Positions 1 through 64,000 of a DNA stretch of 64,000 nucleotides are shown piece after piece. Source of the DNA: Isoptericola variabilis 225. Its GTDB lineage: Bacteria; Actinomycetota; Actinomycetes; Actinomycetales; Cellulomonadaceae. How positions within the stretch are numbered: position 1 is the stretch's first letter; every line of letters begins with the position of its first letter. The translations under genes and the position numbers were made by a program. Where the stretch lies: assembly GCF_000215105.1 (NCBI RefSeq), contig NC_015588.1, positions 1,674,001 through 1,738,000 of the forward strand. The letters run 5' to 3'. The notes under the pieces were generated by a model. It was not told where the DNA came from, made no database searches, and saw only the letters and a list, made by a program, of their open reading frames with translations.

Positions 1-329
1 AGCACGACCTCGACGGGACGGTGGCCCGGGGCGGCGACGCGCACGTGGACGAGCTCGGCGCCCCGGGGCGGGTCGAGGTGCAGCACGCCGGCGAGCTCGC
101 CGGCGGTCGCCGGCTCGTCGGGGGTGTCGAGCCGGGCGACGGTGGGGCGCGCGGGTGCGCCGGCACCGGGGTCTCCCGGACGCCCGGTCCACAGCGCACC
201 GAGCACGACGGGCACGCCGAGCAGCGCGACGTCGGCCCGCCCCGCCAGGAGGCCCAGGGCGAGCAGGACGACGCCGACGGCCACGCCCGCGGCACGGGCC
301 GGCGTCGTGCGCCAGGGCGTGCTGCTCAC
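1..329 (-). CDS. DUF58 domain protein, N-terminal part (partial)
   Basis: The GTG start at 329 overlaps the moxR stop (GTGA). The C-terminus runs off the left edge of the window. The visible 109 residues have a short polar start, a hydrophobic pair of segments at about residues 14-46 (rich in V, L, A) and then a Pro/Asp-rich stretch that begins a beta-type domain. MoxR-DUF58-DUF4129 clusters are common in actinobacteria, where DUF58 proteins carry a von Willebrand-like fold and are thought to work with MoxR. The DUF58 signature itself lies outside the window, so the call rests on position, operon context and the two N-terminal membrane segments. Confidence 0.75.
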   Translation of the reverse strand, partial: MSSTPWRTTPARAAGVAVGVVLLALGLLAGRADVALLGVPVVLGALWTGRPGDPGAGAPARPTVARLDTPDEPATAGELAGVLHLDPPRGAELVHVRVAAPGHRPVEVV

Positions 330-1318
330 CGGCCGGGACCGACCGTCGCCGGGCCCGGCACCCGCTCGAGCAGCTGGCGCACGACGTCCTCCGGCCGCAC
401 CGCGCTCGCCCATGCGGTGGGCGTGAGCGTGAGGCGGTGGGCGAGCACCGGCACGGCGACGCGCTTGACGTCCTCGGGCAGCACGAAGTCGCGGCCGTCG
501 AGCACGGCGACCGCGCGGGCGAGCAGCAGCAGGTTCTGCGAGCCGCGCGGCGAGGCGCCGACCTCGAGCGCGTCGTGACGTCGGGTCGCGGCCGCCAGGT
601 CGACGCAGTAGCCGGCGACGTCCGGGTCGACCGTCGTCGACTCGACGCCCGCCTGCATCGCGAGCACCGTCGGGGCGTCGACGACCCGCGCGACGGGCGC
701 GGCCTCCTGGCGCCGCTCGACGCGGCGCAGGAGCACCTCGCGCTCCTGCTCGCGGTCCGGGTAGCCGACGGCGAGGCGGACCATGAAGCGGTCGAGCTGC
801 GCCTCGGGCAGCGGGTACGTGCCTTCGTACTCGACGGGGTTCGAGGTCGCGAGCACGTGGAACGGACGCGGCAGCGGCCGGGTCGCGCCCTCGACCGACA
901 CCTGCCGCTCGGCCATCGCCTCGAGCAGCGCGGACTGCGTCTTGGGCGCGGTGCGGTTGATCTCGTCGGCGAGGAACAGGCCCGTGAAGACGGGACCCGG
1001 CCGGAAGACGAGCTCGCGCGCCGCCGGGTCGTACACCGACGAGCCGGTGATGTCGCTCGGCAGCAGGTCGGGCGTGCACTGCAGGCGTGCGAAGTCGAGC
1101 CCGAGCGCGGTCGCGAGCGAGCGCGCGGCGAGCGTCTTGCCCAGCCCGGGCACGTCCTCGAACAGCACGTGCCCGCCCGCGAGGATCGTGCCGAGCGCGA
1201 TCTCGAGCGCGTCGCGCATGCCGACGACGGCGGTGCCGACCTCGTCGAGGATGCGCCGGCCGAGCGCCGCGACCTCGGGCACGGGCAGCGGGGCCACGGC
1301 GGGACTGGCGTCGGTCAT
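326..1318 (-). CDS. MoxR family AAA+ ATPase
   Basis: A 330-residue AAA+ ATPase of the MoxR group. Walker A is EDVPGLGKTL at residues 54-63 and Walker B is FLADEINRT at about 115-123. A sensor-like TSNP follows, and a C-terminal lid ends near RQLLERVPG. MoxR ATPases are chaperone-like and often activate partners with VWA or metal-binding folds. Here the gene sits between a DUF58 gene and DUF4129-type membrane proteins, with 4-nt ATGA/GTGA overlaps on both sides, so one translationally coupled operon is likely. The ATG at 1318 overlaps the preceding stop. The substrate is unknown. Confidence 0.93.
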   Translation of the reverse strand: MTDASPAVAPLPVPEVAALGRRILDEVGTAVVGMRDALEIALGTILAGGHVLFEDVPGLGKTLAARSLATALGLDFARLQCTPDLLPSDITGSSVYDPAARELVFRPGPVFTGLFLADEINRTAPKTQSALLEAMAERQVSVEGATRPLPRPFHVLATSNPVEYEGTYPLPEAQLDRFMVRLAVGYPDREQEREVLLRRVERRQEAAPVARVVDAPTVLAMQAGVESTTVDPDVAGYCVDLAAATRRHDALEVGASPRGSQNLLLLARAVAVLDGRDFVLPEDVKRVAVPVLAHRLTLTPTAWASAVRPEDVVRQLLERVPGPATVGPGR

Positions 1319-1836
1319 CGGGGTGCTCCTCCGGTCGGGGGCGGGCTGGGACGGTCGGCCCGCGGCGGGCCGTCGGGGCCGAGACGCTCGAGCGCCCCGA
1401 GCCAGTGGTCGAGCACGCGGGCGGTCGGCGCCCGGCGCGAGGCGAGCCCGCGGGCGACGTCCTCGCCGAGCAGCCGCTCGACGTCGGACGCCTGCGCGGG
1501 GTCCGCCAGGTCGACGCCGTGCCGGGCCAGCCGCGCGGCGGCCAGGGCCCGCACGCGGCGCAGGACGCGCTCGCTCACCTCCCCGGAGCGGGTGAACGTC
1601 GCCCACCCGAGCTCGCTGACGTCGTGACGCGCGCCGGGACGCTGCTCCTCGGGCGGTGCCGGCCAGGGGTCCTCGACGCCCGCGTCCGCACGCCGCCACA
1701 CGGCGGTCACGACGAGCACCACGGCGGCGAGCAGGACGGCGTGCACCGGGTCGAGCCAGCCGAGCAGCGCGACGACGAGGGCGGCCCCGAGCACCGTCAC
1801 GCTCAGGGCCACGACGCCGGCCGCCGGGCGCCTCAC
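1315..1836 (-). CDS. Small membrane protein of the MoxR cluster
   Basis: 173 residues, started at the GTG that overlaps the DUF4129 stop (1833-1836) and ending in a 4-nt overlap with moxR. The N-terminal ~45 residues hold two hydrophobic segments (VVALSVTVLGAALVVALLGW and an ALLAAVVLVVTAVW stretch). The remaining ~125 residues are charged and cytoplasmic in character (ERVLRRVRALAAARLARHG, then RVLDHWLGALERLG). I do not recognise a named family. The tight coupling on both sides suggests it works with MoxR/DUF58. Confidence 0.75.
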   Translation of the reverse strand: MRRPAAGVVALSVTVLGAALVVALLGWLDPVHAVLLAAVVLVVTAVWRRADAGVEDPWPAPPEEQRPGARHDVSELGWATFTRSGEVSERVLRRVRALAAARLARHGVDLADPAQASDVERLLGEDVARGLASRRAPTARVLDHWLGALERLGPDGPPRADRPSPPPTGGAPR

Positions 1837-2579
1837 GGGGTCCTCCCGCCGGGCGGGGCCGCGAGGGGGTCGTGGTCCTCGAGGGTCCGCGCGATGCGCT
1901 CGAGCGCGTCGCGGGCGGCGGCGGCCTGGTCGGCGTCGACGGGGCGCGAGGCGAACCGGGCGTGGTGGTAGAGGCGGCGGAGGGTCGCGACGTCGGCCGC
2001 GGGTGCGGGGCTGTCGTGCAGCAGCGCGACGGTGAACTCCGTGGGCGTCTGGGCGGGGTCGCGCTCGGTGCCGTGGCGGGCCGCGGCCTCCTCGAGCGAG
2101 ACCCACGCGGCGACGACCGCGTCGTGCGGGGTGCGGGCGCCGTCGAGCCGGCGCAGGGCGAGGGCGACGGCGTCCGCGAGCTCCTCGACAGTGACGGCGG
2201 GCGCGGCACCGTCCGCCGCGGCGACCCCCACCTCGGTCGTGTCGGGCTCGGGCGGTGGTTCGGCGTCGCGCAGGGCGGCGAGGATCCGCCGGCCCGCGAG
2301 CGCGAGCAGCACCGCGACGACCAGCAGGCCGGCGAGCAGCAGGGCGAGGCCGAGGTCGCCGCCGCCGCTCTCGGGCTCGGCGCGAGGCGCCTCGCTCGGC
2401 ACCGACGTCGGCGCCGACGGCAGCGAGGGCATGAGCCCGGGCACCTCGCCGAGGAGAGCCTCGGGCGGGGTCACGCGCCAGGGCGTCGCGGCCGCGGCAC
2501 CGAGGACCACGAGCACGAGGAGGCCCAGGACCGCGAGCGCCCGCAGCCCGGCGGGGGTGGGGGTGCGGCGTCGCGGCAT
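1833..2579 (-). CDS. DUF4129 domain membrane protein
   Basis: 248 residues. A first membrane segment lies at about residues 13-33 (LAVLGLLVLVVLGAAAA). A Pro/Ser-rich extracytoplasmic loop follows, then a second membrane segment at about 76-97 (LALLLAGLLVVAVLLALAG). The C-terminal cytoplasmic domain carries the DUF4129 pattern: HDAVVAAWVSLEEAAARHG, TPTEFTVALL, then LRRLYHHARFA. In related transglutaminase/MoxR clusters this domain sits at the C-terminus of larger proteins. A TACCGT -10 at 2586-2591 stands 6 nt before the ATG, so the transcript is probably leaderless and this is the first gene of the moxR operon. Confidence 0.85.
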   Translation of the reverse strand: MPRRRTPTPAGLRALAVLGLLVLVVLGAAAATPWRVTPPEALLGEVPGLMPSLPSAPTSVPSEAPRAEPESGGGDLGLALLLAGLLVVAVLLALAGRRILAALRDAEPPPEPDTTEVGVAAADGAAPAVTVEELADAVALALRRLDGARTPHDAVVAAWVSLEEAAARHGTERDPAQTPTEFTVALLHDSPAPAADVATLRRLYHHARFASRPVDADQAAAARDALERIARTLEDHDPLAAPPGGRTP

Positions 2580-2605
2580 GGCAGGACGGTACCGGGTGCC
2601 CGCGG

Positions 2606-3817
2606 CTACAGGGTGCCGGCGGCGAGGTGGGCGGCGTGGACGCCGGCGACGGCGGCCGCGAGGAAGGCGGCGGGGTCGTCGTCGAGGCCGCGTCCCATGG
2701 TGGACAGGCGCGCGGGGGAGGTGCGCAGCGTGTCGAGGAGGGCGGTGTCGGCGTCGAGCTCGACGACGCGGTGCGGGGTCTGCAGGCCGACGAGGGTCGC
2801 GGCCTGGTCGCGCAGGCGCCGGGTGAGGTCGGGTCCCCAGCCGGGCAGGGCCTCGACCTCGGGGGTGGGGCGGGGCACGACGACGTCGGCGGCCGCGAGC
2901 GCCACGCGTCCGTAGGCGGTCAGGGAGTGGTGGGAGACGCCGCGGTGGCGTTCGCGCGGGTCGGCCCCTGACGCACGCAGCGACGCGACCGCTCTGCCGT
3001 GCAGGGTGGCGGCGGCGTTGACGGCCTCGCCGGCGGCGACGCCGGAGAAGCCCCAGCGGGTGCCGGTGCCGAGGTTGCCGGGTCCTTGGGCGACGACGGC
3101 GAGGTCGACGCCGACGACGTGGTGGGCGGCGAGGAGACCGGTGTGCACGGTGACGGCCTCGAGGTCGCCGCCGAACGCCTGGCCGACGGTGATGGTGGTC
3201 TCGACCCAGCCGGCGTCGCGCAGGGCGGCGACGGCGCGGCTGAACGCGGCGGGCAGGGCGCCGCCGTCGGTCATGACGTAGGCGACGCGGGGGGCGGGGC
3301 GGCCGGCGAGGTGGGCGGCGTGGCGGGCGCCGGCGACGACGGCGGGCACCGCGGAGTGCAGGTCGGCGACGACGACGGGCATGCCGTGCAGGTCGTCGGC
3401 GTCGCGCAGGGTGGTGTGGTGGGCGGACTCCTGCTCGTCGACGCCGAGGACCATGGCCTGCAGGGGGGTGTAGCGGGCCTTGACGAGGTGGCCGGGACCG
3501 GGGGCGGGGTCGGCGGGGAGGGCGGCGGGGTCGGCGGGCCCGGCGACGAGCGCGTAGCCGCCGGTGCCGAGGCCGCGGGCGAGCGCCGAGACGTTGAGCA
3601 GGAGCCGGTCGCCGGGGGCGGGGTCGCCGACGAGCGCGGTGTACGCGAGGGCGCGGACCCGCCGGGAGGCGGGGTCGTCGTCGGGCCGGCCGGGCAGGGG
3701 CTCGTCGAGCGTCACGGCGAGCTCGCGGGCGCCGGGCCAGGCGGCGCCGCGCTCGGTCACGGTGCCGGCGCGCCAGGTGAGCACGCCGGTGGCGTCGGTC
3801 GTCGGCGGTGTCGTCAC
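2606..3817 (-). CDS. DUF3866 family protein
   Basis: 403 residues from the GTG at 3817 (VTTPPTTDATG). The start is set by a TAGCCT -10 at 3825-3830, 7 nt upstream, giving a leaderless transcript. The protein has the DUF3866 landmarks: an N-terminal beta-rich part (LTWRAGTVTERG, PGDRLLLNVSA), then GHLVKARYTPLQAMVLGVDEQES, a VVADLHSAVPAVVAG stretch and a C-terminal GVSHHSLTAYGRVALAAADVVVP. Its biochemical role is unknown. It is commonly divergent to pafBC in actinobacteria, as here. No membrane segment is evident. Confidence 0.85.
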   Translation of the reverse strand: MTTPPTTDATGVLTWRAGTVTERGAAWPGARELAVTLDEPLPGRPDDDPASRRVRALAYTALVGDPAPGDRLLLNVSALARGLGTGGYALVAGPADPAALPADPAPGPGHLVKARYTPLQAMVLGVDEQESAHHTTLRDADDLHGMPVVVADLHSAVPAVVAGARHAAHLAGRPAPRVAYVMTDGGALPAAFSRAVAALRDAGWVETTITVGQAFGGDLEAVTVHTGLLAAHHVVGVDLAVVAQGPGNLGTGTRWGFSGVAAGEAVNAAATLHGRAVASLRASGADPRERHRGVSHHSLTAYGRVALAAADVVVPRPTPEVEALPGWGPDLTRRLRDQAATLVGLQTPHRVVELDADTALLDTLRTSPARLSTMGRGLDDDPAAFLAAAVAGVHAAHLAAGTL

Positions 3818-3824
3818 ACGCCCG

Positions 3825-3844
3825 AGGCTACCGGCGACTACCGT
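3825..3844. promoter_or_regulatory. Back-to-back leaderless promoters for DUF3866 and pafB
   Basis: TAGCCT on the minus strand (3825-3830) lies 7 nt before the DUF3866 GTG. TACCGT on the plus strand (3839-3844) lies 7 nt before the pafB ATG at 3852. Only 8 bp separate the two hexamers, so the polymerase footprints must overlap and the two promoters are probably mutually exclusive. These elements fix both start codons. Confidence 0.7.
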
Positions 3845-3851
3845 GTACCTG

Positions 3852-4877
3852 ATGCCCCCGACTCCGTCCGTGCCGCCGGCCGAACGCCTGCTCAACCTCG
3901 TCATCGCGCTCGTGAACACGTCCGCGGCGATGACCAAGCAGCAGGTGCGCGCCGGCGTGGCCGGGTACGCGGACGCGCCGAGCACCGAGGCCTTCGAGCG
4001 GATGTTCGAGCGGGACAAGGACACGCTGCGCTCGCTGGGCATCCCGATCGTGACGGTGGACGCGGGCGGGCACAGCGACGAGGTCGGGTACCGGATCGAC
4101 AACGACGCGTACGCGCTGCCGCCGGTGGACCTGACGCCGGCCGAGCTGGGGGTCGTGGCCCTGGCCGCGCAGCTGTGGTCGGACAAGACGCTGCGCACCG
4201 ACATCTCGCGGGCGATGACGAAGCTGCGCGCGGCGGGGGCGGGGGAGGCGGCCGCGGACGCGGTGGCGGGCCTGACGCCGCGGGTGCGGGCGGCGGGGGA
4301 CGCGTACGGGCCGCTGCTCGAGGCGATCTCCGAGCGGCGGGTGGTGAGCTTCCGGTACCGGGCGGCGAACACGGGCCAGGAGCGCACGCGGCACGTCGAG
4401 CCGTGGCGGATCGCGGCCCGCGGCGGCGGCTGGTACCTGGCCGGGTTCGACCGCGACCGCGGGGCGCCGCGCGTGTTCCGCCTGTCGCGCATCACGGGCC
4501 GGGTGCGGGTCGCCGGGGCGGCGGGGGCGTTCGACATCCCGGACGTCGACGTCGACGCGATGCTGGGCGAGCGGGTCGGGGCGGAGCGCACCGCGGTGCT
4601 CGCGGTCGTGCCCGAGCGCGCGCAGGCGGTGCGGGCGCGGGCCAAGGTCGTCGACCCGTCCGCGCACCCGGCGCGCACCGACGGCCGCGACGTGCTCGAG
4701 GTGCCGTTCCGCAGCCGGTCCGCGTTCGCGGACGAGGTCGCGGGCTACGCCGACGCGGTCGTCGTGCTCGGGCCGGACGACCTGCGCCGCGAGGTGCTGC
4801 ACCGGCTGCGCGCGGCGGCCCGGCTCGACGCGGCGCCCCCGGCGCCCGCGGGGCACGAGGAGGCGGGCCGTGGCTGA
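3852..4877 (+). CDS. pafB: WYL-domain regulator PafB
   Basis: 341 residues. An N-terminal winged HTH lies at about residues 1-80 (ERLLNLVIALVNTSAAMTKQQVRAGVAGY, then FERMFERDKDTLRSLGIPI). A WYL domain follows from about residue 155 (VVSFRYRAANTGQERTRHVEPWRIAARGGGWYLAGFDRDRGAPRVFRLSRI), with a WCX-like C-terminal extension. With PafC it forms the mycobacterial/actinobacterial transcription activator of the LexA-independent DNA-damage response; ssDNA sensing by WYL is known for the family. The stop overlaps the pafC start by 8 nt, so the two subunits are co-translated. Confidence 0.93.
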   Translation: MPPTPSVPPAERLLNLVIALVNTSAAMTKQQVRAGVAGYADAPSTEAFERMFERDKDTLRSLGIPIVTVDAGGHSDEVGYRIDNDAYALPPVDLTPAELGVVALAAQLWSDKTLRTDISRAMTKLRAAGAGEAAADAVAGLTPRVRAAGDAYGPLLEAISERRVVSFRYRAANTGQERTRHVEPWRIAARGGGWYLAGFDRDRGAPRVFRLSRITGRVRVAGAAGAFDIPDVDVDAMLGERVGAERTAVLAVVPERAQAVRARAKVVDPSAHPARTDGRDVLEVPFRSRSAFADEVAGYADAVVVLGPDDLRREVLHRLRAAARLDAAPPAPAGHEEAGRG

Positions 4878-5895
4878 GCGCGCCGACGACCGGCTCGTGC
4901 GCCTGCTGGGCCTGGTCGCGTACCTCGACGGGGCCGGGCCGGTGCGCGTCGAGGAGCTCGCGCGGCGGTTCGGCGTCAGCCCGCGCCAGGTGCGCGAGGA
5001 CGTCGACGCCCTGTGGGTCTCCGGCACCCCCGGGTACATGCCCGACGACCTCATCGACTTCGACGCGTTCTCGCTCGACGAGGGCGTCGTCCACCTGACG
5101 CGCGCCCGCGGCATGACCCGCCCGCTGCGGCTCGGCACGCGCGAGGCCGTCGCGCTCGTCGCCGCGCTGCGCGCCATGCACGCGTCCCCGCCGGTCCAGG
5201 CGGACCCCGACCGGGCGGCCGTGGTCGGCTCGGCGCTCGCCAAGCTCACCGCCGCGACCGGCGAGGCCGCTAGCGCCGTCGACGTCCGGCTGGCGGGCGA
5301 CGGCGACCCGGAGGTGCTGGCGGCGGTGTCGGCGGCGCTGGCCGACGGGCGGCGGCTGCGGATCCGGTACGTCAACGCGGCGGACGTGGCCTCGGAGCGG
5401 GACGTGGACCCGGTGCGGCTGCTGACGCAGGACGAGCGCACCTACCTGGTGGCGTGGTGCCTGCGTGCGGGCGGGCGGCGCACGTTCCGGGCGGACCGGA
5501 TCCTGGCGGCCGAGGTGCTCGAGGCGGCGGCCGAGCCGCACGACGTCGACCCGGACGTCGACGTGTCGGCGTCGGTGCTGGCCTCGGGCGGGCCGGGCGC
5601 TCCCGTGGCGACGCTCGTGCTGGCGTCGCCGGCGCGGTGGGTCGCGGAGGAGGTGCCGGCCGAGTCGGTGCGGGACCTGCCGGACGGGTCGTTCGAGGTG
5701 CGCCTGCGGGTGACGAACCCGGCGTGGCTGCGCCGCCTGCTGCTGTCGAACGCGCCGGACGTGCGGGCCGTGGCCCCTCCGGAGGTGGCCGCCGACGTCG
5801 CCGCGGCCGCGCGGGCGGCCCTGGCCGCCTACGGCGAGGCGTCCCGCAGTGACACCGGCAGTGACACCGGCGGTGCGCCGGGCGCGGGCGCGTAG
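4870..5895 (+). CDS. pafC: WYL-domain regulator PafC
   Basis: 341 residues from the GTG at 4870, inside the end of pafB. An HTH occupies residues 1-55 (RLLGLVAYLDGAGPVRVEELARRFGVSPRQVREDVDALWVSG). The central WYL domain includes RLRIRYVNAADVASERDVDPVRLLTQDERTYLVAWCLRAGGRRTFRADRI, and a WCX-like tail ends at about residue 320. It is the partner of PafB in the DNA-damage activator. The C-terminus carries a short DNA-encoded repeat (SDTGSDTG) just before the stop, which looks like an unstructured tail. Confidence 0.93.
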   Translation: MAERADDRLVRLLGLVAYLDGAGPVRVEELARRFGVSPRQVREDVDALWVSGTPGYMPDDLIDFDAFSLDEGVVHLTRARGMTRPLRLGTREAVALVAALRAMHASPPVQADPDRAAVVGSALAKLTAATGEAASAVDVRLAGDGDPEVLAAVSAALADGRRLRIRYVNAADVASERDVDPVRLLTQDERTYLVAWCLRAGGRRTFRADRILAAEVLEAAAEPHDVDPDVDVSASVLASGGPGAPVATLVLASPARWVAEEVPAESVRDLPDGSFEVRLRVTNPAWLRRLLLSNAPDVRAVAPPEVAADVAAAARAALAAYGEASRSDTGSDTGGAPGAGA

Positions 5896-5905
5896 GCTGG
5901 CCGCC

Positions 5906-6304
5906 ATGTCGTGGTGGTGGTTCGTGTGGGTGCCGCTCGTGCTCGCCACGGCCGGCGGGGCGTTCCTGCTGGGCCGGTCCCTGTGGCGCGCGGTCGTGCG
6001 GCTGCTGCGCGAGGTCGCGGCGGCGGGCGGCGCCCTGTCGTCGTCCGGCGAGCGGGTGTCGGCCGCGGTCGCGCAGGCCGAGGCGCGGCGTGTCGACACC
6101 TCGCCCACGCTGTTCGACGACGTCACCGTGCTGCGCGAGCGGGTGCGCGAGCGCCGGGAGGCCCGGCGGGCGCGCCGCGACGCGCGGTTCGTGCGCCACC
6201 GCGCGACGTGGCAGGAGTGGTCCCGCGCGTCGTGGCTCGAGCGGCGCACCGCGCAGAAGCGGGCCGCGGCCGGGGGTGGCCTGCGGCGCACCCGCCTGCC
6301 CTAG
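5906..6304 (+). CDS. Small single-pass membrane protein upstream of tatA
   Basis: 132 residues. A TAGGCT at 5893-5898, 7 nt before the ATG, fixes the start. An N-terminal membrane anchor (WWWFVWVPLVLATAGGAFLLG, residues 3-23) is followed by an amphipathic region and a strongly basic C-terminal half (RERVRERREARRARRDARFVRHRATWQEW). I know no function for it. Small proteins of this kind often sit between pafC and tatA in related genomes. The basic tail suggests contact with phospholipid heads or nucleic acid, but that is a guess. Confidence 0.75.
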   Translation: MSWWWFVWVPLVLATAGGAFLLGRSLWRAVVRLLREVAAAGGALSSSGERVSAAVAQAEARRVDTSPTLFDDVTVLRERVRERREARRARRDARFVRHRATWQEWSRASWLERRTAQKRAAAGGGLRRTRLP

Positions 6305-6367
6305 ACTGGCGGCGTAGGCGCGGGCCGGCCGGTGCCGCGTGCACGAGCGAACACGGGAGCTGTCTTC

Positions 6368-6667
6368 GTGAACATCCTCCGTCACCCCGCGGTGATCATC
6401 GTCCTGATCCTGCTGGTCGTCCTGCTCTTCGGCTCCCGGCGGCTGCCCGACTTCGCGCGCAGCGTGGGGCAGTCGCTGAAGATCTTCAAGAAGGAGGTCC
6501 GCGAGCTCAAGGAGGACGGCAAGCCCGCCGAGGGTTCCGCCGAGGGCTCGGACACCACCACGCCGGGCGCCACGCCGGGCACTCCCGCGAGCGGGACGTC
6601 GTCGTCGACGTCCGCCGACGCGTCGCCGCAGGCCGCGGGTCCCGCGGACCCCAAGCACCAGGGCTAG
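6368..6667 (+). CDS. tatA: Twin-arginine translocase subunit TatA
   Basis: 99 residues from the GTG at 6368, preceded by GGGAG at about 6354. A short membrane helix (HPAVIIVLILLVVLLFGSRRLPDFARSVGQSL, residues 6-37) carries the conserved FG hinge and the following amphipathic helix. A Lys/Glu helix (KIFKKEVRELKEDGK) comes next, then a low-complexity Ser/Thr/Pro/Ala tail typical of actinobacterial TatA. It forms the pore with TatC for folded proteins bearing RR signal peptides. tatC follows after 3 nt. A TAGACT at 6302-6307 is a likely -10, leaving a leader of about 54 nt. Confidence 0.95.
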   Translation: MNILRHPAVIIVLILLVVLLFGSRRLPDFARSVGQSLKIFKKEVRELKEDGKPAEGSAEGSDTTTPGATPGTPASGTSSSTSADASPQAAGPADPKHQG

Positions 6668-6670
6668 GCG

Positions 6671-7444
6671 GTGCCGCGCACCACCCGGGACCCTGAGGGG
6701 CGCATGCCCCTGCGCGAGCACCTGCTCGAGATCCGCAAGCGACTGTTCCTGTCGGCGATCGGCCTGCTCCTGGGCGCGATCCTCGGCTGGATCCTCTACG
6801 ACCCGCTGCTGCAGGCGCTGACCCAGCCGCTCGAGGACGCGGCGGCGCGCCGCGGCGCGCTCATCGGGCTCAACTTCGAGGGCGTCGCGACGGCGATCGA
6901 CGTGCGCGTCAAGGTGTCCCTGTTCCTCGGCTTCCTGGTCTCGAGCCCGTGGTGGCTCTACCAGCTGTTCGCGTTCATCAACCCGGGGCTGACCCGCACC
7001 GAGCGCAAGTACGCGTACGGCTTCCTCGCCGCGGCCGTGCCGCTGTTCCTCTCCGGGGCGGGCCTGGCGTGGCTGCTGCTGCCGCGCGCGGTCGCGCTGC
7101 TCAACGAGTTCGTGCCCGAGGGCAGCTCGAACCTCATCGCCGCGCACACCTACCTGAGCTTCGTCATGCGGCTCATCATCGCGTTCGGCCTGGCGTTCGT
7201 GCTGCCGGTCATCATGGTCGTCCTCAACTTCCTGGGCACCGTGCGCGGGCGCACGTGGCTGGCCGGGTGGCGCTGGGCGGTGCTCGCCTCGGCGCTGTTC
7301 GCGGCGATGATGACGCCCACCCCCGACCTGCTGACGATGTTCTGGGTCGCGCTGCCCATCTGCGCGCTGTACTTCATCGCGTGCGGCGTGTGCCTCCTGC
7401 ACGACCGGCGGGCCGACCGCCGCCGCGTGGCGGCCACCGCGTGA
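6671..7444 (+). CDS. tatC: Twin-arginine translocase subunit TatC
   Basis: 257 residues, GTG start 3 nt after the tatA stop. It shows the family N-terminus (MPLREHLLEIRKRLF, residues 12-26), then six membrane segments, including the LFLGFLVSSPWWLYQLFAFINPGLTRTERKY loop with its conserved PGL.xxEr(k) motif, and the ending MFWVALPICALYFIACGVCLL. TatC is the receptor for twin-arginine signal peptides. No separate tatB is visible here, and the actinobacterial tatB usually lies elsewhere. The stop overlaps the next gene (GTGA), so coupling is likely. Confidence 0.97.
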   Translation: MPRTTRDPEGRMPLREHLLEIRKRLFLSAIGLLLGAILGWILYDPLLQALTQPLEDAAARRGALIGLNFEGVATAIDVRVKVSLFLGFLVSSPWWLYQLFAFINPGLTRTERKYAYGFLAAAVPLFLSGAGLAWLLLPRAVALLNEFVPEGSSNLIAAHTYLSFVMRLIIAFGLAFVLPVIMVVLNFLGTVRGRTWLAGWRWAVLASALFAAMMTPTPDLLTMFWVALPICALYFIACGVCLLHDRRADRRRVAATA

Positions 7445-8454
7445 CCCGGCGGCGCCCGCCGTCGCGGCTGGGCGTGGTCGTCAACCCGACCGCCGGCAAG
7501 GGGCGCGGCCGCGCCGTCGGCGGCGACGTGCTCGCCGCGCTCGCCGGCGACGGGCACGAGGTCCTCGACCTGTCCGGGCGCACCGCCGACCTCGCCCTCG
7601 AGCACGCCCGGCGCGCGGTCGCCGACGGCGTGGACGCGCTCGTCGTCGTCGGCGGCGACGGCATGGTGCACCTCGGGCTGCAGGCCACCGCCGAGACCGG
7701 CACCCCGCTCGGCGTCGTGGCGGTCGGCACCGGCAACGACGTCGCGTCCGTCGTCGGGCTGCCCGTGCGCGACACGCCCGCCGCGTGCGCCGTGCTGCGG
7801 GCCGCGCTCGACGCCGGCAGCACCCGCGCCGTCGACGCCGTCCGGGTGACCGGCGCCGGCGCCCGGCACGACCGCTGGTGCGCGGGCGCGGTGTCGGCGG
7901 GGCTCGACGCCGCCGTCACCGCCCGCGCCAACGCGATGCGGCGCCCCCGCGGCAACGCCCGCTACACGCTCGCCGCCCTGGCGGAGATCGCCACGTTCCG
8001 CGCCTGGTCGTACACGCTCGAGCTGGCGGGCGTCGTCGACGACGGCGGCCTGCCACTCACCGGGCCGCCCGGCGCGCTTACGTGGCACGGCCGGGCCGCC
8101 CTGGTCACGGTCGCCAACACCCCGCGCATCGGCGGCGGCATCCGCGTCGCGCCCGACGCCTCGCCGACCGACGGGCTGCTCGACGTGGTCGTCGCCACGG
8201 TGCGCACCCGCGCGACCGCGGCGGCGCTCTTCCCCACCATGTACGCGGGACGGCACGTGCACCACCCGGACGTCCACGTCGTCCGCGCGCGGTCCGTCAC
8301 CGTCCGCCCCGGGCCCGACGCCGCGCGCCCCGGCGAGCCGCCCCTGCCGCCCGCGCACGCCGACGGCGAGCACCTGGGCGCGCCGCCGCTGCGCGCCGAG
8401 GCCGTGCCGGGCGCGCTGCGACTGCTCGCGCCGCCCGTAGGCTGGGGCGCATGA
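7441..8454 (+). CDS. Diacylglycerol/lipid kinase family protein
   Basis: 337 residues, GTG at 7441 overlapping the tatC stop. It has the DAGK catalytic fold: VVVNPTAGKGRG at residues 12-23, the nucleotide loop VVVGGDGMVHLGL at 68-80 (GGDGM instead of the usual GGDGT), and VGTGNDVA at 95-102. A C-terminal beta domain with a P/G-rich insertion follows. Enzymes of this family phosphorylate diacylglycerol or related lipids and, in actinobacteria, may act in phosphoinositide or mannolipid metabolism. The true substrate cannot be read from sequence. Its ATGA overlap with helY suggests one transcript. Confidence 0.88.
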   Translation: MTRRRPPSRLGVVVNPTAGKGRGRAVGGDVLAALAGDGHEVLDLSGRTADLALEHARRAVADGVDALVVVGGDGMVHLGLQATAETGTPLGVVAVGTGNDVASVVGLPVRDTPAACAVLRAALDAGSTRAVDAVRVTGAGARHDRWCAGAVSAGLDAAVTARANAMRRPRGNARYTLAALAEIATFRAWSYTLELAGVVDDGGLPLTGPPGALTWHGRAALVTVANTPRIGGGIRVAPDASPTDGLLDVVVATVRTRATAAALFPTMYAGRHVHHPDVHVVRARSVTVRPGPDAARPGEPPLPPAHADGEHLGAPPLRAEAVPGALRLLAPPVGWGA

Positions 8455-11333
8455 CGGCCGACGCACTCAGCCCCGCCGAGCGGTACGCGGCAGCCAAGGC
8501 CCGCCAGGCCCGCGACCGGGCCGACGCCGTCGGCGAGCTCGGCCGGTTCCGCCAGGTCCTCGGCTTCGAGCTCGACCCGTTCCAGGTCGACGCGTGCGTC
8601 GCGCTCGAGGAGGGCCGCGGCGTGCTCGTGGCGGCCCCCACCGGCGCCGGCAAGACGGTGGTCGGCGAGTTCGCGGTCCACCTCGCGCTCGCGCGCGGCG
8701 GCAAGGCGTTCTACACCACGCCCATCAAGGCGCTGAGCAACCAGAAGTACGGCGACCTCGTGCGCCGGCACGGCGCCGAGAACGTCGGTCTGCTCACCGG
8801 CGACACCACGATCAACTCCGAGGCGCCCGTCGTCGTCATGACGACCGAGGTGCTGCGCAACATGCTGTACGCGGGCTCGAGCACCCTCGACGGTCTCGCC
8901 TACGTCGTCATGGACGAGGTGCACTACCTCGCCGACCGGTTCCGCGGCCCGGTCTGGGAGGAGGTCATCATCCACCTGCCCGACCACGTGCAGCTCGTGT
9001 CGCTGTCGGCGACCGTGTCCAACGCCGAGGAGTTCGGCGACTGGCTCGAGATGGTGCGCGGCGACACCGCCGTGGTCGTCAGCGAGCGCCGGCCCGTGCC
9101 GCTGTGGCAGCACGTCATCGTGTCCTCGGCCGAGCCGCGCGGCGTCCCACGCCTGTTCGACCTGTACGCGGGGCACGTGGACCCGACCGACCCGGGCACC
9201 AACCCGCCGATCAACCCCGACCTGCACGCGGTGTTCCGCACGCACGGACGGTCCGACGGCGGCGCGCGCGGCGGGCGCGGCGGGCACCGCGGCAAGGGGG
9301 ACCGGGGGTACCGCGGCCGCGGGCCGGGGCGCGCCGCGGGCGGCGCGTCGCTCGTGCCGCAGCGGCGCACGCCGCCGCGGTTCGCCGTCGTCGACGCCCT
9401 CGACGGCGAGGGCCTGCTGCCGGCGATCTACTTCATCTTCTCGCGCGCCGGGTGCGAGGGCGCGGTCGAGCAGTGCCTCCACTCGGGGCTGCGCCTGACG
9501 AACGCCGAGGAGGAGGCGGAGATCCGCCGCGTCGTCGAGCAGCGCACGGCCACGATCCCGGCCGAGGACCTCGAGGTGCTCGGGTACTGGACGTGGCAGC
9601 AGTCCCTGGCGCGCGGCATCGCCGCGCACCACGCGGGCCTGCTGCCGGTGTTCAAGGAGACGGTCGAGGAGCTGTTCGCGCGCGGGCTGCTCAAGGTGGT
9701 GTTCGCGACCGAGACGCTCGCACTCGGCATCAACATGCCGGCCCGGTCGGTCGTGCTGGAGAAGCTCGTCAAGTGGGACGGGACCGCGCACCAGCCGGTC
9801 ACGCCGGGGGAGTACACCCAGCTCACGGGGCGGGCGGGCCGGCGCGGCATCGACGTCGAGGGGCACGCCGTCGTCGTCGACCACCCCGGGCTCGACCCGG
9901 TGGCCCTCGCGGGCCTGGCGTCCAAGCGGCTGTACCCGCTGCGCTCGAGCTTCCGGCCCACGTACAACATGGCCGTCAACCTCGTGGCGCAGGTGGGCCG
10001 CGACCGGGCGCGCGAGGTGCTCGAGACGAGCTTCGCCCAGTTCCAGGCGGACCGCGGCGTCGTCGGCCTGGCCAAGCAGGCGCAGGCGCACGCGGAGGCG
10101 CTCGACGGGTACGCCGAGGCCATGTCGTGCGAGCGCGGCGACGTCGCCGAGTACATGGGCATCCGCCGGGCCATCACCGAGCGCGAGCGCGAGCTGTCGC
10201 GCGCCGCGTCGGGCGCCCGCCGGTCCGAGGCGATCGCGTCGCTCGAGCGGCTGCGCCGCGGCGACGTCGTCGAGGTGCCGTCGGGGCGGCGCCGCGGGTA
10301 CGTGCTCGTGCTCGACCCCGGCACGCACGAGGGCGGCTTCGACGGCCCGCGGCCCACCGTGCTCACCCAGGAGAAGCAGGTCAAGAAGCTCACCCTCGCC
10401 GACGTGCCCGACGGCGTGCAGGCCGTGACCCGGGTGCGCATCCCCAAGGGGTTCAACCCGCGCAAGGCCGACGCGCGCCGCGACCTGGCCTCGAGCATGC
10501 GCAACGCCCTGGGGGCGTTCCACGACGACGCCGGCGACGGCACCCGGGGCGGGCGCGGCGGCAGGCGCCGCTCCGACGCCGAGTCCGACCGGGAGCTGCA
10601 GCGGCTGCGGGCCGCGCTGCGCGCCCACCCGTGCCACGGGTGCCCCGACCGTGACGACCACGCCCGGTGGGCCGAGCGCTGGGAGCGGCTCAAGCGCGAG
10701 CACGACACGCTCGTGCGCCGCGTCGAGGGCCGCACGGGGTCGATCGCGCGCACGTTCGACCGCACGTGCGAGGTGCTCGTCACGCTCGGGTACCTCGAGC
10801 CGGCCGAGCGCGCGGGCCTGCGCGTGACCGACGACGGGCGGTGGCTGCGCCGCCTGTACGCCGAGAACGACCTGCTGCTCGCCGAGTGCCTGCGCCGCGG
10901 CACGTGGGACGGCCTCGGCCCGGCCGACCTCGCCGCCGCGGTGTCGACCGTCGTCTACTCGGGCCGCCGCGAGGAGCCCGTCGAGCCGTACGTGCCGGGC
11001 GGCCCGGCCGGACGGCTCGCCCACGCGCTCGACGAGACCGTGCGCGTGTGGTCGCAGGTGACCGACCTGGAGTCCGAGCACCGGCTCGAGGTCACCGGCC
11101 CGCTCGACCTCGGCCTCGTCGCGCCCGTGCACCGGTGGGCGTCGGGCAAGGGCCTCGACGCGGTGCTGCGCGGCACCGACGTCGCGGCGGGCGACTTCGT
11201 GCGCTGGTGCAAGCAGGTCGTGGACGTGCTCGACCAGCTCGCCCAGGCCGCCCCGCGGCCGGGCCTGCGCTCGACCGCGCGCAAGGCCCAGGACGCCGTG
11301 CTGCGCGGCGTCGTCGCCTACTCGAGCGTGTGA
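8451..11333 (+). CDS. helY: Ski2-like DEVH RNA helicase HelY
   Basis: 960 residues. Walker A is APTGAGKTVV at 62-71, the DEVH box (MDEVHYLADRFRGPVWEE) starts at about 154, and SATVSN follows. Motif VI is QLTGRAGRRGID. A Gly/Arg-rich insertion at about residues 265-300 (GGARGGRGGHRGKGDRGYRGRGPGRAAGG) breaks the core, and a DSHCT-like C-terminus ends the protein. Ski2/Mtr4-type helicases unwind structured RNA for decay. A TAGGCT at 8438-8443, 7 nt before the ATG, gives an internal leaderless start, so helY may be transcribed alone as well as with the upstream kinase. An Arg/Gly-rich stretch (GDGTRGGRGGRRR) recurs at about residue 695. Confidence 0.93.
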   Translation: MTADALSPAERYAAAKARQARDRADAVGELGRFRQVLGFELDPFQVDACVALEEGRGVLVAAPTGAGKTVVGEFAVHLALARGGKAFYTTPIKALSNQKYGDLVRRHGAENVGLLTGDTTINSEAPVVVMTTEVLRNMLYAGSSTLDGLAYVVMDEVHYLADRFRGPVWEEVIIHLPDHVQLVSLSATVSNAEEFGDWLEMVRGDTAVVVSERRPVPLWQHVIVSSAEPRGVPRLFDLYAGHVDPTDPGTNPPINPDLHAVFRTHGRSDGGARGGRGGHRGKGDRGYRGRGPGRAAGGASLVPQRRTPPRFAVVDALDGEGLLPAIYFIFSRAGCEGAVEQCLHSGLRLTNAEEEAEIRRVVEQRTATIPAEDLEVLGYWTWQQSLARGIAAHHAGLLPVFKETVEELFARGLLKVVFATETLALGINMPARSVVLEKLVKWDGTAHQPVTPGEYTQLTGRAGRRGIDVEGHAVVVDHPGLDPVALAGLASKRLYPLRSSFRPTYNMAVNLVAQVGRDRAREVLETSFAQFQADRGVVGLAKQAQAHAEALDGYAEAMSCERGDVAEYMGIRRAITERERELSRAASGARRSEAIASLERLRRGDVVEVPSGRRRGYVLVLDPGTHEGGFDGPRPTVLTQEKQVKKLTLADVPDGVQAVTRVRIPKGFNPRKADARRDLASSMRNALGAFHDDAGDGTRGGRGGRRRSDAESDRELQRLRAALRAHPCHGCPDRDDHARWAERWERLKREHDTLVRRVEGRTGSIARTFDRTCEVLVTLGYLEPAERAGLRVTDDGRWLRRLYAENDLLLAECLRRGTWDGLGPADLAAAVSTVVYSGRREEPVEPYVPGGPAGRLAHALDETVRVWSQVTDLESEHRLEVTGPLDLGLVAPVHRWASGKGLDAVLRGTDVAAGDFVRWCKQVVDVLDQLAQAAPRPGLRSTARKAQDAVLRGVVAYSSV

Positions 11334-11429
11334 CGCCCGTCGCACGCCGGGGCCGCCGGGCGGGGGGAGCGCGCGTCCTCGCAGGACGATCGTGACGAAC
11401 CCGTGAAGATCCACCGGCCCCGCGTGCCA

Positions 11430-11435
11430 TAGAGT
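11430..11435 (+). promoter_or_regulatory. -10 element of the amidohydrolase gene
   Basis: TAGAGT stands 7 nt before the GTG at 11443. This favours 11443 over the in-frame GTG at 11434, which would lie inside the promoter. Confidence 0.6.
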
Positions 11436-11442
11436 GCAGGCC

Positions 11443-13107
11443 GTGACGTCGACCCTCTACCGCAACGGAGTCGTCCACTCGTCCGCGGACCCCTTCGCCG
11501 AGGCCCTGCTCGTCGACGACGGCGTCGTGGCGTGGGTCGGGTCCGAGGACACCGCGGCCGGGCTCGCCGCGCGCGCCGACCGCGTGATCGACCTCGACGG
11601 CGCGCTCGTGGCGCCCGCGTTCGTCGACGCGCACGCGCACGTGCTCGAGACCGGGCTCGCGCTCGAGTCGGTCGACCTGTCGCCCGAGGGCGGGGTCCGC
11701 TCGCTCGCCGACGCGCTGCGCGCCCTGCACGACGGCGCCGCGCGCCTGGCCGCCCAGGACCCGGCCGGCACCGAGGTGCTCCTCGGGTTCGGCTGGGACG
11801 AGCAGGGCTGGCCCGAGGGCCGCGCGCCCGCCGCGGACGAGCTCGACGCCGCGTGCGGCGGCCGGCCCGTGTACGCCGCGCGCGTCGACGGGCACTCCGC
11901 CGTCGTGTCGTCCGCGCTCGCCGCGAGCGCCGGGCTCGAGCGCCTGCCCGGGTGGGAGCCGTCGGGCCTGGTGACCCGCGAGGCGCACCACGCGGCGCGC
12001 GCCGTGGCGCACGACCTGCCGGCACCGCGCCGCACGCGGGCCTACCGGCGCGCCCTGCAGGAGGCCGCGCGCCGCGGCATCGTGAGCCTGCACGAGATGA
12101 GCGCCCCGCACGTCGACACGCGCGACGGGCTGCGCGAGCTCGTGGCCCTGACGGCCGATCCGGCGGGCGGCCTGCCGCACGTCGCGGCCTACCGGGGCGA
12201 GCTGTGCGAGACGGTCGACGACGCGCGCGGGCTGCTGGCGGACCTGCCGTTCCTCACCGGGATCGCGGGCGACCTCGTGGTCGACGGCTCGCTCGGGTCG
12301 CGCACGGCCGCGCTGCGCCAGCCGTACAGCGACCTCGTCCCCGGGCCCGGCCAGGACCACCCGACGGGCCGGCTGTACCTCACGGGCGAGCAGATCGCGG
12401 CCCACCTGGCGGCGTGCTCGGCCGCGGGCACCCAGGGCGGCTTCCACGTCATCGGCGACCGGGCGATGGACGAGCTGGTGCGCGGGCTCGAGCTCGCCGC
12501 CGCCGAGCACGGCCCGGGCCCGCTGCGCGCCGCGCACCACCGGGTCGAGCACGCGCTGTTCGTCGACGCGACCGCGCTCGCCGCGCTGCTGCTGTACGGG
12601 GTGGCGCTGTCCGTCCAGCCCGCGTTCGACTCGACGTGGGGCGGCAGCCGCGGCATGTACGCCGCCCGCCTCGGGGTCGCGCGCGCGGCCGGCCTGTCGC
12701 CGTTCGCGGACCTGGCGAGCGCCGGGGTGCCGCTCGCGTTCGGCTCGGACACGCCCGTGACGCCGCTGGACCCGTGGCAGGCCGTGCGGGCCGCGATCAC
12801 GCACGAGGACCCCGACCAGCGCATCTCGGCGCGGGCCGCGTTCCGGGCGCACACCCGCGGTGGGTGGCGCCTGGCCGGGCTCGACCACACCGGCGCGGGC
12901 GAGCTGCGCGTCGGCGCGCCCGCGCACCTGGCCGTCTGGCGCGCCGAGCACCTCGCCGTGCAGTCGGCGCCCGGCCGGCTGTCGCAGTGGAACCCCGAGG
13001 CTCGCGCCGGCCAGCCGCTGCTGCCCGACCTGTCGGCGGGGGAGCCGGACCCGGTGTGCCTGCAGACCGTGCGCGCCGGCGTCGTGCTGCACGACACGTT
13101 CGGGTGA
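11443..13107 (+). CDS. Amidohydrolase (YtcJ/exoenzyme regulatory type)
   Basis: 554 residues. An N-terminal beta domain (TLYRNGVVHSSADPFAEALLVDDGVVAWVG) is followed by the metal-binding DAHAHVLETG at about residue 64. Further metal-site regions include a GGFHVIGDRAMDELVRG segment, HHRVEHALFVD, and FGSDTPVTPLDPWQAV near the C-terminus. The pattern fits the metal-dependent amidohydrolases of the YtcJ group. The substrate is unknown; amides, hydantoin-like and N-acyl compounds are all used by relatives. The gene stands alone between helY and lnt with its own leaderless promoter. Confidence 0.85.
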   Translation: MTSTLYRNGVVHSSADPFAEALLVDDGVVAWVGSEDTAAGLAARADRVIDLDGALVAPAFVDAHAHVLETGLALESVDLSPEGGVRSLADALRALHDGAARLAAQDPAGTEVLLGFGWDEQGWPEGRAPAADELDAACGGRPVYAARVDGHSAVVSSALAASAGLERLPGWEPSGLVTREAHHAARAVAHDLPAPRRTRAYRRALQEAARRGIVSLHEMSAPHVDTRDGLRELVALTADPAGGLPHVAAYRGELCETVDDARGLLADLPFLTGIAGDLVVDGSLGSRTAALRQPYSDLVPGPGQDHPTGRLYLTGEQIAAHLAACSAAGTQGGFHVIGDRAMDELVRGLELAAAEHGPGPLRAAHHRVEHALFVDATALAALLLYGVALSVQPAFDSTWGGSRGMYAARLGVARAAGLSPFADLASAGVPLAFGSDTPVTPLDPWQAVRAAITHEDPDQRISARAAFRAHTRGGWRLAGLDHTGAGELRVGAPAHLAVWRAEHLAVQSAPGRLSQWNPEARAGQPLLPDLSAGEPDPVCLQTVRAGVVLHDTFG

Positions 13108-13162
13108 GGCGGCCGTGACGAGCACGACCTTCCCGGCGCACCCCGCGCCCGCCCGCGTGACG

Positions 13163-13168
13163 TACGCT
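13163..13168 (+). promoter_or_regulatory. -10 element deciding the lnt start
   Basis: TACGCT lies 6 nt before the GTG at 13175. The longer reading frame from the GTG at 13115 would carry an unusual 20-residue extension that crosses this promoter. Confidence 0.6.
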
Positions 13169-13174
13169 GCCCGC

Positions 13175-14881
13175 GTGTCGTCGCCGTGGGTCTCGCGTCC
13201 GGTGACGCTGCTGCTCGCCGTGGCGTCCGGTGCGGCGCTGTGGGCGGCGTTCCCCGACGTCGGTGCCTGGCCGCTCGCGATCGTGGCCGTGGCCCTGCTG
13301 TACGCGGCGCTGCGCCGCGACACCGGCCGCGCCGCCGGCTGGAACGCGCTCGTGGGCCTCCTGGCCGGGCTGACGTTCTGGCTGCCGCACATCTGGTGGG
13401 CCAACCACGCCACGGACACCGTGCCGTGGATCGCCCTGGCGGTGCTCCAGTCCCTGTTCCTCGCGCTGTTCGGCGTCGTGTGTACGTGGGCGCGGCGCGC
13501 GGCGTGGCTCCGGGACCGGCCCGCGGCCCGCGCGGCCGCCTTCGCCGTGGTCTTCGTCGCGGTCGAGCAGTGGCGCTCGGAGATCCCGTTCGGCGGGTTC
13601 CCGTGGGGCCGTCTCGCGTGGACCGTGGCCGGGGCGCCGACCGGGCGCGCCGCCTGGCTGGGCAGCACCACGCTCGTGTCGCTGCTCGTCGCGGGCGCGG
13701 GCGTGCTGCTCGCGCTGGCCGTCGGACGGCTCGTCGCGTCGCCGGCCGGACGCGGCCGCCGGCTGCCGTCGGCCGCCGGCATGCTCGCCGCCGCCACCGT
13801 GCTCGTGCTCGGCCCGGCCGCGCTGCCGCTGGCGAGCGACCCGGACCTGGCCGGCACCCCGGGGCCCGGCGCGCCGCGCGGCGCCGCCGTCGTCGACGCC
13901 GGGACCGCCACGGCCGAGGCCGGTGTCCTGCGCGCCGGCGCGGTGCAGGGCAACGTGTCCGAGCCGGGGCTCGGCTCCTTCGCCAACCGGGCCGAGGTGC
14001 TCAACAACCACCTCGACGGCACGCACGCGATCGCCGCCGCCCAGGACGCGGGCGCCTACGGCACGGGCGACGGCGACGCCGTCGACGTCGTGCTGTGGCC
14101 CGAGAACGGCTCCGACCTCGACCCGCAGGTCGCCCTCGACGTGGGTGCCGCGATCGACGACGCCGCGCGCGCCGTCGGCGCGCCGATCCTCGTCGGCGCC
14201 CAGGAGTTCCCCGACACCGGCGGGCGCTACAACGTCGCGCTGCTGTGGGAGCCCGGGGCCGGCGTGACCGAGCGGTACGCCAAGCAGCACCCGGCCCCGT
14301 TCGGCGAGTACATCCCGCTGCGCGGCTTCGTGCGGATCTTCAGCGACCAGGTGGACCGCGTCCAGACCGACATGATCCCCGGCGACGAGCCCGCGGTCGT
14401 GCACCTGCCGGCCGACGGCCGCGACGTGCCGCTCGCCACGGTCATCTGCTTCGAGGTCGCCTACGACGAGATCGTGCGCGACGCCGTCGCGCGCGGCGCG
14501 CAGGTGCTCGTCGTGCCGACCAACAACGCCTCGTTCGGGTACACCGCCGAGTCGACGCAGCAGCTCGCCATGACCCGCCTCCAGGCGATCACGACCGGCC
14601 GTGCCGCGGTGCAGGTCTCGACCGTGGGCGTCTCCGGCGTCGTCGCACCCGACGGCACCCTCGTCGCGCGGACCGGGCTGTTCACGGCCGACCACCTCGT
14701 GGCGGACCTGCCGCTGCGCACGTCCCTGACCCCGGCCGTGCGCGCGGGCTACTGGCCCGGCTGGGTCGTGGGGGCGGGCGCGGCCGCGCTCGTCGCCGCC
14801 GGCCTGGTCACCGGCGTCCGCGAGCGCCGGGCCGCCCGTGCGGCCGCGGCCGTGCGGCCGGCGCCGGGGGCGGGCGCGTGA
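13175..14881 (+). CDS. lnt: Apolipoprotein N-acyltransferase
   Basis: 568 residues. The N-terminal half has about six to seven membrane segments (from [17 protein letters not shown] to [17 protein letters not shown]). The C-terminal nitrilase domain starts at about residue 250. The Glu-Lys-Cys triad is visible: E310 in LWPENGSD, K370 in [18 protein letters not shown] and C425 in [10 protein letters not shown]. It adds the third acyl chain to the N-terminal Cys of lipoproteins in the membrane. The last membrane segment ([16 protein letters not shown]) precedes a basic tail. The stop overlaps ppm1, which recalls the Lnt-Ppm1 fusion of mycobacteria, here as two ORFs. Confidence 0.94.
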
Positions 14882-15624
14882 GCGTCCTGGTCGTCGTCCC
14901 GACGTACGACGAGCGTGCGTCGCTGCCGGGGACGCTGGCGCGGCTGCGCGCCGCCGTGCCCGACGCGGACGTGCTCGTGGTGGACGACGCGTCCCCCGAC
15001 GGGACCGGGGAGCTCGCGGACGAGATCGCCGCGCGGGACCCGGGCGTGCACGTGCTGCACCGCACGGGCAAGGGTGGGCTGGGTGCCGCGTACGTCGCGG
15101 GCTTCGGCTGGGGCCTGGAGCGCGGGTACGAGGTGCTCGTGGAGATGGACGCCGACGGGTCGCACCGGCCCGAGGAGCTGCCGCGGCTGCTCGAGCGGCT
15201 CGCCGCCACCCCGCGGGCGGACCTGGTCATCGGGTCGCGCTGGGTGCCCGGCGGGCGGGTCGAGAACTGGCCGTGGCACCGGGCGGTGCTCTCGCGCGGC
15301 GGCAACACGTACACGCGCCTGGCGCTCGGCATGCCGGTGCACGACGCCACGGCGGGGTTCCGGGCGTTCCCCGCGGCGACGCTGCGGCGGGTGGACCTGG
15401 CCTCGGTCGAGTCGCACGGGTACTGCTTCCAGGTCGACATGACGTGGCGCGTGGTGCGCGCGGGCGGCACGGTGGCGGAGGTGCCGATCACGTTCGTCGA
15501 GCGGGAGGCGGGGGAGTCGAAGATGAGCCGCGCGATCGTGGCCGAGGCGCTGCGCAAGGTCACGGTGTGGGGCGTGCGGCGTCGCGCGGAGCAGGTGCGC
15601 GGGCTGCTGCGCCGCGCCCGCTGA
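14878..15624 (+). CDS. ppm1: Polyprenol monophosphomannose synthase
   Basis: 248 residues, GTG overlapping the lnt stop. It is a GT2-family transferase with [22 protein letters not shown] at the N-terminus, [15 protein letters not shown] (residues ~37-51), the DxD-type [14 protein letters not shown] and the downstream [14 protein letters not shown]. It transfers mannose from GDP-mannose to polyprenyl phosphate, supplying mannosyl donors for lipoglycans and protein O-mannosylation. No membrane segments are seen, so it is presumably held to the membrane through Lnt, as known for two-domain relatives. A strong hairpin follows 26 nt after the stop. Confidence 0.92.
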
Positions 15625-15650
15625 GGCGGCGCGCGGGGATGCGCAGACGA

Positions 15651-15685
15651 CGAGGGCGGGCTCCCCGGTGGGGAGCCCGCCCTCG
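15651..15685. terminator. Bidirectional hairpin terminator between ppm1 and rbpA
   Basis: A perfect 16-bp GC-rich stem (15651-15666 and 15670-15685) has a 3-nt loop. It lies between the convergent ppm1 and rbpA stops. There is no T-tract on either side, which is common for terminators in GC-rich actinobacteria. Confidence 0.75.
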
Positions 15686-15732
15686 TGCGTACGGGGTGGA
15701 CGGTGCCCGGCGCGCGGGCGTCGCCCGGGCGG

Positions 15733-16077
15733 TCAGGCGGAGCGGCGCAGCTTGCCCGAGCGCAGGAGCTCGAGCCGCTCGTCGAGCAGCTCCTCGAGCT
15801 CGGAGACGGTGCGCCGCTCGAGCAGCATGTCCCAGTGGGTGCGCTGCGGCTTGGACGCCTTCGGCTCGGGCTTCTCGGCGTCGCGCAGCAGCGCCTCCTC
15901 GCCGCACCGGCACTCCCAGACGGGCGGCACCTCGGCCTCGGTCGAGAAGGGCAGGATGATCGTGTGCCCGTTGGGGCAGTCGTAGTGCGCCTGGAACCGC
16001 GGGGCGAAGTCGACGCCCTCGTCGGACTCCATGCTCTTGGCGCCGATGCTCATGCCGCGCAGGGACCGGTCGGGCAT
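15733..16077 (-). CDS. rbpA: RNA polymerase-binding protein RbpA
   Basis: 114 residues. The N-terminal tail MPDRSLRGMSIGAKSMESDEGV matches the RbpA tail, followed by the core APRFQAHYDCPNGHTIILPFSTEAEVPPVWECRCGEEALL and the C-terminal sigma-interaction helices (RTHWDMLLERRTVSELEELLDERLELLRSGKL). The Cys pairs (C in YDCPNGH and WECRCG) remain. RbpA binds RNA polymerase and the principal sigma factor, stabilises open complexes and gives basal rifampicin tolerance. An AGGAGGAC ribosome site sits just before the ATG. Transcription probably comes from the sigma-R-like promoter at 16119-16144. Confidence 0.96.
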   Translation of the reverse strand: MPDRSLRGMSIGAKSMESDEGVDFAPRFQAHYDCPNGHTIILPFSTEAEVPPVWECRCGEEALLRDAEKPEPKASKPQRTHWDMLLERRTVSELEELLDERLELLRSGKLRRSA

Positions 16078-16118
16078 GTCGTCCTCCTGAGGTCGGTGGG
16101 AATGGGGCCGAGGGGTCC

Positions 16119-16144
16119 AACGCCGGCCCGGGTGCGGTTGTTCC
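16119..16144 (-). promoter_or_regulatory. Sigma-R/SigH-type promoter of rbpA
   Basis: On the minus strand GGAAC (16144-16140), an 18-nt spacer and GTT (16121-16119, in GTTGG) match the GGAAT-N18-GTT consensus of Streptomyces SigR. The rbpA ATG follows about 40 nt downstream. In S. coelicolor rbpA is a known SigR target, so thiol-oxidative stress control is likely here as well. Confidence 0.75.
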
Positions 16145-16443
16145 GGCCGGGAGTGAAGGTCCCGTGAAACGTGCACGCGCGCCGGGCCCTCGCTCGGTGG
16201 AGCCGGGCGCCGGGCGCGTGTTCCTCACAGGGTCCTGACTGCACCCGCCCCACGCAACTCGAGAGGCGGCCCGCGGGGGTGGTTGTGCTGGAACTCACCC
16301 GTCCGGCGGCCGGGGGGCGGACGCGCGGGGCAGCGGGAACAATCGGGAGGTGACCACGGTTGAGGGCGAAAGTACATGCAAATGCATCGACGTCCGGCCG
16401 CCCGGCCGCGTGCCGCCACCACACCAGCAGGGAGCTGAACACC
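16145..16443. other. Intergenic region upstream of the luciferase-like operon
   Basis: I see no gene here. It contains an AT-richer stretch with an inverted repeat, ATGCA (16376-16380), AA, TGCAT (16383-16387), about 57 nt before the GTG at 16444. This is a possible operator. A purine-rich CAGGGAGCTG just before the start serves as ribosome site. Confidence 0.5.
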
Positions 16444-17631
16444 GTGCAGTTCGGAATCTTCTCCGTCAGCGACGTCACCACCGACCCGACGACGGGCCGC
16501 ACCCCGGACGACACGGAGCGCGTCCGGGCGATGCTGACCATCGCGCAGCACGCCGACGAGGCGGGGCTCGACGTCTTCGCCACCGGCGAGCACCACAACC
16601 CGCCGTTCGTCGCGTCCAGCCCGACGACGATGCTCGGCTACCTCGCGGGCGTCACGAAGAACATCATCCTGTCGACCGCGACCACCCTCATCACCACCAA
16701 CGACCCCGTCCGGCTGGCCGAGGAGTACGCGATGCTCCAGGTCATCAGCGACGGGCGCATGGACCTCATGATGGGCCGCGGCAACACCGGCCCGGTCTAC
16801 CCGTGGTTCGGCCAGGACATCCGCAACGGCATCCCGCTCGCGATCGAGAACTACGCGCTGCTGCGCCGCCTGTGGACCGAGGACGTCGTCGACTGGGAGG
16901 GCAAGTTCCGCACGCCGCTGCAGGGCTTCACCTCGACGCCGCGCCCGCTCGACGGCGTGCCCCCGTTCGTGTGGCACGGCTCGATCCGCAGCCCCGAGAT
17001 CGCCGAGCAGGCCGCCTACTACGGCGACGGCTTCCTGCACAACAACATCTTCTGGCCCATGAGCCACACCAAGCAGATGGTGCGCTTCTACCGCCAGCGG
17101 TTCGAGCACTACGGTCACGGCCGCGCCGACCAGGCGATCGTCGGCCTGGGCGGGCAGGTGTTCATGCGCAAGAACTCCCAGGACGCCGTGCGCGAGTTCC
17201 GTCCATACTTCGACGTCGCGCCCGTCTACGGGCACGGCCCGTCGCTCGAGGACTTCAGCGCCCAGACGCCCCTGACCGTCGGCTCGCCCCAGCAGGTCAT
17301 CGACCGGTACGGCTCGTTCGTCGAGGAGGTCGGCTACTACCAGCGCCAGCTGTTCCTCATCGACCACGCCGGCCTGCCGCTCAAGACCGTGCTGGAGCAG
17401 ATCGACCTGCTCGCGGGCGAGGTCGTGCCCGAGCTGCGCCGGATCGTCGAGGCCAAGCGCCCCGCCGACGACGTGCCCCTCGACCCGCCGACGCACGCCG
17501 AGCGCGTGGCCGCCGCCCGCGCGCGCGGCGAGGTCGCCTCCACCCACGTGGGCGACACCGCCGACCCGTACACCGGCACGGTCGCCGAGCAGGCGCAGCC
17601 GGCGGCGCGCGGCCGCTCGTTCGGCCTGTGA
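16444..17631 (+). CDS. Luciferase-like FMN-dependent monooxygenase, CE1758 type
   Basis: 395 residues, GTG at 16444. It is a TIM-barrel LLM protein: VQFGIFSVSDVTTDPTTGRTP at the N-terminus, FATGEHHNPPFVASSPTTMLGYLAG with the EHH motif, MMGRGNTGPVYPWFGQD, and PPFVWHGSIRSPEIAEQAAYYGDGFLHNNIFWP. The C-terminal 60 residues are low-complexity (Pro/Ala/Arg). The first part resembles the CE1758 family, which typically pairs with a CE1759-type FMN reductase, and that reductase follows 70 nt downstream. Substrate unknown. The protein probably uses FMNH2 delivered by the neighbour. Confidence 0.88.
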   Translation: MQFGIFSVSDVTTDPTTGRTPDDTERVRAMLTIAQHADEAGLDVFATGEHHNPPFVASSPTTMLGYLAGVTKNIILSTATTLITTNDPVRLAEEYAMLQVISDGRMDLMMGRGNTGPVYPWFGQDIRNGIPLAIENYALLRRLWTEDVVDWEGKFRTPLQGFTSTPRPLDGVPPFVWHGSIRSPEIAEQAAYYGDGFLHNNIFWPMSHTKQMVRFYRQRFEHYGHGRADQAIVGLGGQVFMRKNSQDAVREFRPYFDVAPVYGHGPSLEDFSAQTPLTVGSPQQVIDRYGSFVEEVGYYQRQLFLIDHAGLPLKTVLEQIDLLAGEVVPELRRIVEAKRPADDVPLDPPTHAERVAAARARGEVASTHVGDTADPYTGTVAEQAQPAARGRSFGL

Positions 17632-17701
17632 CCCGGGCCCACCGCGACCCGTCCTCAGCACCACCCTCCGCACCGCCCTCCGCACCCGCAGAAGGAGCCT
17701 C

Positions 17702-18322
17702 GTGAGCACCGACCGCACCCTCGTCGTCGTCTCCGCCGGCCTGTCCCAGCCGTCGTCCACCCGCCTGCTCGCCGACCGCCTGTCGGCGGCCGCGGCCCGC
17801 GAGCTGCAGTCCCGCGGCCACGGCGTGAGCGTCGAGAACGTCGAGCTGCGCGACCACGCGCACGCCGTCGTCGACGCCATGCTGACGGGCTTCCCGACCG
17901 GCGAGTTGGCCCGCGCCATGGAGACGCTGACCCGGGCCGACGGCGTCATCGCCGTCACCCCGCTGTTCACCACGACGTACTCCGGGCTGTTCAAGTCGTT
18001 CGTCGACATCGTCGACCCGGACGCCCTCACGGGCATGCCCGTGCTGCTCGGCGCCACGGGCGGCACGCCGCGGCACTCGCTCGCGCTCGAGTACTCGCTG
18101 CGCCCGCTGTTCACCTACCTGCACGCCGACGTCGTGCCCACGAGCGTGTTCGCGGCGACCGACGACTGGGCGGGCGAGGGCGACCGGGTCAACCCGCTGC
18201 CGCGACGCATCGAGCGCGCCGGGCGCGAGCTCGCCGAGCGGGTCGCGGCCCGCCGCAACGAGGGACCGGCCGACCCGTTCGCGAACGCGCCGAGCTTCTC
18301 CGACCTGCTCGGCAGCGCCTGA
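17702..18322 (+). CDS. NADPH-dependent FMN reductase, CE1759 type
   Basis: 206 residues, GTG start behind GAAGGAG (17690-17696). It is flavodoxin-like: TLVVVSAGLSQPSSTRLLADRL with the phosphate loop, then GVIAVTPLFTTTYSGLFKSFVDIVD, the typical PxYxxxxSGxxKxF-type flavin contact, and VLLGATGGTPRHSLALEYSLRPLFTYL. It supplies reduced flavin, most likely to the LLM enzyme just upstream. Two copies of a 12-nt motif lie in the 70-nt gap between the genes. Confidence 0.88.
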   Translation: MSTDRTLVVVSAGLSQPSSTRLLADRLSAAAARELQSRGHGVSVENVELRDHAHAVVDAMLTGFPTGELARAMETLTRADGVIAVTPLFTTTYSGLFKSFVDIVDPDALTGMPVLLGATGGTPRHSLALEYSLRPLFTYLHADVVPTSVFAATDDWAGEGDRVNPLPRRIERAGRELAERVAARRNEGPADPFANAPSFSDLLGSA

Positions 18323-18327
18323 GCCGC

Positions 18328-18371
18328 CGCCGGCGGGGCCCGCGGACGCCGCCGCGACGGCCCCGCCGGCG
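18328..18371. terminator. Long-loop hairpin after the FMN reductase gene
   Basis: A perfect 13-bp stem (18328-18340 with 18359-18371) has an 18-nt loop and starts 6 nt after the stop codon. It ends 4 nt before the galE -10 hexamer, so it may also affect galE initiation. Confidence 0.6.
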
Positions 18372-18388
18372 ACGCTAGGGTGGGCGCC

Positions 18389-19411
18389 ATGCGCGTGCTC
18401 GTCACCGGCGGGGCCGGGTACATCGGCTCCCACACCGTCCTGTCCCTCGTCGAGGCGGGCCACGACCCCGTCGTCGTGGACTCCTTCGTCAACGCCAAGC
18501 CCACCGTCGTGCCGCGGCTCGCCGAGCTCGCCGGCCGCGAGATCCCCGCGCACCGCGTCGACCTCACCGACGCCGCCGCCACGGCCGAGCTGTTCGCCGC
18601 CGAGCGGTTCGACGCCGTCATCCACTTCGCGGCGCTCAAGGCGGTCGGCGAGTCCGTCGCCCGGCCGCTCGAGTACTACCGCAACAACCTCGACGCCACG
18701 TTCTCCCTGCTGGCCGCGATGGCCGAGCACGACGTGCGCCGCTTCGTGTTCTCCTCCTCGGCCACCGTGTACGGGGAGAAGGCGCCGGTGCCCTACCAGG
18801 AGGACTACGAGCCGCTCGTGTCGGCCTCCCCGTACGGGCAGACCAAGGTCATGATCGAGCGCGTCCTGGCCGACGTCGCGGCCGCGCACCCGGGGTGGAA
18901 GGTCGCGCTCCTGCGCTACTTCAACCCCGTCGGGGCGCACCCCAGCGGACGCATCGGGGAGGACCCGCAGGGCATCCCCAACAACCTCATGCCGTTCCTC
19001 GCGCAGGTCGCCGTCGGCCGCCGCGAGCGGCTCACGATCTTCGGCGGCGACTACCCGACCGCGGACGGCACGTGCGAGCGCGACTACATCCACGTCGTCG
19101 ACCTCGCCGCCGGGCACGTCGCCGCGCTCGACCACCTCGACGCCATGGCGACCGACGTGCGGGCCTACAACCTCGGCACCGGCTCCGGGACGTCCGTGCT
19201 CGAGCTGCTGCACGCGTTCGAGCGCGCCGTCGGCCGCGAGCTGCCGTACGAGATCGGCCCCCGCCGGGCGGGCGACCTGCCCGCGTTCTGGGCGGACCCG
19301 ACCCGCGCGCGAGCCGAGCTCGGCTGGGAGGCCACCCGGACGATCGACGACATGTGCGCCGACACGTGGCGCTGGCAGTCCGCCAACCCGCAGGGCTTCC
19401 CCGACGCCTGA
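18389..19411 (+). CDS. galE: UDP-glucose 4-epimerase
   Basis: 340 residues, start fixed by TAGGGT at 18376-18381, 7 nt upstream. It is an extended SDR: VTGGAGYIGSHT (NAD loop, residues 5-16), the catalytic Ser in FSSSATVYG (S124), Y149 and K153 in SPYGQTKVM, then LLRYFNPVGAHPSGRIGEDP and the C-terminal PRRAGDLPAFWADPTRARAELGWE. It interconverts UDP-glucose and UDP-galactose. The gene is single, without other Leloir genes nearby, so it probably serves cell-wall glycan synthesis. Confidence 0.95.
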   Translation: MRVLVTGGAGYIGSHTVLSLVEAGHDPVVVDSFVNAKPTVVPRLAELAGREIPAHRVDLTDAAATAELFAAERFDAVIHFAALKAVGESVARPLEYYRNNLDATFSLLAAMAEHDVRRFVFSSSATVYGEKAPVPYQEDYEPLVSASPYGQTKVMIERVLADVAAAHPGWKVALLRYFNPVGAHPSGRIGEDPQGIPNNLMPFLAQVAVGRRERLTIFGGDYPTADGTCERDYIHVVDLAAGHVAALDHLDAMATDVRAYNLGTGSGTSVLELLHAFERAVGRELPYEIGPRRAGDLPAFWADPTRARAELGWEATRTIDDMCADTWRWQSANPQGFPDA

Positions 19412-19471
19412 GGCCGTCGCGGGCGCCGGCGGGGCCCTGACCTTGCGGGACGCCCCGCCGGGCGCGACGAT

Positions 19472-19795
19472 GTGACCGTGCTCGACGACGACCGACCGCA
19501 GCGACGCTGGGACCCGGGCGTCCGGTACCGGCCGTCCGTGCTGGCCGGGCTGCCGAAGCGGGACGCCGCCTCCACGGCGCCCGACCACCTGCCCGACCAC
19601 CTGCCCGACCACCTGTTCCGCGGCCCCGCGCGGCGCACCGCCGTCTTCGACCGCAGCGTGTGGCGCACCCGGGACGCGTCGCCGGCACGACGAGGTGCCG
19701 GCGACGCCCTCGCGGGCGCGCTCGAGCGCTACCGCGCCGGCGCGCTCGACACGAGCGGGCTGGTCCGGGCGGTCGGGCGGGCGCTGGCGTCCTGA
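19472..19795 (+). CDS. Small hypothetical protein upstream of RNase Z
   Basis: 107 residues from the GTG at 19472 (or 19478). It is rich in Arg, Asp and Ala, with no membrane segment. A PDHL unit occurs three times in tandem at about residues 37-48, encoded by a 12-nt DNA repeat. The C-terminal 40 residues look helical (GDALAGALERYRAGALDTSGLVRAVGRALAS). The stop is directly followed by the RNase Z GTG with no gap, so translational coupling is likely. I do not recognise a family. Confidence 0.6.
   Translation: MTVLDDDRPQRRWDPGVRYRPSVLAGLPKRDAASTAPDHLPDHLPDHLFRGPARRTAVFDRSVWRTRDASPARRGAGDALAGALERYRAGALDTSGLVRAVGRALAS
19580..19615 (+). repeat. Triple 12-nt tandem repeat
   Basis: CCCGACCACCTG occurs three times head-to-tail, encoding PDHL units inside the small ORF. 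The copies are identical, which suggests recent slippage. Confidence 0.9.
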
Positions 19796-20785
19796 GTGTC
19801 GGCGCGCGAGCTCGTCGTCCTCGGCACCGCGAGCATGGTGCCCACCCGTGAGCGCAACCACAACGGGTACGTGCTGCGCTTCGACGACACCACGATCCTG
19901 TTCGACCCCGGCGAGGGCACCCAGCGCCAGCTCACGCTCGCGGGCATCTCGGCGACCGACCTGACCCGGATCGCCATCACGCACCTGCACGGCGACCACT
20001 CGCTCGGCCTGGCCGGGGTCGCCCAGCGCATCTCGGGCGACCAGGTGCCGCACGTCGTGCCCGTGTGCTTCCCGGCGTCGGGGGAGCGGTGGGTCCGTCA
20101 CCTGCTCGACGCCAGCGCGTTCGACCACCACGAGCGCGTGGTGCTGCAGCCGCTGACCGCCGCACCGGGCGAGGCCGTGCCCGTGCCCGCCGTGCCGGGC
20201 CAGCGCGGCGGCTCGACGGCGGGCGCCCCGACGCTGACCGCCCGCCCGCTCGAGCACCGCATCGACGCGCTCGGCTACCGGCTGCAGGAGCCCGACGGCG
20301 TCACGCTCGACCCGGCGCTGCTGGCCGCGGCCGGGGTCGCGCCGGGGCCCGACGTCGGGCGGCTCCAGCGCGAGGGCGTGCTCGCCCTCGAGGACGCGCG
20401 CGTCGTGCGCCTGGAGCAGGTGAGCGTGCACCGTCCGGGCCAGTCGGTCGCGTTCGTCATGGACACCCGGATGTGCGACTCCGTCGGCGAGCTCGCCGAC
20501 GGAGTCGACCTGCTCGTCATCGAGTCGACGTTCCTGCACCGCGACGCCGACCTCGCCGAGCGGTGGGCGCACCTGACGGCCCGGCAGGCCGCGATCGTCG
20601 CGGCCGAGGCCGGCGCGCGGCACCTCGTGCTCACCCACTTCTCGCAGCGCTACCGCGTGCCCGACGAGCTGCCGCAGGCGTTCGAGCGCGAGGCGCGCGA
20701 GGTCTTCGACGGCGGGCTCACCGTGGCGCGCGACCTCGACCGCGTGCCGCTGCCGCCCCGCCGCCGCCGTCCCGCCCGTCCCTGA
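19796..20785 (+). CDS. rnz: Ribonuclease Z family hydrolase
   Basis: 329 residues, GTG immediately after the upstream stop. It is a metallo-beta-lactamase fold: [41 protein letters not shown], the zinc motif [10 protein letters not shown] (H63, H65, D67, H68), then [22 protein letters not shown] and [11 protein letters not shown]. The order and the final HFSQRY match ELAC/RNase Z, which cuts tRNA 3' trailers. An insertion of about 60 residues in the middle ([21 protein letters not shown]) is Pro/Gly-rich. The gene ends at the large palindrome at 20787. Confidence 0.9.
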
Positions 20786-20786
20786 C

Positions 20787-20859
20787 GCTGTGGGCGTGAT
20801 TCCTGGCCCGGTTCGTCCGGATAATCCGGACGAACCGGGCCAGGAATCACGCCCACAGC
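20787..20859. repeat. 73-nt perfect palindrome (36-bp arms)
   Basis: Arms 20787-20822 and 20824-20859 are exact reverse complements around a single A. It lies 2 nt past the RNase Z stop and 11 nt before the convergent ald stop. A bidirectional terminator is the simplest role, but 36 perfect base pairs with a near-zero loop is far beyond a usual terminator. As RNA it would be an RNase III-type duplex, and as DNA it could extrude a cruciform. Confidence 0.9.
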
Positions 20860-20870
20860 ACCGAAGGAAA

Positions 20871-21980
20871 TCAGAGGACGTCGGAGACGGCGACCTGCTC
20901 GAGGCTGTGCGCCTCGGCCACGCCCGGGTTGGTCACGTGCCCGTCGTGCGTGTTGAGGCCGCGGGCGAGTGCGGGGTCGGCGCGCATGGCCTCGCGCCAG
21001 CCGTGGTCCGCGAGCGCCACCGCGTAGGGGAGGGTCACGTTGGTCAGCGCGTAGGTCGAGGTGTGCGGGACGGCGCCGGGCATGTTGGCCACGCAGTAGA
21101 ACACCGAGCCGTGCACGTCGAAGGTGGGCTTGGCGTGCGTGGTGGGGCGGGAGTCCTCGAAGCAGCCGCCCTGGTCGATCGCGATGTCGACGAGCACCGA
21201 GCCGGGGCGCATGCGCTCGACGAGCTCGTTGGACACGAGCACGGGCGCCTTGGCGCCGGGCACGAGCACGGCGCCGATGACGAGGTCCGCGTCGAGGACG
21301 GCCTGCTCGAGGGTGAGCCGGTTGGACGCGAGGGTCTGCACGCGCCCGCCGAGCTCGCGGTCGGCGGCCTTGAGGACGTCGGCGTTCTTGTCGAGCAGGG
21401 TGACGCGCGCGCCCATGCCGACGGCGATGCGCGCGGCGTTCATGCCGGAGACGCCCGCGCCGATGATGACGACGTGGCCCGCGGCGACGCCGGGCACGCC
21501 GCCGAGCAGGATCCCGCGCCCGCCCTCGGCGCGCAGCAGGGTCGCGGCGCCGACCTGGGGTGCCAGGCGGCCGGCGACCTCGGACATGGGGGCGAGCAGC
21601 GGCAGCGCGCCGGTCTCGGTCTGGACGGTCTCGTACGCGATCGCGGTGACGTCGCGGGCGAGGAGCTCCTCGGTGAGCGCCTTGTCGGCGGCGAGGTGGA
21701 GGTAGGTGAACAGCACCTGGCCGTCGCGGATGCGGTGGTACTCCTCGGCGACGGGCTCCTTGACCTTGAGCACCATCTCGGCGTCCCACGCCTCGTCGGC
21801 GGTGGCGACGACGGTGGCGCCGGCCTCGGCGTACTCGGCGTCCGTGATCGAGGACCCGAGCCCGGCGCCGGCCTGCACCGTGACGGTGTGCCCGTGCGCG
21901 GTGAGCTCGTGCACGCCGGCGGGCGTGATCGCGACGCGGTACTCGTGGTTCTTCACTTCCTTCGGCACACCGATGTCCAT
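20871..21980 (-). CDS. ald: Alanine dehydrogenase
   Basis: 369 residues. It begins MDIGVPKEVKNHEYRVAITPAGVHELTAHGH, with the substrate lysine region MVLKVKEPVAEEYHRI, TYLHLAADKALTEELLARD with the catalytic His, and the NAD-binding GVPGVAAGHVVIIGAGVSGMNAARIAVGMGARVTLLDKN. It converts L-alanine to pyruvate and ammonia with NAD. An Lrp/AsnC regulator is divergent upstream, as in mycobacterial ald/aldR, and direct repeats in the intergenic region are likely operator sites. Confidence 0.97.
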   Translation of the reverse strand: MDIGVPKEVKNHEYRVAITPAGVHELTAHGHTVTVQAGAGLGSSITDAEYAEAGATVVATADEAWDAEMVLKVKEPVAEEYHRIRDGQVLFTYLHLAADKALTEELLARDVTAIAYETVQTETGALPLLAPMSEVAGRLAPQVGAATLLRAEGGRGILLGGVPGVAAGHVVIIGAGVSGMNAARIAVGMGARVTLLDKNADVLKAADRELGGRVQTLASNRLTLEQAVLDADLVIGAVLVPGAKAPVLVSNELVERMRPGSVLVDIAIDQGGCFEDSRPTTHAKPTFDVHGSVFYCVANMPGAVPHTSTYALTNVTLPYAVALADHGWREAMRADPALARGLNTHDGHVTNPGVAEAHSLEQVAVSDVL

Positions 21981-22040
21981 GCGTGAGACCCCTTCCAGGT
22001 CCGTGGCCGGCTCGTGGCCGGCACGTCGACGTCGCGCGGT

Positions 22041-22070
22041 GTGTGACCGCGCTCACCTCCAGTGTGACCG
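22041..22070. promoter_or_regulatory. Direct repeats in the ald-aldR intergenic region
   Basis: GTGTGACCG occurs at 22041-22049 and 22062-22070, 21 bp apart (two helical turns). This is the kind of spacing seen for Lrp/AsnC-type binding. They lie 61-90 bp before the ald ATG on its upstream side. Confidence 0.5.
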
Positions 22071-22100
22071 GGAAGTTCGCCTGCTCGCCATGATGCGGTG

Positions 22101-22182
22101 GATCGTTCGGTAGATTGCCGTCATGACGGAGCGATCTTCGGCAGGGCGCGGTCCGACGTCGCCGCGCCCGAACGATCTTCGG
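22101..22182. promoter_or_regulatory. Candidate AldR site array spanning the aldR start
   Basis: Three related 10-mers are present: GATCGTTCGG (22101-22110), CGATCTTCGG (22132-22141) and CGATCTTCGG (22173-22182). They are spaced about 31 and 41 bp, near three and four helical turns. The first abuts the TAGATT -10 (22111-22116), and the other two lie inside the aldR coding start. Confidence 0.45.
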
Positions 22183-22680
22183 ACCCGGGTCGCGGGTCAC
22201 TCGGGGCTCGAGCGGCGGGCGCCGGCGCCGGTGCGGCTCGACGAGACCGACCACCGGCTGCTCGCGGCCCTCGCCGACGACGCGCGGCTGCCGAACAACG
22301 CCCTGGCGGCCAAGGTCGGGATCGCGCCGTCGACGTGCCTGACGCGGGTGCGTCACCTGCGCGAGAAGGGCGTGATCCGCGGCTTCCACGCCGACGTCGA
22401 CCCGGCGCTGGCGGGCCGGCCGCTGCAGGCGATCATCGCCGTGCGCATGCAGGGCCACGCCCGCTCACGGCTGACCGCGTTCCTGCACCAGCTCGCCGAG
22501 CTGCCGGGCGTGCTCAACGTGTTCCTGCTGGGCGGGGCGCACGACTTCTTCGTGCACGTCGCGGCCCCGGACTCCGACGGCCTCAACGACTTCGTCGTCG
22601 AGAACCTGTCGGTCAACCCCGACGTGGCGCTGACCGAGACGAACCTCATCTTCCGGCACGTGCGGGCGAGCTGGTACTGA
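22123..22680 (+). CDS. aldR: Lrp/AsnC family regulator, AldR-like
   Basis: 185 residues, with TAGATT (22111-22116) 6 nt before the ATG. A 35-residue polar N-terminal extension precedes the HTH (LDETDHRLLAALADDARLPNNALAAKVGIAPSTCLTRVRHLREKGVIRGFHADVD). A RAM ligand domain follows (LQAIIAVRMQGHARSRLTAFLHQLAELPGVLNVFLLGGAHDFFVHVAA). Divergence from ald makes it the alanine-responsive regulator of that gene by analogy with mycobacteria. The stop region overlaps the convergent GNAT gene by 35 nt. Confidence 0.9.
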   Translation: MTERSSAGRGPTSPRPNDLRTRVAGHSGLERRAPAPVRLDETDHRLLAALADDARLPNNALAAKVGIAPSTCLTRVRHLREKGVIRGFHADVDPALAGRPLQAIIAVRMQGHARSRLTAFLHQLAELPGVLNVFLLGGAHDFFVHVAAPDSDGLNDFVVENLSVNPDVALTETNLIFRHVRASWY

Positions 22681-23161
22681 CCGGCGCCAGCTCGAGCGTC
22701 ATGAAGACGCTGTGCGGGTCGGGCACGTAGGAGCCGAACGGTCCGCACTCGACGAAGCCGTGGCGCGCGTACAGGCGCCGGGCCGGGGCGAAGAAGTCCT
22801 GCGAGCCGGTCTCGAGGCTGACCCGGGCGTAGCCGCGCTCGCGCGCGAGGCCGAGCAGCCGGGCGAGCACCGCGGTGGCCACGCCGCGCCCCCGCGCGGT
22901 GCGGGCCGTGCGCATCGACTTCAGCTCGCCGTGGCCGGGCGCGCCCGCCGCGGACGGCGCCAGCTCGCTCAGCGCGCCGCACCCGAGCAGCAGGCCGTCC
23001 GGCGCGCGCGCCGTGAGGAACGTGACGCCCGGCGCGAGCAGCGCCGCGGCGTCGAGCGCGTGCACCGACTTCGGCGGCGACGTGGCGTGCATGTCGGCCA
23101 GGTGCTCGTCGAGCAGCGCGCGCACGTCGGCGCGCACGGGGGAGTCGGTCGCGATGATCAC
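22646..23161 (-). CDS. GNAT family N-acetyltransferase
   Basis: 171 residues from the GTG at 23161 (an upstream ATG meets a stop after three codons). The GNAT core is clear: GVTFLTARAPDGLLLGCGALSEL, then the acetyl-CoA loop RTARTARGRGVATAVLARLLGLARERGYARVSLETGSQDFFAPARRLYARHGFVECGPF. Substrate unknown. The pattern is close to the YsnE/PaiA-like acetyltransferases of general metabolism. Its 3' end runs 35 nt into aldR on the opposite strand. Confidence 0.85.
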   Translation of the reverse strand: MIIATDSPVRADVRALLDEHLADMHATSPPKSVHALDAAALLAPGVTFLTARAPDGLLLGCGALSELAPSAAGAPGHGELKSMRTARTARGRGVATAVLARLLGLARERGYARVSLETGSQDFFAPARRLYARHGFVECGPFGSYVPDPHSVFMTLELAPVSTSSPARAGR

Positions 23162-23219
23162 GGCGCCATCGTGCCACCGCCGGGCCCACCGCCGGGCCGC
23201 GCGCCTGGCCGGGCGCGTC

Positions 23220-23999
23220 TCAGGGGGCGTGCACGGCCGGGTCGTCGCGCAGCACGTCGAGCAGCAGCGCCCGCACGGCGTCGGGCCGCTCGAGCGCCGG
23301 CAGGTGCCCCGCCCAGCCGAGCACGACGTGCTCGGCGCCGGGGACCTCGGCGGCCACGTGCGCCGCGCACGCCCGCAGGTGGTCCATGTCCTGGCCGCCC
23401 GAGACGACGACGGTCGGCACCCGCAGGGCCGCCAGGTCGACGTCGAGGCGCCGGGCGCGCGGCGGGTCGTCGCCGGCGTCGGCCTCGAGCTGCACCTCGA
23501 ACGCGCGGCGCTGCATGGCCGCGAGCGCCTCGCGGGCGGGCACGTCGGCATCCGGCCCGAGCCAGGTGGCGACGTTGAGCCGCACCGCGCCCTCGACGTC
23601 CCCGGCGGACAGGAGCCGGTCCTCCTCGACGTCGAACGCGCGCAGGGCGTCGGTCGGCTCGAGCCCGCGCACCGACGGGCACAGCAGCACCAGCTCGCGC
23701 ACGCGGCCGGGGTGGGTGGCCGCGAGCTCGAGGGCGACGCGGCCGCCGAACGACGCGCCGACCACGGCGGCGTCGTCGAGGCCCAGGTGGTCGAGCAGCG
23801 CGGCGACGTCGTCGGCGTCGGCGTACTCGCCGCCGGGCAGGGGGGTGTCGCCGAAGCCGCGCAGGTCGGCGCGGACCACGCGGAACGCGTGGCGCAGCGG
23901 GGCCACGAGCGGCTCCCACATGCGACGGTCGGCGACGCCCGCGTGCAGGAGCAGGACGGCCGGGCCGGTGCCGTCGTCGTCGTCGTGGGAGAGGATCAT
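23220..23999 (-). CDS. Alpha/beta hydrolase
   Basis: 259 residues. The ATG at 23999 is preceded by a TACCCT -10 (24011-24006), 6 nt away. The hydrolase fold is clear: GPAVLLLHAGVADRRMWEPLVAPL, the nucleophile elbow GASFGG with Ser at about residue 94, the acid loop VPTVVVSGGQDMDHL and the His in GWAGHLPALERPD. The unit is like the 3-oxoadipate enol-lactonase/BioH-type hydrolases. The substrate is unknown. It is divergent from an RsbQ-like gene. Confidence 0.83.
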   Translation of the reverse strand: MILSHDDDDGTGPAVLLLHAGVADRRMWEPLVAPLRHAFRVVRADLRGFGDTPLPGGEYADADDVAALLDHLGLDDAAVVGASFGGRVALELAATHPGRVRELVLLCPSVRGLEPTDALRAFDVEEDRLLSAGDVEGAVRLNVATWLGPDADVPAREALAAMQRRAFEVQLEADAGDDPPRARRLDVDLAALRVPTVVVSGGQDMDHLRACAAHVAAEVPGAEHVVLGWAGHLPALERPDAVRALLLDVLRDDPAVHAP

Positions 24000-24005
24000 C
24001 CGGTC

Positions 24006-24056
24006 AGGGTAGGTCAGGAGCCGTGCCGGGTCGACCGCCGCGGCACGCCATAGGGT
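24006..24056. promoter_or_regulatory. Divergent leaderless promoters for the two hydrolase genes
   Basis: A minus-strand TACCCT (24006-24011) lies 6 nt before the ATG at 23999. A plus-strand TAGGGT (24051-24056) lies 6 nt before the ATG at 24063. Forty bases separate the hexamers. Confidence 0.6.
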
Positions 24057-24062
24057 GGGGCG

Positions 24063-24866
24063 ATGACGGCACGCCGGCGCGAGCGCCACCACGTCCGGGT
24101 CACGGGGGCGCAGGACGGCCCCGCGATGGTCTTCGCGCACGGTTTCGGCTGCGACCAGTCGATGTGGCGCCTGGTCGCCCCCCGCTTCGAGGACACCCAC
24201 CGGGTGGTGCTGTTCGACCATGCGGGCGCGGGCGACGCCGACCCCGCGCTGTACGACGTCGAGCGGCACGCCACGCTCGACGGGTACGCCGAGGACGTCG
24301 TGGCGCTGCTCGACGAGCTCGACCTGGGTCCCGTGGTGCTCGTGGGGCACTCGGTGAGCGCGACGATCGCGCTGCTCGCGGCGGCGCGCCGGCCCGACCT
24401 GTTCGACCGCCTCGTGCTCGTGGGCCCGAGCCCGCGGTACGTCGACGACGACGGGTACCGCGGCGGGTTCACCGCCGAGGAGATCACCGAGCTGCTCGAG
24501 ACCATGGACGGCAACTTCCTCGGCTGGTCGCAGTCGGTCGCGCCGCTCATCATGGGCAACGCGGACCGGCCCGAGCTCGGCCAGGAGCTGGCGGCGTCGT
24601 TCTGCCGCACCGACCCCGACGTCGCGCGCCGGTTCGCCCGCACGACGTTCCTGTCGGACAACCGGGCCGACCTTGCCGCGGTGCGCACCCCGAGCCTGGT
24701 GGTCCAGTGCCGCGAGGACGTCATCGCGCCGGTCGAGGTGGGCCGGTACGTGCACGAGCGCCTGGCCGGCTCGCGGTTCGCGCTCATCGACGCGGTGGGG
24801 CACTGCCCCAACCTCAGCGCCCCGGACGCGCTGACCGCCGCGATGCGGGAGTACCTGGCGGCATGA
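24063..24866 (+). CDS. rsbQ: RsbQ-like alpha/beta hydrolase
   Basis: 267 residues that follow Bacillus RsbQ closely along the whole chain: FAHGFGCDQSMWR, LFDHAGAGDAD, VGHSVSATIALLAA, LVLVGPSPRYVDDDGYRGGF, LLETMDGNFLGW, FCRTDPDVARRFA, LVVQCREDVIAPVEVGRYVH and AVGHCPNLSAPD. The triad is S97, D219, H247. In Bacillus, RsbQ is needed by the phosphatase RsbP to activate the general stress sigma factor and is thought to make or carry a small hydrophobic ligand; the plant KAI2/D14 receptors share this fold. The next gene is an RsbP-like phosphatase joined by ATGA. No RsbV/RsbW gene is in the window. Confidence 0.9.
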   Translation: MTARRRERHHVRVTGAQDGPAMVFAHGFGCDQSMWRLVAPRFEDTHRVVLFDHAGAGDADPALYDVERHATLDGYAEDVVALLDELDLGPVVLVGHSVSATIALLAAARRPDLFDRLVLVGPSPRYVDDDGYRGGFTAEEITELLETMDGNFLGWSQSVAPLIMGNADRPELGQELAASFCRTDPDVARRFARTTFLSDNRADLAAVRTPSLVVQCREDVIAPVEVGRYVHERLAGSRFALIDAVGHCPNLSAPDALTAAMREYLAA

Positions 24867-26317
24867 GCGACGCCGGGCGCGCGAGCTCCTGGGGCGCCGC
24901 CCCGGCGGGCCTGGCGCGCCTGGACGCCGACGGCCGGGTCCTCGACGTCAACGCGACGCTCCTGGCGTGGGCCGGGGCGGGCGACGTCGTCGGCCGTCCG
25001 CTGAGCGACCTGCTCACGGTGGGCGGGCGGATCTACTTCGAGACGCACGTGCGGCCCCTGCTCGCGCTGCAGGGCCGCGTGGAGGAGGTCGCGCTCGAGC
25101 TGCGCGCGCCGCAGGGCCGCCTGCCCGTGCTGCTCTCCGCCGCGACGCGCGACGACGGGTTCGACGTCGCGCTGGTCACGGCCCGCGAGCGCGTGCGCTT
25201 CGAGCGCGCGACGCTCGAGGCGCGCGCGGAGGCCGAGCGCGTCGCGCAGCGGCTGCGCTGGGTGCAGGACGCGACGGCGGCGCTCGCCCGGGCCGCGGGG
25301 CTCGAGGCCGTGCGGGCGGCGCTGCTCGGGACCGTCGAGGCGCACCCGGCCGTCGCCGCGGCCGCGCTGGTGCCACCCGGTGCCGCGGACGTCCCGGCCG
25401 ACGGGCGCCTGGCGGTGCCGGTCGCGGGCGAGGCGCAGGACCACGGCACCCTCGTCGTGACGCTGCACGGGCGGCCCGGCGACGAGCCCGTCGACCGGGA
25501 CGCCCTCGAGACGGTCGCCCGGCAGGGCGCCGTCGCGCTCGACCGGGCGCTGCTGCACGAGCAGAGCGTCTCGGTCGCGCACGAGCTGCAGCACGCGATG
25601 CTCACCCAGGACCTGCCGGTGCGCGACGACGTCACGGTCGTCGCGCAGTACCGCCCGGCCGTGAGCGGGCTCGAGGTGGGCGGCGACTGGTACGACGCGT
25701 TCGCGCTCGACGACGCCACGGTCGCGGTCGCGGTGGGCGACGTCGTCGGGCACGGCCTGCACGCGGCGACCGCGATGGGCCAGCTGCGCACCGCGACGCG
25801 GGCGCTGGCCCGCCCCGGGCTGGGCCCGGCGGGCCTGCTGCGGCTCGTCGACGAGTTCGTGACCCGCCGCGACGTCGGGTTCGCCGCGACCCTCGCGTAC
25901 GCGGAGCTGGACGCCGCCACGGGGACGCTCGCGTACGCGTGCGCGGGCCACCTGCCGCCGCTGCGGGTCCGCGCGGACGGCACGGGCGAGTACCTGTGGG
26001 ACGGCCGGTCGGCGCCGCTCGGGGTGCCGTCGCCGCGTGGCCCGCGCACGGCGGGCACCGTGCGCCTGCGCCCGGGCGAGCAGGTCCTGCTCTACACCGA
26101 CGGGGTCGTCGAGCGGCGGGACCGGTCGCTGCCCGACGGCCTGGACCGGCTGGCGCACCTCGCCGGCCGGGTGCCGGCCGCGGAGCTCGTCGCAGGGCTG
26201 GTCGACGCCGAGGCGGACCGGCGCGACGACGCGTGCGTGCTCGGCCTCACGTGGCACCCGCGGCCCGCTCCCACCCCGGGGCCGACCCCGGTGCGCGCGC
26301 CGGCGAACCGGGGTTGA
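24863..26317 (+). CDS. rsbP: RsbP-like PAS-PP2C serine phosphatase
   Basis: 484 residues. A PAS domain lies at about residues 10-115 (GLARLDADGRVLDVNATLLAWAGAGDVVGRPLSDLLTVGG). A helical linker follows (FERATLEARAEAERVAQRLRWVQDATAALARA), then a GAF-like stretch to about residue 225. The SpoIIE/PPM phosphatase domain has VGGDWYDAF, VGDVVGHGLHAATAMGQLRTATRAL, YACAGHLPPLRV, LLYTDGVVERRDRSL and DDACVLGLTW, with all metal Asp positions present. RsbP removes phosphate from the anti-anti-sigma factor RsbV. RsbQ is encoded 4 nt ahead. Confidence 0.9.
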   Translation: MSDAGRASSWGAAPAGLARLDADGRVLDVNATLLAWAGAGDVVGRPLSDLLTVGGRIYFETHVRPLLALQGRVEEVALELRAPQGRLPVLLSAATRDDGFDVALVTARERVRFERATLEARAEAERVAQRLRWVQDATAALARAAGLEAVRAALLGTVEAHPAVAAAALVPPGAADVPADGRLAVPVAGEAQDHGTLVVTLHGRPGDEPVDRDALETVARQGAVALDRALLHEQSVSVAHELQHAMLTQDLPVRDDVTVVAQYRPAVSGLEVGGDWYDAFALDDATVAVAVGDVVGHGLHAATAMGQLRTATRALARPGLGPAGLLRLVDEFVTRRDVGFAATLAYAELDAATGTLAYACAGHLPPLRVRADGTGEYLWDGRSAPLGVPSPRGPRTAGTVRLRPGEQVLLYTDGVVERRDRSLPDGLDRLAHLAGRVPAAELVAGLVDAEADRRDDACVLGLTWHPRPAPTPGPTPVRAPANRG

Positions 26318-26325
26318 ATGGCGCC

Positions 26326-27345
26326 GTGAAGCGCATCGGGTTCCTGTCCTTCGGCCACTGGACGCCGCACCCGCAGTCGGCGACGCGCACGGCGGCGGAC
26401 GCGCTGCTGCAGTCGATCGAGCTCGCGGTCGCCGCCGAGGAGCTCGGCGCCGACGGCGCCTACTTCCGGGTGCACCACTTCGCGCGCCAGCTGGCCTCGC
26501 CGTTCCCGCTGCTCGCGGCGGTCGGGGCGCGCACGAGCCGCATCGAGATCGGCACCGCCGTCATCGACATGCGCTACGAGAACCCCCTGTACATGGCCGA
26601 GAACGCCGGCGCCGCGGACCTCATCTCCGGCGGGCGGCTGCAGCTCGGCATCAGCCGCGGGTCGCCCGAGCAGGTGATCGACGGGTTCCGCTACTTCGGG
26701 CACGAGCCGGCCCCTGGCGAGACCGACGCCGACATGGCGCGCCGGCACACCGCCCGCTTCCTCGAGGTGCTCACCGGGGAGGGGTTCGCCGAGCCGAACC
26801 CGCGCCCGATGTTCCCCAACCCGCCGGGCCTGCTGCGCCTCGAGCCGCACTCGCCCGGGCTGCGCGAGCGGATCTGGTGGGGCGCCGGCACCCGGGCCAC
26901 GGCCGAGTGGACCGCCGCGCAGGGCATGAACCTCATGAGCTCGACGCTGCTCACCGAGGACACCGGCGTGCCGTTCCACGTGCTGCAGGCCGAGCAGATC
27001 CGGCGGTTCCGCGACGCGTGGGCCGACGCCGGCCACGAGCGCACCCCGCGCGTGTCGGTCTCGCGCAGCATCTTCCCGTTCACCGACGAGCGCGACCGGG
27101 CGTACTTCGGTCTCGAGACGGCCAGCACGGACCAGGTGGGCGTGCTGGAGGGCACCCGGGCCCGGTTCGGCAAGACGTACGCGGGCGAGGTCGACGACGT
27201 CGTGGCCGAGCTCGCCGCCGACGAGGCGGTCGCCGCCGCCGACACGCTGCTGCTCACCGTCCCGAACCAGCTCGGCGTCGACTACAACGCGCACGTCATC
27301 GAGAACGTGGTGAAGCACGTCGCGCCGCAGCTCGGCTGGCGCTGA
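26326..27345 (+). CDS. Luciferase-like flavin-dependent oxidoreductase
   Basis: 339 residues, GTG at 26326. It is an LLM TIM barrel: VKRIGFLSFGHWTPHPQSATRTAADALLQSIELAVAAEELGADGAYFRVHHFARQLASPFPLLAAVGARTSRIEIGTAVIDMRYENPLYMAENAGAADLISGGRLQLGISRGSPEQ. It differs from the LLM at 16444 in its RVHHFARQ motif (in place of GEHH) and has no partner reductase beside it. The flavin may be FMN or F420. Substrate unknown. Confidence 0.85.
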   Translation: MKRIGFLSFGHWTPHPQSATRTAADALLQSIELAVAAEELGADGAYFRVHHFARQLASPFPLLAAVGARTSRIEIGTAVIDMRYENPLYMAENAGAADLISGGRLQLGISRGSPEQVIDGFRYFGHEPAPGETDADMARRHTARFLEVLTGEGFAEPNPRPMFPNPPGLLRLEPHSPGLRERIWWGAGTRATAEWTAAQGMNLMSSTLLTEDTGVPFHVLQAEQIRRFRDAWADAGHERTPRVSVSRSIFPFTDERDRAYFGLETASTDQVGVLEGTRARFGKTYAGEVDDVVAELAADEAVAAADTLLLTVPNQLGVDYNAHVIENVVKHVAPQLGWR

Positions 27346-27375
27346 CCCGCGCCGCCGCGGGGGCGCGGGGGCGCG

Positions 27376-28062
27376 CTAGGCGAGCCGCAGCGCGTCCCCG
27401 CGCGCGACGGTGCCCGGCTCGACGACGTCGGCGTACACGGCCAGGCACAGGTCCCGCTCGGCCCCGAGCGGCCGCAGCCAGGGCGCGCCCGGCTCGGCGC
27501 CGTCCTGGGCGACGTCGACCGTGCGGCAGCGCTCCACGCGCCCGACGACGCGCAGCACCGCGGTGCCGACGCGCAGCTCGCGCCCGACCCAGCCCTCCTC
27601 GACGAACGGCTCGTCGGTGTCGAGCACGACGTTGGCGCGCAGCCGGCGCGGGTCGCCCGACCCGCCGAAGCGGCGCGCGCACCAGGCCAGGGACGCGGTG
27701 CCGACGAGCGAGACCCGCCCGTCGTCGTGGTGGGCCACGTCGCCCTCGGGCGCCACCGTGACGGGCACGCCGAGCGCGGCGCCCAGGTGCGCGTCCAGGG
27801 CCGGGTCGCCCACCGTCCACGTGCCGTCGGCGTGGGTGACGCGCACCGACCCGTCCGACGCGGTCGCCGCGGTGTACGCGACGACGCCGTCGCGCCGCCG
27901 GAAGCGGCGGGTGTCCTTGAGCGAGGCGAACCGCCCGTCGGCGTCGCGCACCGCGTACCAGCGGTCCCCGGTCACGCCCCGGGCGTCGAGCGTGGCGACG
28001 TCGAGCGGCTCGCCGCCCATGGCCTTGACGGGGTAGCGGCGCAGCGCGGAGACGGTGGTCAC
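27376..28062 (-). CDS. MOSC domain protein
   Basis: 228 residues, GTG at 28062 preceded by TAGGGT (28074-28069) 6 nt away. It opens with VTTVSALRRYPVKAMGGEPLDVATLDARGVTGDRWYAVRDADGRFASLKDTRRF, the MOSC N-terminal beta barrel. RLRANVVLDTDEPFVEEGWVGRELRVG and the conserved Cys in GRVERCRTVDVAQDG follow. MOSC proteins bind sulfur or molybdenum cofactor and include amidoxime-reducing and sulfurase relatives. The Cys suggests cofactor binding. No molybdopterin synthesis genes are near. Confidence 0.87.
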   Translation of the reverse strand: MTTVSALRRYPVKAMGGEPLDVATLDARGVTGDRWYAVRDADGRFASLKDTRRFRRRDGVVAYTAATASDGSVRVTHADGTWTVGDPALDAHLGAALGVPVTVAPEGDVAHHDDGRVSLVGTASLAWCARRFGGSGDPRRLRANVVLDTDEPFVEEGWVGRELRVGTAVLRVVGRVERCRTVDVAQDGAEPGAPWLRPLGAERDLCLAVYADVVEPGTVARGDALRLA

Positions 28063-28074
28063 GGCCCGACCCTA

Positions 28075-28532
28075 CGGCGCACGGCCCAGGCCCGGGTGGC
28101 GCACGAGCCCGCGTCGCCGCGGCCCGGCTCGCCGGAGCGCCCCCCATCTCGCCGCCGCCCTCGCCGCGCTCGTCGCCGTCGCCGGGCGCGGCGAGGCACG
28201 GGCACCCCGACGCCGCCGCACCGGCCGGCAGCACCCCGCCCGCCCGCGCGGCCGCGGGACGACCGAGGCGCTCGCGGGCACGGCTCCCGTCGCCGCCGCG
28301 TACGCGGCGGCCGTCGCCGGGCTCCTGTGGCTCACGGTCGCCGGCCCCGGCCCGCACGGACCGCTGGTCGTGCCCACCGGCGCGCTCGTCCTGACGCTCG
28401 GGGCCGCGGGGGTGCTGCGCGCGGGGCGCGGCCGGACCGCCGGCCGCGGCGTCCCGGACGCCGCCCTCGCCCCGGGCCGCGGGTCCGGTACCTTGACCGG
28501 TGGCACCGTCGCCGCCTCGAAGGGGATCCGCC
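28075..28532. other. Non-coding stretch upstream of the malic enzyme
   Basis: About 460 bases without a supported gene. A plus-strand frame here has a hydrophobic, membrane-like stretch around 28285-28430 (GLLWLTVAGPG, LVLTLGAAGVL), but it lacks a start and runs through into the malic enzyme region without a stop. A TACCTT at 28489-28494 is a candidate -10 for the malic enzyme, and GGGGAT at 28522-28527 is its ribosome site. It may hold the remains of a lost membrane gene. Confidence 0.5.
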
Positions 28533-29933
28533 GTGGCACTGCCCAGCCCGAGCTACACCGTCACCCTGCGCGTGCAGGTGCCCGCCTCCCAGCGCGCGAC
28601 GAGCACCGTCGTCGGCGCCGTGTCGGACGCCGGGGCGGCCGTGATGGGCGTCGACATCGCGCACTCGACGCCCGACGGGCTGGTCGTGGACGTCACCTGC
28701 GACACGGTCGACGCCCAGCACGGCGAGCGCGTCGTGGCGGCGCTCGAGGCGATCGACGGCGTGCACGTCCTGAAGTGGAGCGACTCGACGTTCCTGCTGC
28801 ACCTCGGCGGCAAGATCGAGGTGCGGGCCAAGACGCCCCTGAAGACCCGGCGCGACCTGTCCCGCGCGTACACCCCGGGCGTGGCCCGGGTGTGCCTCGC
28901 GATCGCGGAGAACCCCGAGGACGCGCGGCGCCTGACGATCAAGCGCAACACCGTCGCCGTGGTCACCGACGGCACCGCGGTGCTGGGCCTCGGCGACATC
29001 GGACCGGCCGCGGCGCTGCCCGTCATGGAGGGCAAGGCGGCGCTGTTCAAGGAGTTCGGGGGCGTGGACGCCTGGCCCGTGTGCCTCGACACGACCGACA
29101 CCGAGGAGATCATCCGCATCGTCAAGGCCATCGCGCCCGTGTACGGGGGCGTGAACCTCGAGGACATCTCCGCCCCGCGCTGCTTCGAGATCGAGGCCCG
29201 GCTGCGCGCCGAGCTCGACATCCCCGTCTTCCACGACGACCAGCACGGCACCGCGATCGTGGTGCTCGCCGCGCTGATCAACGCGCTCAAGGTCGTCGGC
29301 AAGACGCTCGAGGACGTGCGCATCGTCATCTCGGGCGTGGGCGCCGCCGGCACCGCGATCGTCCGGCTGCTCAAGGCCCAGGGCGCCCGCCACATCGTCG
29401 CGTTCGGCCGCGGCGGGGCGCTGCACGCGGGCGAGCGCACCGGCGACCCGCACCGCGACTGGATCGCCGACAACACCAACGCGGACGGGTTCTCCGGGTC
29501 GCTGCGCGACGGCCTGGTCGGCGCCGACGTGTTCGTGGGGGTCTCGGCCGGCAACATCCTCACCGGCGCGGACGTCGCCCGGATGGCCGACGGCGCGATC
29601 GTGTTCGCGCTCGCGAACCCGACGCCCGAGGTCGACCCGCTCGAGGCCGCCGAGACCGCGGCCGTCGTGGCGACGGGCCGCAGCGACTACCCGAACCAGA
29701 TCAACAACGTGCTCGCCTTCCCGGGCCTGTTCCGCGGTCTGCTCGACGCCGGCGCCACCGAGATCACCACCGAGATGCTGCGCGTGGCCGCCGTCGCGAT
29801 CGCCGACGTCGTCGCCCCCGACGAGCTCAACAGCGCCTTCGTCATCCCCGGCGTGTTCGACCACCGCGTGGCCGAGGCGGTCGCCGAGGCGGTCAAGGGC
29901 GCGAGCACGCCACGGCAGGCCGCGGGGCGCTGA
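28533..29933 (+). CDS. NAD-dependent malic enzyme
   Basis: 466 residues. A ~75-residue N-terminal ACT-like extension (YTVTLRVQVPASQRATSTVVGAVSDAGAAVMGVDIAHSTPDG) precedes the malic enzyme core: KTPLKTRRDLSRAYTPGVARVC, VVTDGTAVLGLGDIGPAAALPVMEGKAALFKEFGGVDAWP with the catalytic Lys, EDISAPRCFEIE, and FHDDQHGTAIVVLAALINALKVVGK. The NAD loop is ISGVGAAGTAIV. It decarboxylates malate to pyruvate. The ACT-like start suggests amino-acid control and marks the long (ACT-malic) form. The stop overlaps the convergent fragment by about 40 nt. Confidence 0.94.
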   Translation: MALPSPSYTVTLRVQVPASQRATSTVVGAVSDAGAAVMGVDIAHSTPDGLVVDVTCDTVDAQHGERVVAALEAIDGVHVLKWSDSTFLLHLGGKIEVRAKTPLKTRRDLSRAYTPGVARVCLAIAENPEDARRLTIKRNTVAVVTDGTAVLGLGDIGPAAALPVMEGKAALFKEFGGVDAWPVCLDTTDTEEIIRIVKAIAPVYGGVNLEDISAPRCFEIEARLRAELDIPVFHDDQHGTAIVVLAALINALKVVGKTLEDVRIVISGVGAAGTAIVRLLKAQGARHIVAFGRGGALHAGERTGDPHRDWIADNTNADGFSGSLRDGLVGADVFVGVSAGNILTGADVARMADGAIVFALANPTPEVDPLEAAETAAVVATGRSDYPNQINNVLAFPGLFRGLLDAGATEITTEMLRVAAVAIADVVAPDELNSAFVIPGVFDHRVAEAVAEAVKGASTPRQAAGR

Positions 29934-30360
29934 GCACCGCGCGAAGCGCCGGACCGGCGGTGCGCCGGTCGACCACGTGCACCTCGGTCCAGCCCTCCGC
30001 CCGCGCCCCGCGCGCGAGCGCCGTGCGCTGGGCGGCCCACCGCCGCCAGTGACCCGCGAACGAGCGCGGGGCCACCACGCGGCCGCGCTCGCGCTGCCCG
30101 TCGAGCGCGGCGGTGCGCGGCACGTCGACGACGACGAGCACGGGCCGCCAGCCGCACGCCGTCGCGAGGCGGGCGAGCAGCCGGCGCCGGCGCGGCCGGG
30201 GCGCCGGGTCGTGCACGAGCAGCACGTCACGGTCCGCGCGCGGCCCCCGCAGGACCGCGCGGACGACCGCGGCGGCGTGCCACGCGTGCACCAGCGGGCG
30301 GTACGCACGGTAGGGCACGCGCGGCAGCGTGGCGCGGAACCACCGGCGGCTCGTGCACGC
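29893..30360 (-). pseudogene. 5'-truncated AAA-type ATP-binding protein
   Basis: The ORF from 30318 runs to 29893 (141 residues), and homologous-looking sequence continues in frame upstream to about 30360 (RRWFRATLPRVPYRAYRPLVHAWHAAAVVRAVLRGPRADRDVLLVHDPAPRPRRRRLLARLATACGWRPVLVVVDVPRTAALDGQRERGRVV). This is the C-terminal two-thirds of a P-loop kinase-like protein. The expected Walker A (GxxGxGK) is not found upstream, because the frame breaks up. The first ~50 residues appear deleted, so the product is probably non-functional. Confidence 0.6.
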
Positions 30361-30452
30361 CCCTGCGACCCGTGGAGCTGCGCGCCGTGCGGCCCGACGT
30401 CGACGGCACCTTCGGCGCCGACTTCCTCAACGCCGGCCTCTTCCGCTCCTGA
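30351..30452 (+). pseudogene. Unidentified C-terminal gene fragment
   Basis: An in-frame tail, PLRPVELRAVRPDVDGTFGADFLNAGLFRS, ends at a stop (30450-30452). It has protein-like composition but no start before it. I cannot name the family. It abuts the break of the truncated ATP-binding gene on the other strand, so the junction near 30345-30360 looks like a deletion point. Confidence 0.35.
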
Positions 30453-30483
30453 CCGCGCGACGCCGGGGGCCTGCGGACGGCCG

Positions 30484-30561
30484 GCGGGGCCGTGGGGCGT
30501 GCGCGACTGCGCGTTCCGCGACCCGGCCGGCAACATGGTCCGCATCGACGAGGTCCGGTGA
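30484..30561 (+). pseudogene. C-terminal remnant of a VOC (glyoxalase-like) protein
   Basis: Twenty-five residues ending GPWGVRDCAFRDPAGNMVRIDEVR carry the last strand motif of glyoxalase/bleomycin-resistance folds (W-G-xR-xxxFxDPxGN). Nothing upstream in this frame continues the domain. The stop overlaps the GTG of the next gene (GTGA), which suggests that the two were once an operon. Confidence 0.6.
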
Positions 30562-31028
30562 TCGCGGTGGCGCAGCAGACGACGTCGCGTCGCGCGCCCG
30601 GGACCCCGGGCGCCCTGTCGCGGTGGGTGCAGCACAAGGCCAACGCGCGCACGATCCGCCGGCTGCGGACCAGGGGCGGCCGCCAGATGGGCATGGACCT
30701 GCTCGTCCTGCACACCGTCGGACGCCGCAGCGGCGAGCCCCGGCAGACCCCGCTCGCGTGGTTCGACGACGGCGACGGCGCCTGGCTCGTGGTCGCGTCG
30801 GGCGGCTGTAGCCGCCACCCCGACTGGTTCGCCAACCTGGTCGCCCGCCCGGACGACGTGCGCGTCGAGCTGCACGGCACCGAGCGGGTGCCGGTGACGC
30901 CGCACGTGCTCGACGACGCGGCGCGCGCGGTGGTCTGGCCGCGCATCGCCGCGGCGGCGCCGCACATCGACAAGCACCAGCGCAGGAGCGCGCGCACCCA
31001 CCCGGTGGTGCGCCTGGCACGCCGCTGA
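30558..31028 (+). CDS. Deazaflavin (F420)-dependent nitroreductase family protein
   Basis: 156 residues from the GTG at 30558. The Ddn/DUF385 landmarks are present: MGMDLLVLHTVGRRSGEPRQTPLAWFDDGDGAWLVVASGGCSRHPDWFANLVARPDDVRVELHGTERVPVTPHVL, including the GRRSGxxRxTPL F420-binding motif. Members reduce quinones, nitro compounds or other substrates with F420H2. The substrate is not readable. It starts inside the end of a decayed VOC gene. Confidence 0.85.
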   Translation: MIAVAQQTTSRRAPGTPGALSRWVQHKANARTIRRLRTRGGRQMGMDLLVLHTVGRRSGEPRQTPLAWFDDGDGAWLVVASGGCSRHPDWFANLVARPDDVRVELHGTERVPVTPHVLDDAARAVVWPRIAAAAPHIDKHQRRSARTHPVVRLARR

Positions 31029-31061
31029 CCTGCGGCCCGAGACGAGGGAGTCCGACACACT

Positions 31062-33452
<2,391 letters not shown>

Positions 33453-33476
33453 TCTCCCCGTGACCGCCCTCCCGTT

Positions 33477-33761
33477 GTGGGCGTGGCACCTGGCGGGCCG
33501 GGCGCTCTCGAGCAGACCCGCCGCGTGCTCGAGAACGTCCGCACCTGCCTGGAGGCAGCGGGCGCCGGCCTCGAGGACGTCGTGAAGTGGACCATCCTCG
33601 TCGCCGACGAGACCGCCATCCAGGACGGCCTGGCCGCCTTCGGCGATGTCTGGCCCCAAGGGGCCGAGCCGCCAGCGATCACCGTCGCCATCGTGTCCGA
33701 CGTCGGCCCCGAGGGCGCGCTCGTCGAGATCGAGGCGATCGCCGCCGTCGCCGAGTCCTGA
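33477..33761 (+). pseudogene. RidA-like fragment lacking N-terminus and key Arg
   Basis: 94 residues from the GTG at 33477. It begins at the RidA segment LEQTRRVLENVRTCLEAAGAGLEDVVKWTILVAD and ends VEIEAIAAVAES. The first ~35 residues of RidA (ISTDxAPxxxGPYSQ...) are missing, and the catalytic Arg found in PAR(S/T)xVxV is absent (PPAITVAIV here). RidA hydrolyses reactive enamine/imine intermediates, and without that Arg deaminase activity is not expected. It lies 24 nt after the UvrA-like gene and may still be read through. Confidence 0.6.
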
Positions 33762-33792
33762 GACGGGCCGGCCGCGGGGGAGCGGCGGCAGG

Positions 33793-34161
33793 TCACGACC
33801 GGCGCTCGTCCCACCACTCGAGGACACGCGTGGCGTGGAAGGTGAGCCACTTCGACGGCTCGCCGGGCGGGACGTCGACCTCGAACCAGACCCGGCCGGG
33901 GTGGCGGCGCTCCTGGAGCCAGGTCCCGTCGCGCGCCTCGGGGCCGTCGAAGTCGAAGCCTGCAGGGAAGAACGCGCCGCCGGCCCACTGCCCGTCCGGG
34001 TCCTGCAGGGCGAGCAGCCGGGCGCCGAAGCCCTCCGTCGCCACCCGCGCCCGGGTCGCCTGCCAGTCGTCCTCCGGCGCGTGGAGGAGGTCGCGCTCGA
34101 CCTGCCAGCGCAGCGCCGGGTCGGAGTCGAGGAGCCAGCCGATGACGTCGTCGTCCGCCAT
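33793..34161 (-). CDS. Shortened squalene-cyclase-like protein
   Basis: 122 residues, ATG at 34161 with a TACGGT -10 (34174-34169) 7 nt upstream. The N-terminal half (LLDSDPALRWQVERDLLHAPEDDWQATRARVATEGFGARLLALQDPDGQWAGGAFFPAG) looks like the start of ~300-residue prenyltransferase/cyclase-like proteins. The end (GEPSKWLTFHATRVLEWWDERR) looks like a C-terminus. The middle is absent, so the gene may be an internal deletion. Promoter and start are intact. Function unknown. Confidence 0.55.
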   Translation of the reverse strand: MADDDVIGWLLDSDPALRWQVERDLLHAPEDDWQATRARVATEGFGARLLALQDPDGQWAGGAFFPAGFDFDGPEARDGTWLQERRHPGRVWFEVDVPPGEPSKWLTFHATRVLEWWDERRS

Positions 34162-34287
34162 GCTCGCGACCGTAGCACCGGGCCCCGACAGACCCTGATG
34201 TCCGTTTTGTCACGCCTGCGGACGCATGGCGTGCGGGGGAGAGGCGTCGAACGATGAATGCGCCCGCGCAGTCCGGTCTGCCCTCGC

Positions 34288-34956
34288 ATGACGTACGTCC
34301 TGGTCCCGGGTGCGGGTGGCGAGGCCTGGTACTGGCACCGCGTGGTGCCGCTGCTGAAGAGCCGCGGTGATCGTGCTGTCGCGGTGGACCTGCCGGCCGA
34401 GGACCCGACGGCGGGCCTCGCGGCGTACGCGGACGCGATCGCCGCGGCGGCCGACGGCGCGGACCACGTCACGCTCGTCGCGCAGTCGATGGGCGGCTTC
34501 TCCGCGCCGCTGGTGTGCGACCGGCTTGCCGTCCGGCAGCTGGTGCTGGTCAACGCCATGGTGCCGCGGCCCGGCGAGACGGGCGGCGAGTGGTGGCAGG
34601 GCACGGGACATCACGAGGCCTGGGTGGCCAAGGCCCGTGCCGAGGGGCGCGAGCCCGTCTTCGACGGGGTGACCGACTTCTTCCACGACGTGCCGCAGGC
34701 CGTGGTCGACGAGGCGTTCGCCCGCGGGGAGCCCGAGCAGTCAGGCCGGCCGTTCGAGGACCCGTGGCCGCTGGAGGCGTGGCCCGACGTCCGCACGCGC
34801 GTGCTGGCCGGAGCGGACGACCGGTTCTTCCCGGTGGAGTTCCAGCGGCGGGTGGCGCGCGAGCGCCTGGGGCTCGAGTGCGACGTGCTTCCGGGCGGCC
34901 ATCTCCTTGCGCTGAGCCGGCCTCACGAGCTGGTCGAGTACCTGCTCCGGTGCTGA
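34288..34956 (+). CDS. Alpha/beta hydrolase
   Basis: 222 residues. The hydrolase fold is MTYVLVPGAGGEAWYWHRVVPLLKSRGDRAVAVDLPAEDP, the nucleophile elbow VAQSMGGFSAPLV (Ser near 79), the acid region TRVLAGADDRFFPVEFQRR and the His in LPGGHLLALSRPHELVEYL. It is similar to salicylate-methyl-esterase-like (SABP2-type) hydrolases. Substrate unknown. The GC content of this gene is a little lower than its neighbours'. Confidence 0.82.
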   Translation: MTYVLVPGAGGEAWYWHRVVPLLKSRGDRAVAVDLPAEDPTAGLAAYADAIAAAADGADHVTLVAQSMGGFSAPLVCDRLAVRQLVLVNAMVPRPGETGGEWWQGTGHHEAWVAKARAEGREPVFDGVTDFFHDVPQAVVDEAFARGEPEQSGRPFEDPWPLEAWPDVRTRVLAGADDRFFPVEFQRRVARERLGLECDVLPGGHLLALSRPHELVEYLLRC

Positions 34957-34980
34957 ACGGGGCTCACCACCGCTACACCG

Positions 34981-35025
34981 ATAATGCACATTATGTCATT
35001 ACAGCTGGAGAAGACCCCCCTCCAG
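34981..35025. repeat. AT-rich inverted repeat and small hairpin after the hydrolase
   Basis: ATAATG (34981-34986), CA, CATTAT (34989-34994) is an AT-only inverted repeat, rare in this GC-rich window. It is followed by CTGGAG/CTCCAG (35005-35010 and 35020-35025), a small stem that may terminate the plus-strand transcript. Confidence 0.5.
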
Positions 35026-35054
35026 TGCCCTTCCCCGAGCCACCGGCGACTCTC

Positions 35055-35369
35055 TCAGTGCGTGACCTTGAGCCCGATCACGCAGCCGACGATGCCGGCG
35101 ATGAGCAGCAGCCGGACCACGGACACCGGCTCGGCGCCCGTCGCCATCGCGTACAGGACGGTCAGCGCGGCTCCGATGCCGACCCACACGGCGTACGCCG
35201 TGCCGACCGGCAGCTCGCGCAGCGACCAGCCCAGCCCGGCCATGCTCGCCACCAGCGCGACGCCGAACACGACCGTCGGCCCCCAGCGCGTGAACCCCTC
35301 GGACCGGTCGAGCGCCGTGGCCCACACGGCCTCCAGCATCCCCGACACGACCAGGACGATCCAGGACAT
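35055..35369 (-). CDS. gdx: SMR-family guanidinium exporter (Gdx/SugE type)
   Basis: 104 residues with four membrane helices: SWIVLVVSGMLEAVWATALD with the conserved Glu13 and the neighbouring Trp16, WGPTVVFGVALVASMAGLGWSLRELPVGTAYAVWVGIGAALTVLYA, and VVRLLLIAGIVGCVIGLKVTH. The Glu and the GTAYAxWxGIG motif define the SMR family. The guanidine-III riboswitch directly upstream places it in the Gdx branch, which exports guanidinium by proton antiport, rather than the drug-exporting Qac branch. A GAGGGGAG ribosome site lies just before the ATG, at the end of the riboswitch. Confidence 0.93.
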   Translation of the reverse strand: MSWIVLVVSGMLEAVWATALDRSEGFTRWGPTVVFGVALVASMAGLGWSLRELPVGTAYAVWVGIGAALTVLYAMATGAEPVSVVRLLLIAGIVGCVIGLKVTH

Positions 35370-35381
35370 GACGCTCCCCTC

Positions 35382-35424
35382 GGTGCCGTCTTGTCGCACA
35401 CCGGGTACGGCACCCCTCGTCCGG
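35382..35424 (-). ncRNA. Guanidine-III (ykkC-III) riboswitch
   Basis: Read on the minus strand, the segment contains CCGGACGAGG, then GCCGTACCCGG, then GACAAGACGGC, the three conserved blocks of the guanidine-III aptamer, in order and with the right spacing. The ~43-nt fold ends 12 nt before the SMR start codon, with the ribosome site just beyond the last stem, so translation is probably switched on by guanidinium. The neighbouring gene is the expected Gdx transporter. The match to the known Thermobifida aptamer is near-perfect in the conserved blocks. Confidence 0.93.
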
Positions 35425-35619
35425 GAGCCCCCACGGGCTCTGCGCCCGATGCTCGCACACCCCCGCCCGACCGGCGGTACACTGAATCGGACATTCGGGC
35501 TAAACCAGTGTGTATGGCACAACACCATCGTCTGGGACGGTGTCGGTGGCCGCTCCTACCCTGGCCACGACGCCGCAGGTCAACGCCCTGCGGCGCGCCG
35601 CCGTCGTGAGGAGGGACCC

Positions 35620-36687
35620 GTGGTCGCACCGCCGAGGCTCGAACGCCTCACCGTCGCCGAGGCCGCCGACCGCTACCTCGCGTCCGTGCGCGTCGAGACC
35701 GTCCGGGGCGTCCTCTCCCCCGCGACCGCGCGCAGCTACGAGCGCGACGTCACCGAGCTCGTCACCCTCCTCGGCCCCGGCCGCGTGCTCGACGACGTCA
35801 CGGGCGACGACGTCGACGACGCGCTCGTGCGCTACCAGGCCAGCCCGGACGGCCGCTACGCCGACCCCTCCCGCAAGGGCGCGCCCGGCCGCTCCACGGC
35901 GACCGTCAACCGGTTCCGCCAGTCGGTGACGCGCTTTTTCTCGCACGCCGCCCGGCACGGCTGGGTCCAGGCCGACCCCATGCAGTGGGCCTCCCCGCCC
36001 GCGAAGGTGCGCGAGCGCCTGCGCGTCGAGCGCACGGCCCTGTCCGCCTCGGCCGCGCAGGTCCTCCTGGCCACCGTCGCCGGCGGGTCCGGCAGCGGCG
36101 ACTCCGGCCCGGCCGCGCGCCGGCCCCGCGCCGACCAGGCGCTCGCGCCGCGCGACCGGCTCGTCGTCGCGCTGCTGCTCGTGCTCGGACCGCGCGTGTC
36201 CGAGCTCGCGCGCGCCGACGTCGCCGACTTCACGCGCGAGCCCGACGAGACCCGGTGGCGCATCGTCGGCAAGGGCGGCACCACACGCACCGTCGCCCTG
36301 AGCCCGCCGCTCGCCGCCGCGCTCGAGGACTACCTGACGCGGCTGCGCCCCCGGCTCGCCGCGCGCCGGCCCGACGACGCCGACGCCCAGCGCGCCCTGC
36401 TGCTGTCCTGGCGCGGCCGACGCCTGGACACGCAGGCCATCCGCGGCCTGCTCGCCCGCGCCGTCGACCGCATGCCGGCCCCCTACCGGCGCCCCACCAC
36501 GCCGCACGCCCTGCGGCACACCACCGCGACCCTGCTCGTGGCCGAGGGGTGGGACGTCAAGGTCGTCGCCGAGCTGCTCGGGCACGCGTCGATCGCCACG
36601 ACCGGCGTCTACCTCGACCGCATCGAGGGCGAGCTCGCCGCCGCCATCCGCAGCCACCCGCTCGCCGGGGCGCTCGCCGGCGGGTGA
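35620..36687 (+). CDS. Tyrosine recombinase (XerC/D-like)
   Basis: 355 residues, GTG at 35620 behind GAGGAGGGA. An N-terminal SAM-like DNA-binding domain (TVAEAADRYLASVRVETVRGVLSPATARSYERDVTELVTLLG) precedes the catalytic domain with all residues: Arg in GPRVSELARADV, Lys in VGKGGTTRTVAL, HxxR in HALRHTTATLL, His in LGHASIATTGVY and the nucleophile Tyr in TGVYLDR. No attachment site, phage or transposon genes are beside it, so I cannot say whether it is a Xer-type or a lone integrase. Confidence 0.88.
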   Translation: MVAPPRLERLTVAEAADRYLASVRVETVRGVLSPATARSYERDVTELVTLLGPGRVLDDVTGDDVDDALVRYQASPDGRYADPSRKGAPGRSTATVNRFRQSVTRFFSHAARHGWVQADPMQWASPPAKVRERLRVERTALSASAAQVLLATVAGGSGSGDSGPAARRPRADQALAPRDRLVVALLLVLGPRVSELARADVADFTREPDETRWRIVGKGGTTRTVALSPPLAAALEDYLTRLRPRLAARRPDDADAQRALLLSWRGRRLDTQAIRGLLARAVDRMPAPYRRPTTPHALRHTTATLLVAEGWDVKVVAELLGHASIATTGVYLDRIEGELAAAIRSHPLAGALAGG

Positions 36688-36734
36688 CCGCTCGCGAGCG
36701 GGTGAATCGGCGGGCGCCGCGCCGCGCGCCCGGA

Positions 36735-36740
36735 TACGGT
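36735..36740 (+). promoter_or_regulatory. -10 element of the PLD-family gene
   Basis: TACGGT lies 6 nt before the GTG at 36747, deciding that start. The upstream gene ends 47 nt earlier. Confidence 0.6.
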
Positions 36741-36746
36741 GAGCGC

Positions 36747-38030
36747 GTGCCGCCGCGTCTGCCCCGCCTGCCCCGGTCCGCCGTGCGCGTCCAGGTGGAC
36801 TGGCCCACCGTGCGACGCTTCGCCCGGCGGGCCGCCGCCGCGGCCGCGGTCACGCCCCTGGCCACCGCGGCCGGTCTCATGGTTCTCGACAAGGTCCGCG
36901 GTCAGCGCTACCCGCTCGACAAGCGGTTCCCGACCGCGCCGCCCGCGACGTCGCGCATCGGCGAGAACACCACGACCGTCTACACCTACGGCGACGACCT
37001 CTACCAGGACATGCTCGCCGCGATCCGCACCGCCAGGAAGCAGATCCTCCTGGAGACGTACATCTGGAAGGGCGACGAGGTCGGCGCCGAGTTCAAGCAG
37101 GCCGTCGTCGAGGCCGCGGAGCGCGGCGTCGACGTCTACCTCGTCTACGACACGTTCGCGAACCTCGTCGTGCCGCGGTCGTTCTACGACTTCCCCCCGG
37201 CCGTGCACGTGCTCGCTTTCCCCGTGTTCCGCCCGCAGGTGGTCGTCTCCGCCGTCCGGCACTCGGGCCGCGACCACCGCAAGATCCTCGTCGTCGACGA
37301 CGAGGTCGCGTTCGTCGGCGGGTACAACATCGGCTCCCTGTACGCGACGCGCTGGCGCGACACCCACCTGCGCGTGACCGGCCCGTCCGTGTGGGAGCTG
37401 CGCAACGCGTTCGTCGACTTCTGGAACCGCTGGCGCACCGACGACCTGCCGATCCTGCAGGACGTCGGCTCCCCGCACTGGCTGCCGCACCTGCGCGCCG
37501 CCCGCAACGCGCCCAGCGAGCTCGTCTTCCCCATCCGGGGCCTGTACCTCGACGCGATCGACCGCGCCTGCTCGCACGTCTACATCACCCAGGCGTACTT
37601 CATCCCCGACCGGGACATCCTCACCGCGCTGCTCAACGCGGCCGCCCGCGGCGTCGACGTGCGCGTCCTCGTCCCCGAGCGCTCCAACCACGTGGTGGCC
37701 GACTGGCTCGCGCGCGGCCACTACGCGACGCTGCTGCGCGGCGGGGTGCGCATCTTCCTGTACCAGGGTGCGATGATCCACGCCAAGACCGCGACCATCG
37801 ACGGCGCCTGGTCCACCGTCGGCACCGCCAACATCGACCGCCTGAGCCTCACCGGCAACTACGAGATCAACCTGGAGATCGTCGACGACGGCGTCGCCGC
37901 GCGCCTCGAGGACACCTTCCGCATGGACCTCACCAACGCGCGCGAGCTCACGCTCGACGAGTGGGAGCGGCGGCCCGCGCTGAAGAAGCTCGCCGAGCTC
38001 GTGCTGTCGCCCCTGCGCCCTCTGTTGTGA
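36747..38030 (+). CDS. Phospholipase D-like cardiolipin synthase family protein
   Basis: 427 residues. A basic N-terminus and a membrane segment (AAAAAAVTPLATAAGLMVL, ~residues 28-46) precede two PLD domains. The two HKD motifs are HRKILVVDDEVAFVGGYNIG and HAKTATIDGAWSTVGTANID, both with the full HxKxxxxD pattern. Family members join two phosphatidylglycerols into cardiolipin or hydrolyse phosphodiesters. The single N-terminal anchor and the spacing match actinobacterial Cls-like proteins. Confidence 0.87.
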   Translation: MPPRLPRLPRSAVRVQVDWPTVRRFARRAAAAAAVTPLATAAGLMVLDKVRGQRYPLDKRFPTAPPATSRIGENTTTVYTYGDDLYQDMLAAIRTARKQILLETYIWKGDEVGAEFKQAVVEAAERGVDVYLVYDTFANLVVPRSFYDFPPAVHVLAFPVFRPQVVVSAVRHSGRDHRKILVVDDEVAFVGGYNIGSLYATRWRDTHLRVTGPSVWELRNAFVDFWNRWRTDDLPILQDVGSPHWLPHLRAARNAPSELVFPIRGLYLDAIDRACSHVYITQAYFIPDRDILTALLNAAARGVDVRVLVPERSNHVVADWLARGHYATLLRGGVRIFLYQGAMIHAKTATIDGAWSTVGTANIDRLSLTGNYEINLEIVDDGVAARLEDTFRMDLTNARELTLDEWERRPALKKLAELVLSPLRPLL

Positions 38031-38079
38031 GGCGCACCGTCGTGAGGCGCACCTGGCCCCGCCACGGCCGCGCCCGCGG

Positions 38080-38736
38080 TCAGACGTCGAGCGACTCCCC
38101 CGCCCGCAGCCGGCGGTACTCGTGCTCGCCGCCCAGGCGCGCGGTGTCGAGGAACTTCGCCACCAGCCCGTGCCCTACCTCCGACAGCGGCGCGTCGTGG
38201 ACCGGCACGACCAGGCGGGCGCTCGCGGCCAGCGTGTGGTCGACGGCCTCGGCGAGCTTGAGCCACGGCGCGGCGACCGGCACGAGCAGGACGTCGACCG
38301 AGCCCGGCGGCAGGTCGAACGAGTCCCCCGGGTGGTGCACGACGGCGCCGTCGAGCTCGACGAGGTAGGTGCGGTTCTCGATCCGCTCGAGCCGGGGGTG
38401 GATGACGGCGTGCAGGCCGCCGCCCACCGTCACGCGCGCGTCGGCGAGCTGGAGCGTCTCCCCCGGCGCTACGGCGTGCACCCGCTCGGGGGCGCCGGCG
38501 CCGGTCAGGAGCGCGACCGCGCCGTGCGTGCCCCAGACCTCCAGGGCGGGGTCGGCGTGCAGCGCGGGCACGAGGGCGCCGGTGTCGACGTGGTCGGGGT
38601 GCTCGTGCGTGACGAGGACCGCGGTCGCGCCCTCGAGCGCGCCGGCGGCGTCGGCGTACGTGCCGGGGTCGACGACGACGCGCGTCGCTCCGCCGTCGAG
38701 CCGGACGCACGAGTGTCCGTAGGACGTCAGGCGCAC
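38080..38736 (-). CDS. Metallo-beta-lactamase-fold hydrolase
   Basis: 218 residues, GTG at 38736. The MBL core is VRLTSYGHSCVRLDGGATRVVVDPGTYADAAGALEGATAVLVTHEHPDHVDTG (HEHPDH zinc motif), then VVHHPGDSFDLPPGSVDVLLVPVAAPWLKL and LVVPVHDAPLSEVGHG. It resembles the UPF0173-like hydrolases, with a simple two-metal core and no extra domain. Substrate unknown. It is 13 nt from the MerR gene on the same strand and may be co-transcribed with it. Confidence 0.87.
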   Translation of the reverse strand: MRLTSYGHSCVRLDGGATRVVVDPGTYADAAGALEGATAVLVTHEHPDHVDTGALVPALHADPALEVWGTHGAVALLTGAGAPERVHAVAPGETLQLADARVTVGGGLHAVIHPRLERIENRTYLVELDGAVVHHPGDSFDLPPGSVDVLLVPVAAPWLKLAEAVDHTLAASARLVVPVHDAPLSEVGHGLVAKFLDTARLGGEHEYRRLRAGESLDV

Positions 38737-38749
38737 GGTGCGGGCGGGG

Positions 38750-39343
38750 TCAGCCGGCGGTGCGGGCGCGGCGGCGGGCGGCGAGCTCGTCGCCCTCGTG
38801 GCTCGCGACGGCCTCCGCCTCGTCGAGCGACTCGGTCGGCATGTCCGACAGGGTGCCCTCGATCTCGCGCCAGACGCGGCCGACGGCGATGCCGAAGACG
38901 CCCTGGCCGCCCTGCACCAGGTCGACGACCTCGTCGGGCGACGTGCACTCGTACACCGAGGCGCCGTCGCTCATGAGCGTGATCTGCGCGAGGTCCTCGA
39001 CGCCGCGCTCGCGCAGGTGCGTCACCGCGCTGCGGATCTGCTGCAGGGAGACGCCGGTGTCGAGGAGCCGCTTGACGACCTTGAGCACGAGGATGTCGCG
39101 GAAGCTGTAGAGCCGGTGCGTCCCGGAGCCGGTGGCTGGCCGGATCGACGGCTCGACGAGGCCGGTGCGCGCCCAGTAGTCGAGCTGGCGGTACGTGATG
39201 CCCGCGACGCGGCACGCGGTCGTGCCGCGGTAGCCGGTGCCGGCGTCCTGCTCCGTGAGGTCCTCGCCGAAGAGGAGCCCCTGCGCGCCGTGCGGCACCG
39301 AGACGCCCGGCGCCGGGGCGCTTGCCTCACCGCTGCTGTTCAC
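38750..39343 (-). CDS. MerR family regulator (Rv1830-like)
   Basis: 197 residues, GTG behind an AGGAGG site. A polar N-terminus precedes the MerR wing-helix (GYRGTTACRVAGITYRQLDYWARTGLVEPSIRPATGSGTHRLYSFRDILVLKVVKRLLDTGVSLQQIRSAVTHLRERG), followed by a C-terminal domain (LAQITLMSDGASVYECTSPDEVVDLVQGGQGVFGIAVGRVWREIEG). It matches the second MerR of the mycobacterial Rv1827-Rv1830 block. A TAGCGT (39373-39368) about 25 nt before the start is the probable -10. Two operator-like repeats lie further upstream. Confidence 0.88.
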   Translation of the reverse strand: MNSSGEASAPAPGVSVPHGAQGLLFGEDLTEQDAGTGYRGTTACRVAGITYRQLDYWARTGLVEPSIRPATGSGTHRLYSFRDILVLKVVKRLLDTGVSLQQIRSAVTHLRERGVEDLAQITLMSDGASVYECTSPDEVVDLVQGGQGVFGIAVGRVWREIEGTLSDMPTESLDEAEAVASHEGDELAARRRARTAG

Positions 39344-39478
39344 TGTGCCTCCTGTGATGTCGCTTCCACGCTAGGGGGCGCCCGGGGGGTCGTCAACGAC
39401 GTCGGGCCGGAGCCGTTCCGGCGTGTCGCGAGAGGTCAGGCGCCCGGTGCCGCCGCGGCGTCCGGGTCGTGCCGCCCG

Positions 39479-39554
39479 AACCCTCGACCTGATGTTGAAG
39501 GTTGGCCGCGTCCCACGGTAGCCGAGGTTCATCCTCGACCTGAGGTTCACGGTT
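39479..39554. promoter_or_regulatory. Repeated MerR-type operator motif
   Basis: A 25-bp imperfect palindrome at 39479-39503 and a second copy at 39533-39554 share the core CTCGACCTGANGTT. The gap is 29 nt and the second copy overlaps the DUF151 stop. The motifs stand upstream of the Rv1830-like MerR gene and are likely targets of one of the two MerR proteins of this block. Confidence 0.5.
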
Positions 39555-40119
39555 GCGTGTCGTCCGGTCCGTCGCCGGGGCGCGGCTCCTCCGGACCCTC
39601 GCCCGGTGGTCCGGCCCCGCTCGGGTCGGTGAAGTCCTCGGGGTTGACGTGGTCGAGGAAGTCGCGGAACCGCTCGACCTCCCGCTGCTGCTCGACGTCG
39701 ACCACCTCGACCCCCGCGGCGGCGATGATCTCCGCCGAGCACAGCACGGGGCTGTCGGTGCGCACGGCCAGGGCGATCGCGTCGGACGCGCGCGAGTCGA
39801 GCCGCACGCCGTTGGAGAGCACGAGCTCGGCGAAGAAGATGCCCCCGTCGAGCGCGACGATCTCGACCCGCTCGAGCTGGACGCCGACGGCGCCGAGCAG
39901 GTCCCGCAGGAGGTCGTGGGTCATGGGCCGGGGCGTGACCAGGCCGGCCTGCGCCATGGCGATGGCGGACGCCTCGCGGGCGCCGATGACGATGGGCACG
40001 GCGAGGTCGGCCGCGGTGTCGAGCAGCAGGACGACGATCTCCTGGTCGTGCGCCTGCTGCCGGACGCCGAGAACCTCCACCGGGACCATCGGCACGTCGT
40101 TCGGCACGTCTGCCTCCAC
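39547..40119 (-). CDS. DUF151 bifunctional nuclease family protein
   Basis: 190 residues, GTG at 40119 with TACCGT (40131-40126) 6 nt upstream. The DUF151 domain is VPMVPVEVLGVRQQAHDQEIVVLLLDTAADLAVPIVIGAREASAIAMAQAGLVTPRPMTHDLLRDLLGAVGVQLERVEIVALDGGIFFAELVLSNGVRLDSRASDAIALAVRTDSPVLCS. A Pro/Glu/Asp-rich tail follows. Family members show both DNase and RNase activity. It sits between the two MerR genes as in mycobacteria (Rv1829). Confidence 0.92.
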   Translation of the reverse strand: MEADVPNDVPMVPVEVLGVRQQAHDQEIVVLLLDTAADLAVPIVIGAREASAIAMAQAGLVTPRPMTHDLLRDLLGAVGVQLERVEIVALDGGIFFAELVLSNGVRLDSRASDAIALAVRTDSPVLCSAEIIAAAGVEVVDVEQQREVERFRDFLDHVNPEDFTDPSGAGPPGEGPEEPRPGDGPDDTQP

Positions 40120-40200
40120 CGATCCACGGTACGACGGCCGGATGCGCGGCGTCGCGGTCAGCGCGGAACGGGTCGACGGGGCCCGACGAGCGGTGCGCTC

Positions 40201-40953
40201 TCAGCCGAGGTCGGCCACGCCCTGGCGCACCCACGCGGTGTGCAGGCGTGCGAGGAGCTCGCCGACCTCGGCGCCGAGCGTGGCGGCCTGGGCGCGCGCC
40301 GACGGGGTCTGCTGCTTGCGGTACGGGGCCACGAGCTGGTCGACGAGGCCGACGTGCCGGTCCGCGGACGTGCGCAGCGGGCGCAGGTGACGCGGCTCGA
40401 TGCCGTACTCGGCCAGCCGGGCCACGATCCGCACGACGTCGGCGGCCCCCGCCTCGAACCAGCCGCCCGGGCCGGGGCGCAGCACCCCGGCCATCACGAG
40501 CTGCTGCACGAGCTCGGTGCTCGTGCCGGTCGCCTCGGCGAGCGACTCGGCGGTCCAGCGGCGCCGGGCCGACGACCCGTCGTCCGCGGCGCCGTCGGCC
40601 AGGCGCGGCGCGGGCCCCGGTGCGGGCTCCCCCGCGTCCATCGCGGCGAGCCGCTCCTTGATGACCTTCAGCGGCAGGTAGGAGTCGCGCTGCTCGGTCA
40701 GGACGAACCGCAGGCGCTCGACGTCGGCCGGGCTGTACTGGCGGTACCCCGACGGCGTGCGCACGGGGTCGATGAGCCCCTGCTCCTCGAGGAACCGCAG
40801 CTTGGAGTGCGAGATCGACGGGAACTCGGGTCCGAGCTGCGCCAGCACGTCGGAGATGCGCATCGTGGCCTGGCGGGAGATCCCGCGCGGCCACGGCTCG
40901 GGTGCCTCCGGGCTGCGCGGCTCCGGGTCCCGCGCCGCGTGCGCGGACGTCAC
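40201..40953 (-). CDS. ftsR: MerR family regulator FtsR-like (Rv1828 type)
   Basis: 250 residues, GTG overlapping the FHA gene stop. The MerR HTH is TMRISDVLAQLGPEFPSISHSKLRFLEEQGLIDPVRTPSGYRQYSPADVERLRFVLTEQRDSYLPLKVIKERLAAM. A second winged-helix-like C-terminal domain follows (RWTAESLAEATGTSTELVQQLVMAGVLRPGPGGWFEAGAADVVRIVARLAEYGIEPRHLRPLRTSADRHVGLVDQLV). This two-domain form matches Rv1828/FtsR of actinobacteria, a regulator linked to cell-division genes. It is translationally coupled to the GarA-like FHA gene. Confidence 0.9.
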   Translation of the reverse strand: MTSAHAARDPEPRSPEAPEPWPRGISRQATMRISDVLAQLGPEFPSISHSKLRFLEEQGLIDPVRTPSGYRQYSPADVERLRFVLTEQRDSYLPLKVIKERLAAMDAGEPAPGPAPRLADGAADDGSSARRRWTAESLAEATGTSTELVQQLVMAGVLRPGPGGWFEAGAADVVRIVARLAEYGIEPRHLRPLRTSADRHVGLVDQLVAPYRKQQTPSARAQAATLGAEVGELLARLHTAWVRQGVADLG

Positions 40954-41426
40954 GGCAGGGGCGCCTGCGTGTCCCGCGGCGCCTGCGGGCTCGCGTGGAA
41001 CGACATGCGGAACTTGCCGATCTGCACCTCGTCGCCCGTGGTGAGGGTCGCCGCGTCGATCCGGACGCGGTTGACGTAGGTCCCGTTGAGCGACCCGATG
41101 TCGCGCACGACGAACCGATCGCCCTCGCGGACGAACTCCGCGTGCTTGCGCGAGACGGTGACGTCGTCGAGGAAGATGTCGGCGTTGGCGCTGCGGCCCG
41201 CGACCGCACGGTCGGTGTCGAGCAGGAACCGTTCGCCGACGGCGCCGGACCCGTACTGCACGACGAGCAGCGCCGAGTGCCGCGGGAGCGCCGCGACCGC
41301 CGCCGCCTCCTCCGCCGTCAACGGGATCCGGTGGACCTGCTCCTCCGCGGGCGCGCCGATGCGACCGAGGTGCGCCGTGGTGTCGGCGCCCGCCTGGTGC
41401 GGCGGGAGAGCACGGGGGTCCGTCAT
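40950..41426 (-). CDS. garA: FHA domain protein (GarA-like)
   Basis: 158 residues, ATG behind an AGGAGGAC site. A phosphorylatable N-terminal Thr region (GADTTAHLGRI) is followed at about residues 55-150 by an FHA domain: RFLLDTDRAVAGRSANADIFLDDVTVSRKHAEFVREGDRFVVRDIGSLNGTYVNRVRIDAATLTTGDEVQIGKFRMSF. The GR.xxxD..L.D..VSRxHA...D.GSxNGTYVN motif is complete. In mycobacteria GarA controls the TCA cycle/glutamate branch when phosphorylated by PknB/PknG. The TT pair resembles its ETTS motif but is not identical. Confidence 0.9.
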   Translation of the reverse strand: MTDPRALPPHQAGADTTAHLGRIGAPAEEQVHRIPLTAEEAAAVAALPRHSALLVVQYGSGAVGERFLLDTDRAVAGRSANADIFLDDVTVSRKHAEFVREGDRFVVRDIGSLNGTYVNRVRIDAATLTTGDEVQIGKFRMSFHASPQAPRDTQAPLP

Positions 41427-41588
41427 CAGTCCTCCTGCGAGTTCGGGCCAGGCCGCCGGACGCATGCCGGCACCGGGTACGCGCTCGACCGTGCGCCGGG
41501 TGCCGTCGTGCGCCCGACGTGCGCCTTCGTCCGCTCAACCTACCCCGTCACGGGCCTGTGCGGGAAGCCGGGACGTCGCCCGCGGCGA

Positions 41589-42650
41589 TCAGTCGGCCGA
41601 CTCCACCGGGCGCGCGAACCGCGGCTCGCGCGGCTCGCGCACCGCCGTGACCTCGACCCGGTCGTGCGAGACCAGCGTCACGCTCGCACCGCGGTTGCGC
41701 ACCGTCGCGAACGCGCCGCCCGGGATCTCCAGCGCCGGGCTGATCGTCGCCGGGTCGCCGATCGCGACCCACTCGTAGGGCGGCGACAGCTCCTGGTCGT
41801 CGACCACGATCACGCCGTCGCGGTCCACGAACCACGACGACGTCACGAGCCGCAGCCCGTTGAGCTCGACCGCCTCCGCGCCGGCGTTGCGCAGCTCCTC
41901 GAGCACGTTGAACAGCTGGGAGGCCGTCAGGCCCCGGCCCGGGTCTGCGATCGAGATCTCGACCCCCGGTCCCTCGGCCGGCAGCCGCCCCGACAGGATG
42001 CCCTCCGACGCGGCGCGCTCCCGGGCCAGCTCGAGCGCCGCCTGCGCCTGACCCGTGCCCGACGCCAGGTCGTCGCGCGTCGCCTCGAGCCGCGCGACCT
42101 CCTCGTCGAGCCGGTCGGCCCGCTGCGTCACCTCGTCCAGCAGGCGCACCAGGTCGTCCTGGCGCGCCGACGACAGCTGGTCCGACGCCGACTGCTGCAC
42201 CTGCACCACGAGCGCGAACCCGAGGGCGGCGCACAGCACGCCGGCCAGCAGCTGCGAACGAGTCAGCCGCGGGCGCAGCGCCTCCCCCAGCCGGCGCCAC
42301 CCGCTCGCCCGGGCGGCGCTCGCGGCCGGGGCCGCGGCCGGCTCGGCCGGCGTCGGCCCGGTCGAGGGCCGCGCCGCGGCGCCCGCCGGCGCGTCGTACT
42401 CGTCCGCCGGCGCGTTGTCCTCGGGGACGGCCTCGGCAGCGCCCTGCGGCGCGCCGTCCACCGGCTCCTCGCCCACCACCGGCTCCTCGCCGGGAGCCGG
42501 CTCGTCACCGGGCACCGGCGTCGCGGCGTCGGGGTCGGCCGGAGCGTCGTCCTCCGCGGCGGCGGCGGGCGCCGGCGTGTCCGGGTCGGTGCGGGCGTCG
42601 TCGTGCGGGTCGCGCGGCGCGGGGGCGGCGGTGTCGTCGTCTGCGGTCAT
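41589..42650 (-). CDS. DUF881 family protein (second copy)
   Basis: 353 residues. A long acidic Pro/Ala-rich N-terminus (residues 1-115) precedes a single membrane segment (LLAGVLCAALGFALVVQVQQ) and a coiled coil (DDLVRLLDEVTQRADRLDEEVARLEATRDDL). The DUF881 domain follows: GPGVEISIADPGRGLTASQLFNVLEELRNAGAEAVELNGLRLVTSSWFVDRDGVIVVDDQELSPPYEWVAIGDPATISPALEIPGG. It is an extracytoplasmic domain of unknown function that sits with the small basic protein and the pgsA gene in a cell-division-linked block. The N-terminal extension is much longer than in the other copy. Confidence 0.88.
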   Translation of the reverse strand: MTADDDTAAPAPRDPHDDARTDPDTPAPAAAAEDDAPADPDAATPVPGDEPAPGEEPVVGEEPVDGAPQGAAEAVPEDNAPADEYDAPAGAAARPSTGPTPAEPAAAPAASAARASGWRRLGEALRPRLTRSQLLAGVLCAALGFALVVQVQQSASDQLSSARQDDLVRLLDEVTQRADRLDEEVARLEATRDDLASGTGQAQAALELARERAASEGILSGRLPAEGPGVEISIADPGRGLTASQLFNVLEELRNAGAEAVELNGLRLVTSSWFVDRDGVIVVDDQELSPPYEWVAIGDPATISPALEIPGGAFATVRNRGASVTLVSHDRVEVTAVREPREPRFARPVESAD

Positions 42651-42652
42651 GC

Positions 42653-42985
42653 TCAGGCCTTGAACAGGTGCCGGCGGATCGCCGCCGCGTTCGAGAAGAT
42701 CCGGATGCCCAGCACCACGACCACCGCGGTCGACAGCTGCGAGCCCACGCCCAACTGGTCGCCGAGGAACACGATGAACGCCGCGACGAGCACGTTCGAC
42801 AGGAACGAGACCAGGAACACCTTGTCGTCGAACAGCCCGTCCAGCAGGGCGCGCAGGCCGCCGAACAGCGCGTCGAGCGCCGCCACGACGGCGATCGGCA
42901 GGTACGGCTGCAACGCCACCGGGACCGTCGGCTGCAGCACGAGGCCGGCGACGACACCGATCACGAGCCCGACGACGGCGATCAT
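42653..42985 (-). CDS. sbp: Small basic protein (SBP, DUF1290)
   Basis: 110 residues of almost entirely membrane protein: MIAVVGLVIGVVAGLVLQPTVPVALQPYLPIAVVAALDALFGGLRALLDGLFDDKVFLVSFLSNVLVAAFIVFLGDQLGVGSQLSTAVVVVLGIRIFSNAAAIRRHLF. This matches the conserved Sbp family found between two DUF881 genes in Gram-positive genomes. Function unknown. A 4-nt overlap with the upstream DUF881 gene implies coupling. Confidence 0.93.
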   Translation of the reverse strand: MIAVVGLVIGVVAGLVLQPTVPVALQPYLPIAVVAALDALFGGLRALLDGLFDDKVFLVSFLSNVLVAAFIVFLGDQLGVGSQLSTAVVVVLGIRIFSNAAAIRRHLFKA

Positions 42986-43893
42986 GGGCTTACCTCCTCG
43001 GTTGCGGTGCCACTGGGGCTGGGCAGGGCGTCCGACAGCGGCTCCGCGCTGCGCAGCTGCTGCGTCCCCACGCCCGGCAGCTCCAGGTCCTCGGCCGCGG
43101 TCACGCTCGACTCGATGCCGTAGCCGGACGCCAGCAGCTGCAGGTACGTCGGGGCGTCGGAGCGAGCGTACGCGGCCTGCATCGCCTGCGGGTCGCCGAT
43201 CGCCCGGATCGTGTACGTCGGCCCGGGCAGCGGCACCAGGTCCACCAGGATCGCGTCCCCCGCGTTGCGGATCGCCGACACCGACGTCAGCCGCTGCCCG
43301 TCGACCGAGACCGCCTCCGCCCCGGCCGCCCACAGCGCGTTCACCACGGTCCGCACGTCCGTGTACTGCACGCGCGAGCCCGGCTCCCCGTCGCCGTCGG
43401 TCAGTCCGCCGCCACCGTCGGTCAGCGTCACCACCAGGCCCGGGCCCCGCACGGCCCGCGACCCGTTGACCAGCCCGTCCAGGCGCAGCTGCTCGGCCAG
43501 CACCGGGTCGCGCGCGAGCGTCGCCCGCTGCAGCGCCTCGATCTCGTCGCTGAGCGTCGCGCTGCGGGCCTGCAGGGCCTCCGCCTGCGCCGAGCGTGCC
43601 GCGATCTCGTCCTCGAGCAGCGCCCGCGCCTCCGCCACGCCCTCCTGCGGCACCCTCAGCTGACGCGCGGCGCTCGCGGTCATGAGGCCGAGGAGGATCG
43701 CGACGAGCACGAGCAGCACGACGCCGACCGGGCTGCGGCGGTCGGGCGCGCGGCCCTCCCGGACGGCCCGTCGCCGGGCCGCGGCCTCGGCGTACGCGGG
43801 GTCGAGCGGGCGCTCCATGACCTCCACGAGCAGCGTCATCGACGCGTCGGGGCGCGGCCGGCCGCCGGGCCGTGCCGGGGCGGGCGCCGTCAC
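42982..43893 (-). CDS. DUF881 family protein (first copy)
   Basis: 303 residues, GTG overlapping the pgsA stop. A short N-terminus (~60) precedes one membrane segment (VGVVLLVLVAILLGLMTASAARQL). A coiled coil (ALLEDEIAARSAQAEALQARSATLSDEIEAL) and the DUF881 domain follow (GPGLVVTLTDGGGG, VNALWAAGAEAVSVDGQRLTSVSAIRNAGDAILVDLVPLPGPTYTIRAIGDPQAMQAAY). It pairs with the other copy across the small basic protein. The domain likely faces the cell exterior. Confidence 0.88.
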   Translation of the reverse strand: MTAPAPARPGGRPRPDASMTLLVEVMERPLDPAYAEAAARRRAVREGRAPDRRSPVGVVLLVLVAILLGLMTASAARQLRVPQEGVAEARALLEDEIAARSAQAEALQARSATLSDEIEALQRATLARDPVLAEQLRLDGLVNGSRAVRGPGLVVTLTDGGGGLTDGDGEPGSRVQYTDVRTVVNALWAAGAEAVSVDGQRLTSVSAIRNAGDAILVDLVPLPGPTYTIRAIGDPQAMQAAYARSDAPTYLQLLASGYGIESSVTAAEDLELPGVGTQQLRSAEPLSDALPSPSGTATEEVSP

Positions 43894-44477
43894 CGCGCGC
43901 CCTCCTGCGCGACCAGCCGGCGGGTCTGGGCCACGTACTGCAGGCCCGCGAGCCAGTACAGGCCGATGCCCCACCACGTGAACGCCCAGCCGACGACGTG
44001 CGCGACCGCACCGAGCGCGCCCGGCGCCTCCGCGAGCAGCAGCAGCGGGAACGCGTACAGCAGCGCGAACGTGCCCGCCTTGCCCACGAAGCTCACCTCG
44101 AGCGGGCCGTAGCCGTGCCGCGCGAGCACCGGCAGCAGCACCGCGAGCATGAGGTCGCGCGCCGCGATCACCACCACGAGCCACAGCGGCACGATCTCGC
44201 GCCAGGCCAGGCCCACGAGCGTGACGAGGATGAACAGGCGGTCGGCCGCGGGGTCGAGCATCTGCCCGAGCTTGCTCACCTGGTCCAGACGGCGCGCCAG
44301 CACGCCGTCGAGCCAGTCGGTGAACCCGGAGACCGCGAGGACGACGAGCGCCCACACGTCGTGACCGGCGACGATGAGGACCGCGAAGACCGGCACGAGC
44401 GCCAGGCGCACGAGACTGATGACGTTCGGGATCGTGAAGACCGTGGAGCGGACCTCCTGCCCTGCCTGCACGCTCAC
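43890..44477 (-). CDS. pgsA: CDP-alcohol phosphatidyltransferase (PgsA-like)
   Basis: 195 residues, GTG at 44477. It has several membrane segments, with the CDP-alcohol motif DGVLARRLDQVSKLGQMLDPAADR (DGxxAR...G...D...D) at about residues 56-79. The start VRSTVFTIPNVISLVRLALVPVFAVLIVAG and the C-terminal GLYWLAGLQYVAQTRRLV are typical. It matches the enzyme encoded before the DUF881 pair in other actinobacteria. The product could be phosphatidylglycerol phosphate or another phospholipid; sequence alone does not tell. Confidence 0.88.
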   Translation of the reverse strand: MSVQAGQEVRSTVFTIPNVISLVRLALVPVFAVLIVAGHDVWALVVLAVSGFTDWLDGVLARRLDQVSKLGQMLDPAADRLFILVTLVGLAWREIVPLWLVVVIAARDLMLAVLLPVLARHGYGPLEVSFVGKAGTFALLYAFPLLLLAEAPGALGAVAHVVGWAFTWWGIGLYWLAGLQYVAQTRRLVAQEGAR

Positions 44478-44572
44478 CTTCCCCCGTGGTCACCGGCCCA
44501 GTGCCGTCCCCGCCATCCTACGCAGTGGGCAACCTCACCGGCGGCGGCGCCCCGCCGGGAGCCGCCGCACCG

Positions 44573-44732
44573 TAGGATGGAGGGGACTTCGGAGTTCGTC
44601 GTCCCTCCCGTGTGTTCGTAGCGACCCCGGCCAGAGCCGGGTCAGGTGTGTGTGTCCGGGACGAGCGACCGCCTCGCCGCCCGACGGCGACGCAGGACTC
44701 CTCCCACCACGACGAACGGTCATCACCCCCGC
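44573..44732 (+). promoter_or_regulatory. deaD promoter and ~155-nt leader
   Basis: TAGGAT (44573-44578) is a candidate -10, leaving a leader of about 145 nt to the ATG. That is much longer than the leaderless genes around it. Hairpins can form: GGAGG..GAC/GTC..CTCC around 44579-44608, and CCCGGC/GCCGGG around 44636. Cold-type post-transcriptional control of the helicase is possible. Confidence 0.45.
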
Positions 44733-46556
44733 ATGAGCACCTCTGAGACGACCCTGCCCACCGACGTCACGTTCACCGACCTCGCCCTGCCCGCACCGCT
44801 GCAGGCCGCCGTCGACGACCTCGGCTTCACCACCCCGTCGCCCATCCAGGCCCGGGCCATCCCCGCCCTGCTGTCCGGGCGCGACATCACCGGCGTCGCC
44901 CAGACCGGCACCGGCAAGACCGCCGCGTTCGGCCTGCCCCTGCTGGCCGCCGTCGACCCCGCCGCCAGCGTGGCGGGCGGCCACGTCCAGGCCCTCGTCC
45001 TCACGCCGACGCGCGAGCTCGCCATCCAGGTCGCCGACGCGATCGAGTCCTTCGCGACCCACCTGCCCGGCCTGCGCGTCCTGTCCGTGTACGGCGGCGC
45101 GCCGTACGTGCCCCAGCAGCGCGCCCTGCGCGACGGCGTCCACGTCGTCGTCGGCACCCCCGGCCGCGTCATGGACCACATGGAGCGCGGTGCGCTCTCC
45201 CTCGACGCCGTGCGCTTCCTCGTGCTCGACGAGGCCGACGAGATGCTCCGCATGGGCTTCGCCGAGGACGTCGAGAAGATCTTCGGCCAGGCGCCCGAGC
45301 GCCGGCAGGTCGCGCTCTTCTCCGCGACCATGCCCCCCGCCATCCGCACCGTCGCCGAGACGCACCTGACCGACCCCGTCGAGATCACCGTCTCCCGGCA
45401 GTCCAGCACCACCACCAACGTCGAGCAGTCGTACGCGATCGTGCCGTTCCGCCACAAGGTCGGCTCGCTCGTCCGCGTGCTCGCGACCTCCGATGCCGAC
45501 GCCACCATCGTCTTCACGCGCACCCGTGCTGCCGCCGAGGAGGTCGGCGCCGCGCTCGTCGAGCGCGGCATCTCCGCCTCCACCATCTCCGGCGACGTCG
45601 CGCAGAAGGAGCGCGAGCGCATCGTCGAGCGCCTCCGCTCGGGAGCCCTCGACGTCCTCGTCGCCACCGACGTCGCCGCCCGCGGGCTCGACGTCGACCG
45701 CATCGGCCTCGTCGTCAACTTCGACATCCCCCGCGAGGCCGAGGCCTACGTGCACCGCATCGGCCGCACCGGCCGCGCCGGGCGCACCGGCAAGGCCCTG
45801 TCGTTCGTCACCCCGCACGAGCGCGGCAAGCTCAAGCACATCGAGCGCACCATCCGCGCCGAGCTCACCGAGGTCGAGATCCCCTCCCCCAAGGACGTCT
45901 CCGAGCACCGCGCCCGCCGCATGCTCGACGCCGTCGCCGCCCGCCGCGAGGCCGGCCGCCTCGACCTGTACGCCCAGATGCTCTCCGAGCGCACCGGCGG
46001 CGCCGAGCCGTCCGAGGTCCTCGAGGTCGCGGCGGCGCTCCTGGCGCTCGCGGTCGGCGACGACGGCCCTCGCCAGCGCGCCGAGCAGGAGGAGTTCGAG
46101 CGCCAGCGCGCCGAGGCCCGCGGCGGCCGCACGCGCGAGACGCACCGTGCCGAGCGCGAGGACCGCGAGGGCGACCGCACGCACCGGCACCCGCGGGCGG
46201 ACCGTCCCGAGCGGGGCGACCGCCGTCGGCGCGACCACGACGACCGGTCCGGCATCCGCCGGCCCGCGGCGGGCACCCGCTACCGGCTCGCCGTCGGGCA
46301 CACGCACGGCGTGCAGCCGCGCGGCATCGTCGGCGCGCTGACGAACGAGGGCGGCCTCACGGGCGCCGACATCGGCAAGATCGACATCTTCGGCAGCTTC
46401 TCGCTCGTCGACATCACGACGCCGCTCGACACGGCCACCATGGACCGCATCGGTCGGGCGCACGTGGCCGGCAAGCAGCTGCGAATCGCGGTCGACAAGG
46501 GCGCGCCCGAGCGCCGCGCCCCGCGCACCGAGCGCCGCCCCGCGCACAGCAGCTGA
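44733..46556 (+). CDS. deaD: DEAD-box RNA helicase with DbpA-type C-terminus
   Basis: 607 residues. Q motif TTPSPIQARAIP (~33-44), Walker A AQTGTGKTAAFG (56-67), PTRELA, GTPGRV, DEAD at 166-169 (VLDEADEMLRMGF), SAT, and motif VI HRIGRTGRAGRTG. A 100-residue Arg/Glu/Asp linker follows (QRAEARGGRTRETHRAEREDREGDRTHRHPRADRP). The C-terminal DbpA RNA-binding domain is YRLAVGHTHGVQPRGIVGALTNEGGLTGADIGKIDIFGSFSLVDITTPLDTATMDRIGRAHVAGKQLRIAVDKG. Likely acts in ribosome assembly or mRNA unwinding. Confidence 0.96.
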   Translation: MSTSETTLPTDVTFTDLALPAPLQAAVDDLGFTTPSPIQARAIPALLSGRDITGVAQTGTGKTAAFGLPLLAAVDPAASVAGGHVQALVLTPTRELAIQVADAIESFATHLPGLRVLSVYGGAPYVPQQRALRDGVHVVVGTPGRVMDHMERGALSLDAVRFLVLDEADEMLRMGFAEDVEKIFGQAPERRQVALFSATMPPAIRTVAETHLTDPVEITVSRQSSTTTNVEQSYAIVPFRHKVGSLVRVLATSDADATIVFTRTRAAAEEVGAALVERGISASTISGDVAQKERERIVERLRSGALDVLVATDVAARGLDVDRIGLVVNFDIPREAEAYVHRIGRTGRAGRTGKALSFVTPHERGKLKHIERTIRAELTEVEIPSPKDVSEHRARRMLDAVAARREAGRLDLYAQMLSERTGGAEPSEVLEVAAALLALAVGDDGPRQRAEQEEFERQRAEARGGRTRETHRAEREDREGDRTHRHPRADRPERGDRRRRDHDDRSGIRRPAAGTRYRLAVGHTHGVQPRGIVGALTNEGGLTGADIGKIDIFGSFSLVDITTPLDTATMDRIGRAHVAGKQLRIAVDKGAPERRAPRTERRPAHSS

Positions 46557-46559
46557 TCG

Positions 46560-47021
46560 CTAGAGGCGGTCCGGCGCCTCACCGTGCGTGCGCACGAGTT
46601 CGAGCAGCCGACGCGCCTCGGCCATGCCACGCTCGCCGTCGGACCGCTGGATGCCCATGACGGCGAGCGTGCCGCCGTCGGCGAGGTCGAGCCTGACCCA
46701 CGCGTCGTTGCCGCTGAACCGGACGGCGACGATCTCCGGCCACGCCAGGCGCCGCGTGTAGACGACGTTGCGCACCACCAGCCCTGCGGGGCTGGGGCTC
46801 GCGTGCACGCCTGCGACGCGCCACAGCAGCAGTGCGGCGAGGACGGCGAACGCCACGAAGGACGCGCGGCTCGCCGGCTGCGCCCCGATCGGTCCTCGGG
46901 CCGTCAGTCCCACGAACAGCGAGCCGCCGACGGCGATCGCGCCGACGAACCAGGCGGCGACCCGGCCCCAGAACGGGCGGAACGTGCGGTACCGGTCGGA
47001 GGTGCGACGCTCGGCGCTCAT
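46560..47021 (-). CDS. PH-domain membrane protein
   Basis: 153 residues. Two membrane segments (AAWFVGAIAVGGSLFVGLT and ASFVAFAVLAALLLWRVAGV) are followed by a bacterial PH-type domain: ASPSPAGLVVRNVVYTRRLAWPEIVAVRFSGNDAWVRLDLADGGTLAVMGIQRSDGERGMAEARRLLELVRTHG. It fits the PH_6 group. It lies between deaD (convergent, 3-nt gap) and hisG, and a hairpin separates it from hisG. Role unknown. Confidence 0.85.
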   Translation of the reverse strand: MSAERRTSDRYRTFRPFWGRVAAWFVGAIAVGGSLFVGLTARGPIGAQPASRASFVAFAVLAALLLWRVAGVHASPSPAGLVVRNVVYTRRLAWPEIVAVRFSGNDAWVRLDLADGGTLAVMGIQRSDGERGMAEARRLLELVRTHGEAPDRL

Positions 47022-47044
47022 GCCAGCAACGCTGCCACCGTTCG

Positions 47045-47072
47045 CCGCCCCGTGCACGAAGGCACGGGGCGG
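47045..47072 (-). terminator. Terminator hairpin after hisG
   Basis: A perfect 11-bp GC stem (47045-47055 with 47062-47072) and a 6-nt loop begin 13 nt past the hisG stop. They separate hisG from the PH-domain gene on the same strand. Confidence 0.65.
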
Positions 47073-47085
47073 TGCACGGACAGGC

Positions 47086-47934
47086 TCAGAGGCGGCACGC
47101 GTGGATGGACGTGACGAGGATCCCGCGCGCACCGATCTCGTAGAGGGCGTCCATGACGCGGTTCGTCTCGGAGCGGCGCACCATCGCGCGGACGGCCGCC
47201 GACTCGCCGTTGTGCAGCGGCGAGACGGTGGGCGACTCGAAGCCGGGCGTCACGGCGACGGCCTTGTCGACCAGCTCGATCGGCACGTCGTAGTCCAACA
47301 GCACGTACTCGCGCGCGGTGATCACGCCCTGGAGCCGACGCGTGAGCACGTCGAGGCCCTCGGGCTCGCTGTCGCCGGACCGGCGGATGAGCACCGCCTC
47401 GGACCGCAGGATCGGCTCGCCGAAGACCTCGAGGCCGGCCGCGCGCAGCGTCGTGCCGGTCTCGACGACATCGGCGATGACGTCCGCGACGCCCAGCCGC
47501 ACCGAGCTCTCCACGGCGCCGTCGAGGTGGACGATCGCGCTCGGCTCGACGCCGAGGCGCCCCAGGTGGTCCGCGACGAGGGTCGTGTACGACGACGCCA
47601 CGCGCTTGCCCGCGATCTGCTCCACCTCGGTGACCGTGCCGGCCGGCGCGGCGAACCGGAAGGTGGACGTCGCGAAGCCGAGCGGGAGGTGCTCGACGGC
47701 GTCGGCCGCGGAGTCCAGGAGCAGGTCCCGGCCGGTGATGCCGACGTCGACCGTGCCCGACCCGACGTAGACGGCGACGTCGCGCGGACGCAGGAAGAAG
47801 AACTCGACGCCGTTGTCGGCGTCGGCGAGCACGAGCTCGCGGGTGTCGCGGCGCTGGCGGTAGCCCGCCTCGCGCAGCATGTCGGTGGCGGGCCCGGACA
47901 GCGAGCCCTTGTTCGGGACGGCGATGCGGAGCAC
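47086..47934 (-). CDS. hisG: ATP phosphoribosyltransferase (long form)
   Basis: 282 residues. The N-terminus is [75 protein letters not shown], with the PRPP-binding [23 protein letters not shown], and the ACT-like HisG_C domain from about residue 210 ([75 protein letters not shown]). This long form is feedback-inhibited by histidine through the C-terminal domain. It is co-oriented with hisE 98 nt upstream. No HisZ is needed. Confidence 0.97.
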
Positions 47935-48032
47935 TGGGAACCTCGTTCGGTCAGGAGCGGCGGTGGACGACGACGGAGCGCGCGCTGCGGACGTGGTGCC
48001 TCGGTCTCGAGGTGGTCACCACGACCCGGCGC

Positions 48033-48296
48033 TCACAGATGCGCGTACACGTCCTCCAGCGTGAGCCCCTTGGCGACCATGAGCACCTGCACGTGGTACA
48101 GCAGCTGCGAGATCTCCTCGGCGGCGGCCCGGTCGGACTCGTACTCGGCGGCCATCCACACCTCGGCGGCCTCCTCGACGATCTTCTTCCCGATCGCGTG
48201 CACGCCGGCGTCCAGCTGCGCCACGGTCCCCGACCCTGCGGGACGGGTCACCGCCTTCTCGGACAGCTCGGCGAACAGGGACTCGAAGGTCTTCAC
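48033..48296 (-). CDS. hisE: Phosphoribosyl-ATP diphosphatase
   Basis: 87 residues, GTG at 48296. A TACGCT (48308-48303) 6 nt upstream gives a leaderless start. It is the MazG-like HisE fold: [87 protein letters not shown], with the EEAAEV metal site and the EEISQLLYH segment. It is step 2 of histidine synthesis, encoded before hisG as usual in actinobacteria. Confidence 0.96.
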
Positions 48297-48461
48297 GCGC
48301 CCAGCGTAGACGGCCGACCCTCCCCCTCCGGGCTCGGTCCCGGTCTCCGGGACGCACGTCACAGCAGTGTTCTGGCGCTTGGCACACTATTTATCCCGGA
48401 GCATCGGGAAGGTCCGTGGTCGGACGACGGTTCCGGACGCGCACTCCCGCTCGCCGCCCTG

Positions 48462-48983
48462 TCAGAGGCCGGGGTGTCCCGCCGGCCACGAGGCGGGCAG
48501 CCCCCCGTCGGGGCCGGGCGTCACGACGCCGTCGAACGGCGTCACGGTCCGCAGGCCGTGCTCCGCGTCGTCGTGGAGGATGACGACGACCTCGCCCTCC
48601 ACGTCGAGCGGGTCCCCCGACGGGTACGTGGCCGAGGAGCAGGTCTCGGGCGTCGAGAGCACGGTGACCCGCTCCCCCGCCTCGACGCCCGTCCCGACGA
48701 GCACCTCGGCGACGTCGAGCTCCCACAGGGCGCCGTCGACGCCCCAGACCCGCTGCGTCCCGGCGGGCCCGACGACGGTGGCGCGCACCGCGAGGTTGTC
48801 CCGCGCCGCCTCGACCGGCGTCGCATGGAGCACCCAGTCGACGCACGTGGCCGCCTCCCCGCCGGCGCCGCCGTTCCCAGGACCGCCGGGCGGGTTCTCC
48901 TCGACCGTGCCGAGCACGGAGGCGCACCCGCCGAGCAGCAGGGTCCCGATCGCTGCCGTCACGGCGGACCGTCCGCTCCCCAT
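48462..48983 (-). CDS. Hypothetical lipoprotein
   Basis: 173 residues, ATG behind GGGAGGTG. A signal peptide with a lipobox (SAVTAAIGTLLLGGC, Cys at 20) marks lipid attachment. The mature part starts Ser/Gly/Pro-rich and then has a beta-type domain (WVLHATPVEAARDNLAVRATVVGPAGTQRVWGVDGALWELDVAEVLVGTGVEAGERVTVLSTPETCSSATYPSGDPLDVEGEVVVILHDDAEHG). I do not recognise a family. Two Cys residues (TCVD, ETCS) may form a disulfide outside the cell. Confidence 0.75.
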   Translation of the reverse strand: MGSGRSAVTAAIGTLLLGGCASVLGTVEENPPGGPGNGGAGGEAATCVDWVLHATPVEAARDNLAVRATVVGPAGTQRVWGVDGALWELDVAEVLVGTGVEAGERVTVLSTPETCSSATYPSGDPLDVEGEVVVILHDDAEHGLRTVTPFDGVVTPGPDGGLPASWPAGHPGL

Positions 48984-49048
48984 GACACCTCCCGAGGTCT
49001 CATGGGGACTGTGTCGCCGACCCGGCCGCCCTTGCGCGGCGCGAGCCC

Positions 49049-49711
49049 TCAGTGCGCGTGCTTGCCGGCCAGCTCGCGCAGCGCCGCGATCTCGTCGGGG
49101 ATGCTCTCCGCGCCGTACACGGCCGAGCCGGCGACGAAGACGTTCGCGCCCGCGTCCGCGGCGCGCTCGATCGTGTCGCGCGAGATGCCGCCGTCGACCT
49201 GGATCCAGACGTCGAGCCCCGACTCGCTGACGGCCTGCCGGGCGCGGCGGATCTTGGGCAGCGTGCCCTCGATGAAGGACTGGCCGCCGAAGCCGGGCTC
49301 GACGGTCATGACGAGGATCATGTCGACCTCGGCGAGCAGGTCGAGGAACGGCTCGACGGGCGTCGCCGGCCGCAGCGCGACGCCGGCGCGGGCACCGAGG
49401 CGCCGCAGCTCGCGCGCGAGCCGCACGGGCGCCGTCGCGGCCTCCGCGTGGAACGTCACCGACGCGGCACCCGCCTCGGCGTAGGCGGGCGCCCAGCGTT
49501 CCGGGTCCTCGATCATGAGGTGCGCGTCGAGCGGCACGGGCGAGACCTTGGCGAGGCGCTCGAACACGGGGAGTCCGAGCGTGAGGTTCGGCACGAAGTG
49601 GTAGTCCATGACGTCGACGTGCGCGTAGTCGGCCGTCGCGATCGCGTTGAGGTCGCGCTCGAGGTTCGCGAAGTCGGCCGACAGGATGCTCGGGTTGATC
49701 AGGGCTGCCAT
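49049..49711 (-). CDS. rpe: Ribulose-phosphate 3-epimerase
   Basis: 220 residues, ATG with TACGCT (49724-49719) 7 nt upstream. The TIM-barrel motifs are [65 protein letters not shown] and [29 protein letters not shown]. It links ribulose-5-P and xylulose-5-P in the pentose phosphate pathway. No other pathway gene is adjacent; a DUF1761 gene diverges from it. Confidence 0.96.
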
Positions 49712-49769
49712 GATGCCCAGCGTAGGGGCCGATCCGGTGCCCCACGTGCGCGCCCGAAGGAGCTCACGC

Positions 49770-50192
49770 ATGGTTCCCGAGATCAACTACTGGGCCGTCG
49801 TCCTCGCCGCGCTGTCCACGATGGTGGTGGGCGCGGTCTGGTACACGCCGAAGGTCTTCGGCAACGCCTGGATGCGGCTGGCGAAGGTCGAGCCGGACAG
49901 CAGCAGCGCCGTCGGGCCGATCGTCATCACGCTCGTCGTGAGCTTCCTGTCCGCGTGGGTGCTCGGCGGCGCCGCGTACATCGCCTGGCAGTTCTACGGG
50001 GGCAGCTTCCTGTGGGCGTCGGTCGCGACGGCGGCCTTCCTCTGGGTCGGCTTCACCGCGGCCCGGTTCGTCACCCACGACGCGTTCGAGCGCCGGCCCG
50101 TCGGACTGACGACCATGAACCTCGCGCACGAGCTCGTGACGTTCCTCGTCATGGCGCTGATCATCGGAGTCTGGCCGCCCGCCGGGGTCTGA
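49770..50192 (+). CDS. DUF1761 family membrane protein
   Basis: 140 residues, ATG behind AAGGAG (49757-49762). There are four likely membrane segments: [77 protein letters not shown] and [16 protein letters not shown]. The WYxPxxFGxxW start is typical of the DUF1761 family. Function unknown. Confidence 0.88.
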
Positions 50193-50205
50193 CCGGGCCG
50201 CGGGC

Positions 50206-51489
50206 TCAGCCGTCGGCGAGGCTCGCGCGCAGCTCGTCCGTGCGACGGGTGACCGCCTGCCAGGCCTCCGGCCCGACGCCGGCGTGGGCGTCGCGGTCGA
50301 TCTCCTCGAGCGCCGTGCGCAGCGCCTCGAGCGTCTCCTCGACGACCCGCCGTGCACGCCGCCGGGGCAGGCCCCACGAGACGCCCTCGACCACGAGGTG
50401 CCCGGCCGTGATGCGGTCCATCCGCCGCTCCCCCGCCACGTCCATCGCGAAGACGCGGGACGCGTGGTCATGGTGCAGGTGCATCGAGACGTCGTAGGCG
50501 GGTGCGAGCGCGACCGTGCCGTCCTCCCGCCGCAGCAGCGAGATGTTCTTCGCGTGCGCGTCGGTGTTCCCGACGGCGAGGTTGAGCACCGTGAGCGCGA
50601 GCAGCGGGTCGGGGCGGGCGCCGTCGTCGCGCAGCACGCGCGCGATCCGCGCGAGGGACGGCAGCGCTCGACCGTGCTGGAACTTGCGCTCCGGGTCACG
50701 GGTGTTGATGCCCAGCGCCTGCGCGGCGTCCTCCTGGTGGACGCGGCGCAGCCCACCGGGCGCGGAGGGGTCGGGGACGCGGTCGTAGCGCGAGACCACG
50801 ATGCAGCGCACGCCGTCGAACTCCGCGACGCGGGCGTCGATCGTCGTCAGCCCCACGCGGCGCGCGAGGTCGAGCGCGGCGGCCTCCGTGTCGGTGAGGT
50901 CCGACGTCGGCGAGCCGGCCTCGCGCGAGACCTTGAGGATGTGCGTGGTCGGCATGCCCGCGCTCGCGCGGGCCCAGCCGGCGCCCGTGCGCACGAGCGT
51001 GATCTTGGGCTCCATGCCCGGCAGCGAGCTCGTCAGCCGGTTGGCGCGGCCCGCTCCCCCGGCCCGAGCGACGGCGGCGCGCAGCAGGTCGGCCACGCCG
51101 GCGTCGTCGAGCGCCTGGGGCTCGGAGTCGCCGTGCGCCGGCTCGGTCCCCGGCTCGACGAAGACGACCGCGCCCGCGGTGTCCGTGCCGTAGCGGCCGA
51201 GGAAGGCGACCGTGTCGTCGGGGTCGATCCCCGCGTCGATCGCCATGGTGTCGCGCGTCCGGCCCTCGGGGAGCAGTCCGTCGAGCCACGCGCCCACGCG
51301 CGCCGGGGCGGGCGCGGCGTCGGCGTCCATGGGCAGCAGGTGCGACAGGACGCGCGAGCCGTACCCCCAGCGGTCCACGGCCGCGTCGTCCCACTCGAGC
51401 TCGACGCGGCGGCCGCGCAGGGTGTCACGGGCGACGACGCGGGCGACCCGGCCGCCGTAGAGCCAGGCGTCGATCTCAGCCCTTGCCAT
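50206..51489 (-). CDS. hipA: HipA-like serine/threonine kinase toxin
   Basis: 427 residues (ATG at 51489; an in-frame GTG lies at 51495). Kinase residues match E. coli HipA almost number for number: K186 in THILKV, D310 in NTDAHAKNIS and D333 in APAYDV. The regulatory Ser region SSLPGMEPKITLVR (154-167) and HQEDAAQALG (251-260) are also conserved. HipA phosphorylates glutamyl-tRNA synthetase and stops growth. hipB precedes it with a 14-nt overlap, which fits the type II hipBA operon. Confidence 0.93.
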   Translation of the reverse strand: MARAEIDAWLYGGRVARVVARDTLRGRRVELEWDDAAVDRWGYGSRVLSHLLPMDADAAPAPARVGAWLDGLLPEGRTRDTMAIDAGIDPDDTVAFLGRYGTDTAGAVVFVEPGTEPAHGDSEPQALDDAGVADLLRAAVARAGGAGRANRLTSSLPGMEPKITLVRTGAGWARASAGMPTTHILKVSREAGSPTSDLTDTEAAALDLARRVGLTTIDARVAEFDGVRCIVVSRYDRVPDPSAPGGLRRVHQEDAAQALGINTRDPERKFQHGRALPSLARIARVLRDDGARPDPLLALTVLNLAVGNTDAHAKNISLLRREDGTVALAPAYDVSMHLHHDHASRVFAMDVAGERRMDRITAGHLVVEGVSWGLPRRRARRVVEETLEALRTALEEIDRDAHAGVGPEAWQAVTRRTDELRASLADG

Positions 51490-51718
51490 CGGCACCCCGC
51501 TCCTCGAGCCGGACGTCGATGCCGAGCTCGTCGAAGATCTCGAACAGCCGCGTGATGTAGAGGTTGTCCGCGCCCGACTCGACCTCGGAGACGTACTGCC
51601 GGGTCAGGCCCAGCTCGTCCGCGAGCGCCGCCTGGCTGAGGCCGCGGCGGCGGCGGGCCTGCTGGACGAAGCGACCGACGTCGCGGGAGCTGCGCGCGAG
51701 GGTCCAGCGCTGGGCCAT
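51476..51718 (-). CDS. hipB: HipB-like antitoxin
   Basis: 80 residues. An Xre-type HTH (DVGRFVQQARRRRGLSQAALADELGLTRQYVSEVESGADNLYITRLFEIFDELGIDVRL) is followed by a short tail (LEERGADGKG). It binds HipA and represses the operon. A GGAGG ribosome site is 7 nt before the ATG. Its own promoter and repeat operators lie at 51732-51802. Confidence 0.9.
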   Translation of the reverse strand: MAQRWTLARSSRDVGRFVQQARRRRGLSQAALADELGLTRQYVSEVESGADNLYITRLFEIFDELGIDVRLEERGADGKG

Positions 51719-51731
51719 GGCTGCCTCCGGC

Positions 51732-51802
51732 TGTCAGGATGTTCTGGCACGTACGCATGTCAGGTTATGCCGACACCCTCGCCGAAGCAAGTATTTCCTG
51801 AC
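51732..51802 (-). promoter_or_regulatory. hipBA promoter with repeat operators
   Basis: On the minus strand TTGCTT (51790-51785), a 17-bp spacer and TAACCT (51767-51762) form a clear promoter. TGTCAGG is present at 51732-51738 and 51758-51764 (the latter overlapping the -10), and its inverse core CCTGAC at 51797-51802 lies upstream of the -35. HipB bound to these copies would cover the promoter, giving autorepression. Confidence 0.65.
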
Positions 51803-51815
51803 GTCCGCCGCCAGG

Positions 51816-53330
51816 TCAGCGGCGGCGCAGCAGGGTGAGGTGCATCGCGTCGGTGCCGTGGACGTGGGGCCACAGCTGCGCGTCGAGGCCTCCCGCGCCC
51901 CCGTCCGGCGCGCCGAGGTCGAGCGCGGCGCCCGGGACGAGCACCGCGCGCAGGACCTCGCGGGCGTCGAGGCGCTCGGCGTCGTCGCGACGGCGCAGGA
52001 CGTCGTCGACGACGAGCCGCGTCTCGGCGAGGTGGGGCGAGCAGGTGACGTAGGCGACGACTCCCCCAGGCCGGACGGCGTCGAGCGCGGCGCCGAGGAG
52101 CTCGCGCTGCAGCGTCGACAGCACGCCGAGGTCGGCGGGCGTGCGCCGCCAGCGAGACTCGGGACGCCGGCGCAGCGCGCCGAGGCCCGTGCAGGGCGCG
52201 TCGACGAGCACGCGGTCGTAGGCGCCGGGCTCCTCGACCCCGAGGTCGCGCCCGTCGCCGGTGCGGACCCGCTCGACGACGCCCTCGGGCACGGCCCGCA
52301 GCGCACGCTCGACGAGCCGGGCCCGGTGCGGCTGGGCCTCGTTGGCGACGAGCGTGGCGTCGCGCCCGGCGGCCAGAGCCGCCAGGAGCGCGGACTTGCC
52401 GCCCGGCCCGGCGCACAGGTCGAGCCAGCGGGCGTCGGTGCCGTCGAGCGGTGCGGCGGCGAGCGCGAGGGTGACGAGCTGGGAGCCCTCGTCCTGGACG
52501 CCGGCGCGGCCGTCGGCGACGGCGGGCACGGCGGCGGGGTCGGTGCCGCCCGCGAGCACGAGCGCGGTGGGGGCCCAGCGCCCGGGCTCGAGCCGCACGT
52601 CCGCCGGCGCGCCGGCGGCGACGTCGTCGGGGTCGGCGAGGCCCGGGCGCGCGACGAGGGTGACCCGCGGCGAGGCGTTGTCGGCGTCGAGCAGGTCCGC
52701 GGTCTCCTCGGGCGAGCGCCCGTTGCCGGCGAGCGCCTCGCGCAGCGCCCGGGTGACCCACACGGGGTGGGACCCGGTCGTGGCGAGGGCGGTGACGGCG
52801 TCGGGCGCCTCGGCGCGCAGCCGCTCGAGCCAGTCGTCGAGCGAGGTGCGGTCGACGGCGCGCAGGACGGCGTTGACCATCTGAGCGGGCCCGGCGCCGA
52901 CGCGGTCGCGCGCGAGCGCGACGGTCTCGGACACGGCGGCGTGCGAGGGCACGCGCATGCCGAGCAGCTGGTGGGCGCCGAGGCGCAGCACGTCGAGGAC
53001 CTCGGGGTCGAGCTGCTCGAGCGGCCGCGTGACGCAGCGGGCGAGGATCGCGTCGTACCGGCCGCGCAGCCGCAGGGTGCCGTAGGCGAGCTCGGTGGCG
53101 AACGCGGCGTCGCGGCCGGCGATGCGCCGCTCGCGCAGCAGGGGCGGCAGCACGAGGTTGGCGTACGCGTCGGAGCCGTCGACCTCGCGCAGCACGTCGT
53201 AGGCGGCGGTGCGGGCGGGGTCGGTCCGACGACGGCGCTGCCCGGGGGCCTGGGCGGTGCGGTGCCGCTCGCCCCGGCTGCGGGCGGCCCCGCGCTGGCG
53301 GCCGCGCGGGTCGCGTCGCTCGTCGCTCAC
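51816..53330 (-). CDS. rsmB: 16S rRNA m5C967 methyltransferase RsmB
   Basis: 504 residues, GTG overlapping the fmt stop. A basic N-terminus and a NusB-like domain ([56 protein letters not shown]) precede the SAM domain with [17 protein letters not shown] and both catalytic Cys loops: VDAPCTGLG and YVTCSPH. It methylates cytosine 967 of 16S rRNA. It is encoded after fmt in one run. The long basic leader ([22 protein letters not shown]) is unlike E. coli RsmB. Confidence 0.95.
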
Positions 53331-54274
53331 CGCTGCTCCCCCAGGACGACGGCGCCGTCGCCGTCGACCAGGCCACGAGCGCCGCGCGCCCAGTCGGGGG
53401 CGGGCATGGGCTTCTTGCCGACGGGTTGCACGTGGCCGAGGGCGACGGCGTGGGTGGCGGTGCCGACGAGGACGTCCTTCTTGCCGGCGCGGAGGTGGCC
53501 GGGCGCGAGGTCGTCGACGTCGGGGCGGGGGGTGACGGGGCCGAGGCCGAGGCGTGCGCCGTCGGGCAGGGTGGTCCAGGCGCCGGGCGCGGGGGTGCAG
53601 CCGCGGATGCGCCGGTCGACGGCGTGGGCGGGCGCGTCCCAGCGGACGCGCGCGTCCTCGGTGGTGAGCTTCGGGGCGATCGAGACGCCGTCGGCGGGCT
53701 GCGGCCGGGGGCGCAGGTCGCCGTCCTCGAGGGCGTCGAGGGTGGCGACGAGCAGCTGGGCGCCGCTGGCCGAGAGCCGCTCGAGGAGGTCGCCCGCGGT
53801 GTCGCGGGCGCGGATGGTCTCGGTGGTGGTGCCGAGGACGGGGCCGGTGTCCATGCCTTCGTCGAGCAGGAAGGTGGTGGCGCCGGTGACCTCGTCGCCG
53901 GCCATGATCGCGTGCTGGACGGGTGCGGCGCCGCGCCAGGCGGGCAGCACGGAGAAGTGCAGGTTGACCCAGCCGAGGCGGGGCACGGCGAGCACGTCGC
54001 GGCGCAGCAGGTGCCCGTAGGCGACGACGGGGGCGGCGTCGACGTCGAGGTCGCGCAGGCGGGCGACGAACTCCTCGCCGCGCGGGACGTCGGTGAGGAC
54101 GGGGACGCCGGCCTCCTCGGCGGCGACCTTGACGGGGCTGGGCACGAGCCGCCGGCCGCGCCCGGCGGGCGCGTCGGCGCGGGTGAGGACGGCGACGACC
54201 TCGTGACGGGAGGCGAGCAGCGCCTGGAGCGACGGGACGGCGGGTTCGGGGGTTCCGGCGAAGAGCAGACGCAC
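53327..54274 (-). CDS. fmt: Methionyl-tRNA formyltransferase
   Basis: 315 residues, GTG at 54274 with TAGACT (54286-54281) 6 nt upstream. It starts [43 protein letters not shown] and has the catalytic [47 protein letters not shown] (N, H and D of the formyl-transfer site). A C-terminal beta-barrel domain is present. It formylates Met-tRNAi. It is coupled with rsmB by a 4-nt overlap. Confidence 0.97.
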
Positions 54275-54283
54275 CGGCCCAGT

Positions 54284-54910
54284 CTAGGCGGGGCGCACGG
54301 GGACCCCGAGGTCGCGCAGGGCGGCGCGGAAGGCGGCGGTGCCGGTGAAGTGCACGGCGTGGAACCCGGCGTCGCGGGCGGCCGCGACGTTGGCGGGCGA
54401 GTCGTCGACGAACACCGCGCGGGCGGGGTCGACGTCGAACGCGCGGGCGAGGTGGGCGAAGATCCGCGGGTCGGGCTTGGCCAGGCCGACCCGGCCGGAG
54501 ACCACGACGTCGTCCATGAGCCCCACGGCGGAGGCGACCGTCTCGGCGTGGTGGAACAGCTCGGCGGACCAGTTCGTCAGCCCGTACAGCCGCAGGCCGA
54601 GCCCCTTGAGCTCGGCCGCGAGCTCGGCGGACCCGTCGACCGGCCCGAGGAGCGTGCCGGCGAACCCGGCGACGTACGCGTCGACGAACGGCACGAGGTG
54701 CGGCCGGTCCGCGAGCGCCGCGCGGGCCTCGTCCCAGGTGCGGCCGGCGTCCTGGGCGTGGTTGAAGGCGGGGAAGTCGATCTCGGTCATCCATCGTTCG
54801 ACCTCGGCGCGGTCGTGGCCGGTGAACGCCCCGTAGGGGTCCCAGCGGACCAGGACGTTGCCGAAGTCGTAGACGGCGGTGTCGATGGCGGCGGCCGGGC
54901 CGGTGGGCAT
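54284..54910 (-). CDS. HAD-superfamily hydrolase
   Basis: 208 residues. The HAD motifs are I TAVYDFGNVLVRWDP (motif I DxxxxxxR variant with D in YDFGN), LYGLTNWSAELFH (motif II), K in GLAKPDPRIFAHL (motif III) and FVDDSPANVAAARDAGFHAVHF (motif IV). It resembles YihX/GrpE-linked HAD phosphatases acting on small sugars or nucleotides. Substrate unknown. It lies 2 nt downstream of priA. Confidence 0.87.
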   Translation of the reverse strand: MPTGPAAAIDTAVYDFGNVLVRWDPYGAFTGHDRAEVERWMTEIDFPAFNHAQDAGRTWDEARAALADRPHLVPFVDAYVAGFAGTLLGPVDGSAELAAELKGLGLRLYGLTNWSAELFHHAETVASAVGLMDDVVVSGRVGLAKPDPRIFAHLARAFDVDPARAVFVDDSPANVAAARDAGFHAVHFTGTAAFRAALRDLGVPVRPA

Positions 54911-54912
54911 GG

Positions 54913-57069
54913 TCAGAGCATCTCCTTGGGGTCGAGCTGGACGCGCACGGTGCCGCCCTCGCGGCGTGCGGATCGCACGGCGAGGGAGGCGCGCAGCTCC
55001 CGGGCGAGCTGCGTCCCCTGGGCGAGGGGGACGCGCACGACGACGCGCACGGGCGGTTCGAGGGCGGGTTCGCGGGCGGGCAGCTCGACGGGTCCGAGGA
55101 GCGCGTCGCCCGTGGCGAGATCGACGCGGCCCACGAGGGCCTCGACGGCCGGGCGGTCGCCGGTGACGGCGGCGACGCGCACGGCGGGCGGCAGCGCGAG
55201 CTCGCGGCGCTCGGCGAGCTCGCGGTCGGCGAGCCAGGGGGCGTCGTACCGGACGAGCGCGCCCGTGGGGGCGGGGGCGCCGTCGCCGACGAGCAGGACC
55301 TGGCCGCCGGCGCCGGCGGGGCGGACGAGGCCCGCGGCGGCGAGCCACCGGTGCAGCGCCTCGGTGGCGACCGCCAGGCCCGTGCCCGAGGTCGTGACCG
55401 CGGCGTCGAGCAGCAGCGCGGCGGCGTACCCGCCGGCGGCGACGGGTTCGGCGCCGGGCGTGGCGACGACGAGGGCGGGCCGGTCGTCGACGCGGTCGAG
55501 CACGCCGCCGGGCGCGGTCGAGGCGGACGTGCGCACGGGGGTGCCCGGGAAGGCGCGCCCGAGCTCCTCGGCGGTGCGGTCGGAGCCGACGCGCACGGCG
55601 CGCAGCCGGGTGTCGCCGCACTCGGCGCACCGCCAGCCGCCGGCGAGGCGGCCGCACCACGTGCACTGCGGCGCGGAGGCGGTGCGGGGCAGGCCCAGGG
55701 GTCCGTGGCAGTGGGCGCAGCGGGCGGCGGTGCGGCAGCGCCCGCAGGCGACGACGGGCAGGTAGCCGGTGCGCGGGACCTGCACGAGCACGGGGCCGCG
55801 CTCGAGCGCGTCGCGCGCGGCCCGCCACGCGGCCGTGGGCAGGCGGGCCGCCGCCCCGGGGCCCTCGTGCGCCAGCTCGACCGACGTCAGGGCCCGCACC
55901 CGGGGGGCGCGGGCGCGCAGCACGTCGCGGGGCGCCGCGATCTCCCGCGCCCACCCGGAGGCGAGCAGCGCCTGCGCCTGCACGGTGCGGCCGGGCGAGC
56001 CGAGCAGGTAGGCGGCGCCCTCGGCCTCGCTGCGCAGCGCGAGCACCTCGCGCACGTGCGGGTACGGGGCGTGCGGCTCGGCGAGCGTGTCCTCCCCGTC
56101 GCCCCACAGCACGACCAGGCCCAGCTCCGGCACGGGCGCGAACATCGCCGCGCGCGTGCCCACGACGACGGGCGCCAGGCCGTGGCGCGCGCGCAGGAAG
56201 GCGCGGTACCGGGGTGCGGGGCCGTCGTCGGCCAGCAGGCGCACGGTGCCGTCGACGCCGGCAGCCTCGAGGGCGGCGCAGACGCGGTCGGCGTCGCGCG
56301 CGTCGGGCACGACGACGAGGGCGCGGCGCCCGCCGGCGAGCGCGGCGCGCACGGCCTGCGCGATCGCGGCGGCCCAGTGCGGCAGGGTCGCGGGCTCCGG
56401 CCCGGGTCCGGGGGCGAGCCCGGGCAGGGCCGTCCAGACCGCGCGCGGGCCCTCGCCCGCCAGCACGTGGCGGCAGAACGCGTCCCCGCCGCGGTACGGG
56501 GCCCACTCGTCGGTGTGCGCGCCGGTGGGCGCGCCGGCGCCCCGGTCCGCCCCGCCCCCGAGGGCCGCGGCCGGTCCGGCGGGCGGCGCGTCGGCGAGCG
56601 CGGCGAGGACCTCCTTCTCGACGCGGGCGTGCCGCGGCGGCACCGCGAGGCGCAGCACGTCGGCCAGCGTGCCGGCGTACCGCTCGGCGACCCGGCGGGC
56701 GAGCGCGAGCACCTCGGGCGCCAGCACCGGGTCGGGCGACACGACGCGCCGCAGCGGCACGAGCCGGCCGGCGTGCTCGGACGCGGCGGCGCGCGCCACG
56801 ACGTAGCCGCCGACCTCCTGCGGCCCGAACCGCACGCGCACGCGCGCGCCGGGCACGGCGTCGTCGGCCATCGCCGCGGGCACGAGGTAGTCGTACTCGC
56901 GGTCGAGGTGGGCCGGCTGCAGGTCGAGCACGCAGCGCGCCACCGGGTCCGTCGCGGCGATCTCCTGCGCGCCGAGCGCGGGCTTCGCGCGGCGCGCGGC
57001 GGGCGCGCCGGCGCCCACGTCCTCGAGGCCGAGCAGCGCCGGCTGCTCGGGACCGGGGGCGTCGCTCAC
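54913..57069 (-). CDS. priA: Primosomal protein N' without helicase motifs
   Basis: 718 residues, GTG at 57069. The N-terminal DNA-binding part (LQPAHLDREYDYLVPAAMADDAVPGARVRVRFGPQEVGGYVV) and the zinc module with eight Cys (CGRCRTAARCAHC...CTWCGRLAGGWRCAEC) match PriA. Walker A is replaced by VVVPDARDADR and the DEEH box by WGDGED, so ATP binding is not expected. This inactive helicase is the rule in actinobacterial PriA. It serves replication restart by structural roles. Confidence 0.92.
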   Translation of the reverse strand: MSDAPGPEQPALLGLEDVGAGAPAARRAKPALGAQEIAATDPVARCVLDLQPAHLDREYDYLVPAAMADDAVPGARVRVRFGPQEVGGYVVARAAASEHAGRLVPLRRVVSPDPVLAPEVLALARRVAERYAGTLADVLRLAVPPRHARVEKEVLAALADAPPAGPAAALGGGADRGAGAPTGAHTDEWAPYRGGDAFCRHVLAGEGPRAVWTALPGLAPGPGPEPATLPHWAAAIAQAVRAALAGGRRALVVVPDARDADRVCAALEAAGVDGTVRLLADDGPAPRYRAFLRARHGLAPVVVGTRAAMFAPVPELGLVVLWGDGEDTLAEPHAPYPHVREVLALRSEAEGAAYLLGSPGRTVQAQALLASGWAREIAAPRDVLRARAPRVRALTSVELAHEGPGAAARLPTAAWRAARDALERGPVLVQVPRTGYLPVVACGRCRTAARCAHCHGPLGLPRTASAPQCTWCGRLAGGWRCAECGDTRLRAVRVGSDRTAEELGRAFPGTPVRTSASTAPGGVLDRVDDRPALVVATPGAEPVAAGGYAAALLLDAAVTTSGTGLAVATEALHRWLAAAGLVRPAGAGGQVLLVGDGAPAPTGALVRYDAPWLADRELAERRELALPPAVRVAAVTGDRPAVEALVGRVDLATGDALLGPVELPAREPALEPPVRVVVRVPLAQGTQLARELRASLAVRSARREGGTVRVQLDPKEML

Positions 57070-57133
57070 GCGCCTATCTCACCACGCCCGCGCGACCCCG
57101 CGGACGGCGTCCACAGGCGGGCCCGAGGGCCGG

Positions 57134-58327
<1,194 letters not shown>

Positions 58328-58402
58328 GCCGGACAGCCTACGTGCCCGGGCGCCGCGGGGACGATCGGCAGGCCACCGCGCGTGTCATCATGCGAGACCG
58401 TC

Positions 58403-59638
58403 TCAGCGCGTGGGCAGCGTCTTCACGACGGCGTCCCAGATCGCGTCCGCGACCTCGCGCTTCGTCCCGCGCGCCGTGGCGACGACGTCGCCCGCCGCGT
58501 CGACGACGGTCACGTCGTTCGTCTCGGCGCCGAAGCCGCGCCCGCCGCCGACGGCGTTCACGGCGAGCAGGTCGGCGCCCTTGCGCCGGGCCTTGGCGCG
58601 GCCGTGGTCGAGCACGCTGCCGGTCGCGTCGCCCGTCTCGGCGGCGAAGCCGACGACGACCTGCCCCGGGCGCAGACGGTCGCGGGCCAGCTCGGCGAGC
58701 ACGTCGGGGTTCTCCACGAGCGCGATGGGCGTCGGCGCCTGCCCGGGCACCTTCTTGATCTTGGCGTCGGGCGCGGTCGCGGGCCGGAAGTCGGCGACGG
58801 CGGCCGCCATGACGACGACGTCGGCGTCCGAGGCGGCGGCGCGCACGGCGTCGCGCAGCTCGGCGGTCGACTCGACGTCGACGACCTCGGCACCCGCCGC
58901 GCGCAGCGGCGCGGTCGCCGCGGCCTCGAGGTTCGCGGCGACGAGCACGACGTCGGCGCCGCGGTCGCGCGCGGCCTGCGCCAGGGCCAGGCCCTGCTTG
59001 CCGCTGGACCGGTTGCCGATGAAGCGCACCGGGTCGATCGCCTCGCGGGTCCCGCCCGCGGACACCACGACGCGGCGGCCCGCGAGGTCGCCGGGCTCGG
59101 CGGGACCGCTCGCGGCTGCCGCGACCTCGAGCGCGACGCGGGCGATCTCCTCCGGCTCCGGCAGGCGGCCCGGGCCGGTGTCGGCGCCGGTGAGGCGCCC
59201 GCTGGCCGGCTCGACCACGTGCACGCCGCGGGCGCGCAGCGTCGCGACGTTGGCGCGCGTGGCAGGGTGCTCCCACATCTCGGTGTGCATCGCCGGCGCC
59301 ATGACCACGGGGCAGCGCGCCGTGAGCAGCGTCGAGGTGAGCAGGTCGTCGGCGCGGCCGGTCGCCGCGCGCGACAGCAGGTCGGCCGTGGCCGGGGCCA
59401 CGACCACGAGGTCCGCGCCCTGGCCGAGCGCCACGTGCTGGACGTGCTCGACGTCGTCGAACACCTCGCTCGTGACTGGCTCGCCGGACAGCGCCTCGAA
59501 GGTGGGCGCCCCGACGAACCGCAGGGCCGACGCCGTCGGGATCACCCGGACGGCGTGGCCCTGCTCACGCAGCAGGCGCAGCAGGAGCACCGCCTTGTAC
59601 GCGGCGATCCCCCCGCTGACGCCCAGCAGGATCCTCAT
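58403..59638 (-). CDS. coaBC: CoaBC (phosphopantothenoylcysteine synthetase/decarboxylase)
   Basis: 411 residues. The CoaC domain (MRILLGVSGGIAAYKAVLLLRLLREQGHAVRVIPT, MAPAMHTEMWEHPATRANV with the catalytic His) is followed by CoaB (GRRVVVSAGGTREAIDPVRFIGNRSSGKQGLALAQAARDRGADVVLVAANL, with the conserved KKVPGQA motif later on). It covers two steps of coenzyme A synthesis. It starts 13 nt after rpoZ. Confidence 0.96.
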   Translation of the reverse strand: MRILLGVSGGIAAYKAVLLLRLLREQGHAVRVIPTASALRFVGAPTFEALSGEPVTSEVFDDVEHVQHVALGQGADLVVVAPATADLLSRAATGRADDLLTSTLLTARCPVVMAPAMHTEMWEHPATRANVATLRARGVHVVEPASGRLTGADTGPGRLPEPEEIARVALEVAAAASGPAEPGDLAGRRVVVSAGGTREAIDPVRFIGNRSSGKQGLALAQAARDRGADVVLVAANLEAAATAPLRAAGAEVVDVESTAELRDAVRAAASDADVVVMAAAVADFRPATAPDAKIKKVPGQAPTPIALVENPDVLAELARDRLRPGQVVVGFAAETGDATGSVLDHGRAKARRKGADLLAVNAVGGGRGFGAETNDVTVVDAAGDVVATARGTKREVADAIWDAVVKTLPTR

Positions 59639-59651
59639 GGGGCGCGACGGC

Positions 59652-59963
59652 TCAGAAGGTGGGCTCGTCGGCGGCCTCGGGCGTGCCGCCGGCGGGCTCG
59701 TCGCCCTCCGTCGGACGGACCGTCAGGAGGCCCTCGTTGATCTCGCGCAGCGCGATCGACAGCGGCTTCTCCTGGTTGCGCGTCTCGACGAGCGGGCCCA
59801 CGTTCTCCAGGATGCCCTCGTTGAGCTGCGAGTAGTACGCGTTGATCTGGCGCGCGCGCTTGGCCGCGTACAGGACGAGGCCGTACTTGGAGTCGATCTT
59901 CTCCAGCAGCTCGTCGATGGGCGGGTCGGTGATGCCGATCGGCTCGGCCACGGTTCCGGCCAT
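59652..59963 (-). CDS. rpoZ: RNA polymerase omega subunit
   Basis: 103 residues. The core is [75 protein letters not shown], followed by an acidic tail. It shows the longer form common in actinobacteria. A GGAGAG site precedes the ATG. A TAGACT -10 lies at 60009-60004. Confidence 0.96.
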
Positions 59964-60003
59964 GGGTCACTCTCCAACGGTGGTGGTTCGGGGTCTGCGT
60001 CCG

Positions 60004-60009
60004 AGTCTA
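60004..60009 (-). promoter_or_regulatory. -10 element for rpoZ
   Basis: TAGACT on the minus strand, about 40 nt before the rpoZ ATG. It lies just past the gmk terminator hairpin, so rpoZ-coaBC is transcribed separately from mihF-gmk. Confidence 0.55.
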
Positions 60010-60042
60010 CCTGGGCGGACGGGGACGCCGGGCGCGGCGCAG

Positions 60043-60067
60043 GCCGCCGCGTGCGGTGCGCGGCGGC
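60043..60067 (-). terminator. gmk terminator hairpin
   Basis: A perfect 9-bp stem (60043-60051 with 60059-60067) and a 7-nt loop start 17 nt downstream of the gmk stop. Confidence 0.6.
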
Positions 60068-60083
60068 ACCGGGGTGCGGCGGG

Positions 60084-60719
60084 TCAGCGCGCGACGGGGC
60101 GCGGCGCCGCGGCCACGCCCATGATGCTCGCCAGCTCGTCGGCCGCCCGGGTGACGTCGTCGTTGACGATCGTCACGTCGAACTCGTCCTCGGCCGCGAG
60201 CTCGACGCGCGCGGTCGCGAGCCGGCGCTCGCGCTCCTCGGCGGACTCGGTGCCGCGTCCGACGAGCCGGCGCACGAGCTCCTCGAAGCTCGGCGGCGCG
60301 AGGAACACGAAGCGCGCCTCGGGCATGGACGCGCGGACCTGCCGCGCACCCTGGAGGTCGATCTCGAGCAGCGTGGGCACGCCCGCGGCCAGGTGCTCGA
60401 CGACCGGGCCGCGCGGGGTGCCGTACCGGTGGCGGCCGTGCACCACCGCCCACTCCAGCATCTCGCCCGCGGCGACCATGCGGTCGAACTCCTCGGGCGA
60501 GACGAACAGGTAGTGGACGCCGTCTACCTCCCCCGGGCGCGGGGGGCGCGTGGTGGCCGAGACGGACAGCCACACCTGCGGGTAGCGGGCGCGGACTTCC
60601 GCGGACACGGTGCCCTTCCCGACGGCGGTGGGCCCGGCGAGCACGGTCAGGCGGGCGGGCTGGTGCTCGGTGTGGTGCTGTGCCGGGTCGCCGGCGGGTG
60701 GTGCGGAAATGTCAGCCAA
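60084..60719 (-). CDS. gmk: Guanylate kinase
   Basis: 211 residues if it starts at the TTG at 60719, which overlaps the mihF stop by 8 nt. The only longer option is a GTG at 60767 that would overlap mihF by 56 nt. The kinase core is complete: [14 protein letters not shown] (P-loop), [51 protein letters not shown], and [42 protein letters not shown]. It converts GMP to GDP. The start codon is uncertain. Confidence 0.93.
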
Positions 60720-61023
60720 ACCTCTCGATGAGCGCCTGGGCCTGGTGCGGCCCCAGGCCGCGGACACGGCGGGTCTCGGCGATCCCGATCTCCTCCATGA
60801 TCGCCCGAGCCTTCACCTTACCGACACCGGGGAGCGACTCCAGCAACGAGACGACCTTGAGCTTGCCGACGACGTCGTCGGTCTGTCCCTGCTCGATCAC
60901 GTCCTTGAGCGAGCCCTGGGAGTACTTGAGCCGGTTCTTGATCTCCGCGCGCGCACGTCGTGCCTCGGCAGCCTTCTCGAGGGCCGCCGCGCGCTGTTCC
61001 GGGGTGAGAGGAGGAAGGGCCAC
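60712..61023 (-). CDS. mihF: Integration host factor (mIHF)
   Basis: 103 residues, GTG at 61023 with AGGTGA upstream. The core is [103 protein letters not shown], the actinobacterial mIHF with its H2TH-like DNA-binding motif. It bends DNA and supports phage integration and nucleoid structure. It is encoded before gmk with coupled overlap. Confidence 0.96.
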
Positions 61024-61073
61024 GCAAGTCACCTACTCATGTCGAGCTTGATAGAAGTGGAACTGCTCACTCG

Positions 61074-61102
61074 AAAGTAGCCACGACCTGCGGGACCGGC
61101 AA
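61074..61102 (-). promoter_or_regulatory. mihF promoter
   Basis: On the minus strand TTGCCG (61102-61097), a 17-bp spacer and TACTTT (61079-61074) give a good housekeeping-sigma promoter with a leader of about 45 nt before the GTG. Confidence 0.65.
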
Positions 61103-61125
61103 TCCGTAGCGGCGGCGAGTCGCGC

Positions 61126-61979
61126 TCAGCGCAGCGCCGCGCGCGCCTCCGCAGCCGCACCGGCGGCCGCCGCCCGCAGGCCGCCCGCGTCCGGACCGGC
61201 CGCCAGCACGCCCCGGGACGACGACGCGAGCACCTGGCGGCGGGCCGCACCGAAGACCGCGGCGAGCTCGCGCTCCCCCGCCCCCTGCGCACCGACGCCC
61301 GGCGCGAGCAGCGGGCCGCCCACCGCCTCGAGGTCCGTGCCGGTCGCGCGCACCGCGTCCCCGACGGTGGCGCCCACGACCAGGCCCACCGAGCCGAGCG
61401 GCTCCGCGCCCGCGTTGAGCGTCGCGGCCTGCGCGGCGATGCCCGCGGCCACGCTCACGCCGTCGGGCCCGACGGCGTGCTGGACCTCGCGGCCCTCCGG
61501 GTTGGAGGTGAGGCACAGGACGAAGATCCCGCGGCCGCCCGCGGCGGCGAGCTCGGCGGCCGGCGCGAGCGAGCCGAAGCCGAGGTACGGCGAGAGGGTG
61601 ACCGCGTCGCCCGCGAGCGGGGAGCCGTCGGCCAGGAACGCGTCGGCGTAGCCCGCCATGGTCGAGCCGATGTCGCCGCGCTTGGCGTCGACGATCGTGA
61701 GCACCCCGGCGGCGCGGGCCGCGGCCAGGACGTCCTCGAGCGCGGCGACGCCGCGGGACCCGTGCCGCTCGAAGAACGCGGCCTGGGGCTTGAGCGCCGC
61801 GACCCGGCCGGCGAGCGCCTCGACGACCCGCAGCCCGAACTCGCGCACGCCCGCGGCGTCGTCGGCCAGCCCCCACGCCGCGAGCAGCGCGGCGTGGGGG
61901 TCGATGCCGACGCACAGCGGTCCGTGGTCGTCCATGGCCGCGGCGAGGCGGGCGCCGAACGGCGCCCGCGCCCCAGCCG

Positions 61980-61983
<4 letters not shown>
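61126..61983 (-). CDS. pyrF: Orotidine 5'-phosphate decarboxylase
   Basis: 285 residues, GTG overlapping the carB stop. It is the type 2 PyrF found in actinobacteria: [56 protein letters not shown] (catalytic DxKxxD), [10 protein letters not shown] and [11 protein letters not shown]. It makes UMP as the last step of the pathway whose carbamoyl-phosphate is supplied by CarB. Confidence 0.96.

Positions 61984-64000
<2,017 letters not shown>

Follow-up and report, generated by a model that had tools for sequence, protein, structure and literature searches.

The riboswitch–exporter unit and its surroundings

In the chromosome of Isoptericola variabilis 225, a putative guanidinium exporter gene headed by a riboswitch aptamer lies next to a gene for a tyrosine recombinase and to shortened genes. 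This neighborhood raises the question of whether the unit is mobile cargo, as a sequence-only reading of this DNA had suggested, or a resident of the chromosome. We analyzed the unit within a 64-kb window, the whole stretch of DNA under study (64,000 nucleotides), and in a comparison set of 58 genomes of the order that includes this one. The 58 genomes are related, so counts over them are not independent. The sequence comparisons indicate, with high confidence, that the unit consists of a guanidine-III riboswitch and its gdx gene and that it is a long-standing resident of the chromosome. The features on which the argument is built are the following.

34974–35001, + strand: dif, the chromosome dimer resolution site as predicted (core 34978–34998); the core is that of Frankia alni dif and has a single copy in the genome.
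35055–35369, − strand: gdx (sugE-type), predicted SMR guanidinium exporter gene, 104 aa; matches PF00893, SugE is the best of 21 NCBIfam models, and the best solved relative is 6wk5.
35374–35381, − strand: ribosome-binding sequence GAGGGGAG, read in the sequence; it begins with the two bases that close the Rfam match.
35380–35443, − strand: guanidine-III (ykkC-III) riboswitch aptamer; RF01763, 66.9 bits against a cut-off of 36, full model.
35449–35457, − strand: TGC-GAGCAT, possibly the extended −10 element of a promoter, immediately before the aptamer; the pattern TGC-KANNNT occurs in 9/9 aligned loci.
35478–35529, + strand: conserved 52-nt non-coding element; 32 of 34 fixed positions agree here.
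35620–36687, + strand: third, divergent Xer-like tyrosine recombinase near dif; matches PF00589, has relatives with 67–92% identity and scores below the XerC and XerD cut-offs.

The guanidine-III aptamer

A covariance search of the whole window (cmscan) places the RF01763 match, which is well above its threshold, at 35443–35380, where it covers all 67 model positions (E = 1.3e-11). RF01763 is the sole Rfam family that reaches its cut-off in the window, and the aptamer is single in the 3.31-Mb chromosome, a genome search having found one match. The three conserved blocks, CCGGACGAGG (35424–35415), GCCGTACCCGG (35411–35401) and GACAAGACGGC (35395–35385), are all on the minus strand, and their order is that of the sequence-only reading, which had also located the riboswitch correctly but had set its upstream end too close to the gene. 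The full aptamer begins at 35443, 19 nt further upstream; the earlier span was too short because it omitted helix P1. The gap of 12 nt that had been claimed between the blocks and the SMR gene has to be replaced by two distances to the gdx ATG, 15 nt from the end of the third block and 10 nt from the end of the Rfam match.

The aptamer resembles the guanidine-III class (ykkC-III, RF01763) in all 67 of 67 model positions, in its ACGA core, in P1, P2 and the pseudoknot, and in its position directly before an SMR gene. Its conserved blocks show no departure from the class, and its P1 loop is short. Guanidine-III riboswitches are found mostly in Actinobacteria (PMC12186494, PMC2864571), and for guanidine riboswitches a concentration range of about 0.06–0.2 mM is given (PMC9574504). 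On the strength of these sequence features, the riboswitch is predicted to bind and thereby sense guanidinium. The DUF1989 family includes a guanidine-breakdown enzyme; the genome search covered DUF1989 proteins and guanidine-I and guanidine-II switches, and none of these three was found.

Thirty-seven riboswitch matches were found in 35 of the 58 genomes searched, and SMR genes in 46. A same-strand SMR match lies 6–32 nt downstream of 34 of the 37 riboswitch matches, 23 of which precede a single SMR gene and 11 a tandem SMR pair. The three matches that have no SMR gene behind them, one above the cut-off (G030) and two below it with deviating core blocks (G036 and G022:C23), were for this reason left out of the alignment of 34 sequences. 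The match in G030 (L030 / L050; 42.8 bits) stands before a gene for an 86-aa protein that has no Pfam match, and an SMR gene was not found anywhere in that genome.

The motifs CGGACGA and GTACCCG are invariant in all 34 aligned riboswitches. The structure tested, comprising P1, P2 and the pseudoknot, was taken from Rfam and from the I. variabilis sequence; 90.8% of its 530 cells are paired, and 11 of its 16 pairs show double-sided changes. None of 500 shuffles, which ignore the kinship of the sequences, reaches the observed pairing or covariation values, and when partner columns are shifted by one to three positions pairing is at most 51.1%. P1 is the weakest helix (81.9% paired). The pseudoknot pairs in 34/34 sequences, and its first pair is C-G in 27 of them and G-C in the other seven. 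The covariation supports the predicted fold, the swapped pseudoknot pair included. The swapped G-C pair is distributed unevenly: it is present in 7 of the 11 tandem-pair riboswitches (L026, L028, L029, L031, L033, L042, L053) vs. 0 of the 23 single-gene riboswitches.

The exporter gene

The gene behind the aptamer, gdx, is the only SMR gene found in the 3.31-Mb chromosome. Its product matches PF00893 with 72.9 bits (cut-off 23.7) and carries E13, W16, S42, W62 and the GXG motif of TM3, as read in the sequence and in its alignment to 6wk5; the SMR gene with Glu13 at this position had been recognized previously. These residues mark the Gdx subtype of the SMR family, and 6wk5 is Gdx-Clo (PMC9574504). 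The product is thus similar to Gdx/SugE exporters, of which Gdx-Clo (6WK5) is an example, in length and key residues, and the two can be aligned over residues 1–103. Unlike members of the NCBIfam SugE equivalog (NF008512), it scores 89.2 bits against a curated naming cut-off of 126, and it is left outside the narrower name SugE for this reason.

The product could alternatively be chiefly a Qac-type drug exporter, and NCBIfam Qac-type models do match it, all far under their cut-offs. We regard this as highly improbable: the SugE model is ahead of the runner-up of the 21 models (89.2 vs. 52.6 bits), the gene has a guanidine-III switch upstream, and Gdx-Clo is the top solved relative (E = 2.4e-18 for 6wk5, followed by 8vxu at 9.4e-18, which the alignments show to be almost identical to it in sequence) vs. 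1e-07 for the best EmrE entry. The product is predicted to export guanidinium. The covariance score, the gene association, the covariation and the key residues agree with each other and bear out the earlier assignment of this unit as a guanidine-III riboswitch with a Gdx-type exporter.

Level of control

The pattern TGC-KANNNT is found a few bases before the aptamer in all nine aligned loci in which gdx is at dif. It is a possible extended −10 promoter, in which case transcription would begin at the aptamer or slightly upstream of it. A scan with a generic consensus promoter gave no sigma-70 site. On the other side, GAGGGGAG and then the ATG follow directly after the aptamer, and no terminator-like site was found in 34900–35750. 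Because the aptamer adjoins GAGGGGAG and the ATG and there is no terminator-like site, control is likely to act on translation.

This level had been proposed in the sequence-only reading, and the arrangement of the elements makes it plausible, but folding did not show it. According to PMC12186494, release of the ribosome site is the predicted action of guanidine-III riboswitches, which also shield the mRNA from RNase E. In folding calculations on the 34 sequences, the mean unpaired probability of the ribosome site is 0.43 in the free RNA and 0.37 when the aptamer is constrained to its bound form; binding raises it by more than 0.1 in 9/34 sequences and lowers it in 16/34, where the choice of the ribosome site is doubtful in G012, G001b, G016, G041, G054 and G055, mostly tandem-pair loci. 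The I. variabilis site changes from 0.41 free to 0.24 bound, which is opposite to the change expected. A duplex between the 3′ strand of P1 (GGCTCCC in I. variabilis) and the ribosome site has an energy of −10.50 kcal/mol when the two are from the same species vs. −9.48 kcal/mol when species are swapped (permutation value 0.0034). This duplex beats its own shuffles at the 5% level in 3/34 sequences, and for the I. variabilis duplex 10% of shuffles do as well or better. An anti-ribosome-site duplex as the switch element is thus a weak lead.

The outcome of folding, in which no ribosome-site switch appears, would fit a riboswitch that acts by protecting the mRNA from a nuclease, or at transcription, instead of opening the ribosome site. 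The absence of a terminator-like site from 34900–35750 speaks against this, as do the end of the aptamer 10 nt before the ATG, too close for an expression platform of its own to fit in between, and the prediction of translation as the level of control in PMC12186494. Such modes of action appear rather unlikely, and it is probable that the riboswitch turns gdx on at translation. In the mechanism we propose, the RNA probably begins with the aptamer's initial bases, the binding of guanidinium would close the CCGG/CCGG pseudoknot beside the ribosome site, the riboswitch would turn on the single downstream gene gdx, and Gdx, a small proton antiporter that is probably a dual-topology homodimer, would export guanidinium.

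The dif site

Nucleotides 34978–34998, 56 nt past the gdx stop codon, read TGACATAATGTGCATTATCGG and agree with the dif core at 19/19 fixed positions. The complement of this sequence is the core of Frankia alni dif as quoted in PMC3025954. Similar to actinobacterial dif, the site has a 21-nt core, CCGATAATGCACATTATGTCA, identical to that Frankia alni core (PMC3025954), and, with up to 3 mismatches allowed, the genome contains it once (backwards control 0). Here it has gdx on one side, with the 52-nt conserved element and the third Xer-like gene beyond.

Exactly one dif at up to 2 mismatches is present in 56/58 genomes, and none in G044 and G049; the backwards control is 0. A dif with 18 or 19 of the 19 positions was found in 26 of the 27 xer loci that were fetched. 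The 27th locus (G006) is a short contig, and in this genome dif and the remainder of the SMR gene are side by side on a different contig. With dnaA at base 227, dif is positioned at 51.7% of the I. variabilis chromosome, far from oriC. The cumulative GC skew has its maximum, among 20 sampled stretches, in the stretch at 1.885 Mb, a signal that is too weak to pin the terminus. FtsK and XerCD must reach dif. By its sequence, the site at 34974–35001 is dif, the predicted target of XerC/XerD.

A third Xer-like recombinase

The catalytic set of tyrosine recombinases consists of R, K, HxxR, H and Y, and all of these residues can be read in the third Xer, which has a tyrosine recombinase domain and a SAM-like N-domain as XerC and XerD do. 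Unlike them, it scores far under both cut-offs (128.5 bits vs. 335.15 for XerC and 122.2 vs. 329.6 for XerD), and better candidates are found elsewhere in the genome: L109 for XerD, at 331.6 bits above the cut-off of 329.6, and L110 for XerC, at 298.4 bits below the cut-off of 335.15. According to PMC3025954, xerC genes are mostly near dif, and an Xer gene near dif as such is therefore not new.

Relatives of the recombinase (67–92% identity) are present in 26 of the 57 other genomes, 17 of which belong to the same genus and nine more to the family. All other 17 genomes of the genus have it, although in G013 and G015 it is in two pieces. In most relatives the gene has cls, merR, bfn, fha and pgsA as linked neighbors, and often a uvrA-like gene on its other side. 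The stretch from the uvrA-like gene to xer varies and includes rid and sqc genes that are shortened. An accessory region with decayed genes, as the locus had been described, matches this interval, but the genes on either side of it are retained by most relatives in the comparison. The shortened rid and sqc genes are at 33477–33761 (+ strand) and 33793–34161 (− strand). In G015, where they occupy the corresponding interval, both genes are longer, as called by the simple codon-composition rule that was used for all gene calls in the relatives' intervals.

The conserved 52-nt element

The element agrees with at least 30 of its 34 positions in 21/27 xer loci and with 24–27 positions in four; two loci are without a match of at least 24. 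Its consensus was written after part of the loci that were later scored had been viewed, and the chance level (best shuffled scores of 19–25 of 48) refers to an earlier 48-nt version and to 400-nt upstream stretches only. Because of this limited calibration and the post-hoc consensus, the four matches at 24–27/34 are weak. In all 25 loci where the element scores at least 24, it has the same orientation as xer. Its inner 44-nt pattern has a single copy in the I. variabilis genome at up to 3 mismatches, and its exact core pattern occurs on 14 contigs from Isoptericola, Xylanimonas, Promicromonospora, Krasilnikoviella, Oerskovia and Sediminihabitans.

The distance between dif and the element is 479–553 nt in the six genomes in which gdx alone lies between them and 1183 nt in two. 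Without an intact gdx, it is 414–586 nt in 16 genomes, among which the element matches of G023, G024 and G027 reach only 21–25 positions, and 823 nt in one; G006 and G031 are outside these counts. The intervals without gdx look non-coding by codon composition and can hardly be aligned between the close pairs that were tried. A role of the element as the promoter of xer alone is not favored: its distance to xer is 88–2825 nt in the 21 good loci and 3661 nt in a weak one.

A tentative and on balance unlikely interpretation is that, in Isoptericola and its relatives, one terminus module is formed by dif, the nearby third Xer and the 52-nt element, which lies about 0.5 kb from dif. The third Xer would use the element as an accessory or recombination site, and the DNA between dif and the element would be replaceable. 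The interval holds the riboswitch–exporter unit in nine genomes and, in most of the other genomes examined, unrelated and apparently non-coding DNA of about the same length.

Distribution and history of gdx at dif

The gdx unit lies between dif and the 52-nt element in nine genomes, eight of one genus and one of a sister genus (G000, G001, G006, G007, G008, G011, G015, G017, G035). For G006, this arrangement is inferred across two contigs, and in G001 and G017 a further gene is also inside the interval. In the other 26 of the 35 genomes with a riboswitch match, the match is away from dif, the nearest being about 10.5 kb from it (G032).

The dif–element interval of G016 (L082) contains a decayed gdx (nhmmer E = 5e-12 and 1.7e-4), in which the aptamer core is unrecognizable and no riboswitch match is found. 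Elsewhere in its genome, G016 also has a riboswitch-led SMR pair. Among the 17 intervals without an intact gdx, nhmmer found a credible gdx remnant in G016 only; the G024 interval gave two matches at E of about 1, and reversed and shuffled controls gave none. The G014 interval shows no gdx remnant, though the neighboring genes of this genome are the closest to those of I. variabilis (92% over six proteins). No Rfam RNAs were found in eight loci that have xer at dif and no gdx there.

A tree of the neighbors was built from six proteins for 23 of the 27 xer loci (G023, G024, G027 and G031 were left out). On this 23-genome tree, the presence of gdx at dif requires 5 changes, so a single arrival followed by losses is not established. 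The gdx tree (34 rows) neither supports nor rejects a single clade of the genes at dif (p-AU 0.379), and its bootstrap had not settled. We infer that dif is an old position of gdx from which it was lost repeatedly, with repeated gain as an alternative; in the scenario proposed here, gdx would have arrived at dif once, long ago.

Mobile cargo or chromosomal resident

Several observations would fit a riboswitch–gdx unit that is the mobile cargo of the neighboring recombinase or of a dif-using element. The recombinase and the shortened genes adjoin the unit, dif is a known landing site for mobile elements, and in 26/35 genomes with matches the match is away from dif. Riboswitch–SMR-like DNA also occurs in plasmids: among 72,556 plasmid records there are 5 with a match, which in no case covers more than 80% of the query, and plasmids NZ_CP127860.1 and NZ_LR134465.1 (Kocuria rosea and Tsukamurella tyrosinosolvens) carry such DNA with 72–78% identity. 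The plasmid matches mean that units of this kind can move, but no sign of movement is seen at this locus. Against mobility at this locus, the recombinase is conserved at 67–92% identity in 26 other genomes with or without an adjoining gdx, dif has a single copy in the genome, and there is no tRNA in the 64-kb window. Furthermore, the direct repeats around the unit (20 of 23 families listed) are 69–94% identical and look like chance, and there is no match in 50,697 phage records.

An integrase that belongs to an element would be absent where the element is absent, and the recombinase here is kept without gdx. A mobile island driven by the recombinase was therefore rejected as an explanation: the protein is Xer-like, conserved and chromosomal, and the unit sits at dif. 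The suggestion that the unit may be mobile finds no support for the same reasons, and we consider either form of mobile cargo very unlikely. The riboswitch–gdx unit is instead most probably an old resident of the chromosome, positioned between dif and the 52-nt element near the third Xer.

Biological meaning

The riboswitch and the exporter are one well-supported addition to a known class; the new point is their place beside dif. In the openly licensed literature, no paper was found that links guanidine with dif, a tyrosine recombinase and the terminus, and none on the dif site of Isoptericola. A riboswitch-controlled efflux gene within a few hundred bases of dif has positional value, and the combination of dif, a conserved element and a third Xer-like gene raises a specific question about how these Actinobacteria resolve chromosome dimers.
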